A stretch of DNA of 64,000 nucleotides from Candidatus Sulfopaludibacter sp. SbA3 (GTDB lineage Bacteria > Acidobacteriota > Vicinamibacteria > Vicinamibacterales > UBA2999), in assembly GCA_945903265.1 (NCBI GenBank), contig CAMDNQ010000008.1, positions 1 to 64,000 on the forward strand, written 5' to 3'. Numbering within the stretch: position 1 is the stretch's first letter; each line of letters starts with the position of its first letter. The position numbers were made by a program, and so were the translations under genes. Positions 1 to 64,000 of this stretch are shown in pieces. The notes under the pieces are model-generated. The model was not told where the DNA came from. It ran no database searches and worked only from the letters and a program-made list of their open reading frames with translations.

Positions 1-56
1 GGGGTGCGCCCGCGGGCGCACGCCGCATTTCTCAGGACGGACCCCGCAACATCAAC

Positions 57-356
57 ATGCCGGGCTTCCGCCAGGTGATCCGGTGTTCCCAGTGCGGTGC
101 CATCATCGAAGAGGAGGTCGGACTCGAGACGCGCTGCCCGCGGTGCGGCATCGATCTCCACGCCTGCTCCCAGTGCGAGTCGTTCGACCCGGGCAGCCGG
201 TTCGAATGCATGCAGCAGGTCACGGCGCGAGTGACGCCGAAAAACCTCAAGAATTCCTGCTCGGAGTACGCGCCGAGAACCAAGGTGGAACGCGAAACGA
301 CCACCCCGCGCACCGATGACGCCCGCAAGGCGTTTGACGATCTCTTCAAGCTGTAA
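57..356 (+). CDS. Small multi-CxxC zinc-ribbon protein, 5' end uncertain
   Basis: A 99-residue soluble protein with three CxxC knuckles (C10/C13, C27/C30, C37/C40) and a further Cys at 51, a pattern expected to bind one or two zinc ions. The frame is open upstream to the window edge and reads a plausible peptide before Met1 (including GPRNIN), so the true start may lie outside the window; there is no convincing ribosome binding site for the ATG at 57. The tail after residue 60 is polar and probably flexible, ending in KAFDDLFKL. I recognise no specific function; nucleic-acid or protein binding is the usual role of such ribbons. The methyltransferase-like gene follows after 32 bp, possibly in the same transcript. 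Confidence 0.7.
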   Translation: MPGFRQVIRCSQCGAIIEEEVGLETRCPRCGIDLHACSQCESFDPGSRFECMQQVTARVTPKNLKNSCSEYAPRTKVERETTTPRTDDARKAFDDLFKL

Positions 357-388
357 GTCCCTTTTCAAGAGATACATAGGAGATACAT

Positions 389-1078
389 ATGCGCAAGGTT
401 TCGACCCTCGGGTGTCTGCTCGTCCTCCTCTCCACCTCGCTCGCCGCTCAGCAGCCTGCCGCGCCGCCCGCCCCCGCCCAGCCGCAGGGCCAGCAGGGGC
501 TCACCGACGCGATGGTGCAGACCGCCGCGATCGAGGTGCCCCGGCTCGTCGAGATCCTCCAGCTGAAGCCTGGAATGGCGATCGCGGACGTCGGCGCCGG
601 GTTCGGAGCCTGGACGGTGGCGTTCGGCAAATGGATCGGCCCGTCAGGGCGGGTCTACGCCACCGATATCGGTGAAAAACAGCTGGCGTTCCTGAAACAG
701 TCGACCGCGCAGGCCGGACTGACGAACGTCACCGTGATCGCTGGTGCGGAACGCGCGACCAATTTGCCGGCAAATTGCTGCGACGCCATTCTGATCAGGG
801 ACGCGTTCCATCACTTCACCCAGCCGAGCGACTTTCTCAGGAGCGTCGTGGCGTCCCTGAAGCCGGGCGGGCGTCTCGCGCTCATCGATTTCCCGCCGCG
901 GCCCAAGACCGAGGTGCCGGCGGGCGTCCCCGCCAATCGCCTGGGACACGGAGTACCGATGGACGTTGTCATCAGCGAGATGACCGCAGCCGGGTTGACA
1001 CTTGTCAGCTCGGAGCCGAAGTGGTCCGAGAAGAGCCAGCCGAACGATCTCTTTCTGGTGGCATTCCGCAAGCCGTAG
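389..1078 (+). CDS. Exported class I methyltransferase-like protein
   Basis: A 229-residue protein. Residues 1-21 form a Sec signal peptide (MRK, hydrophobic core, cleavage near AAQ-Q), followed by a Pro/Ala/Gln linker to about residue 37. The rest is a Rossmann-fold SAM methyltransferase core: motif I DVGAGFGAW around residues 67-75, an acidic residue after strand 2 (ATDIGE), a motif IV-like segment (CDAILIRDAFHH) and LKPGGRLALIDF. A ribosome binding site (AGGAGA) precedes the ATG. The odd point is export: SAM is cytosolic, so the mature protein would meet its cofactor only if it stays inside or binds something else. Similar signal-peptide methyltransferases are common in environmental Acidobacteria-like genomes. 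Substrate unknown. Confidence 0.85.
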   Translation: MRKVSTLGCLLVLLSTSLAAQQPAAPPAPAQPQGQQGLTDAMVQTAAIEVPRLVEILQLKPGMAIADVGAGFGAWTVAFGKWIGPSGRVYATDIGEKQLAFLKQSTAQAGLTNVTVIAGAERATNLPANCCDAILIRDAFHHFTQPSDFLRSVVASLKPGGRLALIDFPPRPKTEVPAGVPANRLGHGVPMDVVISEMTAAGLTLVSSEPKWSEKSQPNDLFLVAFRKP

Positions 1079-1096
1079 CCGATCGAGAGACGGTCG

Positions 1097-2462
<1,366 letters not shown>

Positions 2463-2473
2463 GCAGATCCAGT

Positions 2474-2503
2474 GTAGCGCGCAGGCTTAAGCCTGCGCTC
2501 TAC
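2474..2503. repeat. Dispersed palindromic element, copy 1
   Basis: A near-perfect 30-bp palindrome centred on CTTAAG between the tRNA gene and the DoxX promoter; 14 of 15 pairs match. A second copy with the same design is at 15606-15635. The two differ at the G/C pair flanking the centre (CAG..CTG versus CAC..GTG) in a way that keeps pairing, which suggests selection or mobility as a hairpin, as in REP elements. Confidence 0.65.
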
Positions 2504-2514
2504 GACGGACTTTA

Positions 2515-2543
2515 TTGACGGATCGGCCTTTCCAGCGTATAAC
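2515..2543 (+). promoter_or_regulatory. Sigma-70-type promoter for the DoxX gene
   Basis: TTGACG at 2515-2520 and TATAAC at 2538-2543 are separated by 17 bp, near the consensus -35/-10 layout. The predicted start of transcription is about 2550, giving a short leader that contains the AAGGAG ribosome binding site just before ATG 2572. Confidence 0.6.
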
Positions 2544-2571
2544 CCGCTAGCTTTCTTTCCAAGGAGTCTGC

Positions 2572-3033
2572 ATGGCCCTACCCATTGACTGGCGATCCGA
2601 TACGTCGCTCGCGTACGCGATTTTCAGGCTGACGTTCGGCGTCAACCTCATGCTCCGCGGCGTGGACCGCATCTTCTTTCTGGGTCTGGACAATTTCGGC
2701 AACGGCATGGTCAAGCAGTTCGAAATGACCTGGATCGGGGCCGGCATGATCCAGCCGTTCGCGCACACCATCCCGTGGATCGAGATGGTGATGGGGGCCT
2801 GCCTGATTGTCGGGTTGTTCACCCGGCCGGCGCTGGTCGTCGGCGGCCTGCTGATGGCGAACCTGACGTTCGGCACGATGTTCCTGCGGAATTTCGATCT
2901 GGCGTGGCTGCAGCTGACGTACGCGATGGCGTTTTTCCTGCTGCTCGCCACGCACTCGTGGAATCTGCTGTCGCTCGACGCGATGCTGGGCCGCACCAGG
3001 CCCACGGGCGTCAGAGTGGGAGCGGGCGTCTAG
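2572..3033 (+). CDS. DoxX-family membrane protein
   Basis: A 153-residue protein with four hydrophobic segments (about residues 15-35, 63-85, 88-107 and 113-132). The pattern of a short TM protein with GACLIVGLFTRPA and a conserved Arg in the first helix (RLTFGVNLMLRG) is that of the DoxX/DoxD superfamily. Members serve as quinone-interacting or redox-related membrane subunits, but most are uncharacterised. It has its own promoter (2515-2543) and an AAGGAG ribosome binding site. Its TAG stop overlaps the stop codon of the convergent FG-GAP gene by 4 bp. No physiological partner is adjacent. Confidence 0.8.
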   Translation: MALPIDWRSDTSLAYAIFRLTFGVNLMLRGVDRIFFLGLDNFGNGMVKQFEMTWIGAGMIQPFAHTIPWIEMVMGACLIVGLFTRPALVVGGLLMANLTFGTMFLRNFDLAWLQLTYAMAFFLLLATHSWNLLSLDAMLGRTRPTGVRVGAGV

Positions 3034-4661
3034 AAGACGAACACCGCTCCAGAGTCGCGAAGGGAGTTGTCGTGCTGATCGCCGGCAGCTCCCTTCGACC
3101 CGCCATCCTCACCGTTCGATGACGCCGCAACCGTCGCGCCGTCGCCGCTGATCGCGACACCGCCTCCAAGCTGATCGTACTCCTCGGAGTTCGGCGCCTT
3201 CAGGTAGGCATTCTGCGACCACTTCCCCGCCGTCCGGGTGAAGACGTAGACCGCCCCCGATTCGTGCACGGAGAGATCGTGCGGATAGGGATTGATGCCG
3301 TGGCCCGCGCCCGACTGCCCCGGCGCGCCGGCGGCCAGCACGCTCCCGTCGCGGCTCAGCGCCAGGCGGACGCCGAAGAGATCGATCGGCCCGATATTGA
3401 ACGACTTCACGTATGCCTGCTGCATCCAGACGCCGTTGGTGCGGCCGTACACATACACGGCGCCCGCCGAACCTTCGTTCACCGGCACGCTGCTCTGGTC
3501 GCCGTCGATCCCGCGGGACAGGCTGTCCTCGTCGGCGGCGTTGACCGCGAGCGTGTTGCCGTCGGCGCTCAGAGCGAGGGCCGATCCGAACGCCTCATTC
3601 GGATGGGTGTTCGACGGCTTCACATACGCTTCCTGCGACCAGGCGGTCCCGCGGCGCACGAACACGTAGGCGGCGCCAGACCCGCCGGCGTCGTTGTTCT
3701 GCGGGCCGTTGATGCCCGTCGCCCCGCCGTCTTCGTCGTACCCGCAGACGGCGAGCGTGTTGCCGTCGCCGCTGAGCGCGGCGCAGAACCCGAAGCGATC
3801 GCCCCCCTGCGCGTTCGATGCCTTGATGTACGCCTGCTGCGTCCAGGTGGTGCCGCGGCGCACGTAGACGTAGGTGGCGCCCGCGTCGGCCGCTTCGTTG
3901 TCCGCCTGGTTGCCGTTGATACTGGACGCGCCGCTCGCCTCGGACTGCGCGCCGACGGCCAGCGTGCTCCCGTCGTGGTTGAGCGCGACCGACCACCCGA
4001 ACTGGTCGCCCGCATCGGCATTCGAGGCCTTGACGTACGCCTGCTGCGTCCAGGTCGCACCCGTGCGGACGAAGACGTAGACCGCACCGGACGATTCCGC
4101 CGAGTTGTCCTGCTGATTGCCGTTGATGCCGCGGGCGTTGCTGTCTTCGAGCGTGGCGCTCACCGCCGCGGTGTTGCCGTCCCCGCTGATCGCAATCGCG
4201 AAGCCGAACTTGTCCGACGTCTGCGTGTTGGAGGCCTTGAGATAGGCCTGCTGCATCCAGGTGTCGCCCGTCTTGACGAAGATGTACGCCGCGCCAGAAT
4301 CCCAGGCGGACTCGTCGTCCTGCTTGCCGTTGATGCCGGTCGCCACGCTGTCCTCGTGCGGCGTACTGACCGCGATCGTCCGGCCGTCGTCACTCATGGC
4401 GAGAGTCACGCCGACGAGCGGGTCGCCGATGCCGATCTTGTCGTCTTCCCCGGGATTCGACGCCTTCAGGTACTTCACCTGCGAGGCCTGCCTGTTGCCG
4501 TAATCGACGCGCGCCGCCTGCTGCTGCGCCGTTCCGCCTTGCTGCTGCGCCGTTCCGCCTTGCTGCTGCGCAGTGCCAGCCTGCTGCTCTGCAGTGACAG
4601 CCGCGCCAAACATGCTCACGCCTCCGGCGAGCGCAATCCACGCTGCAACCCTGAGCTTCAT
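3030..4661 (-). CDS. Secreted FG-GAP/integrin-type beta-propeller protein
   Basis: A 543-residue exported protein. ATG 4661 was chosen over an upstream ATG at 4682 because a GGAGAG ribosome binding site sits just before it and it opens directly into a signal peptide (MKLRVAAWIALAGG..., cleavage near residue 23). A Gln-rich linker with tandem GTAQQQG units follows. The rest is about seven repeats of about 65 residues of the form YLKASN...DxFGxxxALSxDGxTLAV...GINGxQ..N..xxSGAxYVFVRxGxxW. Such FG-GAP-like repeats build a beta-propeller with DxDG-type calcium loops. The likely location is periplasm or cell surface, with a binding or adhesion role; no enzymatic motif is visible. It is monocistronic and convergent with the DoxX gene. 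Confidence 0.82.
   Translation of the reverse strand: MKLRVAAWIALAGGVSMFGAAVTAEQQAGTAQQQGGTAQQQGGTAQQQAARVDYGNRQASQVKYLKASNPGEDDKIGIGDPLVGVTLAMSDDGRTIAVSTPHEDSVATGINGKQDDESAWDSGAAYIFVKTGDTWMQQAYLKASNTQTSDKFGFAIAISGDGNTAAVSATLEDSNARGINGNQQDNSAESSGAVYVFVRTGATWTQQAYVKASNADAGDQFGWSVALNHDGSTLAVGAQSEASGASSINGNQADNEAADAGATYVYVRRGTTWTQQAYIKASNAQGGDRFGFCAALSGDGNTLAVCGYDEDGGATGINGPQNNDAGGSGAAYVFVRRGTAWSQEAYVKPSNTHPNEAFGSALALSADGNTLAVNAADEDSLSRGIDGDQSSVPVNEGSAGAVYVYGRTNGVWMQQAYVKSFNIGPIDLFGVRLALSRDGSVLAAGAPGQSGAGHGINPYPHDLSVHESGAVYVFTRTAGKWSQNAYLKAPNSEEYDQLGGGVAISGDGATVAASSNGEDGGSKGAAGDQHDNSLRDSGAVFVF
4519..4581. repeat. 21-bp tandem repeat in the FG-GAP gene
   Basis: Two exact 21-bp units (4519-4539 and 4540-4560) and a diverged third encode the QQQGGTA linker just after the signal peptide. 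This kind of repeat can change copy number by slippage. Confidence 0.75.
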
Positions 4662-4684
4662 CGTCTCTCCTTGTGCCGCCAATT

Positions 4685-5974
<1,290 letters not shown>

Positions 5975-6015
5975 GCGTGCCCCCGATCCTATCGCAGTGC
6001 GATACCATCGCCGGG

Positions 6016-6912
6016 ATGTCTGGGTCGATTCGAAAGGCGGTCTTCCCCGCCGCCGGTCTCGGCACGCGGTTCCTGCCGGCGACCAAGGCGCAGCCGAAGG
6101 AAATGCTCGTCCTCGTGGACAAGCCGGTCATCCAGTACGGCGTCGAGGAAGCGGCGCTCTCGGGCGTCTCCAACATCATCATCGTCACCGGCCGTGGCAA
6201 GAACGCGATCGAGGATCATTTCGACGTCAACGTAGAGCTCGAAAGTTTCCTCGAGCAGCGCGGAAAGTCCGAGCAGCTCGAGCAGATCCGCCACATCACA
6301 GAGTCGGTGAACGTGGCGTACGTGCGCCAGGGCGAGCCGCTGGGTCTGGGACACGCGGTCCTCGTCACGAAGAACCTGGTGGGCGACGAACCGTTCGCGG
6401 TCATCCTCGGCGACGATGTGATTGACGCAACGCCGCCGGCGCTGCGCCAGATGATTGATGTCTTCGAACGGGTCAAAGGGCCCGTGCTCGCCGTCGAGCG
6501 GGTCCCGTGGGAGGAAGTCTCGAACTATGGTGTCGTCGCCATTGATGAGACGGAGGACCATGGTCCGCGCGTGCATCGGGTCAAAGATCTCGTCGAGAAA
6601 CCGGCACGCGACGCGGCGCCCTCCAATCTCGCCATCATCGGCCGCTATATCCTCACGCCCGATATTTTCCCGGCGCTCGAAGCCACCGCGCGCGATCGCA
6701 CCGGTGAAATTCAGCTGACCAATGGACTACGGCACCTGCTCACGCAGCGTCCTGTGTATGTCTATGAAATCGACGGCGTCAGGCACGACACCGGCAACAA
6801 GCTGGGCTTCCTCAAGGCGCTGGTCTACTTCGCGTTGCGACGGCCGGATCTCGCGGACCCGTTCCGCCGCTATCTCGAAACGCTCGATCTGAAGATCGGC
6901 GCCAACACCTAA
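6016..6912 (+). CDS. galU: UTP-glucose-1-phosphate uridylyltransferase
   Basis: Makes UDP-glucose from UTP and glucose-1-phosphate for envelope polysaccharide and trehalose or glycogen metabolism. The protein has 298 residues from ATG 6016; an upstream in-frame ATG (5977) would add a non-conserved 13-residue leader. The nucleotide-binding signature [20 protein letters not shown] is at about residues 10-29, with the sugar-phosphate region ([24 protein letters not shown]) downstream as in bacterial GalU. It is divergent from serS, and its stop overlaps the convergent FmdB-type gene by 4 bp. Confidence 0.95.
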
Positions 6913-7262
6913 TCCTTCGACGTACTCGGGGTTGCCGGCTTCGCCGGCGTCTCGGTCTTCGTGCTGTCGGCAGGTTTCGATTCAGACTTGTCCGTCGAAC
7001 CGGAGTCGCCCTTCGAAGCCGTGTCGGCCTTTGGCGTGGTCGAACCCTCTTTTGTCCCGCTGTCGGAAGAGCTGCCGCTCTTCTTCGCGTAGTCGGTGAT
7101 GTACCAGCCGCTCCCCTTGAATTGGAAGGCGGGGGACGAGATCAGCCGCTGGATGGGGCCCTTGCCGCACTTCTCACAGATCTCGAGCGGCGGATCCGAG
7201 AACTTTCGGATCGCCTCGAATTTCTCGCCGCACGCGTCGCACTGGTATTCGTACATTGGCAT
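6909..7262 (-). CDS. FmdB-family zinc-ribbon protein
   Basis: A 117-residue protein. The start MPMYEYQCDACGEKFE (ATG 7262) matches the FmdB family start; the longer open frame upstream is the shadow of the DUF885 gene. Two CxxC pairs (C8/C11 and C34/C37, approximate) form a zinc ribbon over residues 1-45, followed by QRLISSPAFQFKGSGWYITDY, a conserved continuation in this family. From about residue 65 the tail is low-complexity Ser/Thr/Lys/Pro. FmdB was named as a putative regulator of formamidase genes, but most members are of unknown role. The start lies 4 bp after the DUF885 stop, so they are probably one transcript. Confidence 0.88.
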   Translation of the reverse strand: MPMYEYQCDACGEKFEAIRKFSDPPLEICEKCGKGPIQRLISSPAFQFKGSGWYITDYAKKSGSSSDSGTKEGSTTPKADTASKGDSGSTDKSESKPADSTKTETPAKPATPSTSKD

Positions 7263-7266
7263 GGCG

Positions 7267-8925
7267 TTACTCCAGCACGGCGTCGGTCGTATCGCCGAGC
7301 AGCAGCCGGCGGTGGGCCCAGAAGGGTGCATTCCCCTGCGCCAGAACGGCGTCATGGAAGGACCGCATGGAGAACTTCCCTCCCTGAGCATCCTTGTAGT
7401 CGCGACGCAGTTTCAGCAGCATCAGCTTCCCTACTGAGTACACGAGATAGGTCGGATCGAAGGTGCCCCGTTCGGCCTCACGCCGCGCCGTCGCCTCTTC
7501 CAGAAACGCTTCATCGCGAAAGACGCGCATGCCCTGTTCGACGGAAAGATCCTCGCAGTGCAGGCGGAGGGCCACGACGAACCTCGCCAGCCTGACGAGC
7601 GCCTCCGCGAGCTGGCCGAGCTTCAGCGTATCGTCGCCTCGCCTGAAGCCCGCTTCGATCATCATGTGCTCGCAGTAGTGCGCCCACCCTTCGACAAACG
7701 ACATGGGCGCGAAGAGCGTCGACTTCCGGACTTTCGACTCCACCTGCCGCAGATGCTGAGCGTGGAGGAAGTGCCCGGGATACACCTCGTGGATCGAAAT
7801 GTTCCAGAGCGTCGGCACGTTGAAGTCGCGCATGTGTTCTTCCTGCCGTTCTGGCGCCCACCCGCGGTCGGCATCGGTCAGGTAGTAATACGCGCGGCTT
7901 GGTTTGCTTTCGAACGGGCCTGGCGTCCACATGCTCGCAAATGCCCACCGGTAAAACTCGGGCGTCGGCGCGACGACGACCGGTTCCGAGCGCGGGATCG
8001 AGACGATGGCCTGGCGCTGCAGGAACTGCGCAAGCTCCTTGAGCTGCTCCTGCGCCACCGCGACCAGCTGTCCGGGGGCCGGGTGATCCTGCTTCGCCTT
8101 CCGCCAGGCCGTGAGCGGGTCGCCGCCGTTCATGCGACCGGCCACGCGGCGAAATTCTTCCTGCACCTCGTGGAGCTCGCGGGTGGCGATCGCGAGCAGC
8201 CTGTCGGCATTGAGTGAAATGCCCTCTTCGAGCTTCAGCTTCCGTTCAAACGGTTCCCGGCCCAGTCGGAACGAAGCTTTCGCGCGGGGGGCGAGATCGG
8301 TCTCCAGGTACTCCAGATATCCGCGAATCGCCGTGGCGGCCTCGGTGGACGTGTCGGCGAGATCGCCGAGGACGTGCAGATCATCCAGCGTCGAAAACGC
8401 CCTTGGCAGATCCGACTCGATGAACGTCAGCACGCCGCGCCACGTTTCCAGCCCGACCTTCACGAAGATGCCGGGACAGTCGCGGATATTGTCCCGCGCG
8501 GCCTGCACGAGCCTCGGCACCTGACGCAGCTTCGACACCACGCGGCGGGCGCGATCGGCTTCGGGAGCGTAAGCGAACAGGGCCTGCCCGGCGAGACCGG
8601 TTCCGAGGGCATCGGCATACACCTGCGGATTGCGCTCCCAGCTCCTCACCGTTTCCAGCTCATGGATGCGCCCGTCAATGTTCGCGGCGACGATCGGGTG
8701 CTCCACCTGCTCGGTGAGCGGCAGGGCGGAAGGGTCGATTTGCTGGAGGCGCCGGCCAAAGCCGGCGAGTTCTCGAATGTGGGTTTCTACGGCCGATCGG
8801 CTGAAATCTTCGAGGAGATCGTCGTGCAGATGCACGCCGTCGCCGCTGGCCTGGCTCGGAAGCACCTCGTAGAGGTAGCCGAGGTAATCATCGACAAAAT
8901 GGGGAAAGGGCTCCGATGGGTGCAT
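7267..8925 (-). CDS. DUF885-family metallopeptidase-like protein
   Basis: A 552-residue protein with the DUF885 architecture: an all-helical fold with the zinc motif HEVYPGHFLHAQH near residues 370-382 (HExxPGH) and a downstream segment SFVEGWAHYCEHMM carrying a further Glu/His ligand set. The family is related to M32-like peptidases and is common in Acidobacteria and Bacteroidetes. No signal peptide is visible at MHPSEPFPHF, so this copy looks cytosolic, unlike many exported relatives. Peptide hydrolysis is inferred from the motif; the substrate is unknown. It is followed at 4 bp by the FmdB-type gene and is divergent from rsmI with 42 bp between starts. Confidence 0.85.
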   Translation of the reverse strand: MHPSEPFPHFVDDYLGYLYEVLPSQASGDGVHLHDDLLEDFSRSAVETHIRELAGFGRRLQQIDPSALPLTEQVEHPIVAANIDGRIHELETVRSWERNPQVYADALGTGLAGQALFAYAPEADRARRVVSKLRQVPRLVQAARDNIRDCPGIFVKVGLETWRGVLTFIESDLPRAFSTLDDLHVLGDLADTSTEAATAIRGYLEYLETDLAPRAKASFRLGREPFERKLKLEEGISLNADRLLAIATRELHEVQEEFRRVAGRMNGGDPLTAWRKAKQDHPAPGQLVAVAQEQLKELAQFLQRQAIVSIPRSEPVVVAPTPEFYRWAFASMWTPGPFESKPSRAYYYLTDADRGWAPERQEEHMRDFNVPTLWNISIHEVYPGHFLHAQHLRQVESKVRKSTLFAPMSFVEGWAHYCEHMMIEAGFRRGDDTLKLGQLAEALVRLARFVVALRLHCEDLSVEQGMRVFRDEAFLEEATARREAERGTFDPTYLVYSVGKLMLLKLRRDYKDAQGGKFSMRSFHDAVLAQGNAPFWAHRRLLLGDTTDAVLE

Positions 8926-8967
8926 GTTTCAGGGCAGGGCTCTGAGTACAATAACCTTTCCCGCCTG

Positions 8968-9813
8968 ATGTCCGGCACGTTGTTCGTGGTCGCAACGCCC
9001 ATCGGCAACCTCGAGGACATCACACTCCGAGCGCTGCGAGTCCTCCGCGAAGTGGACCTGATCGCGGCGGAAGACACCCGGCGAACCGCAAAGCTGCTGA
9101 CGCATTACGCCATCCCGACGGCGTCAATCAGTTTTCACGAGCACAACACGCGTTCGCGCCTGTCTCAGTTGCTCGCGCGGCTGGAGGGAAACGCGTCGGT
9201 CGCGCTTGTGACGGACGCCGGCATGCCGGGGGTCTCGGATCCCGGCGTCGAGCTTGTTCAGGCGGCGCTTGAGAGAGGCATTACGGTCGATGTGATTCCG
9301 GGCGCCAGCGCCCCGCTCACCGCCGCAGTGGCATCCGGGTTCCCCCTCGACCCTTTCACTATTTTCGGTTTCCCGCCTGTAAAGGGCCGGGCAAGGAAAG
9401 AGTGGCTCGAGCAGGTGGCCGGTATTCCGCATTCGGTTTCGTTCTTTGAGGCCCCGCACCGCATTCAGAAGACGCTGGGCGAACTCAGTCGTTTATTGGG
9501 TAGGCGACCAATTTTGCTTGGCCGAGAGCTGACGAAGGCCCACCAGGAGTTCATCCGCGGGAGTGCCCAAGAACTTATTGGTCAAACAACAGATCCGCGC
9601 GGTGAATACACGGTTGTGGTCGGGCCAAAGGCGACCGACGACGCGGTAGTTATTATGGCATCAGACCAAGATATATACACTGAATTTGGGTTATCGACAG
9701 AATTAGCCGGCTCCAGCCGCCGCGACCGCATCAGCTCTATCGCGCGGAAACATGGTCGACCAGCGAAAGAGATCTATGCAATTATCGAAAAAGTGAAGAG
9801 TTCTGGCATATGA
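8968..9813 (+). CDS. rsmI: 16S rRNA (cytidine(1402)-2'-O)-methyltransferase
   Basis: Methylates the 2'-OH of C1402 in 16S rRNA using SAM and so tunes decoding at the P site. The protein has 281 residues from ATG 8968, where the family start MSGTLFVVATPIGNLEDIT sits. Key segments are the TPIGN motif, AAEDTRRTAKLL, VTDAGMPGVSDPG and PGASA, all typical of the tetrapyrrole-methylase fold. The C-terminal tail carries the small helical RsmI domain (RKHGRPAKEIYAI). The last third (from about 9480) is noticeably more AT-rich than its surroundings. It overlaps glmU by 4 bp (ATGA), indicating translational coupling. Confidence 0.95.
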   Translation: MSGTLFVVATPIGNLEDITLRALRVLREVDLIAAEDTRRTAKLLTHYAIPTASISFHEHNTRSRLSQLLARLEGNASVALVTDAGMPGVSDPGVELVQAALERGITVDVIPGASAPLTAAVASGFPLDPFTIFGFPPVKGRARKEWLEQVAGIPHSVSFFEAPHRIQKTLGELSRLLGRRPILLGRELTKAHQEFIRGSAQELIGQTTDPRGEYTVVVGPKATDDAVVIMASDQDIYTEFGLSTELAGSSRRDRISSIARKHGRPAKEIYAIIEKVKSSGI

Positions 9814-11195
9814 CTGCTGTTGATCCGGTCCACGTGGTCGTGCTGGCCGCTGGCCAGGGGACTAGAATGAAGTCGGCGCTTCCAAAGGTCCTTCATCACG
9901 TCGCCGGACGGCCAATGGTCGAACACGTGCTTCAGGCTGCCCGCTTTCTGGCGCCAGAAACCATCACGATCGTCGTCGGCCATCAGGCCCCCGCGGTTCA
10001 AGCGGCACTCGGCGGGTGGCCGCACCTCCAGTTCGCCCTCCAGAAGCCGCAGCTCGGTACCGCCCATGCCCTCCAGCAGGCCGAGCCGGCACTAGCAGGA
10101 CGAAAGGGGACCGTCATCCTGTTGTCCGGGGATGTCCCGCTCCTGCGGCCCCAGACCCTGGAGCAACTCCTGACGGCGCACCGGGCGGCTGCCGCCGCGG
10201 CGACGGTCGTGACCGCGAATGTCGAACGGCCGTACGGCTACGGCCGCATCATCAGGACCGACGGCCGGATTGCGCGGATCGTCGAGGAACGCGACGCCTC
10301 TCCAGCCGAGCGGCAGGTTCGCGAGATCAACAGCGGCATTTACGCCTTCGACCTCGATCCCCTCTTCGACACGCTGCGGACGATTGCCGCGAAGAACGCG
10401 CAGGGGGAGTACTACCTCCCCGATCTCGTCTCGATTTACCGCAAGCGGAAGCTTCCGGTGGAAACCCTTGTTGTTGATGACCCCGGGGAAGTGCGGGGCG
10501 TCAATTCACGTTCGGAACTCGCCGAAATGAGCGCCAGCATGCGACAGACCAAAAACGAAGAGCTGATGGCCGCCGGCGTCACCCTGATCGACCCGGCCAC
10601 CACTTACATCGACCCCGGGGTCGTGGTCGGGGCCGATACAGTCATCCACCCGGGTGTGGTGATCCAGGGACAGACCCGGATCGGCTCTGCCTGTGAAATT
10701 CACGCCTATTCCCGCATTGCCGACTCGGAAATCGGGGATCACGTGACGGTCCTGAACTTCTGCCTCATCGTTGGTGCGCGCGTTGCACATAGCGCGGCCA
10801 TTGGCCCGTTCGCTCATCTGCGGCCCGAAACCGTGGTGGGGGAGAAGGCGAAAGTCGGGAACTTTGTGGAACTGAAGAAGACGACGCTCGGGGCTGGCGC
10901 GAAAGCGAACCATCTGTCGTACCTCGGAGACGCGACGATCGGACCGAACGTCAACGTCGGCGCCGGCACCATCACGTGCAATTACGACGGGACGCGGAAG
11001 CACCAGACGGTCATCGAGGAGGGCGCGTTCATCGGCAGCGACAGCCAGTTGATTGCACCCGTGCGGATCGGTAAGGGCGCGTATGTCGCCGCCGGCTCCT
11101 CGATTACCGAAGACGTTCCGGCAGGAGATCTCGGGATCGCGCGCGGCCGCCAAACGAACGTCGCCGGCTGGGCGGAGCGCAAGAAGAAGGACTGA
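9810..11195 (+). CDS. glmU: Bifunctional UDP-GlcNAc pyrophosphorylase / GlcN-1-P acetyltransferase
   Basis: Catalyses the last two steps to UDP-N-acetylglucosamine, the precursor of peptidoglycan and lipid A. The protein has 461 residues, close to the usual 456. The N-terminal uridyltransferase domain (about 1-230) has [18 protein letters not shown] and the acceptor-site segment YGYGRII. The C-terminal left-handed beta-helix (about 250-450) has hexapeptide repeats and the conserved acetyl-CoA region [20 protein letters not shown], followed by [13 protein letters not shown]. It is coupled to rsmI by an ATGA overlap and is followed by glmS after 4 bp, so two enzymes of the same pathway are made together. 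Confidence 0.97.
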
Positions 11196-11199
11196 ATTT

Positions 11200-13041
<1,842 letters not shown>

Positions 13042-13048
13042 CGGGGGA

Positions 13049-15301
13049 GTGGATCTCCTCTCGAGTCTCAATCCCGAACAGCAGGACGCCGTTCTTCATA
13101 CCGACGGGGCGCTGCTGATTCTCGCCGGCGCGGGCTCGGGCAAGACCCGGGTCATCGCGCACCGTATCGCCCATCTCGTCAGCAGCGGGATCGCCGATCC
13201 GGACCGCGTCATCGCCGTCACCTTCACCAACAAGGCCGCAGAGGAGATGCGCACGCGCGTCGAATCGCTGCTGCGCGTCGAATGCCGGCAGATGTGGATC
13301 TCGACGTTCCACGCACTCTGCGCGCGGCTCCTGCGTCGCGAGGCCCCGCACATCGGGCTCTCACGCGACTTCGTCATCTACGATTCCGCGGACCAGCTGT
13401 CGGTCATGAAACAGGCGATGCGCGAGCTGGGCGTCGACGATTCGTCGCTGGCGCCTCGGCTGGCGCTGTCGCGCATCAGCCACGCCAAGAACCGCATGGA
13501 GGGGCCCGAGACGTTCACGACGAATGCCTGGAGCCCGCGCGAGCAGCACGTGGGCACGCTGTACACGATGTATCTCAAGGCGCTGAAGGACGCGAACGCG
13601 CTTGATTTCGACGACCTGCTGCTCAGGACCGTCGAGCTGTTCGAACGGTCCGAGACGGTTCGCGACCGCTACAGCGAGAAGTTCCAGTTCGTGATGGTCG
13701 ACGAATACCAGGACACGAACCGGCCCCAGTATCTGCTCGTCCAGCGCCTGGCCTCCAAGCACCGCAATCTCTGCGTCGTCGGCGACCCGGATCAGTCGAT
13801 TTACAAGTGGCGGGGTGCCGACCTCAAGAACATCCTCGACTTCGAGCAGGACTTTCCCGAGGCGAAGGTCGTCAAGCTTGAACGGAACTACCGATCAACG
13901 CAGGTGATCCTGGACGCTGCGTCGGCGGTCATCGCACAAAATCGCAACCGCAAGGAGAAGCGGCTGTACACGGAGCTGGCCGGCGGCGCGAAGCTTCTGT
14001 ACTACCGCGCCGGTGATGATATCGACGAAGCGGAGTTCATCGCCCGTACGGCCCGTCTGGCGCTGCAGGAGGATGTCGAGAACATCGTCGCACTTCTGTA
14101 TCGCACCAACGCGCAATCTCGAACGCTCGAAGATGCGCTTCGGCGCGCGGGAACCGACTACCGCATCATCGGCGGCGTTCGGTTCTATGAGCGCAAGGAG
14201 ATCAAGGACACGCTGGCCTACCTCAAGGTGGTGTTGAACCCGCACGACAACGTGAGCCTGCGGCGGATCATCAACGTGCCGGCGCGCGGCGTGGGCAAGG
14301 GTGTCATGGAGTCGCTTGAAGCCGTCGCGCTGTCCGACACCGGGGTCTCGCCGCTTTTCGAGGCCGCGGCGCCCACCGAGGCAAATTCTTTGTGGCTGCG
14401 TCTCCTGAATGCGACGGAGCGCCGCCTGCTCGCCCCACGGGCAACAGCCTCTCTTGCGGCGTTCCGCGAACTGATTGTCAGCCTGGGCGACATGGTTCGC
14501 CGCGAATCTGTGTCGATTGCGCTGGGAAAGGTCATTGACCTGAGCGGATACCTGAAGGATCTGCGCGAAGAGAAAAGCGAGGAGGCGGAAAGCCGGATCG
14601 AAAACCTGATGGAGCTGGTGTCAGCCGCGCGCGAGTACGAATCGCGCTCACCGGAACCGTCCATGGGCGGCTTTGTCGACCAGTTGTCGCTGCTGTCGGA
14701 CGTGGACGAAGAAGCCGGATCGCGATCCGCTCGCGTGCTGATGATGACCATGCACAGCGCCAAGGGTCTCGAGTTCCCGGTGGTGGTCATTTCCGGACTC
14801 GAAGAAGGGCTGTTTCCCCATTCGCGATCCATTGACGACGAGGCGGAGCTGGAGGAAGAACGGCGGCTCTGCTACGTGGGCATTACCAGGGCGCAACGGC
14901 GGCTCGTCCTGACGTCCGCGGCCAGGCGGCGGGTGTTTGGCGAGTATCAGGCCACCGAGGCATCTCGCTTCATCGAGGAGATTCCACGCGAATTGATAGA
15001 GGAGATTCCCTCCACCTTTGCCGTGAATCCGTACCAGTCCTCGTTCTCGCAGTTCCGAGGGAATGCGTACGGGCGGGGCAAGCGTGCTCGCGAAGAGCAG
15101 CCGACCTACGCCCACGAGGACGAAGATCAGTCGGTGCCAGGAGGCTTGCGCCTCGGCTGCCGCGTACGCCACCCGAAGTTCGGCGAAGGAACGATTCTCA
15201 GTATCGAGCCGCTGGACGACGACACGAAGCTGGTGGTGCGCTTCAGTTCGGTGGGGCAGAAGACGCTGCGGGCGAAGTTTGCGAAGCTGGAGGTGGCGTG
15301 A
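13049..15301 (+). CDS. pcrA: ATP-dependent DNA helicase, UvrD/PcrA type
   Basis: A 750-residue superfamily 1A 3'-5' helicase acting in nucleotide excision repair, mismatch repair and replication-conflict resolution. Walker A is AGAGSGKTRVIAHR (about 26-39), then TFTNKAAEEM (Ia), VDEYQDTN (motif II), GDPDQSIYKWRGA (III), LERNYRS (IV), MTMHSAKGLEFPVV (V) and CYVGITRAQRRL (VI). The C-terminus (about 695-750) is a Tudor-like domain, GLRLGCRVRHPKFGEGTIL, as in PcrA, which contacts RNA polymerase. Start is GTG 13049, with a GGGGGA tract immediately upstream. It is downstream of glmS by 7 bp, probably the same transcript. UvrD is an alternative name; the Tudor-like tail fits PcrA. Confidence 0.95.
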   Translation: MDLLSSLNPEQQDAVLHTDGALLILAGAGSGKTRVIAHRIAHLVSSGIADPDRVIAVTFTNKAAEEMRTRVESLLRVECRQMWISTFHALCARLLRREAPHIGLSRDFVIYDSADQLSVMKQAMRELGVDDSSLAPRLALSRISHAKNRMEGPETFTTNAWSPREQHVGTLYTMYLKALKDANALDFDDLLLRTVELFERSETVRDRYSEKFQFVMVDEYQDTNRPQYLLVQRLASKHRNLCVVGDPDQSIYKWRGADLKNILDFEQDFPEAKVVKLERNYRSTQVILDAASAVIAQNRNRKEKRLYTELAGGAKLLYYRAGDDIDEAEFIARTARLALQEDVENIVALLYRTNAQSRTLEDALRRAGTDYRIIGGVRFYERKEIKDTLAYLKVVLNPHDNVSLRRIINVPARGVGKGVMESLEAVALSDTGVSPLFEAAAPTEANSLWLRLLNATERRLLAPRATASLAAFRELIVSLGDMVRRESVSIALGKVIDLSGYLKDLREEKSEEAESRIENLMELVSAAREYESRSPEPSMGGFVDQLSLLSDVDEEAGSRSARVLMMTMHSAKGLEFPVVVISGLEEGLFPHSRSIDDEAELEEERRLCYVGITRAQRRLVLTSAARRRVFGEYQATEASRFIEEIPRELIEEIPSTFAVNPYQSSFSQFRGNAYGRGKRAREEQPTYAHEDEDQSVPGGLRLGCRVRHPKFGEGTILSIEPLDDDTKLVVRFSSVGQKTLRAKFAKLEVA

Positions 15302-15605
15302 TGCTCGTAACCATCCATCTGCCATCGCGCTCCGCGACCGTGATCGTCATCGCGCGATCGGATGTGGAGCCGTCGAACATCCGCACCGCGGCCTGAATCG
15401 ACACCCTCCTCGAGTCTGGCGTGAGACGCTCGACGCCCGTCATCACAAAGTCCTGAACCACACCATCGGTTTTCGGATTACAGGGGACGGTGGACAGCCG
15501 CGCCAGCACGGTCAGGTCGTAGAGCCGGCAGGCCTGGAAGACATCCAGGAGCAGCTGCCGCTCCGGCGACGGCCAGGCGCAACCCGCAGCGAGAACTGCC
15601 GCAGT

Positions 15606-15635
15606 GTAGAGCGCACGCTTAAGCGTGCGCGCTAC
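15606..15635. repeat. Dispersed palindromic element, copy 2
   Basis: A 30-bp palindrome of the same design as 2474-2503, centred on CTTAAG, with one mismatch at the same relative position. It lies 1 bp downstream of the gyrA stop codon and within the predicted signal sequence of the small lipoprotein gene. As a hairpin it could also act as a transcript 3'-end element for gyrA. Confidence 0.65.
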
Positions 15636-15636
15636 G

Positions 15637-18147
<2,511 letters not shown>

Positions 18148-18191
18148 GCCTTCAACGCCAGGTCCGCGACATCGCGACTACGGATCCGGTT

Positions 18192-20861
<2,670 letters not shown>

Positions 20862-20873
20862 TCAGTCCATCGG

Positions 20874-21977
20874 TCAGATGCGCATCGGCATGATCACGTA
20901 GGTGTAGTCGTAGCCCTGCGCGCCCACCGGTTTCATGACCGCCTGACTGACTTCGTCTTTGAGCGACAACTGGACGGTGTCGGTTTCGACGACGTTCAGA
21001 AAATCGAGCACGTACTGCGCGTTAAACGAAATGGTGAGCGGTGCGCCCGTGAAGTCGACCGGTATCTCCTCGCGCGCCTCACCGAATTCCGAACTGCTCG
21101 ACGTGACGTCAACCTTCCCCTTCGCGATATCGAACTTCACCGCGCGGGACCGCTCGTTCGAGAGCAGCGCGACGCGCTTGACCGCGTTGGTCAGCCGCTC
21201 GCGCTCGAAGTCGATGTGTTTGTCGTTGCCTTTCGGAATGACGCGCTCGTACGCCGGAAACTGGCCGTCGATCATCCGCGAGATCAGCATGCGGTCGCCG
21301 ACTTCGAAGAACAGGTGGTTCTCGCCGCTCTCGAACATGACGTCGCCGTCGCCGTCCATCAGCAGTTTGCCGAGCTCCAGCAGCGTCTTCTTCGGGAGGA
21401 TGACGCCGAGTTCTTCGGTCACGCCGACCTTGTGCGCGACCTCGACGAGCGCGAGCCGGTGTCCGTCCGTCGCCACAAGCGTGATGCTGTCCGGCTTCAG
21501 CACGAACTTCGCGCCGTTCAGGAAATACCGCGTGTCTTCGCCGGTGATCGCAAACTGTGTTTTGGCGACCATTTCCTTCAGCGCATTTCGCGGCAGCGCG
21601 GCGCGGGATTTTCCGGTGGCGTCCGGCAGCGTCGGGAAGTCTTCGCGTGGAAGCGTCTGCATGCGGGAATCGAAGCGATCGGCTGCGACCTTGACGCCGT
21701 TCTTGTCTTCTTCGATGCGCACGTCCGTTTCCGGAAGAGCCTTGATGATCTCGTAGAGTTTCTTCGCCGGCAGCGTGAGTGATCCGCTTTTGGCAACCGA
21801 GGCCTGGCACTTGCTGCGGAGCGCGACTTCGAGGTCGGTCGCGAGCATGCGCACCTCGTTGCCGTTGGCTTCGATCAGCACATTCGCGAGAATCGGAATC
21901 GTGTTCTTCCGTTCCACGATGCCCTGGAAAAGTTGCAGTTCTCTCAGAAGATCATTCTTCCGGACAACGAGTTCCAT
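20874..21977 (-). CDS. dnaN: DNA polymerase III beta sliding clamp
   Basis: The ring-shaped processivity clamp of the replisome. The 367-residue length matches the family (366 in E. coli). The start MELVVRKNDLLRELQLFQGIVERKNTIPILANVLIEA is the standard domain I; three repeated clamp domains follow, with the C-terminal YDYTYVIMPMRI matching the conserved PMRL-type end that forms the client-binding pocket. Encoded between dnaA and gyrB on the same strand, the classic dnaA-dnaN-gyrB-gyrA origin order, though recF is missing from its common place between dnaN and gyrB. Confidence 0.97.
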   Translation of the reverse strand: MELVVRKNDLLRELQLFQGIVERKNTIPILANVLIEANGNEVRMLATDLEVALRSKCQASVAKSGSLTLPAKKLYEIIKALPETDVRIEEDKNGVKVAADRFDSRMQTLPREDFPTLPDATGKSRAALPRNALKEMVAKTQFAITGEDTRYFLNGAKFVLKPDSITLVATDGHRLALVEVAHKVGVTEELGVILPKKTLLELGKLLMDGDGDVMFESGENHLFFEVGDRMLISRMIDGQFPAYERVIPKGNDKHIDFERERLTNAVKRVALLSNERSRAVKFDIAKGKVDVTSSSSEFGEAREEIPVDFTGAPLTISFNAQYVLDFLNVVETDTVQLSLKDEVSQAVMKPVGAQGYDYTYVIMPMRI

Positions 21978-22240
21978 AGGCTGGTAGTGACCTCAAGCGG
22001 AGATGGTCCGCGGTTAACGGATCCTCATTAGAGAGGAGTTAGAAGTGATAAGAAATTATATAGAAGATAAGGTGCTGCGCAAAACCTATTCTGTGCCCGT
22101 TAACCCTTGCCTGCCAGTAATTTAGGCTGTGGAAAAACTTGTGCCCCCGACCGTGCCCATGTGAGGGGTTTCTGTGTGTAACCGCCCGGTCTGACTTTAT
22201 GCACACCCGACGGGATAGGCGGGCTGTGGAGAACGCAATC
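21978..22240. promoter_or_regulatory. dnaA-dnaN intergenic region, candidate part of the origin
   Basis: 263 bp without a gene. It holds an AT-rich stretch at about 22028-22072, with related AGAAGTGATAAG and AGAAGATAAGG words, unusual in this GC-rich window and suitable as an unwinding element. Two DnaA-box-like sites on the minus strand follow: TTTTCCACA (22128-22136) and TTCTCCACA (22225-22233). Together with the cluster upstream of dnaA this resembles a two-part origin like that of Bacillus. The region must also carry leader or promoter signals for dnaN. Confidence 0.55.
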
Positions 22241-23590
22241 TCATCGGAATGACTGAAGGAAATTCGCCATCAGGCTGTTGAAATCCACCTCGCGTTTACG
22301 GAGTTCCTCCACCTTCTTCAGCGAGTGGATCACCGTGGAATGGTGCTTTCCCCCAAAACTTCGACCGATCTCCGGCAGCGATGCATTGGTCAGCGACTTA
22401 CAGAGGTACATGGCGATTTGGCGGGGCATGGCGATCGACTTCGAATTGTTCCGCGACTTCAAATCCGCGACTTTCAACTGGTAATAGTCGGCGACGTAGC
22501 GCTGAATAGTCTCGATCGTCACGGCCTTCGCATCCTGGTCCATGACGTTCTTCAGGACCTCTTGCGTCAGGTCGAGCGAAATCTCACGCCCTGTCAGCGA
22601 CGCGTACGCAATCAGACGGATCAGGGAGCCCTCGAGCTCGCGGATATTCGACTTGATGCGTCCCGCCATGTACATCGCGACGCTATCCGGTAGCGGCACC
22701 CCTTCGGCTTCCGCTTTTCTCGTCAGAATCGCGACCCGCGTCTCGATGTCTGGTGGCTGAATATCGGCGATCAACCCCCACTCAAAGCGAGATCGGAGGC
22801 GTTCCTCCAGCGCCGGAATTTCATTGGGAGGGTGGTCGCTGCTGATCACGATCTGCTTCTGTGCGTCGTACAGCGCGTTGAATGTGTGGAAGAACTCGGT
22901 CTGCGTGCCTTCCTTGCCCGACACAAACTGGATGTCATCGACGAGCAAGATGTCGACCGATCGGTAGCGCTCCCGGAACTCGAGGATCCTGTCGTAGCGC
23001 AGCGCGTTGATCATCTCGTTCATGAACCGTTCGGACGAGATGTACGTGAGCCGGAGCGAGGGATCGTGCTGGAGCACGTACTGCCCCACGGCGTGCATCA
23101 GATGTGTCTTGCCCAGCCCCACGCCGCCATAGATGAACAGCGGGTTGTACGAGCGCGACGGCGCTTCCGCCACCGCCCGGCAAGCGGCGTGCGCGAACTG
23201 GTTCGAGGGGCCGACAATGAACGTGTCGAAGGTGTAACGCGGGTTGAGGCCACCCATGGACGTGGTGGTCGTATTGGCGACCTCCTCGACGACGGGGATT
23301 TCGACGACGGGCGGCGGCGGATCCTCTTCACGCAGCGGAGGAATGACGCCGCCTTCGGCAACAAACACCAGCGAGGCGCCAGGCCGACGCACCTCCGTGA
23401 GTGCCTCGGATAAGACAACCGAATAGTGCTTGGTGAGCCAGTCCTTGAACAGGACGTTCGGGACCCTGACGGTGATCGAGTTCCCCGCCTCGGCGACGAA
23501 CGAGGTGGGCTTGAACCAGGTGTAGAAGCTGTGGCGGTTAACTTTCGTCTCGACTCGGGCGAGGATCTGGTCCCAGATACTGGCTTCCAT
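22241..23590 (-). CDS. dnaA: Chromosomal replication initiator DnaA
   Basis: Binds DnaA boxes at the origin and opens the duplex in its ATP form. The protein has 449 residues from ATG 23590, where the family start MEASIWDQILARVETKVNRHSFYTWF sits; the open frame extends upstream through the DnaA-box cluster and is not coding there. Domain I covers 1-90, a flexible domain II about 90-130, the AAA+ domain III has GGVGLGKTHLMHAVG and VDDIQFVSGKE, and domain IV has the HTH signature GRSFGGKHHSTVIHS for box recognition. First gene of the minus-strand dnaA-dnaN-gyrB-gyrA run. Boxes directly upstream suggest autoregulation. Confidence 0.97.
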   Translation of the reverse strand: MEASIWDQILARVETKVNRHSFYTWFKPTSFVAEAGNSITVRVPNVLFKDWLTKHYSVVLSEALTEVRRPGASLVFVAEGGVIPPLREEDPPPPVVEIPVVEEVANTTTTSMGGLNPRYTFDTFIVGPSNQFAHAACRAVAEAPSRSYNPLFIYGGVGLGKTHLMHAVGQYVLQHDPSLRLTYISSERFMNEMINALRYDRILEFRERYRSVDILLVDDIQFVSGKEGTQTEFFHTFNALYDAQKQIVISSDHPPNEIPALEERLRSRFEWGLIADIQPPDIETRVAILTRKAEAEGVPLPDSVAMYMAGRIKSNIRELEGSLIRLIAYASLTGREISLDLTQEVLKNVMDQDAKAVTIETIQRYVADYYQLKVADLKSRNNSKSIAMPRQIAMYLCKSLTNASLPEIGRSFGGKHHSTVIHSLKKVEELRKREVDFNSLMANFLQSFR

Positions 23591-23894
23591 GTGCAGAATT
23601 GCCTTCGCCCGCAGAAAACCTAATAAAACAGCGACTTTTCGGTTCAGCTCAGTGGGAAGTGCGGGTTTTTCCACAGTGTTTTCCACAGGTGTGGAAATCT
23701 TGGGGAAGAAACCGAAGGCCGTAATTACGCCCGCTCGCCGCCGCCTCGCCGGACCGGGCACTGTAGCACACTGGGATTAACCGTCCGGATCCGTTGACAC
23801 CCCTCCACCCGGCGACTACTATTGAAAATTCCGCGCGAATCAGCGGGACACACATAGGCCAGCCCTTGCGGCCGGCAGGACGACAGAGACGAGC
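23591..23894. promoter_or_regulatory. rpmH-dnaA intergenic region, candidate origin with DnaA boxes
   Basis: 304 bp without a gene, between divergent dnaA and rpmH. Three DnaA-box-like 9-mers lie within 32 bp: TTTTCCACA at 23667-23675 and 23679-23687 (plus) and ATTTCCACA at 23690-23698 (minus). The rpmH promoter is at 23794-23822. All genes of the surrounding dnaA and rpmH operons run away from this point, as expected at a replication origin. Confidence 0.65.
23794..23822 (+). promoter_or_regulatory. Sigma-70-type promoter for rpmH operon
   Basis: TTGACA (23794-23799) and TACTAT (23817-23822) are separated by exactly 17 bp. The start of transcription would be near 23829, about 65 bp before the rpmH ATG. 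Confidence 0.7.
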
Positions 23895-24047
23895 ATGAAG
23901 GGAAAGCGCACCTACCAGCCCAATACCCGGCGCAGGAAGAAAACTCACGGCTTCCTGGTCCGGATGGCGACTAAGAACGGGCGGATTGTCCTCAAGCGTC
24001 GCCGGGCACAGGGGCGCAAGCGGCTCACTGTCTCGGACGAACGGTAG
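23895..24047 (+). CDS. rpmH: Ribosomal protein bL34
   Basis: A 50-residue, very basic component of the large ribosomal subunit. The sequence begins [20 protein letters not shown] and continues with the conserved [24 protein letters not shown], as in all bL34 proteins. It is shorter than 60 codons and easily missed. First gene of the rpmH-rnpA-yidD-yidC-khpB-mnmE-mnmG-rsmG run, with a clear promoter upstream and rnpA 21 bp downstream. Confidence 0.97.
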
Positions 24048-24068
24048 TTCGGTCGCCGGCGAGGACGC

Positions 24069-24467
24069 GTGAGCGGCCAGACGTTGACGGTCGCACAGCG
24101 TATCCGCAACCGGCCCGAGTTCGAGCGGGTCTACAAGCAGGGTGTTCGGATTCACGGCCGGTTCATGACCCTGTTTGTGCTGCCGAGCGACCGCCAGACT
24201 CGGCTGGGCGTCGCCGCCACTAGGAAAATGGGGGCTGCCGTCGAACGGAACCGAGCCAAACGCCTCGCCCGTGAAATATTTCGCCGAACCAACAGCGCTG
24301 CAGGCCTCGACATCGTGGTCGTTCCGCGGCGGGAAATGCTCGATGCTTCCTTTGCCAGCCTTGAAATCGACTATGAACGGGCTCTCCAGCGCGCCAAGCG
24401 TCAGCCCCGTCCAGCAGGGACAGGGACCGATCACCGTCGTCGTCCTGGCCCTGATAAAGGGCTATAA
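24069..24467 (+). CDS. rnpA: Ribonuclease P protein component
   Basis: The protein cofactor of RNase P, which trims the 5' leader of pre-tRNAs. The 132-residue protein starts with GTG at 24069. The signature RNR motif is recognisable in AAVERNRAKRLAREIFRR (about residues 56-73), preceded by the central cleft strand RLGVAATRKMG. The C-terminal part (PRPAGTGTDHRRRPGPDKGL) overlaps yidD in another frame by 95 bp and is probably not structured. Position between rpmH and yidD/yidC is the near-universal arrangement. Confidence 0.95.
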   Translation: MSGQTLTVAQRIRNRPEFERVYKQGVRIHGRFMTLFVLPSDRQTRLGVAATRKMGAAVERNRAKRLAREIFRRTNSAAGLDIVVVPRREMLDASFASLEIDYERALQRAKRQPRPAGTGTDHRRRPGPDKGL

Positions 24468-24642
24468 ACTGCTTATTTCACCGTTATTTACGGGCTGCTG
24501 CCGGTTCTCGCCCTCGTGCGCGGACTACACGGCCGAGGCCGTGCGCCTTCATGGGTCCGCCCGCGGGCTGTGGATCGGAGGCCGTCGGCTTTGCCGCTGC
24601 CATCCATTCGGCGACCACGGCTTCGATCCTGTCCCCCGCTAG
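24373..24642 (+). CDS. yidD: Membrane protein insertion efficiency factor YidD
   Basis: A small membrane-associated helper of YidC-dependent insertion. The conserved core is clear: KGYKLLISPLFTGCCRFSPSC, then YTAEAVRLHGSARG and CRCHPFGDHGFDPVP. With ATG 24373 it has 89 residues, the upper end of the family's normal size; ATG is in a different frame of the rnpA 3' end, giving a 95-bp overlap. A start at GTG/CTG codons closer to the ITVVVLALIKGYK segment cannot be excluded. The three conserved Cys residues are present. yidC follows after 3 bp. Confidence 0.9.
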   Translation: MNGLSSAPSVSPVQQGQGPITVVVLALIKGYKLLISPLFTGCCRFSPSCADYTAEAVRLHGSARGLWIGGRRLCRCHPFGDHGFDPVPR

Positions 24643-24645
24643 CGC

Positions 24646-26391
24646 ATGGAACGCCGGGTCCTCATCGCCGTTTTTCTCTCGTTCCTGGTCCTGTACGGGT
24701 ATCAGTCGTTCTTCGTGCCGCCGGCTCCCGAGCAACCGCCCACGACGACGACGCCCTCAACGCAGCAACCCGCGGCCGTCACCACGCCTGTGGCTCCGTC
24801 GACTCCCGCAGCGCCAGTAGTCGATCAGGCGCCCGCGCCTGCGGCGGTTATTGGTGACGCCGCTGAACGCGAGATCGTGGTCGAGACCGGCACAGTGCGC
24901 GCGGTGCTGTCGAACCGCGGAGGGCGGGTGCTGCACTGGCACCTGAAGGAGTACCTCGACGCGAGCGGCCAACCCGTTGATCTCGTGCCGTCCGAGGTGC
25001 CAGCCGATCAGCTGACTCCCTTTTCGCTGCGAGTCGAGGACGAGGCGACGACACGGCGCTTGAACACGTCGTTGTATCGCGTCACGGGCGACACGGCAGG
25101 CCGCGTGGATGCGACGACCGCCGCCGGAGCCCTGCTCTTCGAGTTCGAGGATGCGTCCGGCCTTCGCGTGCGCAAGGAGTTCCAGTTCGATCCCCGGGAC
25201 TACCTCGTCACATTCTCGGCGACGGTAACGCAGAGCGGGACCGCGTTGAATCCTGGCGTCGCCTGGGGACCAGGCCTTGGCGACATCGGCGCGATTTCGA
25301 GCGGTGGAAGTTTCTTCACGGGCAACTACATCCAGCCGCCGCAGGCCATCTATCACCGGGACGGCGACGTAGAACGCATTGCGGCGGGCGACCTTGCGGC
25401 CCAGCCCGTTCACGAAGGGCAGTTCAGATTCGCGGGTATTGACGACCATTATTTCCTCGCCGGTGCGGTGAACCCGGGCCAGGCCCGCGTGGAATATCGC
25501 CCCGTCACCCTGCCGGGCACGGGTGAGGCGCAGCGGCAGCTGCTGTCGCAGACCATCACGTTCGCGCAGCCTCCTCAGAACGTACGGTTCTTCTACGGCC
25601 CGAAGCAGTTCGACCTGCTGCGTTCGATCGACGGCGAGCTCGTACGGGCGATCAACTTCGGCATCTTCGGATTTCTCGCGGTCCCGCTGCTCGGCGCGCT
25701 CCAGTGGATCTACGGGTTCGTCGGCAACTGGGGATGGGCCATCGTGTTCCTGACGATCCTCATCAACCTGGCGATCTTCCCGCTGCGGCACAAGAGCGTC
25801 GTGTCGATGCGGAAGATGCAGCTGCTGCAGCCGCAGCTGAAGGCGATTCAGGATCGATATACCGGGCTCAAGGTCACCGATCCCGCGCGGCAGAAGATGA
25901 ACACGGAGATCATGAATCTCTACCGGGAGAAGGGCGTGAACCCCGCCAGCGGCTGCGTGCCGATGCTGCTGCAGTTCCCGGTGCTGCTCGCGTTCTACTC
26001 GATGCTCTCGCAGGCGATCGAGCTGCGCGGCGCGTACTTCGGCTTCTGGATCACCGACCTGTCGCTGCCGGATCCGTATTTCGTGATCCCGATTCTGATG
26101 GCGGTCACGATGTTCTGGCAGACGAAGATCACGCCGACGACGGCGGATCCGGCGCAGCAGCGGATCATGCTGCTCATGCCGCTCATGTTCACGGTGTTCT
26201 TCCTGTGGGCGCCGAGCGGCCTCGTCATCTACTGGTTCGTCAGCAACCTGTGGGCGATTGGACAGCAGTACTTCACCAACTGGTGGATTGGGCCCAGCCT
26301 CGCACCGGCGGCGGCGGCCGCCGCCGCCAAGAGCGGAAACATGAAGTCGGTCGGCGCGGGACGAACCCGCGACGCCGGGAAGAAATCGTAG
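24646..26391 (+). CDS. yidC: Membrane protein insertase YidC
   Basis: Inserts and folds inner-membrane proteins alone or with SecYEG. The 581-residue Gram-negative-type protein has an N-terminal TM anchor (MERRVLIAVFLSFLVLYGYQ), a Pro/Thr/Ala-rich linker, a periplasmic beta-sandwich domain (about 85-340) and the five-helix insertase domain (about 350-550) with the conserved NWGWAIVFLTILINL, CVPMLLQFPVLLAFYSML and GLVIYWFVSNLW segments. The C-terminal tail is basic and alanine-rich, suited to ribosome contact. Sits between yidD and khpB. Confidence 0.97.
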   Translation: MERRVLIAVFLSFLVLYGYQSFFVPPAPEQPPTTTTPSTQQPAAVTTPVAPSTPAAPVVDQAPAPAAVIGDAAEREIVVETGTVRAVLSNRGGRVLHWHLKEYLDASGQPVDLVPSEVPADQLTPFSLRVEDEATTRRLNTSLYRVTGDTAGRVDATTAAGALLFEFEDASGLRVRKEFQFDPRDYLVTFSATVTQSGTALNPGVAWGPGLGDIGAISSGGSFFTGNYIQPPQAIYHRDGDVERIAAGDLAAQPVHEGQFRFAGIDDHYFLAGAVNPGQARVEYRPVTLPGTGEAQRQLLSQTITFAQPPQNVRFFYGPKQFDLLRSIDGELVRAINFGIFGFLAVPLLGALQWIYGFVGNWGWAIVFLTILINLAIFPLRHKSVVSMRKMQLLQPQLKAIQDRYTGLKVTDPARQKMNTEIMNLYREKGVNPASGCVPMLLQFPVLLAFYSMLSQAIELRGAYFGFWITDLSLPDPYFVIPILMAVTMFWQTKITPTTADPAQQRIMLLMPLMFTVFFLWAPSGLVIYWFVSNLWAIGQQYFTNWWIGPSLAPAAAAAAAKSGNMKSVGAGRTRDAGKKS

Positions 26392-26403
26392 ATACGTCCG
26401 CCT

Positions 26404-26853
26404 ATGCCTCTGACCACCGACATTGCTGATTTCGTCCAGAAGGTCATAACCGCCATGGGACTGACGCTGACCACGTCGGTCGAAGAGTCGCCGGAAGGCA
26501 CGCGCATCAATCTCGTCGGCGACGATGGCGGCGTGCTCATCCGGCGTGGCGGCGAGGCGCTGCAGGCGCTGCAGCACGTCGTCGCCACCACCTTCAGAAA
26601 GCAGCTGGGCGAGGACAACCGCATCATCATCGACTGCAACGGCTTCCGCCGCGACAAGGACGCCGAGATCCGGCAGATGGCGAAGCACATGGCGGGAAAG
26701 GCGCGCTCCAGCGGCATGCCGCAGGAGATGGGCCCGCTCAATCCGTACGAACGGCGCATCGTCCATCTCGCCATTTCGGAGGAGCCCGGCGCCTCCTCGG
26801 AGAGTATCGGCGACGCCTTCATGAAAACGGTGATTATCTCGGCGCAGAAATAG
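26404..26853 (+). CDS. khpB: KH/R3H RNA-binding protein (Jag/KhpB, short form)
   Basis: A 149-residue single-stranded nucleic-acid-binding protein. Residues about 15-75 form a KH-like domain (INLVGDDGGVLIRRGGEALQALQHVVATTF), followed by an R3H domain (NPYERRIVHLAISEEPGASSESIG; the R-x3-H is visible as RRIVH). The N-terminal Jag_N domain found in Firmicutes is absent, which is usual for this phylum. KhpB/Jag homologues act as RNA chaperones and influence cell division and elongation. Conserved location directly after yidC. Confidence 0.9.
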   Translation: MPLTTDIADFVQKVITAMGLTLTTSVEESPEGTRINLVGDDGGVLIRRGGEALQALQHVVATTFRKQLGEDNRIIIDCNGFRRDKDAEIRQMAKHMAGKARSSGMPQEMGPLNPYERRIVHLAISEEPGASSESIGDAFMKTVIISAQK

Positions 26854-26854
26854 T

Positions 26855-28204
26855 GTGTTTTCCACCGAAGATTCCATCGTCGCGATTGCGACGCCGCCGG
26901 GGCGGGGCGGGATTGGAATCGTTCGGATCAGCGGGCCGTCCGCGAACGCGATAGCCCGTTCCCTCCTTCAGCACCCCTCTCCGCTTCGCGCGCGGCACGC
27001 CACCCATACACGCGTGATCGGGCGTGACGCGGAGGCCCCAGCCGCGTTTGACGAAGTCGTCGCGACCTATTTCCCGTCCCCGCATTCGTATACCGGCGAA
27101 GACGTCGTGGAGATTAGCGCTCACGGCAGCCCCGTCGTGCTGAACGCGATCGTGGCGGGCGCCATCGCCGCGGGCGGACGTCTGGCGGCGCCGGGCGAAT
27201 TCACGCTTCGCGCGTTTCTCAACGGCAAGCGCGATCTGGTTCAGGCGGAGGCGGTGGCCGATCTGATCGATGCGGTGACCCCTCTGCAGGCGCGCGTCGC
27301 ATTCGATCAGCTCGACGGGACGCTGACGCGGCGCATTGGAGAGATTGACGGAACGCTTTTCCATCTGCTGGCGCGACTCGAGGCGTCGCTTGATTTTCCG
27401 GACGAGGGATACCACTTCGTCGAGCCTGGCGCGGCGGCCCTGGAAATCGAAGGCGTCATCGCGGAGCTGGACGACCTGCTGGCGAGTGGCCGCCGCGGCC
27501 GATTGGTGCGCGAGGGTGCCACGGTGGTGGTCATCGGGCGCCCGAACGTGGGGAAGTCGAGTCTCTTCAACAGGCTGGCCGGCGCTGAGCGCGCCATCGT
27601 CACGGAGATTCCCGGGACGACACGCGACCTCGTGACCGAACGCATCGACCTCGAGGGCCTCGCCATCACGCTCGTCGACACCGCCGGCGCCCGCGCCACG
27701 CTCGATCGCATCGAGCACGAAGGCGTGACCCGCGCCGCACAGGCACGCGGAGTGGCCGATCTCCTGCTGGTGATCCTGGACTCGAGCGAGCCGCTCACGC
27801 CGGACGACGAGCGGGTACTTCGGGAGACCGAAGGGCAGAAACGGCTCGTGGTCGCCAATAAGTCCGATTGCGGACCAGCAGGGGCGGCGTCTGCGATCGC
27901 CGTTTCCGCGAGAACGGGAGATGGCGTCGATCGGCTTCGGTGCGCCATCCGCGGTGCCTTGCTCGGGCACGAGACGATGCGCGATACGGCCGCGATCACA
28001 AATATTCGGCACATTGCGCTGCTCGAGGACGCGCGCGGGAACCTCGACGCGGCACGCTCAGCGGCCGGTGACGCTGGGGCGCCAGAGGAGTTCGTGCTCG
28101 CGGACCTTCAGGCGGCGCGCGCGCGCCTCGATGAGATTGTCGGTACTCGGACAAGCGAGGATGTCCTGCAGCACATCTTCGAGCGGTTCTGCATAGGCAA
28201 GTAG
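26855..28204 (+). CDS. mnmE: tRNA modification GTPase MnmE
   Basis: With MnmG it installs the (carboxymethyl)aminomethyl group at wobble U34 of certain tRNAs. The protein has 449 residues from GTG 26855, 1 bp after khpB. The N-terminal tetrahydrofolate-binding domain starts [25 protein letters not shown]. The inserted G domain shows G1 [12 protein letters not shown], the dimerising loop EIPGTTRD and G3 DTAGAR. The C-terminal catalytic Cys is in the canonical ending FCIGK. Adjacent to mnmG, 1 bp apart. Confidence 0.97.
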
Positions 28205-28205
28205 G

Positions 28206-30047
28206 GTGCGTTTCGACGTCATCGTCATCGGCGCGGGACACGCGGGGGTCGAAGCGGCGCACGCCGCTTCGCGGCTTGGCTGCAGCGTCGGACTCTGTAC
28301 GCTCTCGCGTGAAACCGTCGCGCACATGCCCTGCAACCCCGCCGTGGGTGGAACCGCCAAAGGCCATCTCGTGCGCGAGATCGACGCGCTCGGCGGGCTC
28401 ATGGGCCGTGCGATCGATGCGACCGGCATCCAGTTCAAGCTGCTGAATCGCGGCCGCGGGCCTGCCGTCTGGTCTCCGCGCGCCCAGGCGGACAAGCGCA
28501 AGTACGGCGCGTGGGTCGCCGACGCACTCGAGCACGAAACACACATCACGTGGCTGCTTGCGAGGGCCGGCCGAATCGACGTCGCGAACGGCCGCGTCGT
28601 CGGTCTCACGATGGAAGATGGCGATCGCCATGAATGCGACGCCCTCGTCATTACCACCGGCACGTTTCTCAACGGCCTGATTCACATAGGCGAGGAGCAG
28701 CGTCCGGCCGGCCGCTACGGCGAGCTGCCGTCGCGCGAGCTCGCGGACTCACTCAAGTCGTTTGGATTCGAGATGGGCCGCCTGAAGACCGGTACGCCGC
28801 CACGGCTGCATCGCGACAGTATTGATTTTGAGGACGCCGCGAAACGCGGGTTGTTCGTCGAAGAGGCCGGCGATGCCGAGCCGGTACCCTTCTCCTTTTC
28901 GACTGTAAAACCGCTGACGAACCAGATTCGATGCTGGCTGCTTCACACGAACGATCGCGTTCGGGATCTCGTGCATCGGAACATCGGCAAGAGTCCGCTG
29001 TTCAACGGTCAGATCCGGGGAATCGGGCCACGCTATTGCCCGTCGCTCGAAGACAAGATCATGCGGTTCCCGGACAGGGAACGCCATCAGATCTACCTCG
29101 AACCCGAGGGGCTCGACGCTCCTGAGATCTACGTCAACGGATTCTCGATGTCGTTGCCGCACGAGGTTCAAGTCGAGCTTGTGAAGGCGCTTCCAGGCCT
29201 GGAAACAGCATCAATCCTTCGAGCCGGATATGCGGTTGAATACGATTTCGTCCAGCCGACAGAGCTCAAATCCTCTCTGGAAACCCACCGCGTCTCGGGT
29301 TTGTTTCTCGCCGGACAGATCAATGGCACTTCGGGCTATGAGGAGGCGGCGGCGCAGGGGCTGGTTGCCGGTATCAACGCTGCACGACGGGCGCGACGGC
29401 AAAGTGCTTTCTCCCTCGGCCGGGATGAGGCGTACATCGGCATCCTCGTCGACGATCTCGTCACCCAAGGCTGCCTGGAGCCGTACCGGATGTTCACGTC
29501 GCGAGCTGAACACCGGCTGTTGCTCCGCATCGACAACGCCGATCTGCGGCTGACGCCGATAGGGCGAGATCTCGGTCTCGTCGATGACGACCGGTGGTCG
29601 CGCTTTGAGGATCGTCAACGGCGCCACGCCGGCAATCTCGACGCACTGAACAGAACAATGGTCCGAACCGAGACCGGCGACCGTGTCGCGGCCAGCACAC
29701 TGCTGCGGCGTCCCTCGGTTCGGCTCGAGGAGCTACTGGCGCGCGGTGACGTCGCTCTCGACCTCGAGGCGTCGTCGCGCGCGGTGGATCTCGCCAGTAT
29801 CGAGAACGAAATCAAATATGCGGGTTACCTTCGGCAGGAGCAGGGACGCGTCGAGCGCATGCGGCGCCAGGAGCGGCGGCGGATTCCCGATGGATTCGCG
29901 TTCTCAGGCGTCCCGGGTCTGTCGCGCGAAGTGGTTCAGCGACTGACGCAGGTGCGGCCCGAGACGCTCGGCCAGGCTTCGCGCGTCCCCGGAGTCACTC
30001 CGGCAGCGATCGCCGTGCTCGGCGTCTATTTGAGCAAGACGGCCTGA
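28206..30047 (+). CDS. mnmG: tRNA uridine-5-carboxymethylaminomethyl modification enzyme MnmG
   Basis: The FAD-dependent partner of MnmE (GidA). The protein has 613 residues from GTG 28206. The FAD-binding Rossmann signature [19 protein letters not shown] is at about 6-24. Other family blocks are [24 protein letters not shown] with the catalytic cysteine region, [46 protein letters not shown] with a second conserved Cys, and a C-terminal helical domain that binds MnmE and tRNA. Ends 4 bp before rsmG. Confidence 0.97.
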
Positions 30048-30051
30048 GATA

Positions 30052-30738
30052 GTGACGAGCAGGGAATTCGGCGAGAAGTTGATTCGACGAGCTCGGCGTG
30101 CCGGCGTCGACGTCTCTCCAGCGCTTGCCGACCGGCTCGAGACCTACTACCGGCTGCTGACGGTCTGGAATGAGAAGATCAATCTGACCGGACTGCCTGT
30201 GAGCGAGTTCACCCCCGAAGCGCTCGACCGCCTCCTGATCGAGCCTCTCGTGGCCGCGAAGCACGTTCCCGCTCCAGCAACGCGCATGCTGGACGCTGGC
30301 AGCGGCGGTGGTTCGCCGGCTATCCCGATGGCACTCGCCGCCGGGCTCCGACTGGTGATGGTCGAGTCGAAGACGCGCAAGTCGGTGTTCCTGCGCGAAG
30401 CGGTTCGCGCGCTCGAGATTCCCGACGCGCTCGTCCTCACGGCGCGCTTCGAGGAACTCCTGGCGAGACCCGAATTGCACGAGGCGCACGACCTGCTCAC
30501 AGTCCGAGCGGTCCGCGTCGAAACGCGAGCCCTCATCACCCTGCAGGCGTTCGTCAAACCGGGAGGCCAGCTGTTCCTCTTCCGTGGTTCAGCCACGACA
30601 GACCCCCACGGCATCGTGACCCCGCCGTTGTCCTGGCTCGCCACATACCCGCTCCTTGAAGCGACCCAGAGCCGACTCATCGTTGTTGAGAAGCGCCCTA
30701 TCGGTCGTGGTGTTCCACGTGGAACACCCCAGCAGTAG
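30052..30738 (+). CDS. rsmG: 16S rRNA (guanine(527)-N7)-methyltransferase
   Basis: Methylates G527 of 16S rRNA; loss gives low-level streptomycin resistance in several bacteria. The 228-residue protein has the N-terminal helical segment LETYYRLLTVWNEKINLTG typical of GidB, motif I DAGSGGGSPAIPMAL (about 81-95) and the DLLTVRAV segment near residue 144. Start GTG 30052. The last codons (GVPRGTPQQ) are encoded by a parS site (30711-30726), so the 3' end of the gene doubles as a centromere element. parA follows. Confidence 0.95.
   Translation: MTSREFGEKLIRRARRAGVDVSPALADRLETYYRLLTVWNEKINLTGLPVSEFTPEALDRLLIEPLVAAKHVPAPATRMLDAGSGGGSPAIPMALAAGLRLVMVESKTRKSVFLREAVRALEIPDALVLTARFEELLARPELHEAHDLLTVRAVRVETRALITLQAFVKPGGQLFLFRGSATTDPHGIVTPPLSWLATYPLLEATQSRLIVVEKRPIGRGVPRGTPQQ
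30711..30726. other. parS centromere site 1
   Basis: TGTTCCACGTGGAACA is a perfect 16-bp palindrome that closely matches the conserved bacterial parS consensus (TGTTTCACGTGAAACA). It lies inside the 3' end of rsmG. ParB, encoded 1 kb downstream, should load here. Confidence 0.92.
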
Positions 30739-30759
30739 CCAACATTCGTCTTATATTCG

Positions 30760-30775
30760 TGTTCCACGTGAAACA
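30760..30775. other. parS centromere site 2
   Basis: TGTTCCACGTGAAACA, one base from the consensus parS, lies 49 bp after the first site in the rsmG-parA intergenic region. It may also allow ParB to affect parA transcription. Confidence 0.92.
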
Positions 30776-30855
30776 TTCCGCTTGACGGAGATCGATCCGA
30801 GTACTAGAGTTTGACCTGTCGCCTTACCGCGGCAATTGAAACTAAAGTTGGCCAT

Positions 30856-31647
30856 ATGACCGATACAGCCAAGCCCGGACCGAAAGTTCTCGCCATCGCC
30901 AACCAGAAGGGTGGCGTGGGGAAGACCACGACCGCGATCAACCTGGCCACGTCGCTTGCGCTCTCGGGCCATCGGGTGCTCCTCGTCGACGTCGATCCTC
31001 AGGGCAATCTCACGAGCGGCGTCGGGAGGAAGGGCGAGCGCGCGGAGGCCGGGACGATCTATGAAGCGTTGCTGACCGACGCGCCGCCCGAGGGCTTCCT
31101 CCTGTCGACCCAAGTCGACAATCTCTCGCTCATTCCGGCCGATCGCAATCTCACCGGCGCGGAAATCGAACTCGTGAGCGTGCCTGCCCGCGAGCACCGC
31201 CTGCGCCGCGTTCTCGATCCGCTTCGCGCGCAGTTCGATCTGATCTTCATCGACTGCCCGCCGTCGCTCGGACTGCTCACGCTGAACGCCCTTGTGGCGG
31301 CCGATGCGGTGTTGATCCCCCTGCACTGTGAATATTTCGCGCTCGAAGGCCTCGCGGATCTCGTGGGCACGATGCGCCGCGTGCGCGGCTCGCTGAATCC
31401 GTCGCTCGATATCGAGGGGGTGCTGCTCACGATGTACGACGACCGCACGAATCTCGGTCAGCTTGTCGCGCGTGATGTCCGCGAATTCTTCAAGGACAAA
31501 GTCTTCAACACCATCATTCCGCGCAACGTGCGCCTCGGCGAAGCACCCAGCCACGGCATGCCGGCGGTGCTCTATGACGCGCGGTCGAGAGGGGCGGCTG
31601 CGTACGTCGCCCTCGCCAAAGAAATGCTCGCGCGGCACGCCGCGTAG
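30856..31647 (+). CDS. parA: Chromosome-partitioning ATPase ParA
   Basis: A MinD/ParA-family ATPase that drives segregation of ParB-parS complexes. The protein has 263 residues from ATG 30856; a TTG at 30811 would add a leader without family similarity. The deviant Walker A KGGVGKTTTAINLA is at about 16-29, with A' VDVDPQGNLTSG and Walker B DLIFIDCPPSLGLLTLNAL. The neighbours parB and two parS sites fix the role as chromosomal Soj. A 21-bp gap separates it from parB. Confidence 0.97.
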   Translation: MTDTAKPGPKVLAIANQKGGVGKTTTAINLATSLALSGHRVLLVDVDPQGNLTSGVGRKGERAEAGTIYEALLTDAPPEGFLLSTQVDNLSLIPADRNLTGAEIELVSVPAREHRLRRVLDPLRAQFDLIFIDCPPSLGLLTLNALVAADAVLIPLHCEYFALEGLADLVGTMRRVRGSLNPSLDIEGVLLTMYDDRTNLGQLVARDVREFFKDKVFNTIIPRNVRLGEAPSHGMPAVLYDARSRGAAAYVALAKEMLARHAA

Positions 31648-31668
31648 TCAGACGGAGAGGAGCCACCG

Positions 31669-32553
31669 ATGATCGAACGACGACCCGCCCTCGGCAAAGG
31701 CCTCAGCGCCCTGATTCCCGACGCTCCGGAGCCGGCCCGCACCGGCGCCATCGAAGTTGACGTCGATCTGCTCGCGCCGAGCGATCAGCAGCCACGCGTC
31801 ATGTTCGACGATGCGAAGCTCGAGGAACTGGCGGCGTCGATCAAGGGCAACGGCATCATTCAGCCGATTCTCGTGCGGCGCACCGGGAACTCGTACCGCA
31901 TCATCGCGGGCGAACGCCGATGGCGCGCGGCGCAGCGCGCGGGACTCCTGAAAGTCCCCGTCCTCGTGCGCGATGTCCCCGAAGGATCCGAACGGCAGTT
32001 ACTGGAGCTCGCGCTCGTGGAAAACCTCCAGCGCGAGGATCTGAATCCGATCGACGAAGCGGTCGCCTATCAGCGTCTCGCGGAGGAATTCGGCCTGACG
32101 CAGGACCATATCGCCGCGGCGGTCGGGAAAGACCGCTCGTCGGTCGCCAACTACCTGCGGCTGCTGCGGCTGCCCGAGGAGGTGCGGGGGGATCTGGCGT
32201 CCGGCGCGGTGTCGATGGGGCACGCCCGCGCGCTGCTGTCGCTCCCCGACGCCGCCACACAGCGCCAGGCGGCTCGTGAAGTCATCGCCCGCGCGCTGTC
32301 CGTCCGCGATACCGAGGCGCTGGTCCGGAAGATGACGACGCCGGGCGGGGCGCGGCCCGCCGCATCGCCCAAACAGACCGACGTCCACACGAAGGCGGCC
32401 GAGGATCGCCTCCGCTTCGTCCTCGGAACCAAGGTTCGGATCGTCAGGCGCGGGGCCGGCGGAGCCATTGAAATCGTCTTCGGGTCCGAGTCGGAACTGC
32501 ATCGGCTGTACGAGCAGCTGACCGACGCCCGCAAGCCCGTCCAGGGCGAATAG
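31669..32553 (+). CDS. parB: Chromosome-partitioning protein ParB (Spo0J-like CTPase)
   Basis: A parS-binding CTP-dependent sliding clamp. The 294-residue protein starts with the basic patch [17 protein letters not shown], which stimulates ParA. The ParB N-terminal CTP-binding domain holds [11 protein letters not shown] and [13 protein letters not shown], followed by [14 protein letters not shown]. The HTH that reads parS is [28 protein letters not shown] (about 144-171), and a C-terminal dimerisation domain closes the protein. A GGAGAGG-like ribosome binding site precedes ATG 31669. A 9-bp-stem hairpin follows the gene (32564-32587). Confidence 0.97.
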
Positions 32554-32563
32554 CGCGACCGTC

Positions 32564-32587
32564 GCGGCGCCGTTTTCGCGGCGCCGC
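32564..32587 (+). terminator. Hairpin after parB
   Basis: A perfect 9-bp stem (GCGGCGCCG / CGGCGCCGC) with loop TTTTCG, 10 bp downstream of the parB stop. There is no U-tract after it, so it is terminator-like or a transcript-stabilising structure rather than a proven intrinsic terminator. Confidence 0.5.
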
Positions 32588-32627
32588 ATGTTGGCGATCC
32601 CCCCGCCTTCAGTGATATAAAAGAGTG

Positions 32628-32648
32628 CTTGTGCCGTTCAGGTACAAG
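32628..32648 (+). promoter_or_regulatory. Leader hairpin before atpH, with upstream TATAAA
   Basis: A possible -10 TATAAA lies at 32616-32621, and just after it an 8-bp arm pair CTTGTGCC/GGTACAAG (one mismatch) encloses a 5-nt loop. The -35 is unclear (TTGGCG at 32591, spacer 19). The hairpin would be near the very 5' end of the ATP synthase transcript. Confidence 0.35.
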
Positions 32649-32704
32649 CTCACAGGACCGTGCATGTCGCGGCGGTCCAGCAGACTTCGACAGCAGGTGA
32701 CTTC

Positions 32705-33250
32705 ATGAGCTCTCGTGCGTCCGCGGCCCGTTACGCGCGAGCACTCCTCGACGTTGTCGTCAATGAAGCCAATCCCGAGCAGGTAGAGCAGGAACTCACG
32801 GCGTTCACCGACCTCGTGGATCGCACGCCGCAGCTGCGGAAGGCCTTTGGGAGTCCCGCCGTCCCGACGACCGCGAAGCACCGCATTGTCGAAGAGATCA
32901 TCGCGCGGATGCAGCCCTCGGCGCCGCTGGCCAAACTGCTGCTGCTGCTCGTCGACGGCGAGCGGCTGGCGCTCCTCGCGGACCTCGCTCCGGCCTACAG
33001 CGCCGCGCTGCGGGAGCACCGCCAGGTCGTACAGGCGGAAGTCACGACCGCCGCGCCGATGGCGGCCGACCAGCTCGCACAATTCGAAACCCGTCTCGCG
33101 AAAGCGACAGGCCGCCGCGTGACGATGACCAGCCGGGTGGATCCGGCGCTGATTGGCGGCGCCGTGGCGCGCGTCGGCGGCGTCGTCTATGACGGCAGCG
33201 TCGCAACGCAGCTCGCCAAAATGCGCGAGCGGCTCGAGAAGGGGCGCTAG
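32705..33250 (+). CDS. atpH: ATP synthase F1 delta subunit
   Basis: Links the F1 head to the peripheral stalk of the ATP synthase. The protein has 181 residues from ATG 32705, where the family start [14 protein letters not shown] is placed; an in-frame upstream ATG (32660) adds a non-conserved leader. The C-terminal signature is seen in [35 protein letters not shown]. It opens the atpHAGDC run. The atpB, atpE and atpF genes for the F0 sector are not in front of it. Confidence 0.95.
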
Positions 33251-33269
33251 CTCGCGCTCCGAGGACAAG

Positions 33270-34802
<1,533 letters not shown>

Positions 34803-34809
34803 CGCAGAG

Positions 34810-37142
<2,333 letters not shown>

Positions 37143-37148
37143 CGGTCG

Positions 37149-37571
37149 ATGGCCATCCCGACGAAGATCCTGCTCGAGATCGTGACGCCCGACCGGGCGT
37201 TGATCCGGGAAGAGGTGGACGAAATTCAGCTGCCGGGGTCCGAGGGGTACCTCGGCGTCCTGCCGGGCCACACCCCGCTCCTGACGACGTTGATGGTCGG
37301 CGAGCTGTGGTACCGGGTCGGGGCAGAGAAGCACTTCCTCTCGATCGCCGGCGGCTTCGTCGAGGTCCTGCCCGACCGCGTCACGGTGCTGGCGGATCTC
37401 GCCGAGCGGGCGCAGGATATCGACATTGCCCGTGCCGAAGCCGCGAAACGGCGGGCCGAGGAACGGCTCGCGAAACCCTCGTCGGACCTCGACTTCGAGC
37501 GTGCGCGGATTGCCATGATGAAGTCGCTGATCCGCCTGCAGGTGGCCTCACGAGCGAGGACAAGGGTATAA
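37149..37571 (+). CDS. atpC: ATP synthase F1 epsilon subunit
   Basis: Part of the rotor stalk and an internal inhibitor of ATP hydrolysis. The 140-residue protein has the N-terminal beta-sandwich (LEIVTPDRALIREEVDEIQLPGSEGYLGVLPGHTPLLTTL) and the C-terminal helical hairpin (RAEAAKRRAEERLAKPSSDLDFERARIAMMKSLIRLQVA). Its TAA stop (37569-37571) runs straight into the coding region of the polysaccharide exporter permease with no promoter visible between. Confidence 0.95.
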   Translation: MAIPTKILLEIVTPDRALIREEVDEIQLPGSEGYLGVLPGHTPLLTTLMVGELWYRVGAEKHFLSIAGGFVEVLPDRVTVLADLAERAQDIDIARAEAAKRRAEERLAKPSSDLDFERARIAMMKSLIRLQVASRARTRV

Positions 37572-37578
37572 AAGAGGT

Positions 37579-38373
37579 CTGTTCGCCAGCCTCCGACACC
37601 TCTTTCGCTATCGCGCGCTGATTCAGAGCCTGGTCGCCCGGGAACTGAAAGCCCGGTATCGCGGCTCGGTCCTCGGTTTCTTCTGGTCCTTCGTCAATCC
37701 CCTCCTGCTCCTTCTCGTCTACACGTTCGTGTTCACGGTGGTGCTGCCGGGCGTGCATCCGCCGGAGCTCGAGCCGTTTGCGCTGTTCATGTTCTGCGGC
37801 ATCCTGCCGTGGACCTGGTTTTCATCGTCGCTGCTCGAATCGTCGAATGTCCTGATTGCCGGCGGAAACCTGATTCGCAAAGTGCTCTTCCCGGCGGAGG
37901 TTCTGCCGATCGTCACCGTCTTTGCGGGGATGGTCCATTTCTGCCTCGGACTGCCGATTCTCGCGGCGTTTCTGATCTACTACCAGGTGCCGCTGGTGCC
38001 GTCCGATCTGGCCTGGTTCCCCCTGATCGTCCTCATCCAGCTGGTGCTGACACTGGGGTTGGCCCTGTTGCTGTCGGCGCTCTCCGTCCATTTCCGCGAC
38101 ATCCGCGATCTGCTGGCGAATCTGCTCACGCTCTGGTTCTTCGCGACGCCGATCATCTACGCGCTGTCGCAGGCACCACCCTCGGTCAGACGGTATCTGG
38201 ATCTCAACCCGTTCACGCACCTCGCTGTGTCCTATCAGGAGGTGCTGTTCCGGCGCGGCGCATTCGCCGACTGGCCCCGGCTTCTGGCGGTAGGGGGAGG
38301 CGCGCTGGCCGTCCTGGCGTTCGGGTACTTCATCTTCGATCGCCTGCGCGACACCCTGGCGGAAGAAGTCTGA
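37579..38373 (+). CDS. wzm: ABC-2 type polysaccharide export permease (Wzm-like), start codon unclear
   Basis: The membrane half of an ABC exporter for O-antigen or another polysaccharide, partnered by the ATPase that follows (1 bp apart). Six TM segments are predicted. The N-terminal amphipathic segment LVARELKARYRGSVLGFFWS is highly characteristic of ABC-2 polysaccharide permeases, so coding must begin well before the GTG at 37729. Yet the frame, open from 37531, has no ATG, GTG or TTG before 37729. CTG at 37579 is the best non-canonical choice, giving 264 residues; an AAAAGAGG stretch lies just in front but very close. A sequencing error or a rare start codon such as ATT is possible. The product's identity is firm; the start is not. 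Confidence 0.8.
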   Translation: MFASLRHLFRYRALIQSLVARELKARYRGSVLGFFWSFVNPLLLLLVYTFVFTVVLPGVHPPELEPFALFMFCGILPWTWFSSSLLESSNVLIAGGNLIRKVLFPAEVLPIVTVFAGMVHFCLGLPILAAFLIYYQVPLVPSDLAWFPLIVLIQLVLTLGLALLLSALSVHFRDIRDLLANLLTLWFFATPIIYALSQAPPSVRRYLDLNPFTHLAVSYQEVLFRRGAFADWPRLLAVGGGALAVLAFGYFIFDRLRDTLAEEV

Positions 38374-38374
38374 C

Positions 38375-39688
38375 GTGAACGCCATTGAAGTCCGCGACGT
38401 CACCAAGACCTACCGCCGCTACGGCCGGCGGAAGCAGTTCGGCACGTTGAAGAGCGCCCTCTTGAGCGGGCGTGTCGCGAGCGATTTGCGGCCCGACGAC
38501 ACATTCCACGCGCTCAAGGGCGTCTCGTTCGACGTGGCCGCCGGAAGAACGTTCGGGATCGTGGGACGGAACGGCTCCGGCAAGAGCACGATGCTCAAGC
38601 TGATTGCGGGTATCGGCAGGCCGACCGAGGGGACGCTGACCGTGCAGGGCCGCCTGTCCGCGCTGATCGAGCTGGGCGCCGGATTTCACCCCGAGATTTC
38701 CGGCCGCGAGAACGTGTACATCAACGGCATGATGCTCGGGCTGACCAAGCGCGATATCGCCGCGCGGTTCGACGAGATTGTCGAGTTCGCCGAGCTCGAG
38801 GATTTCATCGAGGCGCCGGTGAAGACCTATTCGTCCGGGATGTACATGCGCCTGGGATTTGCCGTGGCGATCCACGTGGACCCTGACGTCCTGCTCGTCG
38901 ACGAAGTCCTCGCCGTCGGGGACGAGGCGTTTACGCACAAGTGTCTCGACAAGTTTGCCGACTTCCGGCGCCGGGGCCGCACCGTCCTCCTCGTCACGCA
39001 TTCCCTCGACCTCGTGACCCGCTTCTGCGATGAAGCGCTGTGGCTCGACAGCGGTACCGTGCGGGCGCAGGGCGACCCGCGCCGCGTCATCGACGCCTAC
39101 CTGCTGGATGTCGCCCGGACGGAGGACGCCGCCCTGGGTCGGGCGGACAAAAAGGACGCTGCGAAGGACGCTGCGCCGGTCGCGCAGGCGGCAACGGAAC
39201 CGCCCGACATGTTCCGCGCCGGCGAGGGACGGTGGGGATCGCGCGAAGTTGAAATCACCGGCGTCGAGTTCGTCGACGCCTCGGGACGCGCGGCGCACGT
39301 GTTCCAGTCTGGCGGCGCGATCGAGATTCGCCTGCAGGTGCGCGCCAATCAGCCGGTCGACGATCTGGTGTTTGGCATCGGCATTTTCAACGCCGAAGGG
39401 GTGTGCTGTTACGGAACCAACACGGCGATCGACGGCGCGACGTCTGGCGCCATGACTGGCGCCGGCGAAGTGCGGTTTGCGATCGATCGCCTTGACCTGG
39501 TCGAGGGCACGTACCGATTCGACGTGGCGGCGCACCGGAGGAACGGCGCGCCGTACGACTACCACCGGCTCCTGCACACGCTCCGCGTCAGCTCGATCCG
39601 TAAGGAAACCGGCGTGTTCCGTCCGCCGCACCGGTGGACGTTTTCAGGCACCATCCAGATTGACGGCATCACCGATCTCTCACGCTGA
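38375..39688 (+). CDS. wzt: Polysaccharide export ABC ATPase with C-terminal substrate-binding domain (Wzt-like)
   Basis: The ATPase of the exporter. The protein has 437 residues from GTG 38375. The nucleotide-binding domain (about 1-245) has Walker [11 protein letters not shown], the Q-loop, signature [12 protein letters not shown] and Walker [13 protein letters not shown]. After an Ala/Asp linker a beta-sandwich domain (about 285-435) follows, with [13 protein letters not shown] and [13 protein letters not shown], matching Wzt C-terminal carbohydrate-binding domains that recognise the capped chain end. Its presence suggests that polymers carry a specific terminal modification before export. 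Confidence 0.93.
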
Positions 39689-40160
39689 CGCGGCAGCGTT
39701 CGCGGCCCGAACGCGCGCGAGCGGCGGCACGGTCGTTTTCACCAACGGGGTGTTCGATCTCCTGCACCCCGGCCATGTCAGATACCTCCGGGACGCGCGC
39801 GCGCTGGGATCGGCGCTGATCGTCGCCGTAAATTCGGATCGCTCGGTTCGCGCGATCAAGGGTCCGGATCGGCCAGTGCACGCGGAAGCGGAACGCGCGG
39901 AAGTGCTGCTCGCGCTCGCCTGCGTCGACGCGGTCGTGGTGTTCGATGAAGACACGCCACACGCGGTGATCTCGACGATTCAGCCCGACATTCTGGTCAA
40001 AGGCGCCGACTGGGGCCCCGACGCCATCGTCGGGCGCGACGTGGTCGAGGCCCGCGGCGGCAAGGTCGTGCGTGTCGCGCTGGCGGCCGGCTACTCGACG
40101 TCCCAGCTGATCAAGAAAGCGCGCTCCTTGTCTACGCGCGAGCCCACATCCGGCATGTAA
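39660..40160 (+). CDS. rfaE2: D-glycero-beta-D-manno-heptose 1-phosphate adenylyltransferase (RfaE domain II type)
   Basis: Transfers AMP to heptose-1-phosphate to make ADP-heptose for the LPS inner core. The protein has 166 residues if TTG 39660 is the start, overlapping the wzt 3' end by 29 bp; no ATG or GTG is available before the conserved part. The nucleotidyltransferase motif [16 protein letters not shown] and the later DILVKGADW are diagnostic of the cytidylyltransferase-like domain of HldE. It is a stand-alone domain, so the kinase half must be encoded elsewhere. Linked to the exporter, it supports a role in surface polysaccharide. Confidence 0.9.
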
Positions 40161-40227
40161 GAATGAATGGTTCGCGCCTTCACCCCGGTCTCGCGCCCGG
40201 GTGTGGGCCTCGATCTATGTACGCCGG

Positions 40228-43200
40228 ATGACCACTACCCCCTCCCTCACGCTTCGCGCGCTGTTCCACAAGGCAGCCGCCCGCGCTGGTCTGACCGATC
40301 TGGCGCCGGTCACGGCGGGGTTGACCCCGGCCGCCAAGGCGCTTGCCGCCGTCGCCGCATCGCGCACCGGATCGGGCCTGACGGTGCTTGTCGCGCCGGC
40401 GGACAAGGACGTGGAGCAGCTCACGGCAGATGCGCGGTTCTTCTACGCGGCGATGGAGGGCGCGTCGGATGCGGCGAGCGAGCTGGCCGTGCTGCCGCTT
40501 CCATCGCTCCAGATCGACCCGTACCGCGGCATGACCCCCCACTTCCGCGTGGCGTCCGCCAGGGCGCGCGCGCTTCACGGCGCGGCCACGGGAACCGCCA
40601 GACTGATCGTGGCGTCGGCGGCCGCGCTGCTGCCACGGGTCAGCCCTGCCCCCAGGCTCCTGCGCGCATCGATGGCGATTTCGCAGGGGACGGTCATCGA
40701 GCCTCAGGATCTGGCCGAGCTTCTTGCCGATGCCGGCTTCACACACGAGGATCCTGTCGAGGAGCACGGCACGTTTGCTATCCGCGGGGGCATTGTCGAT
40801 GTCTTCCCGGCAGGTGACTCCGAGCCGGTGCGCATCGAGTTCATCGGCGACATGGTGGAGTCGCTGCGCCGTTTCGAGCCCACGACGCAACGATCCACCG
40901 CGCCGACCGATCAGATCGTGATTGTGCCGGTCCGCGAGCGCTTCGACGACGAGCCCGAAGCCGTGGCGCCGCTCGACGCGCTTTCGGCATCGCGGGGTCT
41001 GCGGCTGATCGTGTCGGAACACGAACAGGTTGCCGACCAGATTGAAAAAGTTCGTACCCAGCTTGATTCCAGCTACGCCGATGCAGCCGCGCGCGGCCAC
41101 GTCGCCGCCATGACGCCGCAGCAGGCCTTTATCGAATGGGAGCCTCTCGTCACGCGGCTCGGCGGCGTTCCGCGCCTCGAGGAACTCGCTGTCGAGGAAG
41201 GCGCCCGACAGGTGTCGTGCCAGCCGTCGATGGAGTTTCGCGGGCGGGTGCCGGACTGGGTCGCCGATATCCGCGCGGCTCGTGAGCGCGGCGAGACCGT
41301 GCTGTTCGTCTCCGACAGCCACGGCCGGGCGGAACGCGCCGTCGAGATCCTCCAGGAGTACGAGGTCATTGCGATCCCTGTCGAGCGCGCCGAGGACGCG
41401 CATGCGGCCACCGTGCTTGTCGGTGTCGGGGCGCTGTCGAGAGGCTTCCGCCTTGCGGACGCCGGCCTCGCGCTCTATGCGGAGACCGACGTCTTCGAGG
41501 AGGAGCGGCGTGCGGCCGAGCGGCGCAGGAGCGCCGCCCATGCCTTCCTCTCCGACCTTCGCGATCTCAAGGTCGGCGACCTCGTCGTGCACGTGGATCA
41601 CGGCATCGGCGAGTTCGTCGGGCTGAAGCAGCTCGGCGTACGCGCCGGCGACTCAGCGCAGGAATTCCTCGAGCTCCGCTACGCGGGCGACGACAAGCTG
41701 TTTGTCCCCGTCGAGCGGCTCGATCTCGTTCAGAAATACACCGGTGGATCGCGGCCGGCGCTCGATCGCCTGGGCGGCACGTCGTGGGAGAAGGCCAAAA
41801 CCCGCGTCAAGAAGGCGATGCGGGACATGGCCGAAGAGCTGCTCAAGCTCTACGCGCAGCGGAAAGCGGTTCCGGGCCACGCCTTTGGTGCGGACACACA
41901 CTGGCAGGAGGAGTTCGAAGGCGCGTTTCCCTACGAGCTGACCCCCGATCAGGCTACCGCCGTCGCCGACATCAAGAGGGACATGGAGTCCTCAACGCCG
42001 ATGGATCGGCTCCTGTGCGGCGACGTCGGCTACGGGAAAACAGAGGTTGCCGTGCGCGCGGCCTTCAAGGCCGTCATGGATGGCAAGCAGGTCGCGGTCC
42101 TGGCACCAACGACGGTCCTCGCGTTTCAGCACCAGAAGACGCTGCGCGATCGGTTTGCCGGATTCCCGGTGACCGTCGACATGGTCAGCCGGTTCCGCAC
42201 GAAGCAGGAAATCAAAGAAACACTCGAGGGGGTCACCGCCGGGAAAGTCGACATCATCATCGGCACCCACCGGCTGCTCTCGAAGGACGTGGTCTTCAAG
42301 GACCTCGGCCTCCTCGTCGTCGATGAAGAGCAGCGCTTTGGCGTGGCGCACAAGGAACGCATCAAGCAGATGCGCAAGAAGGTCGACGTGCTGACGATGA
42401 CCGCCACGCCCATCCCGCGGACACTGAACATGTCGCTCGTCGGCATCCGCGACATGTCCGTCATCGAAACCCCGCCGAAGGACCGGCTGTCGATCCAGAC
42501 CAACGTGGTCAAGTTCGACGCACCGGTGATTGAGCGCGCCGTCCGGAACGAGATCGCGCGCGGCGGTCAGGTGTATTTCGTCCACAACCGCGTCGAATCC
42601 ATCTTCTCCATCGGGAGTCTTCTGCAGCGCCTCGTCCCTGAAGCGCGGGTCGCTGTCGGCCACGGCCAGATGTCCGAAGAGGAGCTCGAGCGCGCCATGC
42701 TCGGATTCGTGGAGCATCGGTTCGACGTGCTGCTCGCCACGACGATTGTCGAGAACGGGCTGGATATCCCCAACGCGAACACGATCATCATCAACCGCGC
42801 CGACCGGTACGGCCTGTCGCAGCTCTATCAGCTGCGCGGCCGTGTCGGTCGCTCGGATCGGCCCGCCTATGCCTATCTGCTGATTCCTCCGGAAGAGGCG
42901 CTGTCGCCGGTCGCGCGCAAGCGCCTCGCGGCCATCAAGGAATTCAGCGACCTCGGAAGCGGCTTTCGCGTCGCTGCGCTCGACCTCGAGATTCGCGGCG
43001 CCGGGAACCTCCTGGGAGGCGAGCAGAGCGGGCATATCGACACGGTCGGGTTCGAGATGTACATGAAGCTGCTCGAGGAGGCCGTCCGCGAGCTGAAGGG
43101 CGAGGAGATCGAAGACGACACCCGCGCAACCGTCAACCTTCGCGTCGATCTGAAGATCGAAGACAGCTACATCCCCGACATGAATCAGCGGCTAACGGTG

Positions 43201-43761
43201 TATCGCAAGATTGCCGCGGCCCGTTCGGAGAAGGAACTGGCGTCGGTCATCGCCGATATTCGCGACAGGTACGGTCCGGAGCCTGATTCGGTCCTGAACC
43301 TCGCCGAATACGGCCGTATCCGTGTGCTGGCCGACCATCTGGGTGTTGATTCAATCGAGCGCGAGGCCCGCGTCGTCGTTATCAAGTTCCGGCCGCAGGC
43401 GAAGGTCGATCCGACCCGGCTGATCAAGGTGATCCACGATCATCCCGGGGCCACGCTGGTGCCACCCGCTTCGCTCAAGCTCGACATGGACGCGAAGGAG
43501 GGCGGACCTAAAGGTCAGCCTTTACGGAGGGTGGAATCGCCCGGCCGAATGCCTGCGCCCACGTTCGGTGGCGGAACTCGTCGGGGCGGACCGCCAGGTC
43601 CTCCTGAACGTCAAACCAGTTGGTGGACCGCCCGGGCAACCGCCGGGACCGTGGAGGCGGGGTTCACTAAGGAAGAGATTTTGCGGAAGCCCGAGGGCGA
43701 CCCGCGCGCAGAAGGAGGGGTCTTCGGACGCCTGGAATCCCTCCTGCGGTCATTGGGTTAA
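40228..43761 (+). CDS. mfd: Transcription-repair coupling factor Mfd
   Basis: Removes RNA polymerase stalled at DNA lesions and recruits UvrA. The protein has 1177 residues from ATG 40228 (GTG 40201 is an alternative). Domains in order: UvrB-like N-terminal region (LPSLQIDPYRGMTPH), RNA-polymerase-interacting CarD-like domain (VGDLVVHVDHGIGEFVGL, about 455-540), SF2 translocase with Walker A CGDVGYGKTEVAVRAAF, VVDEEQRFGV and the TRG motif region, and the C-terminal TRCF domain. After this, about 85 residues of Gly/Pro/Arg-rich sequence precede a conserved-looking end (GRLESLLRSLG). That segment includes a palindromic element at 43501-43520 and may be an insertion. Confidence 0.95.
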   Translation: MTTTPSLTLRALFHKAAARAGLTDLAPVTAGLTPAAKALAAVAASRTGSGLTVLVAPADKDVEQLTADARFFYAAMEGASDAASELAVLPLPSLQIDPYRGMTPHFRVASARARALHGAATGTARLIVASAAALLPRVSPAPRLLRASMAISQGTVIEPQDLAELLADAGFTHEDPVEEHGTFAIRGGIVDVFPAGDSEPVRIEFIGDMVESLRRFEPTTQRSTAPTDQIVIVPVRERFDDEPEAVAPLDALSASRGLRLIVSEHEQVADQIEKVRTQLDSSYADAAARGHVAAMTPQQAFIEWEPLVTRLGGVPRLEELAVEEGARQVSCQPSMEFRGRVPDWVADIRAARERGETVLFVSDSHGRAERAVEILQEYEVIAIPVERAEDAHAATVLVGVGALSRGFRLADAGLALYAETDVFEEERRAAERRRSAAHAFLSDLRDLKVGDLVVHVDHGIGEFVGLKQLGVRAGDSAQEFLELRYAGDDKLFVPVERLDLVQKYTGGSRPALDRLGGTSWEKAKTRVKKAMRDMAEELLKLYAQRKAVPGHAFGADTHWQEEFEGAFPYELTPDQATAVADIKRDMESSTPMDRLLCGDVGYGKTEVAVRAAFKAVMDGKQVAVLAPTTVLAFQHQKTLRDRFAGFPVTVDMVSRFRTKQEIKETLEGVTAGKVDIIIGTHRLLSKDVVFKDLGLLVVDEEQRFGVAHKERIKQMRKKVDVLTMTATPIPRTLNMSLVGIRDMSVIETPPKDRLSIQTNVVKFDAPVIERAVRNEIARGGQVYFVHNRVESIFSIGSLLQRLVPEARVAVGHGQMSEEELERAMLGFVEHRFDVLLATTIVENGLDIPNANTIIINRADRYGLSQLYQLRGRVGRSDRPAYAYLLIPPEEALSPVARKRLAAIKEFSDLGSGFRVAALDLEIRGAGNLLGGEQSGHIDTVGFEMYMKLLEEAVRELKGEEIEDDTRATVNLRVDLKIEDSYIPDMNQRLTVYRKIAAARSEKELASVIADIRDRYGPEPDSVLNLAEYGRIRVLADHLGVDSIEREARVVVIKFRPQAKVDPTRLIKVIHDHPGATLVPPASLKLDMDAKEGGPKGQPLRRVESPGRMPAPTFGGGTRRGGPPGPPERQTSWWTARATAGTVEAGFTKEEILRKPEGDPRAEGGVFGRLESLLRSLG
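43501..43520. repeat. Palindromic element in the mfd 3' coding region
   Basis: An imperfect 20-bp palindrome with a GACCT-AA-AGGTC core, followed by CTTTACGGAGG. It lies in the low-complexity C-terminal part of mfd. A core ACCTAAAGGT recurs at 58364-58373, just upstream of the YaiO-like gene, so this may be a second dispersed repeat family. Confidence 0.4.
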
Positions 43762-43786
43762 CATATTGATTTTGCAGGGATTGTCC

Positions 43787-44833
43787 ATGTTCAAACATAG
43801 CGCCGCCGCTCTCGTTCTGGCCGGACTGCTCGTGGTGCCGACGGCCGCCCAAATCATCGAGCAGGTCCTCGTCAACGTGAACGGGGACATCCTCACCAAG
43901 ACCGAATTCGAGCAACGGCAGATTACGCTGCTGCGGGCCCGGCCGGAGCTCTCCAACGTCACGCCAGACAGTCCGGAGCTGCGCAAAGCCGTGGCGGAAG
44001 TGACGCCCCAGCTCATCCTCGAGGCTGTGGACGAGCTCCTGCTCATCCAGCGCGGCCGCGAACTCGGCCTGGTGATGGGTGACGAGCAGTTCACCAACAT
44101 CGTGGCCAGCATCAAGTCGTCCAACAACATCGAAACCGACGAAGCGTTCCTGGCTGCGCTGAAGCAGGAAGGGATGACGATGGCCGACCTGCGGACCGCG
44201 CTCGAGCGCCAGATGCTCGCCTCCGAAGCGCAGCGGCGCGACGTCGTCGACAAGATCAGCGTTACCGAAGCCGAGGCCAAGGCCTACTACGAGGCCCACA
44301 AGCAGGACTTCACCACGCCGTCGGAGATCACGCTGCGCGAGATCCTCGTAGACGTGCCGGTGAGCGACCGCGGCGTCAACGTCGCCCAGGATGACGAAGC
44401 CCGCGCCAGGGCGGAGGAACTGCGCACGCGTCTGATCGGCGGCGAACCCTTCGCGCGCCTCGCTGCCGAATTCTCGGTGGCGCCGTCCAAGGCCAACGGC
44501 GGGTTGATCGGTCCCATCCAGCGCGACGAGCTTGCCGAGGCGCTCCAGGCGCTGGTCGACAAGATGAAGGTCGGCGATGTCAGCGAGGTCATGCGGACGG
44601 CGCGCGGATACCAGATCCTCAAGCTCGAGACCAGGACGGAGACACGGATCCGCGGGTTTGACGATGCGCGCAACGACATCGCTAACAAGGTGGGCGCCGA
44701 GAAGATGACCGGCGAGCGGCTGAAGTACATCGAACGCCTCCGCGAACAGGCGACCATTACGTGGCGCAACGAGGAGCTCCGCAAGGTCTACGAGCAGGCG
44801 CTGGAGAACAGGCGGAAGGCGCTCGCGGGATGA
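43787..44833 (+). CDS. SurA-like periplasmic peptidyl-prolyl isomerase/chaperone
   Basis: A 348-residue exported protein with signal peptide MFKHSAAALVLAGLLVVPTAAQ from ATG 43787 (GCAGGGA ribosome binding site upstream). A SurA_N-like helical domain follows (VNVNGDILTKTEFEQRQ..., about 25-170), then a parvulin PPIase domain (EITLREILVDVPV ... FARLAAEFSVAPSKANGGLIGPI ... VGDVSEVMRTARGYQILKLE, about 180-300) and a C-terminal helix. The expected role is folding of outer-membrane proteins in the periplasm. It overlaps the following NusG-like gene by 4 bp (ATGA). Confidence 0.9.
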   Translation: MFKHSAAALVLAGLLVVPTAAQIIEQVLVNVNGDILTKTEFEQRQITLLRARPELSNVTPDSPELRKAVAEVTPQLILEAVDELLLIQRGRELGLVMGDEQFTNIVASIKSSNNIETDEAFLAALKQEGMTMADLRTALERQMLASEAQRRDVVDKISVTEAEAKAYYEAHKQDFTTPSEITLREILVDVPVSDRGVNVAQDDEARARAEELRTRLIGGEPFARLAAEFSVAPSKANGGLIGPIQRDELAEALQALVDKMKVGDVSEVMRTARGYQILKLETRTETRIRGFDDARNDIANKVGAEKMTGERLKYIERLREQATITWRNEELRKVYEQALENRRKALAG

Positions 44834-45321
44834 CAGAGGCGTGGTTCGCCGTCTGGACGCGGTCCCGCCACGAGCAGGTCGTTCGCGAACAGCTGGAGCG
44901 CAAGCAAATCGAGGCGTTTTTGCCGACGGTCACGCGCTGGAGCCGCTGGAAGGATCGGAAGAAGAAGATCGACTGGCCGCTGTTCCCGGGATACTGCTTC
45001 GCGCGGTTCGACCCGCAAGATCGGCTTTCGATCCTGAAATGCACCGGGGTCGTGAAAATCATCTCCGCCGAGGGAGAGCCCGCCGCCATTCCTGAGCACG
45101 AGATCGACGGCATCCGGCAGCTCGTCGAGAGCGACCTTGCGTATGATCCCTGCCCGATGATCCACGAGGGGCAGATGGTGGAAGTGATGCACGGGCCGCT
45201 CAAGGGTGTTGTCGGACGGTTAATCCGCAAGGGCGCGCACTCCCGCCTCGTCCTGTCGGTCGATCTCATCGGACAGGCAGTGAGCGTGGAAGTGGACGCA
45301 GCCGACATACGGGCCTACTGA
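44830..45321 (+). CDS. NusG paralogue, RfaH/UpxY/LoaP-like antiterminator
   Basis: A 163-residue protein with a NusG N-terminal domain (WFAVWTRSRHEQVVREQLERKQIEAFLPTV, about 4-33; PLFPGYCFARFDPQDRL, about 49-65) and a C-terminal KOW domain (EGQMVEVMHGPLKGVVGRLIR, about 117-137). The NGN signature differs from housekeeping NusG (no GYI(Y/L)V-type core) and fits the specialised paralogues that promote elongation through long polysaccharide or natural-product operons. It starts at ATG 44830 inside the stop of the SurA-like gene, so expression is coupled. The target operon is not evident; the Wzm/Wzt locus 7 kb upstream is one guess. Confidence 0.88.
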   Translation: MTEAWFAVWTRSRHEQVVREQLERKQIEAFLPTVTRWSRWKDRKKKIDWPLFPGYCFARFDPQDRLSILKCTGVVKIISAEGEPAAIPEHEIDGIRQLVESDLAYDPCPMIHEGQMVEVMHGPLKGVVGRLIRKGAHSRLVLSVDLIGQAVSVEVDAADIRAY

Positions 45322-45331
45322 CTTCAGATTC

Positions 45332-46381
45332 ATGAATATCGGCAACGTCAAACTCGCGACCCCCTTTGTCGTCGCGCCAATGGCCGGCATGACCGACACC
45401 GCGTTCCGCCGCCTCGTGAAGCGGCAGGGCGGGTGCGGGCTGGTCGTCACTGAAATGGTGTCGTCGGAGGGATTGGTTCGCGGTATCGACCGCACGCTCG
45501 AGTACGCCGAATACACCGAAGAGGAGCGGCCGGTCTCGATCCAGATCTTCGGCGGTGATCCCGAGAAGATGGCGGCGGCAGCCCAGATCGTCGAAGGCAT
45601 GGGCGCCGACATCGTCGATATCAACATGGGATGTCCCGTCCACAAGATCGCCAAACACAGCGCCGGTTGCAGCCTGATGAAGCAGCCAGAGCATGCCGCG
45701 AAGGTGGTGGCCGCGATGGCGCGGGCGGTGAAGATCCCGGTGACGGTGAAGATGCGCGCCGGGTGGAACGATCGATCCCGGAACGCCGCGGAACTGGCCA
45801 GGATGGTCGAGGGTGCCGGCGCGGCGGCCGTCACGATCCACGGCCGGACCGCGGAGCAGTCGTACAGCGGGAGCGCCGATTGGGATCTGGTGTCGGAAGT
45901 CGCGAGCCAGCTGCGGATTCCCGTGTTCGGCAGCGGCGACTGCGTGGAGCCGGAGCAGGTTGTCGAGCGGCTTCGTGCGTCCGGTTCAGCGGCCGGTGTC
46001 AGCGGCGTGCTCGTCGGCCGGGGCGTCCTCAGGAATCCATGGATCCTGGCGCAGGCTGCCGATATCGCGGCCGGCCGCCCTCCGCGGCACGTCACCCTCC
46101 AGGAGCGCGGGCAGTTCCTGCTCGATTACATCGACATGCTGTTGCACGAACGCATCGACGAGCGCGAAGGGTTCCGTCATCGCGCACCTGGAACGGCGGA
46201 CGACGGTCCTGCGCGCGGACACGACCGGTGGGTGATCAACAAGATCCGCGCGCTGTGCAGCTGGTACTCGAAGGGGCTGGATGGTGGGTCTCAGCTGAGG
46301 GTGCGGATCAACACCGCCGTTTCCATCAGCGAGCTGCGCGACATCATCGGCGCATTCTTCTTCGCGCCGGTCGTCGCTTAG
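45332..46381 (+). CDS. dusB: tRNA-dihydrouridine synthase, DusB type
   Basis: Reduces uridine to dihydrouridine in the tRNA D-loop using FMN and NADPH. The 349-residue TIM-barrel protein begins IGNVKLATPFVVAPMAGMTDTAFRRLVKRQGG. The catalytic Cys is in DINMGCPVHKIAK (near 98-110), and the FMN-phosphate segments VTIHGRTAEQSYSGSADW and VFGSGDC, GVLVGRGVLRNPWI are present. A helical C-terminal domain binds tRNA. 10 bp separate it from the NusG-like gene. Downstream lies a hairpin and a convergent gene. Confidence 0.93.
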   Translation: MNIGNVKLATPFVVAPMAGMTDTAFRRLVKRQGGCGLVVTEMVSSEGLVRGIDRTLEYAEYTEEERPVSIQIFGGDPEKMAAAAQIVEGMGADIVDINMGCPVHKIAKHSAGCSLMKQPEHAAKVVAAMARAVKIPVTVKMRAGWNDRSRNAAELARMVEGAGAAAVTIHGRTAEQSYSGSADWDLVSEVASQLRIPVFGSGDCVEPEQVVERLRASGSAAGVSGVLVGRGVLRNPWILAQAADIAAGRPPRHVTLQERGQFLLDYIDMLLHERIDEREGFRHRAPGTADDGPARGHDRWVINKIRALCSWYSKGLDGGSQLRVRINTAVSISELRDIIGAFFFAPVVA

Positions 46382-46536
46382 AACGCGAGCGTCGGAATCA
46401 AGCCCGACGGTAGACCGAGCGCCCCCCAGATGAGTCGGCGCAATCCCCGCGTGCGGTTTCGAAACATCAGATCCATGGCGGCAGCGGGTTCCAAGGCGTA
46501 TGCCAGCGGCGCTGGCGCGAATAAGCCTTGGAATTA

Positions 46537-46552
46537 CGCGCGTTTTCGCGCG
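46537..46552. terminator. Hairpin between convergent dusB and Dabb genes
   Basis: CGCGCG-TTTT-CGCGCG, a 6-bp stem with a 4-nt loop in the convergent intergenic region (46382-46582). It could end transcripts from both sides. No strong U-tract. The rest of this gap shows no feature I can support. Confidence 0.35.
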
Positions 46553-46582
46553 CCCGCGACGCCCGAGAGAAAAAATCTGGGA

Positions 46583-46939
46583 TTAGTGCGTATCCGCGAG
46601 TAACGATGCCAGCGCGGCCGCGCCTTCCTGGAGTTCGAAGTCGTAGATCAACGCATCCTCGAACGACTCAAAAAAGCGGGTGGCGAGCTCCTGATGGGCG
46701 GGATGGTCGAGGTAGGCGCGTAAGCCCTCTGCGTCGTCGAATTCAATGACCGCCGCGTACGGATAGTCCGCGCGCATCATCGCTTCGTACGGGCGGCCCG
46801 TCATGACGCGCCGTCCGACGCGAGCCTGACGGATTGCGGGGATGGCGCGCAGCGCCGCCTCGAACGACGAGGCGAGCGCCGCGCGCTGATCGGACGACAG
46901 GTCGGCCCGCGGCCTGAACAGCACCAGGTGAACGGTCAC
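46583..46939 (-). CDS. Dabb (stress-responsive A/B barrel) domain protein
   Basis: A 118-residue protein with the dimeric alpha/beta-barrel fold suggested by the N-terminal strand MTVHLVLFRPRADL, the middle YPYAAVIEFDDAEGLRAYLDHPAHQEL (about 59-85) and a C-terminal strand ALIYDFEL. Dabb proteins range from stress proteins to polyketide cyclases, and function cannot be assigned from sequence. The ATG overlaps the stop of the upstream disordered-protein gene by 4 bp, so they are translationally coupled. Confidence 0.85.
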   Translation of the reverse strand: MTVHLVLFRPRADLSSDQRAALASSFEAALRAIPAIRQARVGRRVMTGRPYEAMMRADYPYAAVIEFDDAEGLRAYLDHPAHQELATRFFESFEDALIYDFELQEGAAALASLLADTH

Positions 46940-48099
46940 GAGCGGCGGCGCGGGGGTTTGCTGGGAGGCCGTCCGGGACGTCCTCCGGATCCGCGTGGCG
47001 GGCCAAACCCTTTCTTCTCGAACTTCTTGTCGAACTTCTTCTCGAACCGCGGCCGCACTTCGCGACGCAGCGGATCGCCATGCGGCTTTTCACGCGGCGG
47101 CCGATCGTCGCGCGGCGGGCGCGAGTCGCTGCCGAAGCGCGGATTCTTACCGGGCGGTCGACGGTCGCGATCGAAGCGCTGGTCCTTGCCCGGCGGTCGG
47201 CGGTCGCGATCGAATGGCGGTTTTTCCCGGGGCGGACGTGTGTCTTTACCGAAGCGCTGATTTTCACGCGGTGGCCGCTGGTCGCGGCCAAAGCGCTCGT
47301 CCTTGCCCGGCGGCCTGCGGTCACGGTCGAATCGCGGCTTCCCCGGAAGGGGACGTTCGTCCTTCCCGAACTTCTGATTTTCACGCGGTGGCCGCTGGTC
47401 GCGGCCAAAGCGCTCGTCCTTGCCCGGCGGCCTGCGGTCGCGGTCGAACCGCGGCTTCCCCGGAAGGGGACGCTCGTCCTTCCCGAACTTCTGGCTTTCT
47501 CGCGAGGGGCGACTGTCGCGCGGCGGCCGCTGGTCACGCCCGAACCGCTCCTGCTCCCGAGGAGGATGACTGTCGCGCCACGGCGGCCGGTTGCCCTGAC
47601 GCGGCGGCCGGGAGTCCTGCCGTGGCGGTCGGGAGTCTTGACGCGGTGGACGCGTGTCCGGGCGCGGCGGGCGGCTGTCGTGCCGTGGCGGTGGCGGCCG
47701 GTTGTCCTGGCCGGGCGGACGCCGATCGTCCCGCTCACGCCGCTCGCCCGGCCCCTGGCCATCCTGGCGTCGCGCGAACTTCTCTTTTCGCCAGCGCACA
47801 TTCCGCGCCTTCTTGGCGTCCTTGAACGGCTGCCGCGGATCCTCGTGGCTTCCGCCTGGCCGCCAGTCGCGCCCTCGCGGCGGCTGACTCGTGCGGCCCT
47901 CGCGGCGCTCTGCGGCTTCCCGCTTGGCTTCGTCCTGCGACTCCCAGAGCCTGCCGCGCGCGAAGTACTTCAGCTCGGCATCCGGATGCTTCTCAAGGAT
48001 GCGCTTGAACGTCGGCAGTATCTCGTCCCGCTCGGCCGCGCGAAACGCGGTCGGCAGGCCGCCGGCAATGATGGTCCAGTAGACGTAGCGCGGTGGCAT
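46936..48099 (-). CDS. Arg/Pro/Asp-rich disordered repeat protein with a short conserved N-terminal domain
   Basis: A 387-residue protein. Residues 1-65 look folded ([20 protein letters not shown], then ILPTFKRILEKHPDAELKYFARGRLWES). From about residue 66 to the end it is low-complexity and strongly charged, built from RPPR, FGRDxRPP, GKDERF and RFDRDRRPPGK units. A 39-residue block is duplicated almost exactly (117 bp at 47257-47373 and 47374-47490). It ends with RFEKKFDKKFEKKGF and an Arg-rich tail. Net basic Arg/Pro repeats with acidic residues suggest RNA binding or phase separation; this is inference. The start overlaps the stop of the NtrC-type regulator by 1 bp (TAATG). Function unknown. 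Confidence 0.8.
   Translation of the reverse strand: MPPRYVYWTIIAGGLPTAFRAAERDEILPTFKRILEKHPDAELKYFARGRLWESQDEAKREAAERREGRTSQPPRGRDWRPGGSHEDPRQPFKDAKKARNVRWRKEKFARRQDGQGPGERRERDDRRPPGQDNRPPPPRHDSRPPRPDTRPPRQDSRPPRQDSRPPRQGNRPPWRDSHPPREQERFGRDQRPPRDSRPSRESQKFGKDERPLPGKPRFDRDRRPPGKDERFGRDQRPPRENQKFGKDERPLPGKPRFDRDRRPPGKDERFGRDQRPPRENQRFGKDTRPPREKPPFDRDRRPPGKDQRFDRDRRPPGKNPRFGSDSRPPRDDRPPREKPHGDPLRREVRPRFEKKFDKKFEKKGFGPPRGSGGRPGRPPSKPPRRRS
47257..47490. repeat. 117-bp tandem duplication in the disordered-protein gene
   Basis: Two adjacent 117-bp units, 47257-47373 and 47374-47490, nearly identical at the DNA level and in frame (39 codons). Shorter, more diverged units flank them. Confidence 0.85.
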
Positions 48100-49475
48100 T
48101 AACGATCAACTCCGATTCGTTTGAGCTTCTCGACCAGGGTCGTTCGCTTGATTCGAAGCAAATCAGCGGCCTTGTTGCGGTTTCCCTGCGTGCGATCCAG
48201 CGCACGCTGGATGAGATCCCGCTCGATTGAGGAGAGATAGTGCGGCAAGTCGAGTCCGCTCTCGGGAAAATCGACGAACGGCGTCGACGCGGTCTGGGGG
48301 GCCTCACGCACTTCCGGCGGCAGATCGGCGGCATCGATCTCCAGCCGCCCCGCGCTCAGCGCAATCGCGCGCTCGATCGCGTTTTCCAGCTGTCGGACGT
48401 TGCCGGGCCAGCTGAAGGCCATGAGAGCGCGCATGCCGCTCTGCGAGAGGTGGATCTCCGATCCGGGCGCGAATTTGTCGATGAAGTGCTTCGCGAGGAG
48501 CGGGATATCGTCGCGGCGGTCGCGCAGCGGCGGCAGCTGAATCGGAATGACGTTCAGCCGGTAGAACAGGTCCTCGCGGAACGTCCCCTCGGCGACCATG
48601 CGCGCCAGGTCAGAATTGGTGGCGGCGATGACGCGCACGTCCACTTTCGTCGTTTTGCTTTCCCCGACGCGTTCGAACTCGCGTTCCTGCAGCGCGCGCA
48701 GCAGCTTGACCTGCAGCGCCGTGCTCATGGTTCCGATTTCGTCCAGGAACAGCGTCCCTTTGTGCGCCTGCTCGAACCGTCCCTGCCGCGTGTTCACCGC
48801 ACCGGTGAAGGCGCCGCGCACGTGACCGAAGAGTTCAGTCTCCAGCAGCGTTTCGGGAATCGCGCTGCAGTTGATCGCCACGAATCGTTGTGCCCGTCGC
48901 GGGCTGTTATGGTGAATCGCTCGCGCGACGACCTCCTTGCCGGTGCCGGTTTCTCCGCTGACGAGAATCGTGCTGCTCGCCGCGGCGACGCTTTCGACGA
49001 GCTGCATGAGATTACTCATGACCCGGCTCTTTCCGATGATGCCGTCTAACGCATGGCGTTCCTCAAGCTGAGATCGCAGATAGGCGTTCTCGGACGTCAG
49101 CCGGCGCTGCTCCAGCGCCTTCTGCAGCACGTGCATCAGCTCGTCGAACTGAAACGGCTTCGCGATGAAATCCGACGCGCCGCCTTTCATCGCCTCGACC
49201 GCGTCGCGCACAGTGCCGTAGCCCGTGATCACAATACCGATGATGCCGGGATAGCGGCTGGTCGCCGCTTCAATGACCCGCCCACCACCGATGCCCGGCA
49301 TGCGCAGATCGGTGATGACGATGTCGAACGCAAACTGCTCGAGGAGATCCAGCGCCTTCTCCCCAGATTCAGCTTCAGCCACCTCGAACCCGCGATCGCG
49401 AAGCCGCTCTGCCATCAACGTACGCAGCGGTGCCTCGTCGTCTACGAAGAGCAGGTGAGGGGTGGGACCGGTCAT
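48099..49475 (-). CDS. NtrC-family sigma-54-dependent response regulator
   Basis: A 458-residue regulator starting at ATG 49475 ([21 protein letters not shown]); an open frame upstream to 49559 crosses a palindrome and is not conserved. The receiver domain (about 6-120) keeps the acidic pocket FVDDE and the phospho-acceptor in [11 protein letters not shown] with TGYGT and KPF downstream. The AAA+ domain (about 143-380) has [22 protein letters not shown] (the sigma-54 contact loop, in [11 protein letters not shown]) and LDEIGTM. A Fis-type HTH ([29 protein letters not shown]) ends the protein. A 16-bp palindrome (49486-49501) lies 11 bp before the start. No cognate kinase is directly adjacent; the hybrid kinase at 51198-52745 and the DHp-only protein are candidates. 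Confidence 0.94.
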
Positions 49476-49485
49476 TAATAAGGGG

Positions 49486-49501
49486 TGCCAATATATTGAC
49501 A
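49486..49501. promoter_or_regulatory. Candidate operator, copy 1 (GCCARTWWATTGRC)
   Basis: TGCCAATATATTGACA is a near-palindrome (one mismatched pair) in the divergent promoter region between the NtrC-type gene and the BldC-like gene. The same motif occurs at 50131-50146 and 50164-50179. Confidence 0.5.
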
Positions 49502-49548
49502 CAGCGCAATCAGGCGTAATACGCGGCGTGTGCGTGCAGGACCTAAGG

Positions 49549-49562
49549 CTTTTGTGCAAAAG
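49549..49562. promoter_or_regulatory. Perfect palindrome before the BldC-like gene
   Basis: CTTTTG-TG-CAAAAG lies 32 bp upstream of ATG 49595. The length and symmetry fit a dimeric regulator's site; the BldC-like protein itself is a possible binder. Confidence 0.35.
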
Positions 49563-49594
49563 GCCGATACACGTTTTGTAACCAGGGACTGCTT

Positions 49595-49813
49595 ATGGAA
49601 CGTCAAACACTCTCGATCATGAAGGCGTGCGAGGCGGTCGGCGTGAGCCGCCGCACCATCTACAACTGGATTTCCGCAGGGAAGGTCGAGTACGTGCGGA
49701 CCGCCGGGGGATCCATTCGCATCTTCGCTGACACGTTGTGGCGCGATGCGGCGCAGCCGCGGGCGATGTCGACCGTTGGGGCGTCAGTCTCGACGACCGG
49801 ACGTCACGCGTGA
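49595..49813 (+). CDS. BldC/excisionase-like small HTH DNA-binding protein
   Basis: A 72-residue protein with a MerR-like winged HTH of the HTH_17 type: LSIMKACEAVGVSRRTIYNWISAGKVEYVRTAGGSIRIFADTL (about 6-48), including the YNWISAGK recognition helix and the wing that ends in SIRIF. This is the fold of BldC, excisionases and transposon-linked regulators. No integrase is nearby, so a transcriptional role is more likely than excision. The tail after residue 50 is low-complexity. Its stop overlaps the GTG of the following gene by 4 bp, so the two proteins should be made together. Confidence 0.85.
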   Translation: MERQTLSIMKACEAVGVSRRTIYNWISAGKVEYVRTAGGSIRIFADTLWRDAAQPRAMSTVGASVSTTGRHA

Positions 49814-50052
49814 ACCTCGCGGCGGACCTTCAGGACCTCAGGGACGAGCCCGCGGGGGATACCGATCTGCGCCTGCTGTTTCACCAGCTGAATAACCAGC
49901 TGGGAATCGTCCTGGCGCACGCGGAATTGCTCGAGGCTAAAGCGCCCGATGAGACGACGCGCGCGCGCCTCACGCAGGTGGTGACCAGCACGCTCGAGGC
50001 GATGAATACCGCCCGCAAAATCCGCCGCCAGGCGGATTCGTCGGCACTCTAG
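49810..50052 (+). CDS. Orphan histidine-kinase dimerisation (DHp/HisKA-like) domain protein
   Basis: An 80-residue protein with GTG start at 49810 (GTGA overlap with the HTH gene). The core LLFHQLNNQLGIVLAHAELLEAKAP resembles the H-box of kinases with an H-x-L-N-N pattern (compare AHELNNPLATIL in the hybrid kinase at 51198-52745). A second helix (RARLTQVVTSTLEAMNTARKIRRQ) completes a helical hairpin. There is no ATP-binding HATPase domain, so it cannot autophosphorylate by itself; it could be a phosphotransfer relay or a competitor that pairs with kinases. The function is inference; the domain call is from motif similarity. Confidence 0.72.
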   Translation: MNLAADLQDLRDEPAGDTDLRLLFHQLNNQLGIVLAHAELLEAKAPDETTRARLTQVVTSTLEAMNTARKIRRQADSSAL

Positions 50053-50130
50053 GGACTCTTCGGTCCCGAATCGGCACACACGCACCAAGCCTGTCCACGG
50101 GCAGACAAACGCGAAATCTGTAATTGACAC

Positions 50131-50146
50131 CGCCAGTAAATTGGCG
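50131..50146. promoter_or_regulatory. Candidate operator, copy 2
   Basis: CGCCAGTAAATTGGCG, arms CGCCA/TGGCG with a 6-bp spacer, extended by a further C/G pair on each side. About 210 bp upstream of the sigma factor start. Confidence 0.5.
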
Positions 50147-50163
50147 GATCTACGCCGTGGAGT

Positions 50164-50179
50164 CGCCAGTTTATTGACG
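50164..50179. promoter_or_regulatory. Candidate operator, copy 3
   Basis: CGCCAGTTTATTGACG, same motif with one arm mismatch, 33 bp from copy 2 centre to centre. Confidence 0.5.
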
Positions 50180-50352
50180 ATTTGGCCACGCGGGCGGGCT
50201 TCTCCTGTCGCGGATCGAGCGCGGGCAAATGTCCATAACGTGCAGAAACAAGAACAACTTACGGTTTGAGGAGGAGCGGTCACGGAATTGACAGCAGACT
50301 AGCCTCAGCCGCTGGTACCTCCGTTGCCATACACCCCGCCCGGAGATCATAC

Positions 50353-51372
50353 ATGCGTCCCCCTAACGGCAAGGCCGACAAACGCGTTGTCGCGACAATT
50401 CCCTTCGTTGAACAGCTGGCACGGCGCGTCGCCGCCACAATGCCCCAGTCAATCGATATTGGCGATCTGGTGCAGGACGGCGTGATCGGGCTCATAGACG
50501 CTGCCCACCGCTTCGATGAAGGCCGCGGCATCAAGTTCGAGACTTTCGCCGAACGGCGCATCCGCGGCGCGATGATCGACGCCCTGCGCAAGGACGCGTG
50601 GCCGCGCGGCGTTCGCCGCCAGCGCCGGGAGCTCGAGGCTGCCCGCGAAACGCTGCGCCGCGAGCTCGGCTGCGAGCCGTCGCTGGCGGATCTGGCCGCC
50701 AAGGTCGGCTCCGACGAAAAGCGCCTGGGACGCACGATCGTCCGCATCAACACGATCGAATCGACGTCGCCTCTCGCTACCGGCGATCACAGCCACGATT
50801 CCTCATTACCGGAATCACTCGTGCCAGCCGAACCGGAGCGCCCGGACCACCTGTACGAGCGGGAAGAAACAAAGGAACGCGTGCGCGCGGCCATCGCGTC
50901 GCTGCCGCCGCGTGAACAGAAGGTCATCGGCCTCTACTACTACGGCGAGGCGACGATGAAGCAGATCGGCGCGGAGATTGGCGTGAACGAGTCGCGTGTC
51001 TCGCAGCTTCACGCGCGAGCGATCCGCAGGCTGAAAGACGTTCTTGGCGCCGCCGTGCCGCCGGCGCAGGCGGCGATGGTCATGCGCAACGCGATTCTCG
51101 CCTTCCAGCAGAAGCCGAAGATGGCGAAAGCGTCGATCGAAAGCCGCGGATGGACTGCGAGCGGCGGCAGCGGACAGCCGACGGCGGTGGTGGTGCCTTA
51201 CGCGAGCGTCTCGCGGACGGCGCGCAGCAAGTCGCCCAGCCGGAATGGCTTGGCGAGCCAGCGGCAGCCGCTGTCTTCGAGAAATCGCTCCGCGTCGGTA
51301 CCGGCGACGTCGCCGGTCACAAAGATGATGCGGCGCGCCAGCGCCGGCGTCGCGGCGGCAATGGCGCGATAA
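50353..51372 (+). CDS. FliA/WhiG-family alternative sigma factor with an extended C-terminus
   Basis: A sigma-28-group factor. The protein has 339 residues from ATG 50353. Region 2 is clear (DIGDLVQDGVIGLIDAAHRFDEGRGIKFETFAERRIRGAMIDALRK, about 35-80), as is region 3 (GCEPSLADLAAKVG) and region 4 with the -35-binding HTH (LPPREQKVIGLYYYGEATMKQIGAEIGVNESRVSQLHARAIRRLK, about 180-225). Family members normally end here. About 105 more residues follow, low-complexity, and the last 58 or so are antisense to the convergent hybrid kinase gene. No flagellar gene is in the window, so the role is open: motility elsewhere or development as for WhiG. Confidence 0.9.
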   Translation: MRPPNGKADKRVVATIPFVEQLARRVAATMPQSIDIGDLVQDGVIGLIDAAHRFDEGRGIKFETFAERRIRGAMIDALRKDAWPRGVRRQRRELEAARETLRRELGCEPSLADLAAKVGSDEKRLGRTIVRINTIESTSPLATGDHSHDSSLPESLVPAEPERPDHLYEREETKERVRAAIASLPPREQKVIGLYYYGEATMKQIGAEIGVNESRVSQLHARAIRRLKDVLGAAVPPAQAAMVMRNAILAFQQKPKMAKASIESRGWTASGGSGQPTAVVVPYASVSRTARSKSPSRNGLASQRQPLSSRNRSASVPATSPVTKMMRRASAGVAAAMAR

Positions 51373-52745
51373 AGCGTCATGCCGTCGACCCGCGGCATTT
51401 TCAGATCGCAGATGATCGCGTCGTACGTCTTCTGGCGGACGTACGACAGCGCTTCTTCCCCGTCCCCGGCGTAATCCACCAGCAGCCCCGCGTCGCGCAG
51501 GGCGTCGCTGACGGCGGCGGCGAGCGCCCGTTCGTCCTCGACGAGCAGCACCGAGGCGCCGCGCACAGCTTCCATCGACGGTGCCGGCGGCCGCAGCGGC
51601 TTCGCGGGCGCGCCCGTCCCGCTTACCGGCAACTCCACCACGAACGACGCGCCGCGTCCCGGCTGTGACTCGACGCGGATGTGACCGCCGTGCTCCTGGG
51701 CAATCGCGTAGGCCACCGTCAGCCCGAGCCCGGTTCCCTTACCGACCTCCTTGGTCGTGAAAAACGGGTCGAAGATCTTGGTCCGCATCTCGACCGGCAC
51801 GCCGGGTCCGTCGTCCCCGACCTCGAGCGCGACAGCCTCGTCCTCCACGTTGTGCCACGTCCGAATGACGAGCGACCCGCGTCCATTCGCCGACAGCATG
51901 GCCTGTTCCGCGTTGATCACGAGGTTCAGCAGGACCTGCTGAATCTGGTGGGCGTCTGCAAATACATGCGGCAGCCCTGACGCAAGCCCGGTGACGATGC
52001 TGATGTTCGAGAGCTTATGCTCATAGGCCCGCAGCGACAGCGTCTCCGACACGACCTCGTTCAGATCGATCATGGCGCGCGTCGATTGACGCTTGCGTGC
52101 GAAGGTCAGCAGGTTCCGGACGATGCGCGCGGCCCGGTCTGCTTCTCCCAGAATGACGTCGATGCCGCGTCGCGTCGCGTCATCGAGCGCCTTCTCCGAT
52201 AGACGCTCGGCCCAGCTCAGGATCGTGGCGAGCGGGTTGTTCAGCTCGTGGGCGACGCCCGAGATGGTCTGTCCGAGCGCCGCCATTTTTTCGGCCTGCA
52301 GCAGCTGCTGGTAAAGATCCCGCGACTGATCGTCGAGACGCTTGCGCTCGCTGACGTCACGGATCAGTGCTTCCGCGCGGAGGAGCGACGGACCATGCGC
52401 CTCGGATCTGGCGGTAACCTCGACCCACACGGCCGTGCCGTCCACACGCCGCATCCGCAGGAGATAGTCGGTGGCGGCCCCCTCGGTCCGCAGTCGGTCG
52501 AGGAAAGCGGTCCGCGCCGCCGGATCGGCGAACCGGTCGGGCGAAAACGGATCGACGCGGTCCTCGGCGGTGTCCGGCGGATAGCCGAAGATGGATTTCA
52601 GGTAGGGATTGGCGGCAAGCGTCGTCCCGGCGGCGCCCTCCGGGTCGAGCGTCCCGATGAATGCCCCCTCACGAACCGCGTCGAACAGGTGGGCGAATGC
52701 CGTGGCACGCTGGCGTGCCGGCGGTGAATTCGCTCTGGCGCTCAC
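51198..52745 (-). CDS. Hybrid sensor histidine kinase (PAS-HisKA-HATPase-receiver)
   Basis: A 515-residue soluble kinase without TM segments. A PAS domain with PAC-like end occupies about 20-140 (GTAVWVEVTARSE ... ALIRDVSERKRLDDQ). The HisKA H-box is GVAHELNNPLATILSW around residue 165. The ATPase domain has the N-box QVLLNLVINAEQAM, G1 GDDGPGVP, F-box DPFFTTKEVGKGTGLGL and G2. The C-terminal receiver (about 393-513) starts SVLLVEDE, with DAIICDLKMPRVDG and KPF. It overlaps the sigma factor gene by 175 bp at its 3' end and is divergent from the GGDEF gene with 40 bp between starts. Input signal cytosolic, unknown. Confidence 0.94.
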   Translation of the reverse strand: MSARANSPPARQRATAFAHLFDAVREGAFIGTLDPEGAAGTTLAANPYLKSIFGYPPDTAEDRVDPFSPDRFADPAARTAFLDRLRTEGAATDYLLRMRRVDGTAVWVEVTARSEAHGPSLLRAEALIRDVSERKRLDDQSRDLYQQLLQAEKMAALGQTISGVAHELNNPLATILSWAERLSEKALDDATRRGIDVILGEADRAARIVRNLLTFARKRQSTRAMIDLNEVVSETLSLRAYEHKLSNISIVTGLASGLPHVFADAHQIQQVLLNLVINAEQAMLSANGRGSLVIRTWHNVEDEAVALEVGDDGPGVPVEMRTKIFDPFFTTKEVGKGTGLGLTVAYAIAQEHGGHIRVESQPGRGASFVVELPVSGTGAPAKPLRPPAPSMEAVRGASVLLVEDERALAAAVSDALRDAGLLVDYAGDGEEALSYVRQKTYDAIICDLKMPRVDGMTLYRAIAAATPALARRIIFVTGDVAGTDAERFLEDSGCRWLAKPFRLGDLLRAVRETLA

Positions 52746-52785
52746 GGGCAGCGATTATAGGTCCGGACGGAGAAATCGTCGTACC

Positions 52786-53991
52786 ATGCGCCGCAGCGCC
52801 ATGCGCGTGATCAGCCGCAACGACCTGTTTCTGCTGTTCGGTCTCACGATCGCGCTTTTTGCGATGGTGTCGCAGCCGCTCGGCGACATCCTCGACTATG
52901 CGCGCGCCATCGATGAGGACTCCGGTCTCGAGCTGGTGCCGGGACTCGTCATCCTGGCCGTCGTCTTCATGTTCCACCAGTTCCGGAAGCGGCATGAGAG
53001 CCGTGCGCTCGCGCTGACGTCCGCCGCCGAAGTGCGCCAGGCGACCGCACGGGCGGCGGAGATGGAGCGCCTCGTGAACTTCGGCCGCGGGCTCGGAGAA
53101 TCGCTCGACCACGCCTCAATCGGCACCGTGGCTGCCGAGCATCTGCCCACGCTGGCCGAAGGGCGCGGCGCGTGGGCCTTCGTCCTGAGCGGGACGGCGT
53201 GGCGGCCGCTGGCGGTCGTTGCCGATCGCTCGGTGGCCGAATGCGAGATTGCGGCGCGCCACGCGCTAGGGGACGCGGTCGCGGGTGCAGCCGTCCCGAG
53301 CGACGTCTGCTTTCCCATGGTCGTAGGCGGGCAGCCGGTCGGCGTGATTGGCGTCGCGTCCCACCCCCCCGTGACGGAGCATGAACGGATCGTGCTGTCT
53401 GCGGCCGCGGCGCTGCTGGGCGGGGCGCTCAAGAACGCCGAGCTGTTTGAAGTCGTGCACGAAAACAGCGTGCGGGACGCCCTGACGGGCTGCTTCAATC
53501 GTCAGCACGCGCTCGAAGTGATTGACGCCGAGCTCCGCCGTGCGCGCCGCTCGAAGCTGCCGCTCGCGCTGATCATGTTCGACCTCGACCATTTCAAGGA
53601 GGTGAACGACCGGTATGGTCACCTCTGCGGCGACGAGGTGCTGTCGGCCGTCGGGCAGCGGATGAAAACGGTGTTGCGCGGAAGCGATCTGAAGTGCCGA
53701 TGGGGTGGCGAGGAGTTTCTCGTACTGTTACCCGACACTGACCCGCCCGGAGCCGAGCGCGTCGCGGAAATCCTTCGCCACGATCTGGAAGAACATCCGG
53801 TCAAATGGCACGTCGCGGACATTCACGTCGCCGACATCAGTGTCACGGCGAGCTTCGGGCTGACCTTGATTGTGCCGGGAGAGACGGACGCGACGGCGAT
53901 CATTACACGCGCCGATGCCGCGTTGTACCGTGCAAAGGAAGCAGGACGCAACCGGGTCTGCGTGGCAGACGGCCGGCAAATCACTGGGTAG
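52786..53991 (+). CDS. Membrane-anchored GAF-GGDEF diguanylate cyclase
   Basis: A 401-residue protein starting at ATG 52786 (a second ATG is at 52801). Two TM segments lie near residues 13-35 and 52-66, a short helix follows, then a GAF-like sensor region (about 95-225: LVNFGRGLGESLDHASIGTVAAEHL ... VIGVASHPP). The GGDEF domain (about 235-395) has DALTGCFNRQHALEVI, MFDLDHFKEVNDRYGH and the active-site loop RWGGEEF, with DAALYRAKEAGRN at the end. The intact GGEEF motif predicts c-di-GMP synthesis. I do not see an RxxD inhibitory site five residues before the loop (the sequence there is RGSDLKCRW, where RGSD is a possible I-site). Confidence 0.92.
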   Translation: MRRSAMRVISRNDLFLLFGLTIALFAMVSQPLGDILDYARAIDEDSGLELVPGLVILAVVFMFHQFRKRHESRALALTSAAEVRQATARAAEMERLVNFGRGLGESLDHASIGTVAAEHLPTLAEGRGAWAFVLSGTAWRPLAVVADRSVAECEIAARHALGDAVAGAAVPSDVCFPMVVGGQPVGVIGVASHPPVTEHERIVLSAAAALLGGALKNAELFEVVHENSVRDALTGCFNRQHALEVIDAELRRARRSKLPLALIMFDLDHFKEVNDRYGHLCGDEVLSAVGQRMKTVLRGSDLKCRWGGEEFLVLLPDTDPPGAERVAEILRHDLEEHPVKWHVADIHVADISVTASFGLTLIVPGETDATAIITRADAALYRAKEAGRNRVCVADGRQITG

Positions 53992-54020
53992 GTAGACCCG
54001 GCCGCGATGCGTTGCGCGAA

Positions 54021-54042
54021 GGCGGGCCCGAACGGGCCCGCC
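54021..54042. terminator. Bidirectional terminator-like hairpin
   Basis: GGCGGGCCCG-AA-CGGGCCCGCC, a 10-bp perfect inverted repeat (9 bp with a GAAC loop), midway between the convergent GGDEF and small membrane protein genes. Confidence 0.6.
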
Positions 54043-54053
54043 TCACGCATCCG

Positions 54054-54203
54054 TCAGACGACCCGGCGCCCGCTGACCAGCCGGATTAGGAACAGGATCA
54101 CGGCGATGACCAGAAGAACCCAGATGAAATTACCCAGCGTGTAGCCGCTGACCATTCCGAGCAACCACAGAATGATCAGGATGATCGCAATCGTTTCGAG
54201 CAC
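54054..54203 (-). CDS. lmo0937/DUF5670-like tiny membrane protein
   Basis: A 49-residue protein too short for standard ORF lists. Start is GTG 54203 with a strong GGGGAGGG ribosome binding site. The sequence MLETIAIILIILWLLGMVSG, then YTLGNFIWVLLVIAVILFLIRLV forms two TM helices joined by a short loop, ending in a basic RR. This matches the lmo0937 family of small stress-associated membrane proteins found widely in bacteria, whose function is unknown. It is flanked by terminator-like hairpins on both sides, so it is a single-gene unit. Confidence 0.85.
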   Translation of the reverse strand: MLETIAIILIILWLLGMVSGYTLGNFIWVLLVIAVILFLIRLVSGRRVV

Positions 54204-54223
54204 GTCACACCCTCCCCGCTAAC

Positions 54224-54244
54224 AGGCCGAACACAGTTCGGCCT
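54224..54244. terminator. Hairpin between fabZ and the small membrane protein gene
   Basis: AGGCCGAA-CACAG-TTCGGCCT, an 8-bp perfect stem with a 5-nt loop, downstream of fabZ (minus strand). Probably ends the fabZ transcript; no marked U-tract. The remaining 60 bp to the fabZ stop hold a GGTACC-G-GGTACC repeat of unknown meaning. Confidence 0.5.
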
Positions 54245-54305
54245 CCAGCTGCACAGGTCGGCTGCAACTTAGGTACCGGGTACCCAGCCGTACGGTTCAG
54301 GTCAA

Positions 54306-54767
54306 CTATTCGGATTGGTGCGCCGGTCCCAGCGCGAACGTCATGGTCCCGCTGATCACAATTTTGCCGTCGACGCGCGCGCAGCCGTCGAGCTGCCCCA
54401 TCCGGCTTCGGAGCCGTTTGACGCGAGCCTCGATCTCGACCACGTCACCCGGCCGGACGGGGTGACGATAGCGGACGCGCTCGATGCCCATGAAGAAGAT
54501 CAGCTTCTCGCGGTTTTCCGGCTTCGACAGGATGAGGATCGCGCCGACCTGCGCGACGGCCTCGGTCAGGATCGTCGGAGGCAGCACGGGAGATTCACCC
54601 GGCTGGCGCGCGAGGTATCGCTCGTTCAGCGACACGTTCTTGATGCCGACGATCCGTTTGTCCGGTTCGAGCGCCGTAATCCGATCGACGAGGAGAAACG
54701 GATAGCGGTGAGGCAGAATCCGCTCGATGGCGGTGTAGTCGAGCGGCAGCACGAGGGAATCTGACAC
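54306..54767 (-). CDS. fabZ: 3-hydroxyacyl-ACP dehydratase FabZ
   Basis: Dehydrates 3-hydroxyacyl-ACP in fatty acid elongation. The 153-residue hot-dog protein has the catalytic His in LPHRYPFLLVDRI (about residue 20) and the matching acidic residue in ILTEAVAQVGA; the usual MPGV before it is replaced by LPPT. C-terminal strands include FFMGIERVRYRHPVRPGD. It stands alone here, not in an lpxD-fabZ-lpxA cluster, so a second copy elsewhere is possible. Divergent from the GAF/PP2C gene with 29 bp between starts. Confidence 0.92.
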   Translation of the reverse strand: MSDSLVLPLDYTAIERILPHRYPFLLVDRITALEPDKRIVGIKNVSLNERYLARQPGESPVLPPTILTEAVAQVGAILILSKPENREKLIFFMGIERVRYRHPVRPGDVVEIEARVKRLRSRMGQLDGCARVDGKIVISGTMTFALGPAHQSE

Positions 54768-54796
54768 GAAGCGTTCAGTATAATCCGAACGATTTC

Positions 54797-56566
54797 ATGA
54801 GCGCGCCGTCTCCTGTCAGGCCTCCCACCGATACAGAGCTCCTCTCGACGCTGTTCGATCTCGGGCGCGAGGTCATGTCGGTGCTCGATCTCGAGGAGTT
54901 ACTGGCGAAGACGCCGCAGCTGATTGCGCGGCTGACACAATTCAATGCCTTTTCCGTCTACCTGCTCGACGAGGGGCGGCAGGAGCTGCGGATCGCGTAC
55001 GCCGTCGGCTATCCGGAAGGCGCGCTGGACAGCCAGCGCCTCCGGGTCGGCCAGGGCGTTGTCGGCGCCGCGGTCCAGGAGGGGCGTCCGATCCTCGTCA
55101 ACGACATCCGCCTCGAGCCGCGCTATCAGGGGCCGCTGCGCAACATGCTGTCGCAGCTGGCTGTGCCGATGCGCCGGAAGGGCAGGGTCATCGGTGCGCT
55201 GAATCTGCTCGCCGAGACGACCGACGCGTTCACCAGCCAGGACGAAGCGCTGCTGAGGCAGTTCGGCGCGCATGTCGCGGTCGCGATTGAAAACGCGCGG
55301 CTGTTCAAGGCGGAGCGTCAGTACGTCGATACGCTCGAAACGCTGGCGGAGATCGGGCGCGAGATGTCGTCGATCCTTGATCTCGACGTGCTGCTCACCC
55401 GCATCGCCAGCCTCACCAAACGGCTGATCGATTACCGCACGTTCGGCATTCTGCTGCTCGACGAAACCACCAGGCAGCTCGATCTGAAGCACGCCGTCCG
55501 GTACGGCGACGAGAACACGCCCAAGAGCGTGCGGCTGGGGGAAGGGCTTGTCGGCTGGTCGGCGCTCCACAAGCAGCCGCTCCTCGTGCCAGACGTGTCA
55601 CAGGATCCGCGGTACATCAACCTGGTGCCTGACGCGCGATCCGAGCTGGTGATTCCCATGCTCATCAAGGACCGCTGCATCGGCGTCTTCGATCTGGAAA
55701 GCCCGGAGCTCGATGCCTTCACCAAGGAACACCAGGAGCTGCTGACGCTGCTGGCCAGCCAGGCAGCCGTCGCGATCGAGAACGCGCGCCTCTACGAGCA
55801 GGTCCGGCGCAACGAGGATCGCATTGAGAAGGAGCTGCGTTTCGCCCAGCGCGTGCAGATGGCGCTGCTGACGACCGAGCCGCCGTCGGGACTGCGCGAC
55901 GCGGACGTCGCCGGCCGCTTCGAGCCGGCGCACGAACTCGGAGGCGACCTGCATGACTTCCTCTCGCCGGAGGCCGATACGCTTGTCGTCGCCGTCGGCG
56001 ACGTGTCCGGGAAAGGAGCGCCCGCGGCGCTCTACGGCGCGTTCGCGGCGGAGCTCGTCCGATCGCGGACCCTGCGCCGCCGGTATGCGCCGGAGCGGTT
56101 CCGGGTGTCGGGCGTCCTGCAGGTGATGAACACCATCCTGCACGACCGCCAGCTGGAGGAGTACTACTGCACCCTCTGCTACGCCTTCTTTGATTTCAAG
56201 GGACGTGAATTGACGCTCTCGAATTCAGGATTGCCCTACCCGATCCGATGCTCGGACTCTGGCTGCGGGCTGATCGAGCTGCCCGGGGTGCCGCTCGGTT
56301 CGTTTGCCGGCGTCACGTACGACGAGATCACGATGCCGCTGCAGAACGGCGACGTGTTCGTCTTCTGCACGGATGGGGTGTACGACACGGTCAGTGAAGA
56401 CGGAGTCGATTTCGGCTCCGAGCGCGTGTGCGAGATTGTCCGCGCGCACCGGCGGTCGTCAGCGCGCGAGATTGTGGACGCGATCTTTGCCGCCGTCGCA
56501 TTGTTCCGCGGTCACGTCCCCCAGCCGGACGACATGACCGCGGTGGCGGTGAAAATTACGACCTGA
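54797..56566 (+). CDS. GAF-GAF-PP2C (SpoIIE-type) serine phosphatase
   Basis: A 589-residue soluble protein. GAF domain 1 (about 20-165: LEELLAKTPQLIARLTQFNAFSVYLLDE...), GAF domain 2 (about 190-340: LDVLLTRIASLTKRLIDYRTFGILLLDE...), a helical linker (RIEKELRFAQRVQMALL) and a PP2C phosphatase domain (about 365-588). Metal-binding acidic residues are in VVAVGDVSGKGAPAALYGA, VFCTDGVYDT and PQPDDMTAVAVK. Such RsbU/RsbP-like enzymes dephosphorylate an anti-sigma antagonist in a partner switch, but no STAS antagonist or anti-sigma kinase is encoded next to it. The stop overlaps the convergent lipoprotein gene by 11 bp. Confidence 0.93.
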   Translation: MSAPSPVRPPTDTELLSTLFDLGREVMSVLDLEELLAKTPQLIARLTQFNAFSVYLLDEGRQELRIAYAVGYPEGALDSQRLRVGQGVVGAAVQEGRPILVNDIRLEPRYQGPLRNMLSQLAVPMRRKGRVIGALNLLAETTDAFTSQDEALLRQFGAHVAVAIENARLFKAERQYVDTLETLAEIGREMSSILDLDVLLTRIASLTKRLIDYRTFGILLLDETTRQLDLKHAVRYGDENTPKSVRLGEGLVGWSALHKQPLLVPDVSQDPRYINLVPDARSELVIPMLIKDRCIGVFDLESPELDAFTKEHQELLTLLASQAAVAIENARLYEQVRRNEDRIEKELRFAQRVQMALLTTEPPSGLRDADVAGRFEPAHELGGDLHDFLSPEADTLVVAVGDVSGKGAPAALYGAFAAELVRSRTLRRRYAPERFRVSGVLQVMNTILHDRQLEEYYCTLCYAFFDFKGRELTLSNSGLPYPIRCSDSGCGLIELPGVPLGSFAGVTYDEITMPLQNGDVFVFCTDGVYDTVSEDGVDFGSERVCEIVRAHRRSSAREIVDAIFAAVALFRGHVPQPDDMTAVAVKITT

Positions 56567-56906
56567 TCTTTCGATCTTCTTCCTGCAGGTGCATGCCGAT
56601 CGAGCGGCCGCCGAAGGTGGCGAACTCGTTGACCTTGCCTTTCACCTGGACGCGCGTGCCTTTCGACGGCACGCCGCGATCGGACTTCGCCAGCACCGTG
56701 ATGGAACCGCTGCCGTCAGCCACGTTGTACAGCTGGAACGGCACGAGCGGAAGGCCCCAGCTGCTCGTCACCACGCCGGTCACGCTCACGGATTTATCCG
56801 CGTACCGACCTGGTTCGCCCTTGAGTTCCGCCACACGGACGCCGCGAGCGGCGCAGCCGGTGACAACGAAAGCGCTCAGCAGCGCTACGGCCAATGCTCT
56901 TTTCAT
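56556..56906 (-). CDS. Small OB-fold lipoprotein
   Basis: A 116-residue protein from ATG 56906 (MKRALAVALLSAFVVTGCAARG), with a clear lipobox VTGC giving Cys17 as the lipidated residue; the frame extends upstream but without a signal. The mature part has GRYADKSVSVTGVVTSSWGLPLVPFQLYNVADGSGSITVLAKSDRGVPSKGTRVQVKGKV, the strand order of an OB-fold nucleic-acid or ligand-binding domain (as in YgiW-like and related periplasmic proteins). Function unknown. Located at the periplasmic face of a membrane by its lipid anchor. Confidence 0.85.
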   Translation of the reverse strand: MKRALAVALLSAFVVTGCAARGVRVAELKGEPGRYADKSVSVTGVVTSSWGLPLVPFQLYNVADGSGSITVLAKSDRGVPSKGTRVQVKGKVNEFATFGGRSIGMHLQEEDRKIRS

Positions 56907-57150
56907 AAACACTCCTAAAACCGCGTCCGATCGCCTTCGGTCTTCTCCGGGATGCGCCATACCAGCGCCTGCCTGAAAGAGCACCCCGGGATCGAACGCG
57001 GTCGACCGGCATGAGTTCAAATCCCGTGCCCGCCCGTGCTCGCAAAAAGACCGCGATTTATGGCGTGAATATGGCCCCAGCAGCGGGTGCGTCCTCCCGT
57101 GAGGGCGGACGCACTCCTGAAGTGCTACTAAGTGCTGAGGTGTTGCCGGA

Positions 57151-58350
57151 TTAGAAGCGTTGCTGCAGGGCGAGCGTGACGCGTCCCATGCTCACGCTGG
57201 AGTTGCGCCACTGATGCTCGTAGCCGGCGACGACGGAGGTGAGAGTCGGCAGGTCGATGCGGGCGCCGCCGGACAAGGCGTTCGCCCGGAAATCGCCGAT
57301 GCGGTCGATTGAAAAGTTTTCGAAATCCTCGACGCCGGCCGCGTATCCAGCATGCAGCCGGACGCGATTCCGCAGGCGATATTCGCCGCGGATGTGGGCG
57401 CTGTGCCCGCTCTCGGCTGACGCGAAGGTGTTCGAGACCGAACGGGAGGCGGCGTACCGGAGGTTCAGCAGGAAACGGTCGGTGGCCACCCACGAGACGG
57501 CGGGTGAGATCACCAGCGTGCGTGCGCCCGTGAAGTCGAAGTGCCGCACGTCGAGCAGCCAGGTGGCCGCGCGGTATTCGTAGGCGACCTCGCCCAGGTA
57601 GTCACCTTCCGGCATGACGACATTGTCGGGGCCGAACAGCGCATGTCCTCGCACGGTGAGCCCCGGCTTCCACTGCCACGCGGCGCCGCCGCCCACGCGA
57701 TGCTCGGACACTCCGAACTTTCGCTGGACCTGTCCTCGACCGAGGATGCGCCAACGCTCGCGCAGCCGGTAGTCGAGCACGACTTCGCCCCCGCGGCCGT
57801 CCGGTGTGCTGCCGGTGTACTGCTCGCTGAACCCTCGTGTTTCAACCCGGTGCGCGTACCGCAAGCGCGCCGTCTCGAGCGTCGTCAGCTGTGCCTCGGT
57901 CGGATCGACGGCTGCGGCGCGCTCGTAGTAGTCGAGCGAGACCCGTTCACGTCCTTCCATCCGGTGACTGCGCGCAAGAAGGCTCAGGACCGACGGGTTC
58001 TGCGCCTCGCGTTCTTCAACCGGCTCCAGCAGCTCTAAGGCACGCTCGCTGTTGTCTGTCGCGAGCAGCGTCGCCACAAGTCCAAGCCGGGCCTCGAGGT
58101 TCGCGGGGTCTTCGAGCAGCACGCTCTCGTAGACCGGGCCGGCAAGCTCCGGGTGCCCCATCCGCTCATGAAGACGGGCAATCCCCATCCGGGCCGCATG
58201 GTCGTTCGGATTGGCCGCGGCCAGCTTCCGCAGGGAGTCGAGTTCCGCCGCGGCGGTACCTCGGTCCTGGACCAGGAGCGCAGTGCCTGTTTCCTGAGCG
58301 AGAAGCTCAGAGGGAAGCAGGAGCAGGACGAGCAAAAGTGGGAAGATCAT
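57151..58350 (-). CDS. TPR plus YaiO-like outer-membrane beta-barrel protein
   Basis: A 399-residue exported protein. ATG 58350 was chosen because GAGG lies 7 bp upstream; GTG 58365 lacks a ribosome binding site. The signal peptide (MIFPLLLVLLLLPSELLAQ) is followed by TPR-like helices (about 35-165: HAARMGIARLHERMGHPELAGPVYESVL, then ARLGLVATLLATDNSERALELLEP). The C-terminal half (about 175-399) alternates strands typical of a small beta-barrel and ends in a terminal Phe (LALQQRF), the outer-membrane sorting signal. The combination matches YaiO-type proteins linked to polysaccharide secretion. Partners are not adjacent. Confidence 0.82.
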   Translation of the reverse strand: MIFPLLLVLLLLPSELLAQETGTALLVQDRGTAAAELDSLRKLAAANPNDHAARMGIARLHERMGHPELAGPVYESVLLEDPANLEARLGLVATLLATDNSERALELLEPVEEREAQNPSVLSLLARSHRMEGRERVSLDYYERAAAVDPTEAQLTTLETARLRYAHRVETRGFSEQYTGSTPDGRGGEVVLDYRLRERWRILGRGQVQRKFGVSEHRVGGGAAWQWKPGLTVRGHALFGPDNVVMPEGDYLGEVAYEYRAATWLLDVRHFDFTGARTLVISPAVSWVATDRFLLNLRYAASRSVSNTFASAESGHSAHIRGEYRLRNRVRLHAGYAAGVEDFENFSIDRIGDFRANALSGGARIDLPTLTSVVAGYEHQWRNSSVSMGRVTLALQQRF

Positions 58351-58414
58351 CGAGAAACCTCGCACCTAAAGGTCTCGGCTCGGAGGGTATGGGGCTGTAG
58401 CGGCCGCCGATGGA

Positions 58415-59572
58415 TCAGGCGGTACGCGCTTCCGGCGCCCGGGAGGCGCGTTCCGGAAGGCTGGCGACCGGCCACGCGGAGACGACGGTTGCCAGTTGGG
58501 CGGCAACCAGGGCGACCGCAATCTCGACATCGTCATCCGCCTCGCGACCAGGAGTCATTTCGACCGCCAGAACGCCCACGCAGGCGTCTGTATTGAACAG
58601 AGGGGCGACGACAGCGGCGCTTCCGTCGGCGGACCGGGGGATGCGAATCCGCTTCGCCGAGCGCCACGCCCGCGCCGCCGCGTTGTCCGCGTCGCGCCCG
58701 ATGGGCGGTAACCGCGACACGATGTCGGGCGGGTACCCGTGCGCGAGCGCGGCGAAGAGGTGGTCGCCCGCTCCCATCCACAACATCGCGCCCGAGGCGT
58801 TGACCAGACCGGCTGCGCGCCCGAGTAGAGCCTCGAGACGCTGAGTATCGGCAACCCGTGAGATTTCCGTGCAGAGCGCCGCTGTTGCCGCCATGTCCAC
58901 CGTCGGAGAAAGCGTCGGCACACTGTCGGAAACGGGAACGGCCGGCGCCGGGATCACCACCTCTGTGACGCGGGGGCTCGACTTCTTGAACGCCGCGAAT
59001 GCCGCGAACGCCGCTGCGGGAGCAAGCGCCAGGACACCAAACAGCATCCACATCCATCGCGACGTTCTGGCAAGCGACGCGCTCGCGGCCGCCTGCTCGG
59101 CTGCCTGCGCTTCCCGCAGGCGAGACGTGATGGCATCCACGACATTCCGGCCGTCGCTGTAAATGACGTCCGCCGCCATCAATTCCTGGCCGCGAGTCAG
59201 GTTTTCGCGTGTTCGCGCATCCGCCGCCTGAAGGTCTTCGACCGCCTGCCGCAGCGCCCCAACCTGCGTCGTCGCCTGTGCGGATCGAAGCATCGGCTCG
59301 AGCGTCTGCACCTGTGCTGAGAGGCGAGCCATCAGCGCCGCTGCCTCTTCAAACAGCGGTTCATCGAGCTGGCCCGGCGCGACATAGCCCTGCTGCACGG
59401 TTGCGATCGCCGAGAGGGTGCGGGTGATGTCCGCGACGTGGGACTCGACGCGGCGCTCAGCGTCGATCGTGGCGGATGTCTGTTGCTGGAGTGTCCACAG
59501 AACGTAGGCGGCAGGAGTACCGAGCGTGATCAGAGCGATCAGTATCGTGGTTGTGACCGATCGCTTCCGCAT
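58415..59572 (-). CDS. Membrane sensor with CHASE3-like and GAF domains, no output domain
   Basis: A 385-residue protein. TM1 is at about 8-26, a helical periplasmic region of about 140 residues follows (ARRVESHVADITRTLSAIATVQQGYVAPGQ... resembling CHASE3), then TM2 at about 173-195. A cytoplasmic Pro-rich linker leads to a GAF domain (about 225-370: ALCTEISRVADTQRLEALLGRAAGLVNASGAMLWM ... AAVVAPLFNTDACVGVLAVEM). It ends without a kinase, GGDEF, phosphatase or DNA-binding domain. It may act through dimerisation or by binding a partner protein. It is followed by the YaiO-like gene in the same direction, 64 bp away. Confidence 0.8.
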   Translation of the reverse strand: MRKRSVTTTILIALITLGTPAAYVLWTLQQQTSATIDAERRVESHVADITRTLSAIATVQQGYVAPGQLDEPLFEEAAALMARLSAQVQTLEPMLRSAQATTQVGALRQAVEDLQAADARTRENLTRGQELMAADVIYSDGRNVVDAITSRLREAQAAEQAAASASLARTSRWMWMLFGVLALAPAAAFAAFAAFKKSSPRVTEVVIPAPAVPVSDSVPTLSPTVDMAATAALCTEISRVADTQRLEALLGRAAGLVNASGAMLWMGAGDHLFAALAHGYPPDIVSRLPPIGRDADNAAARAWRSAKRIRIPRSADGSAAVVAPLFNTDACVGVLAVEMTPGREADDDVEIAVALVAAQLATVVSAWPVASLPERASRAPEARTA

Positions 59573-59599
59573 CGGTCACAGGATAGCCGAAGTCGATCT

Positions 59600-60769
59600 C
59601 TACGGCCACCCGATCCGCAGCCCTGTCGTCCACGCTGCACCCGAGTACGCGCCACCGTCGTTTGCGCGGTCGTTCATGTCGGCGAACTGCAGCCCGGTCT
59701 GAAGCTTCAGCTTCTGCCCATAGAAGAAGTAGTTTGCGCCGACGTAGAGCTCGTTGTAATCATCGCCGCGACCACGGACGACGCGGTTCTCATAAGTGCC
59801 CAGCTGCACGCCGTTGACGCCATCACTCGACAGGTGGGTGTAGCGCGTGATCGCCTGCAGTTTCTCCGTCACGTTGAAGTAAGGCATTACCATCACGCCC
59901 CAGAGATCGCTCTGGCTGAAGTAGCCCGAACCCGTCGAGAGATCGCCGCGCAGCCCCCAGCGATCCTCTTCAAGTTTGACGTTGAGCGACACCACGTGTT
60001 CGAGCTGGCGCGTGAAGGTGTTGTCGGTGTCCGGTGACTGGTGAACATAGTTTCCCGTCACGAGCGCTTCCTTCAAACCCACGCGCGGACCGAAGTCATA
60101 CCCCAGCAGCGCCAGTGTCGAGATGCTGCCGTCGAACTTGCCAAACTCCCTGTTCATCTCGCCGGATGAGTACATCCCCAGGCGATAGGTCCAGGGCGCT
60201 GTACGGCCGGACACGCTGACACCAGGGAGGTATTCCTGCGGAAACCACATGTTATTCGTGAGATTGCTGCGGTCAATCGTCAGAAGGTCTTTGGAGGAGG
60301 TCATGCCGTCCATGGTGAACGGCATCCCCTGCTTGCCGGCGGTGACGGCGAGCCGCGCGTTCGGGCTCCACTGGACGTAGACGTCAGTCAGGCGCATGTA
60401 CAGGGGGTCGCGTTCCTGGGGGTTGAATTCCGCCTCGGTGGCCACGGTGAACGTCCGGAACAGCTGGAATCGCGGCCCGACGCGGAATCGGCGCGTGTTC
60501 CATTCGTCCAGGTCTCCCTGGTCCGCACCGACGGACACGAATTCGTGCTGGAACCGGCCGCTCAACTGGATCCGCTGGACGACGCTGTTTGTCTTGTCGT
60601 CGTACAGTGTGAACTGCTGCCAGATCTTGTCGTATATAGATTGCGTATCCCCGCCGGCCGTCGACTGTGGCGCCGGCTGTGGGGCTGGAGCCGGGGCCGG
60701 GGCGGTCTGCGCCATGGCCATCTGTGACGTGCCGAGCACGAGGGTCAGCGCCAGAAGTAGTCGCGTCAT
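59600..60769 (-). CDS. OprP/OprO-type phosphate-selective porin
   Basis: A 389-residue outer-membrane porin with signal peptide MTRLLLALTLVLGTSQMAMAQ and a Pro/Ala linker. The mature part matches the phosphate-selective porin family: RIQLSGRFQHEFVSVGADQ, NTRRFRVGPRFQLFRTFTVATEAEFNP, TDVYVQWSPNARLAVTAGKQGMPFTMDG and a barrel of about 16 strands. The family takes up phosphate or pyrophosphate through a Lys/Arg-lined channel; basic residues are not obvious here, so the substrate is uncertain. Divergent from the TonB-dependent receptor with 67 bp between starts. Confidence 0.85.
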   Translation of the reverse strand: MTRLLLALTLVLGTSQMAMAQTAPAPAPAPQPAPQSTAGGDTQSIYDKIWQQFTLYDDKTNSVVQRIQLSGRFQHEFVSVGADQGDLDEWNTRRFRVGPRFQLFRTFTVATEAEFNPQERDPLYMRLTDVYVQWSPNARLAVTAGKQGMPFTMDGMTSSKDLLTIDRSNLTNNMWFPQEYLPGVSVSGRTAPWTYRLGMYSSGEMNREFGKFDGSISTLALLGYDFGPRVGLKEALVTGNYVHQSPDTDNTFTRQLEHVVSLNVKLEEDRWGLRGDLSTGSGYFSQSDLWGVMVMPYFNVTEKLQAITRYTHLSSDGVNGVQLGTYENRVVRGRGDDYNELYVGANYFFYGQKLKLQTGLQFADMNDRANDGGAYSGAAWTTGLRIGWP

Positions 60770-60815
60770 GCCTTCTATTTGTAGTTAATGCAGATTTCGT
60801 GAAAATGTCGCAGAT

Positions 60816-60831
60816 GTTACGTTTGGGTAAC
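60816..60831. promoter_or_regulatory. Inverted repeat between porin and TonB-receptor genes
   Basis: GTTAC-GTTTGG-GTAAC is an inverted repeat that lies 5 bp before the receptor ATG and 46 bp before the porin ATG. It includes the weak GGG ribosome-binding stretch of the receptor, so a repressor or an RNA hairpin could control it. Confidence 0.35.
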
Positions 60832-60836
60832 GAATA

Positions 60837-63800
60837 ATGGCGCCCGTTCTCCGCGTCTTCGCCGTGCTTTTCCTCCTGGCGGGCACCGCGTACGGCCAGA
60901 CTTTCACCGCCGGGGTCCGGGGGGCGGTCCGTGAATCCGGTGGGGTGGTGCCTGGCGTTACCGTCGAGCTCGTCAACGACGAAACCAACGCGGTGCGCTC
61001 GACGGTATCCAACAATGCTGGCGAGTACGATTTTTCCGCCGTTCCGCCCGGTATTTACACCGTGCGGGCCACCCTGAGCGGGTTCAAGACGTACGAACGG
61101 CCCGGCATCCGGATCGCGGCGCAGCAGTTTCTGACTGTCGACGTCGAGCTGGTGCTCGGCAACCTCGAGGAGACCATTACCGTAGGCGCCGAGGCGCCGC
61201 TGATCGATACGTCGAACGCGTCTGGGGGAGCGGTGCTCGACGCGCGGGAGTTGAGCGCGCTGCCGTCGGTCGCGCGCAACGCGTACATGATGTCGGTGAT
61301 GGTTCCGACGGTCATCGCGTCCGGAAACCAGGTGTTCACGCGGCTCCAGGACCTGAATCACCCGTCGCTGGTGTCGCTCGGCGGCGGGGCGCGGCGCGCG
61401 AACAACTACGTCATCGATGGCGTGCCGCATACCGACCTCGTCAACCGGCCGTCCGTCAACCCTTCGTTCGAAGCCATCGACAGTGTCAACGTGCAGCTGC
61501 ACACGTATGACGCGGAGACGGGACGGACCGGGGGCGGCACGTACAACGTCGCCTCGCGCTCCGGCGGCAACGCCCTGCGAGGCAGCGCGTTCTACCAGAT
61601 GCGGCCAAGCGCGCTCGTCGCGAACAACTTCTTCTCGCAGCGCTCGGGACTGGTCCGACCCGACAGCTACTTTCATAACGGCGGCGGCTCCCTCGGCGGC
61701 CCCATTGTTCGCGACCGCACGTTCTTCTGGGCGGCGATGGAAGGGTATCGGTCGCTCGATTCCCGCAGCAGCGCGCTTCGCGTCCCGACGACTCGGGAGC
61801 GCGCCGGAGATTTCTCGCAGTCGGTCAACGCGGCCGGACAGCTGGTGCAGATTTACGATCCGCTCACCACGCGTATCGATCCGACGACCGGGTTGCGCAT
61901 TCGCGACCCGTTCCCCGGCAACGTCATTCCCCGCGAGCGCCTGAATCCCGTCGCGCTCAACATCCTGAGGTACTACCCCGCACCCACGCGAGACGTCAGC
62001 AACGGTACGGCGAATCTGGACAGTGTGGCCGACCAGACCGGTCACCTTGTGACCGGCAGCTTCAAGATCGATCACAAGCTTACCGACCGTGTGTCGCTGT
62101 CCGGCCTGTACATGACCAACACCACCTCGCGCACCAACGAGAATTTCTGGGAGCGCGGGCAGGGCCCGAACCGGTTCGCCGATCCACGGGACGGCACGCT
62201 CGATCGCGCACTGCATCTCGTCGCGGTCAACAACACGTGGCTGCCTGCTGACAACACGGTCCTCACGCTGCGGTACGGCCTCACGTGGTTGAAAGACGAC
62301 GACTCGGAGACGATCGCGTTCGATCCGTCACAACTCGGCTTCGACCAGACCTTCTTGAACGCGCAACAGGTGCGCAAGTTTCCCATCGGCGCTATTGCGG
62401 ACTACGAACCATTCGGCGCCGTCGATCCGACAAGGCGCGTGTGGGGTTCCTGGAGCACGAACGGCACCCTGTCGCAGCTCCACGGACGCCATACGCTGAA
62501 GTTCGGCTTCGATATCCGCCAGCTTGGCGTCGACACGGAGTCGTTCGCCGGTGGCGCAGGCGACCTCCGGTTCGATCGCTTTTACACGTCCGCCAATCCA
62601 CTGGCGAACGGCACGGCGGTATCGGGAAACGCGCTCGCCAGCTTCCTGCTCGGATATCCCTCTGGAGACCCGGGCAATCAGAGCCGCCTCACGCGCTCGA
62701 GCCCGATCGATGCGCACGTCCGCTACTACGGGGTGTACGCGCAGGATGACTTTCGCGCGACGCCGAAACTCACGCTGAACTACGGATTGCGGCTCGAGCA
62801 CGAAACCGGGCTGCGTGAGGCAGAGAACCGATTCACCGTTGGATTTGACCGCACGCTGAACCCCGGGGGCGCGCTGGGCAACGTCATGATCAATGGCGCG
62901 CCGGTCCGTGGTGGCCTGATCTTCGCGGGGCAGAACGGGGCCAACGAACACCAGGGCAGTCCCGCGGGGGCCAAGGTGTCCCCTCGAGTTGGCGCTGCGT
63001 ACGCCTTTACGCCGGGAACAGTGCTCCGCGCCGGTTACGGGGTCTACTGGGCGCCCTGGAACTATCAGCCCGTGAGCGGCGTGAACTACGGACAAATTGG
63101 CTTCGTCAGTCAGGCGTTCATCAATCAGGACCAGTTCCTTCCCACCACGACCCTTGATAATCCGTTTCCCCTTGGCGCCCGTCCGCCGGTCGGCAGCTCG
63201 CTTGGCCCCATGACGGGCGTGGGTGGCCAGATCGAGTTCATCGACCAGGAGAAGGGCTCACCGTGGGTGCAGCAGTACTCCATCGACGTCACGCGCCAGC
63301 TTGGACCCGCGAGCTCGGTTGGCGTTGAATACGTCGGCGCCACCGGGCGGTCCCTTGGGCTCGGCGGCTCGAATGATGCCGTCGTCAACATCAACCAGCT
63401 CGATCCCCGTTACCTGGCGCTCGGGCCGGCGCTCGTCGAGCAGGTGCCGAACCCGTTCGCCGGTCTGCCCGCGGGTCAGGGATTCGCCGTGGCGAGTCCA
63501 ACCGTCCAGCGGCGGCAGCTGCTGCGTCCGTTCCCTCAGTTCGGCGACATTCTCATGCGGCAGCACACCGCGGGCCGGAGCCAGTACCACGCTGGGGTGC
63601 TGAAGGCGGAGCGCCGGATGGCGAACGGGTGGGGCGGCCGTCTCAGTTACACCTTCAGCCGCTTGAGGGACAACCAGTTCGGCGAAACGAACTTCATGCA
63701 GCCGAACACGCCCGAGGCGCTCAACGCGTATGACCTCGACGCCGAGTACTCGATCGGGCTGCTCGACGTTCCCCACAAGCTGATGATCGCTCCGGTCGTC

Positions 63801-64000
63801 GAGCTGCCCTTCGGCAGGGGAAAAACCTGGGGCGACTGGCAGGTCGCGGCGATCATCGGCTTCGAGACCGGGTTCCCGGTGCCGGTTGCGTCGGCCACGA
63901 ACAACACGAACCTCTTCACCCGCACCCAGCGTCCGAATCGCGCCGCAGGCGATCCGGCCACTGAGGGCGATCGTGACAGCCGCATTCTGGACCGGTGGCT
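60837..64000 (+). CDS. Oar-type TonB-dependent outer-membrane receptor, 3' end outside the window
   Basis: At least 1054 residues, open to the right window edge. The signal peptide (MAPVLRVFAVLFLLAGTAYGQ) is followed by a carboxypeptidase-regulatory-like domain (about 25-105: GVRGAVRESGGVVPGVTVELVNDETN ... LSGFKTYERPGI), a plug domain beginning ETITVGAEAPLIDTS and the beta-barrel (PRVGAAYAFTPGTVLRAGYGVYW...). I see no TonB-box that stands out. This three-part design (Oar family) is very common in Acidobacteria and takes up large substrates such as oligosaccharides or peptides, or exports signals in Myxococcus. The neighbouring divergent porin may serve the same nutrient. Confidence 0.92.
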   Translation, partial: MAPVLRVFAVLFLLAGTAYGQTFTAGVRGAVRESGGVVPGVTVELVNDETNAVRSTVSNNAGEYDFSAVPPGIYTVRATLSGFKTYERPGIRIAAQQFLTVDVELVLGNLEETITVGAEAPLIDTSNASGGAVLDARELSALPSVARNAYMMSVMVPTVIASGNQVFTRLQDLNHPSLVSLGGGARRANNYVIDGVPHTDLVNRPSVNPSFEAIDSVNVQLHTYDAETGRTGGGTYNVASRSGGNALRGSAFYQMRPSALVANNFFSQRSGLVRPDSYFHNGGGSLGGPIVRDRTFFWAAMEGYRSLDSRSSALRVPTTRERAGDFSQSVNAAGQLVQIYDPLTTRIDPTTGLRIRDPFPGNVIPRERLNPVALNILRYYPAPTRDVSNGTANLDSVADQTGHLVTGSFKIDHKLTDRVSLSGLYMTNTTSRTNENFWERGQGPNRFADPRDGTLDRALHLVAVNNTWLPADNTVLTLRYGLTWLKDDDSETIAFDPSQLGFDQTFLNAQQVRKFPIGAIADYEPFGAVDPTRRVWGSWSTNGTLSQLHGRHTLKFGFDIRQLGVDTESFAGGAGDLRFDRFYTSANPLANGTAVSGNALASFLLGYPSGDPGNQSRLTRSSPIDAHVRYYGVYAQDDFRATPKLTLNYGLRLEHETGLREAENRFTVGFDRTLNPGGALGNVMINGAPVRGGLIFAGQNGANEHQGSPAGAKVSPRVGAAYAFTPGTVLRAGYGVYWAPWNYQPVSGVNYGQIGFVSQAFINQDQFLPTTTLDNPFPLGARPPVGSSLGPMTGVGGQIEFIDQEKGSPWVQQYSIDVTRQLGPASSVGVEYVGATGRSLGLGGSNDAVVNINQLDPRYLALGPALVEQVPNPFAGLPAGQGFAVASPTVQRRQLLRPFPQFGDILMRQHTAGRSQYHAGVLKAERRMANGWGGRLSYTFSRLRDNQFGETNFMQPNTPEALNAYDLDAEYSIGLLDVPHKLMIAPVVELPFGRGKTWGDWQVAAIIGFETGFPVPVASATNNTNLFTRTQRPNRAAGDPATEGDRDSRILDRW

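Follow-up and report, generated by a model that had tools for sequence, protein, structure and literature searches.

A stand-alone HisKA-type DHp hairpin encoded within a conserved NtrC-type regulator and sigma factor gene block of Vicinamibacterales

In the acidobacterium Candidatus Sulfopaludibacter sp. SbA3, the small gene at 49810-50052 encodes a stand-alone HisKA-type DHp hairpin of 80 residues that is homologous to the DHp domain of the hybrid histidine kinase encoded next to the same sigma factor gene. All positions refer to the window, which is the whole stretch of 64,000 nucleotides that was analysed. Its probable role is to tune the adjacent NtrC-type regulator, by which an alternative sigma factor is likely switched on. 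Judged by its residue pattern and its genomic surroundings, it could serve as an accessory phosphatase or phosphoryl drain on this regulator, a reading that is given a probability of roughly 0.45. The genes occur as a conserved block in the order NtrC-type regulator (-), HTH protein (+), hairpin (+), FliA/WhiG-type sigma factor (+) and hybrid kinase (-), and the following features were assigned in the window:

48099-49475, minus strand: NtrC-type sigma-54-dependent response regulator, REC-AAA+-Fis HTH (Pfam Response_reg, Sigma54_activat, HTH_8)
49487-49500, no strand: operator-like palindrome between the regulator and HTH genes, GCCAATATATTGAC
49595-49813, plus strand: BldC-like/excisionase-type HTH protein, 72 amino acids, start ATG (HTH_17, TIGR01764)
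49810-50052, plus strand: stand-alone HisKA-type DHp hairpin, 80 amino acids, start GTG (family profile, hhalign, AF2)
50132-50145, no strand: putative operator 1, 5' of the sigma gene, palindrome GYCA-N6-TGRC, GCCAGTAAATTGGC
50165-50178, no strand: putative operator 2, 5' of the sigma gene, palindrome GYCA-N6-TGRC, GCCAGTTTATTGAC
50279-50292, no strand: further palindrome between operators and promoter, GTCACGGAATTGAC, shared with few close relatives only (L027, L032)
50314-50328, plus strand: sigma-54 -24/-12 promoter of the sigma gene, TGGTACCTCCGTTGC, found by scan
50353-51372, plus strand: FliA/WhiG-family sigma factor (TIGR02479, 197.5 bits, above the cut-off of 189.6)
51198-52745, minus strand: hybrid histidine kinase, PAS-HisKA(HELNNPL)-HATPase-REC, from which the hairpin probably derives (Pfam HisKA, HATPase_c, Response_reg)

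The hairpin protein, its origin and its small neighbour

A preliminary description of this DNA had claimed two genes of 72 and 80 residues overlapping by GTGA, the first coding for a DNA-binding HTH protein and the second apparently for an H-box hairpin of the histidine kinase type with no catalytic domain. Both open reading frames are present and share four bases. The second contains the motif FHQLNNQL, and no HATPase_c catalytic domain was detected in its 80 residues with Pfam. Its proposed similarity to HisKA could not be recovered from the single sequence and emerged at the level of the family. Since the window's hairpin alone matched no Pfam or NCBIfam model in single-sequence scans, a profile of its family was needed. 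PF00512 (HisKA) was weakly matched by 11 of 41 family members with a best E-value of 0.0017, and hhalign aligned the hairpin family with the DHp domains of the neighbouring kinases at an E-value of 4.4e-9 and a probability of 96%, compared to 0.2% for the HTH family that was used as control. HPt families were absent from the Pfam matches of the 41 members at E-values up to 1. A sequence search of the PDB with the hairpin profile gave weak matches, one of them a histidine kinase (E 0.71).

AF2 predicted the monomer as a two-helix hairpin with helices at residues 15-43 and 48-79 and a mean pLDDT of 85, rising to 94-98 over residues 21-70. Its structural matches included the DHp domains of GacS (7n0e_A; rmsd 1.5 and TM 0.83 by target, with an E-value that is not significant, as hairpins match much) and of ShkA (6qrj). 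Helical hairpins match many unrelated proteins, and the structure search is consistent with a DHp domain and not diagnostic of it; RsiG and FlgM were not among the structural matches listed, which excludes nothing. According to the alignment, the homologous hairpins all end shortly past helix 2 and have no degenerate ATPase-like C-terminal domain.

The DHp domain in the genome that fitted the hairpin profile best was the one of the adjacent hybrid kinase with 21.7 bits, followed by 11.7 bits for the next one, when 30 HisKA loci fetched out of 36 found were compared. The hairpin and the DHp of the adjacent kinase are 52% identical over 48 residues in one genome. In a tree built from 59 columns, an alignment so short that the exact branching is uncertain, the free hairpins formed one clade (100/100) that grouped with the adjacent kinases (99/100) and stood apart from the other kinases of the genome, save for one long-branched row. 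As the free hairpins form a single clade beside these kinases, they probably arose once, by duplication of the DHp domain of the neighbouring hybrid kinase.

Of 59 relatives searched in six frames, 46 carry the hairpin, almost invariably in one copy. The unique loci that were compared number 97. Nearly all carriers belong to the Vicinamibacterales, a group of Acidobacteriota from soil and water; the few exceptions are records whose bin labels are evidently wrong. Strong matches in a phylum-wide sample were confined to this order, and those outside it were for the most part kinases with long open frames, the rest being distant hairpins. For the 30 most similar pairs among 41 homologues, codon positions 1, 2 and 3 of the structured core differed at 0.146, 0.094 and 0.416, respectively. 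Because the differences concentrate at third codon positions, the hairpin protein is under purifying selection. A chance open reading frame was excluded for both small genes, given the occurrence of the hairpin at 97 loci and the bias of its differences.

Some further short DHp-like frames were seen in the phylum. Two distant free hairpins with the motif HKLRN-LGMISAFGELL (L157, 5557-5805, minus strand; L158, about 5260-5547, plus strand) were noted in another family of the Acidobacteriota, within flagellar gene clusters, one ahead of fliL and one between flgE and fliL. Neither matched an NCBIfam model, and they might represent another lineage of free DHp proteins. A different Acidobacteriota genome carries a short DHp-like frame with an acidic H+1 residue (LAHELSNALEIIVQTSYLLE; L159, 1580-2014, minus strand) in an unrelated context.

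The HTH identity of the first small gene held up, with an E-value of 2.7e-8 on Pfam HTH_17 (34.4 bits, cut-off 27) and a score of 38.1 bits on the NCBIfam excise model TIGR01764, above its curated cut-off of 28.8. The score on the BldC family NF033787 was far under the cut-off (24.3 against 77 bits). The core of the protein is near-invariant among 34 homologues. It has the HTH_17/MerR-like DNA-binding domain in common with small HTH proteins of the BldC/excisionase type, but differs from them in being paired with a hairpin gene and in falling under the BldC cut-off. An NTGA overlap of the HTH and hairpin genes was found in 39 of 89 loci. A toxin-antitoxin reading of the two overlapping genes was dropped in view of their conserved synteny, their spread across the order and a copy number that is nearly always one. 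The BldC-like protein might act as a co-transcribed DNA-binding accessory.

Conserved gene block and sigma-54 promoter

Adjacent orthologs of the regulator were found at 93 of the 97 hairpin loci, which makes it the strictest companion of the hairpin, followed by the sigma factor (92), the HTH protein (88) and the kinase (83); many of the misses are contig ends. The regulator had been thought to have no adjacent kinase, which is corrected by the finding that the hybrid kinase at 51198-52745 belongs to the same conserved block. The output of this five-gene switch, the sigma gene with its sigma-54 promoter, had not been part of the preliminary description. The HTH and hairpin genes had been regarded as a pair. 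They are indeed conserved together, but do not behave as a functional unit: the hairpin occurs without a detected adjoining HTH gene at 8 loci (L058, L060, L066, L114, L121, L122, L124 and L128), and four genomes have the HTH gene and no intact hairpin (G010, G021, G023 and G053). Thereof, G010, G023 and G053 possess the HTH, sigma and kinase genes as well as the operators and lack the hairpin; the regulator is present in G010 and G053, and the contig of G023 ends at the HTH gene. G021 contains a decayed hairpin remnant (LNDELGVAFAHAERF). Despite the loss of the hairpin, the kinase His and the REC Asp are intact in G010, G021 and G023. In G053 (L195, about 8017), the kinase alignment stops before the REC domain, which this kinase appears to have lost, and the hairpin is lost as well.

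The complete-scoring genome G050 has kept the HTH, hairpin and sigma genes, and a kinase ortholog was not found genome-wide; its regulator ortholog (66% identity) lies approx. 58 kb away. The hairpin was also kept without a kinase nearby at L113. Since neither the HTH gene nor the kinase is needed for the hairpin to persist, and since it can vanish while the rest stays, the core consists of the regulator, operators, promoter and sigma gene. The hairpin is an accessory to it, dependent neither on the kinase ortholog nor on the HTH gene.

Two other frames adjoin the block. A GGDEF protein is encoded at 52609-53991 (plus strand) next to the kinase gene and was found by similarity at 29 of the 97 loci in relatives; a c-di-GMP link to the WhiG-like sigma factor is possible. 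On the other side, a 387-residue open reading frame adjoining the regulator gene (46936-48099, minus strand) has an N-terminus of ordinary appearance and, after it, long Arg/Pro/Asp-rich repeats (DRRPPGKDERFGRDQRPPREN).

The sigma gene likely starts at 50353 and not at 50266, since the sigma-54 promoter sits between both starts. The palindrome GYCA-N6-TGRC occurs in at least one copy in 90 of 93 loci, with a second copy 31-33 bp off in 60. The promoter was present in 85 of the 93 loci, together with an operator in 83, and its distance to operator 1 is typically 176-182 bp. Scanning for the promoter gave hits in 35 of 41 regions upstream of the sigma gene, plus the window, compared to 0.5 of 41 in shuffled sets, which also contained about one operator site. 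The palindrome between the regulator and HTH genes was found in 15 of 36 homologous intergenic regions (0.36 in shuffles). Within the 3.5 Mb genome the operator pair is unique, and rpoN is present. An NtrC-type activator, upstream sites, a -24/-12 promoter and rpoN, which together define a sigma-54-dependent enhancer system, were thus all found. Paired upstream sites and a -24/-12 promoter are the architecture of a sigma-54 promoter driven by an NtrC-type enhancer. Given this enhancer-type arrangement, the adjacent regulator is the likely activator of the sigma gene.

A genome scan with the FliA-type promoter consensus TAAA-N14-16-GCCGATA yielded one match, fewer than the backwards control, and for this reason no regulon was assigned to the sigma factor. 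Between the operators and the promoter (about 50232-50262) lies a 30-bp element, CCATAACGTGCAG / CCATAACGTGCAGAAA..AAGAA..ACTTAC, that was considered as a candidate binding site of the HTH protein. When loci without the HTH gene were checked for its absence, it proved to be shared by only a few sequences closely related to the window. The sigma and hybrid kinase genes converge and overlap by 175 bp (51198-51372). The sigma factor's C-terminal tail is hereby encoded antisense to the REC domain of the kinase, so that conservation of this tail may reflect the kinase.

Residue pattern and possible role of the hairpin

The phospho-acceptor position of the window's hairpin is His25, with Gln26 at H+1 and Asn29 at H+4. 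Retention of this His in homologues, on which the kinship to histidine kinases had been made to depend, is complete (97 of 97 unique loci), and the same applies to the H+4 Asn. An acid at H+1 occurs at none of the 97 loci, where R (76), Q (14), S (3), T (3) and K (1) are found instead. Among the adjacent kinases, each of the 86 readable sequences has H, E(+1), N(+4), P(+5) and the REC Asp. In EnvZ, regulator specificity is set at positions +7, +11 and +12 relative to the His. The residues found there are G, A/S and H/N in the free hairpin and A, S/T and mostly W in the kinase DHp. Since they differ, the two may contact different receivers, which weighs against the drain reading.

Mutational work on four HisKA kinases, CrdS among them, ties the H+1 acid to kinase activity alone and the H+4 Asn/Thr to phosphatase activity alone; CrdS retained phosphatase activity as E372A and E372Q, and most of it as H371A (PMC3510030). 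By these residue roles, the hairpin with its lost H+1 acid and invariant H+4 Asn resembles a DHp that is naturally kinase-minus and phosphatase-competent. The isolated DHp of EnvZ was reported as a phosphatase (Zhu 2000, as cited in PMC8971529), but had no phosphatase activity in mammalian cells (PMC8971529).

In the proposed mechanism, the hairpin would dimerise to a four-helix bundle and dock as a dimer on the receiver of the NtrC-type regulator. It would then dephosphorylate the regulator or take the phosphoryl group off, setting the threshold of the latter. The phosphorylated regulator would bind the paired operators and turn on the FliA/WhiG-type sigma gene together with sigma-54 RNA polymerase. 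Without the H+1 acid, the hairpin would be unsuited to act as an autokinase, and with its invariant His and H+4 Asn it would be equipped to work on phosphorylated receivers.

For phosphatase activity alone the His would be dispensable, as seen for CrdS H371A, and its invariance in the hairpin therefore favours phosphotransfer. The strongest rival explanation builds on this and proposes a minimal histidine phosphotransferase that passes the phosphate from the kinase via the kinase's own REC domain to His25 and from there to the NtrC-type regulator. It would resemble ChpT, which relays between CckA and CtrA (PMC3433190), and PhyT, which relays between SdrG and PhyR and also sequesters the sigma-pathway regulator to which it transfers phosphate (PMC5898713). 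An invariant His with a varying non-acidic H+1 is what phosphorylation by transfer would lead to expect, the neighbouring hybrid kinase has its REC Asp in 86 of 86 sequences and CckA as its second-best named NCBIfam match, and the loss of the hairpin in G053 coincides with that of the REC domain. However, the hairpin-less genomes G010, G021 and G023 keep the kinase His and REC Asp, the operators, the promoter and, where the contig allows, the regulator, so that a relay step is dispensable, and G050 keeps the hairpin without the kinase. On balance, this rival is considered rather unlikely. The preliminary description had proposed a relay or a decoy for the hybrid kinase; a link to kinase and regulator is likely, whereby a relay is possible and not required, and a pure decoy is disfavoured.

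As a decoy, the hairpin would form hetero-bundles with the neighbouring kinase and poison its dimerisation or autophosphorylation. This would suit its derivation from, and identity to, the DHp of that very kinase, and a DHp-DHp contact between kinases is known from RetS-GacS, with the DHp of GacS among the structural matches. It is improbable nonetheless, because G050 keeps the hairpin without a kinase ortholog; L113 keeps it without a kinase nearby, and conservation of a dimer core alone would not fix His and Asn at all loci. Comparably small is the probability that the hairpin binds the adjacent sigma factor (or the HTH protein) with a merely structural His, in analogy to the RsiG hairpins that bind WhiG. 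The sigma gene adjoins the hairpin in 92 of 97 loci, the predicted fold is a helical hairpin and the distant hairpins of similar kind lie in flagellar operons of other Acidobacteriota, but the descent from a DHp domain and the retained phospho-chemistry residues His and H+4 Asn argue against an anti-sigma factor, and the hairpin matched no anti-sigma family profile in Pfam or NCBIfam. That it is a decaying gene fragment without function, as its loss or decay in four genomes might suggest, is hardly credible in view of residues that are invariant over 97 loci and of the third-position bias, by which this explanation is refuted for the clade.

Known systems and implications

Receiver phosphatases, DHp-type phosphotransferases and sigma-54-driven genes of FliA-type sigma factors are already known kinds. 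With the DHp domains (PF00512) of the bifunctional HisKA kinases EnvZ, CrdS and NtrB, the hairpin has the H-box, the His, the H+4 Asn and the two-helix hairpin in common, but it is encoded alone and lacks the sensor, the ATPase, the H+1 acid and the H+5 Pro. ChpT, Spo0B and PhyT are DHp-like non-autokinases that act on receivers in relays, and the regulator of PhyT controls a sigma factor. In those proteins the DHp-like part is joined by a membrane part or by a C-terminal domain of degenerate ATPase-like type, whereas only the hairpin with its non-acidic H+1 is found here. Activator, paired enhancer sites, -24/-12 promoter and sigma product are similar to the NtrC-sigma-54 cascade acting on the FliA/sigma-28 gene in flagellar hierarchies. 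The present block additionally has genes for a free DHp hairpin and a BldC-like HTH protein, which lie between those of the activator and the sigma factor, and no flagellar genes were seen in the conserved block. A literature search for stand-alone DHp proteins, covering mainly openly accessible papers, returned ChpT, PhyT and fragments of EnvZ; a natural DHp that is free and has this residue pattern was not found described there.

Single-sequence Pfam and NCBIfam searches miss such proteins, and the number of free DHp hairpins may therefore be underestimated. Laboratory mutants of HisKA kinases split kinase (H+1) from phosphatase (H+4) activity; evolution apparently did likewise once and kept the result order-wide. 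With somewhat less confidence than the drain reading itself, the hairpin can tentatively be seen as a DHp of single origin that was fixed throughout an order as a kinase-minus, phosphatase-plus module on an NtrC-sigma-54-FliA/WhiG-type cascade, which would place it among the smallest phospho-signalling proteins. A free DHp of 80 residues beside its parent kinase makes a phosphatase or phosphotransferase function of the DHp alone directly testable in the cell, and the published data on EnvZ DHp fragments conflict on whether the DHp alone suffices. The Vicinamibacterales, which are genetically little studied, gain a predicted sigma cascade with defined putative operators and a promoter.
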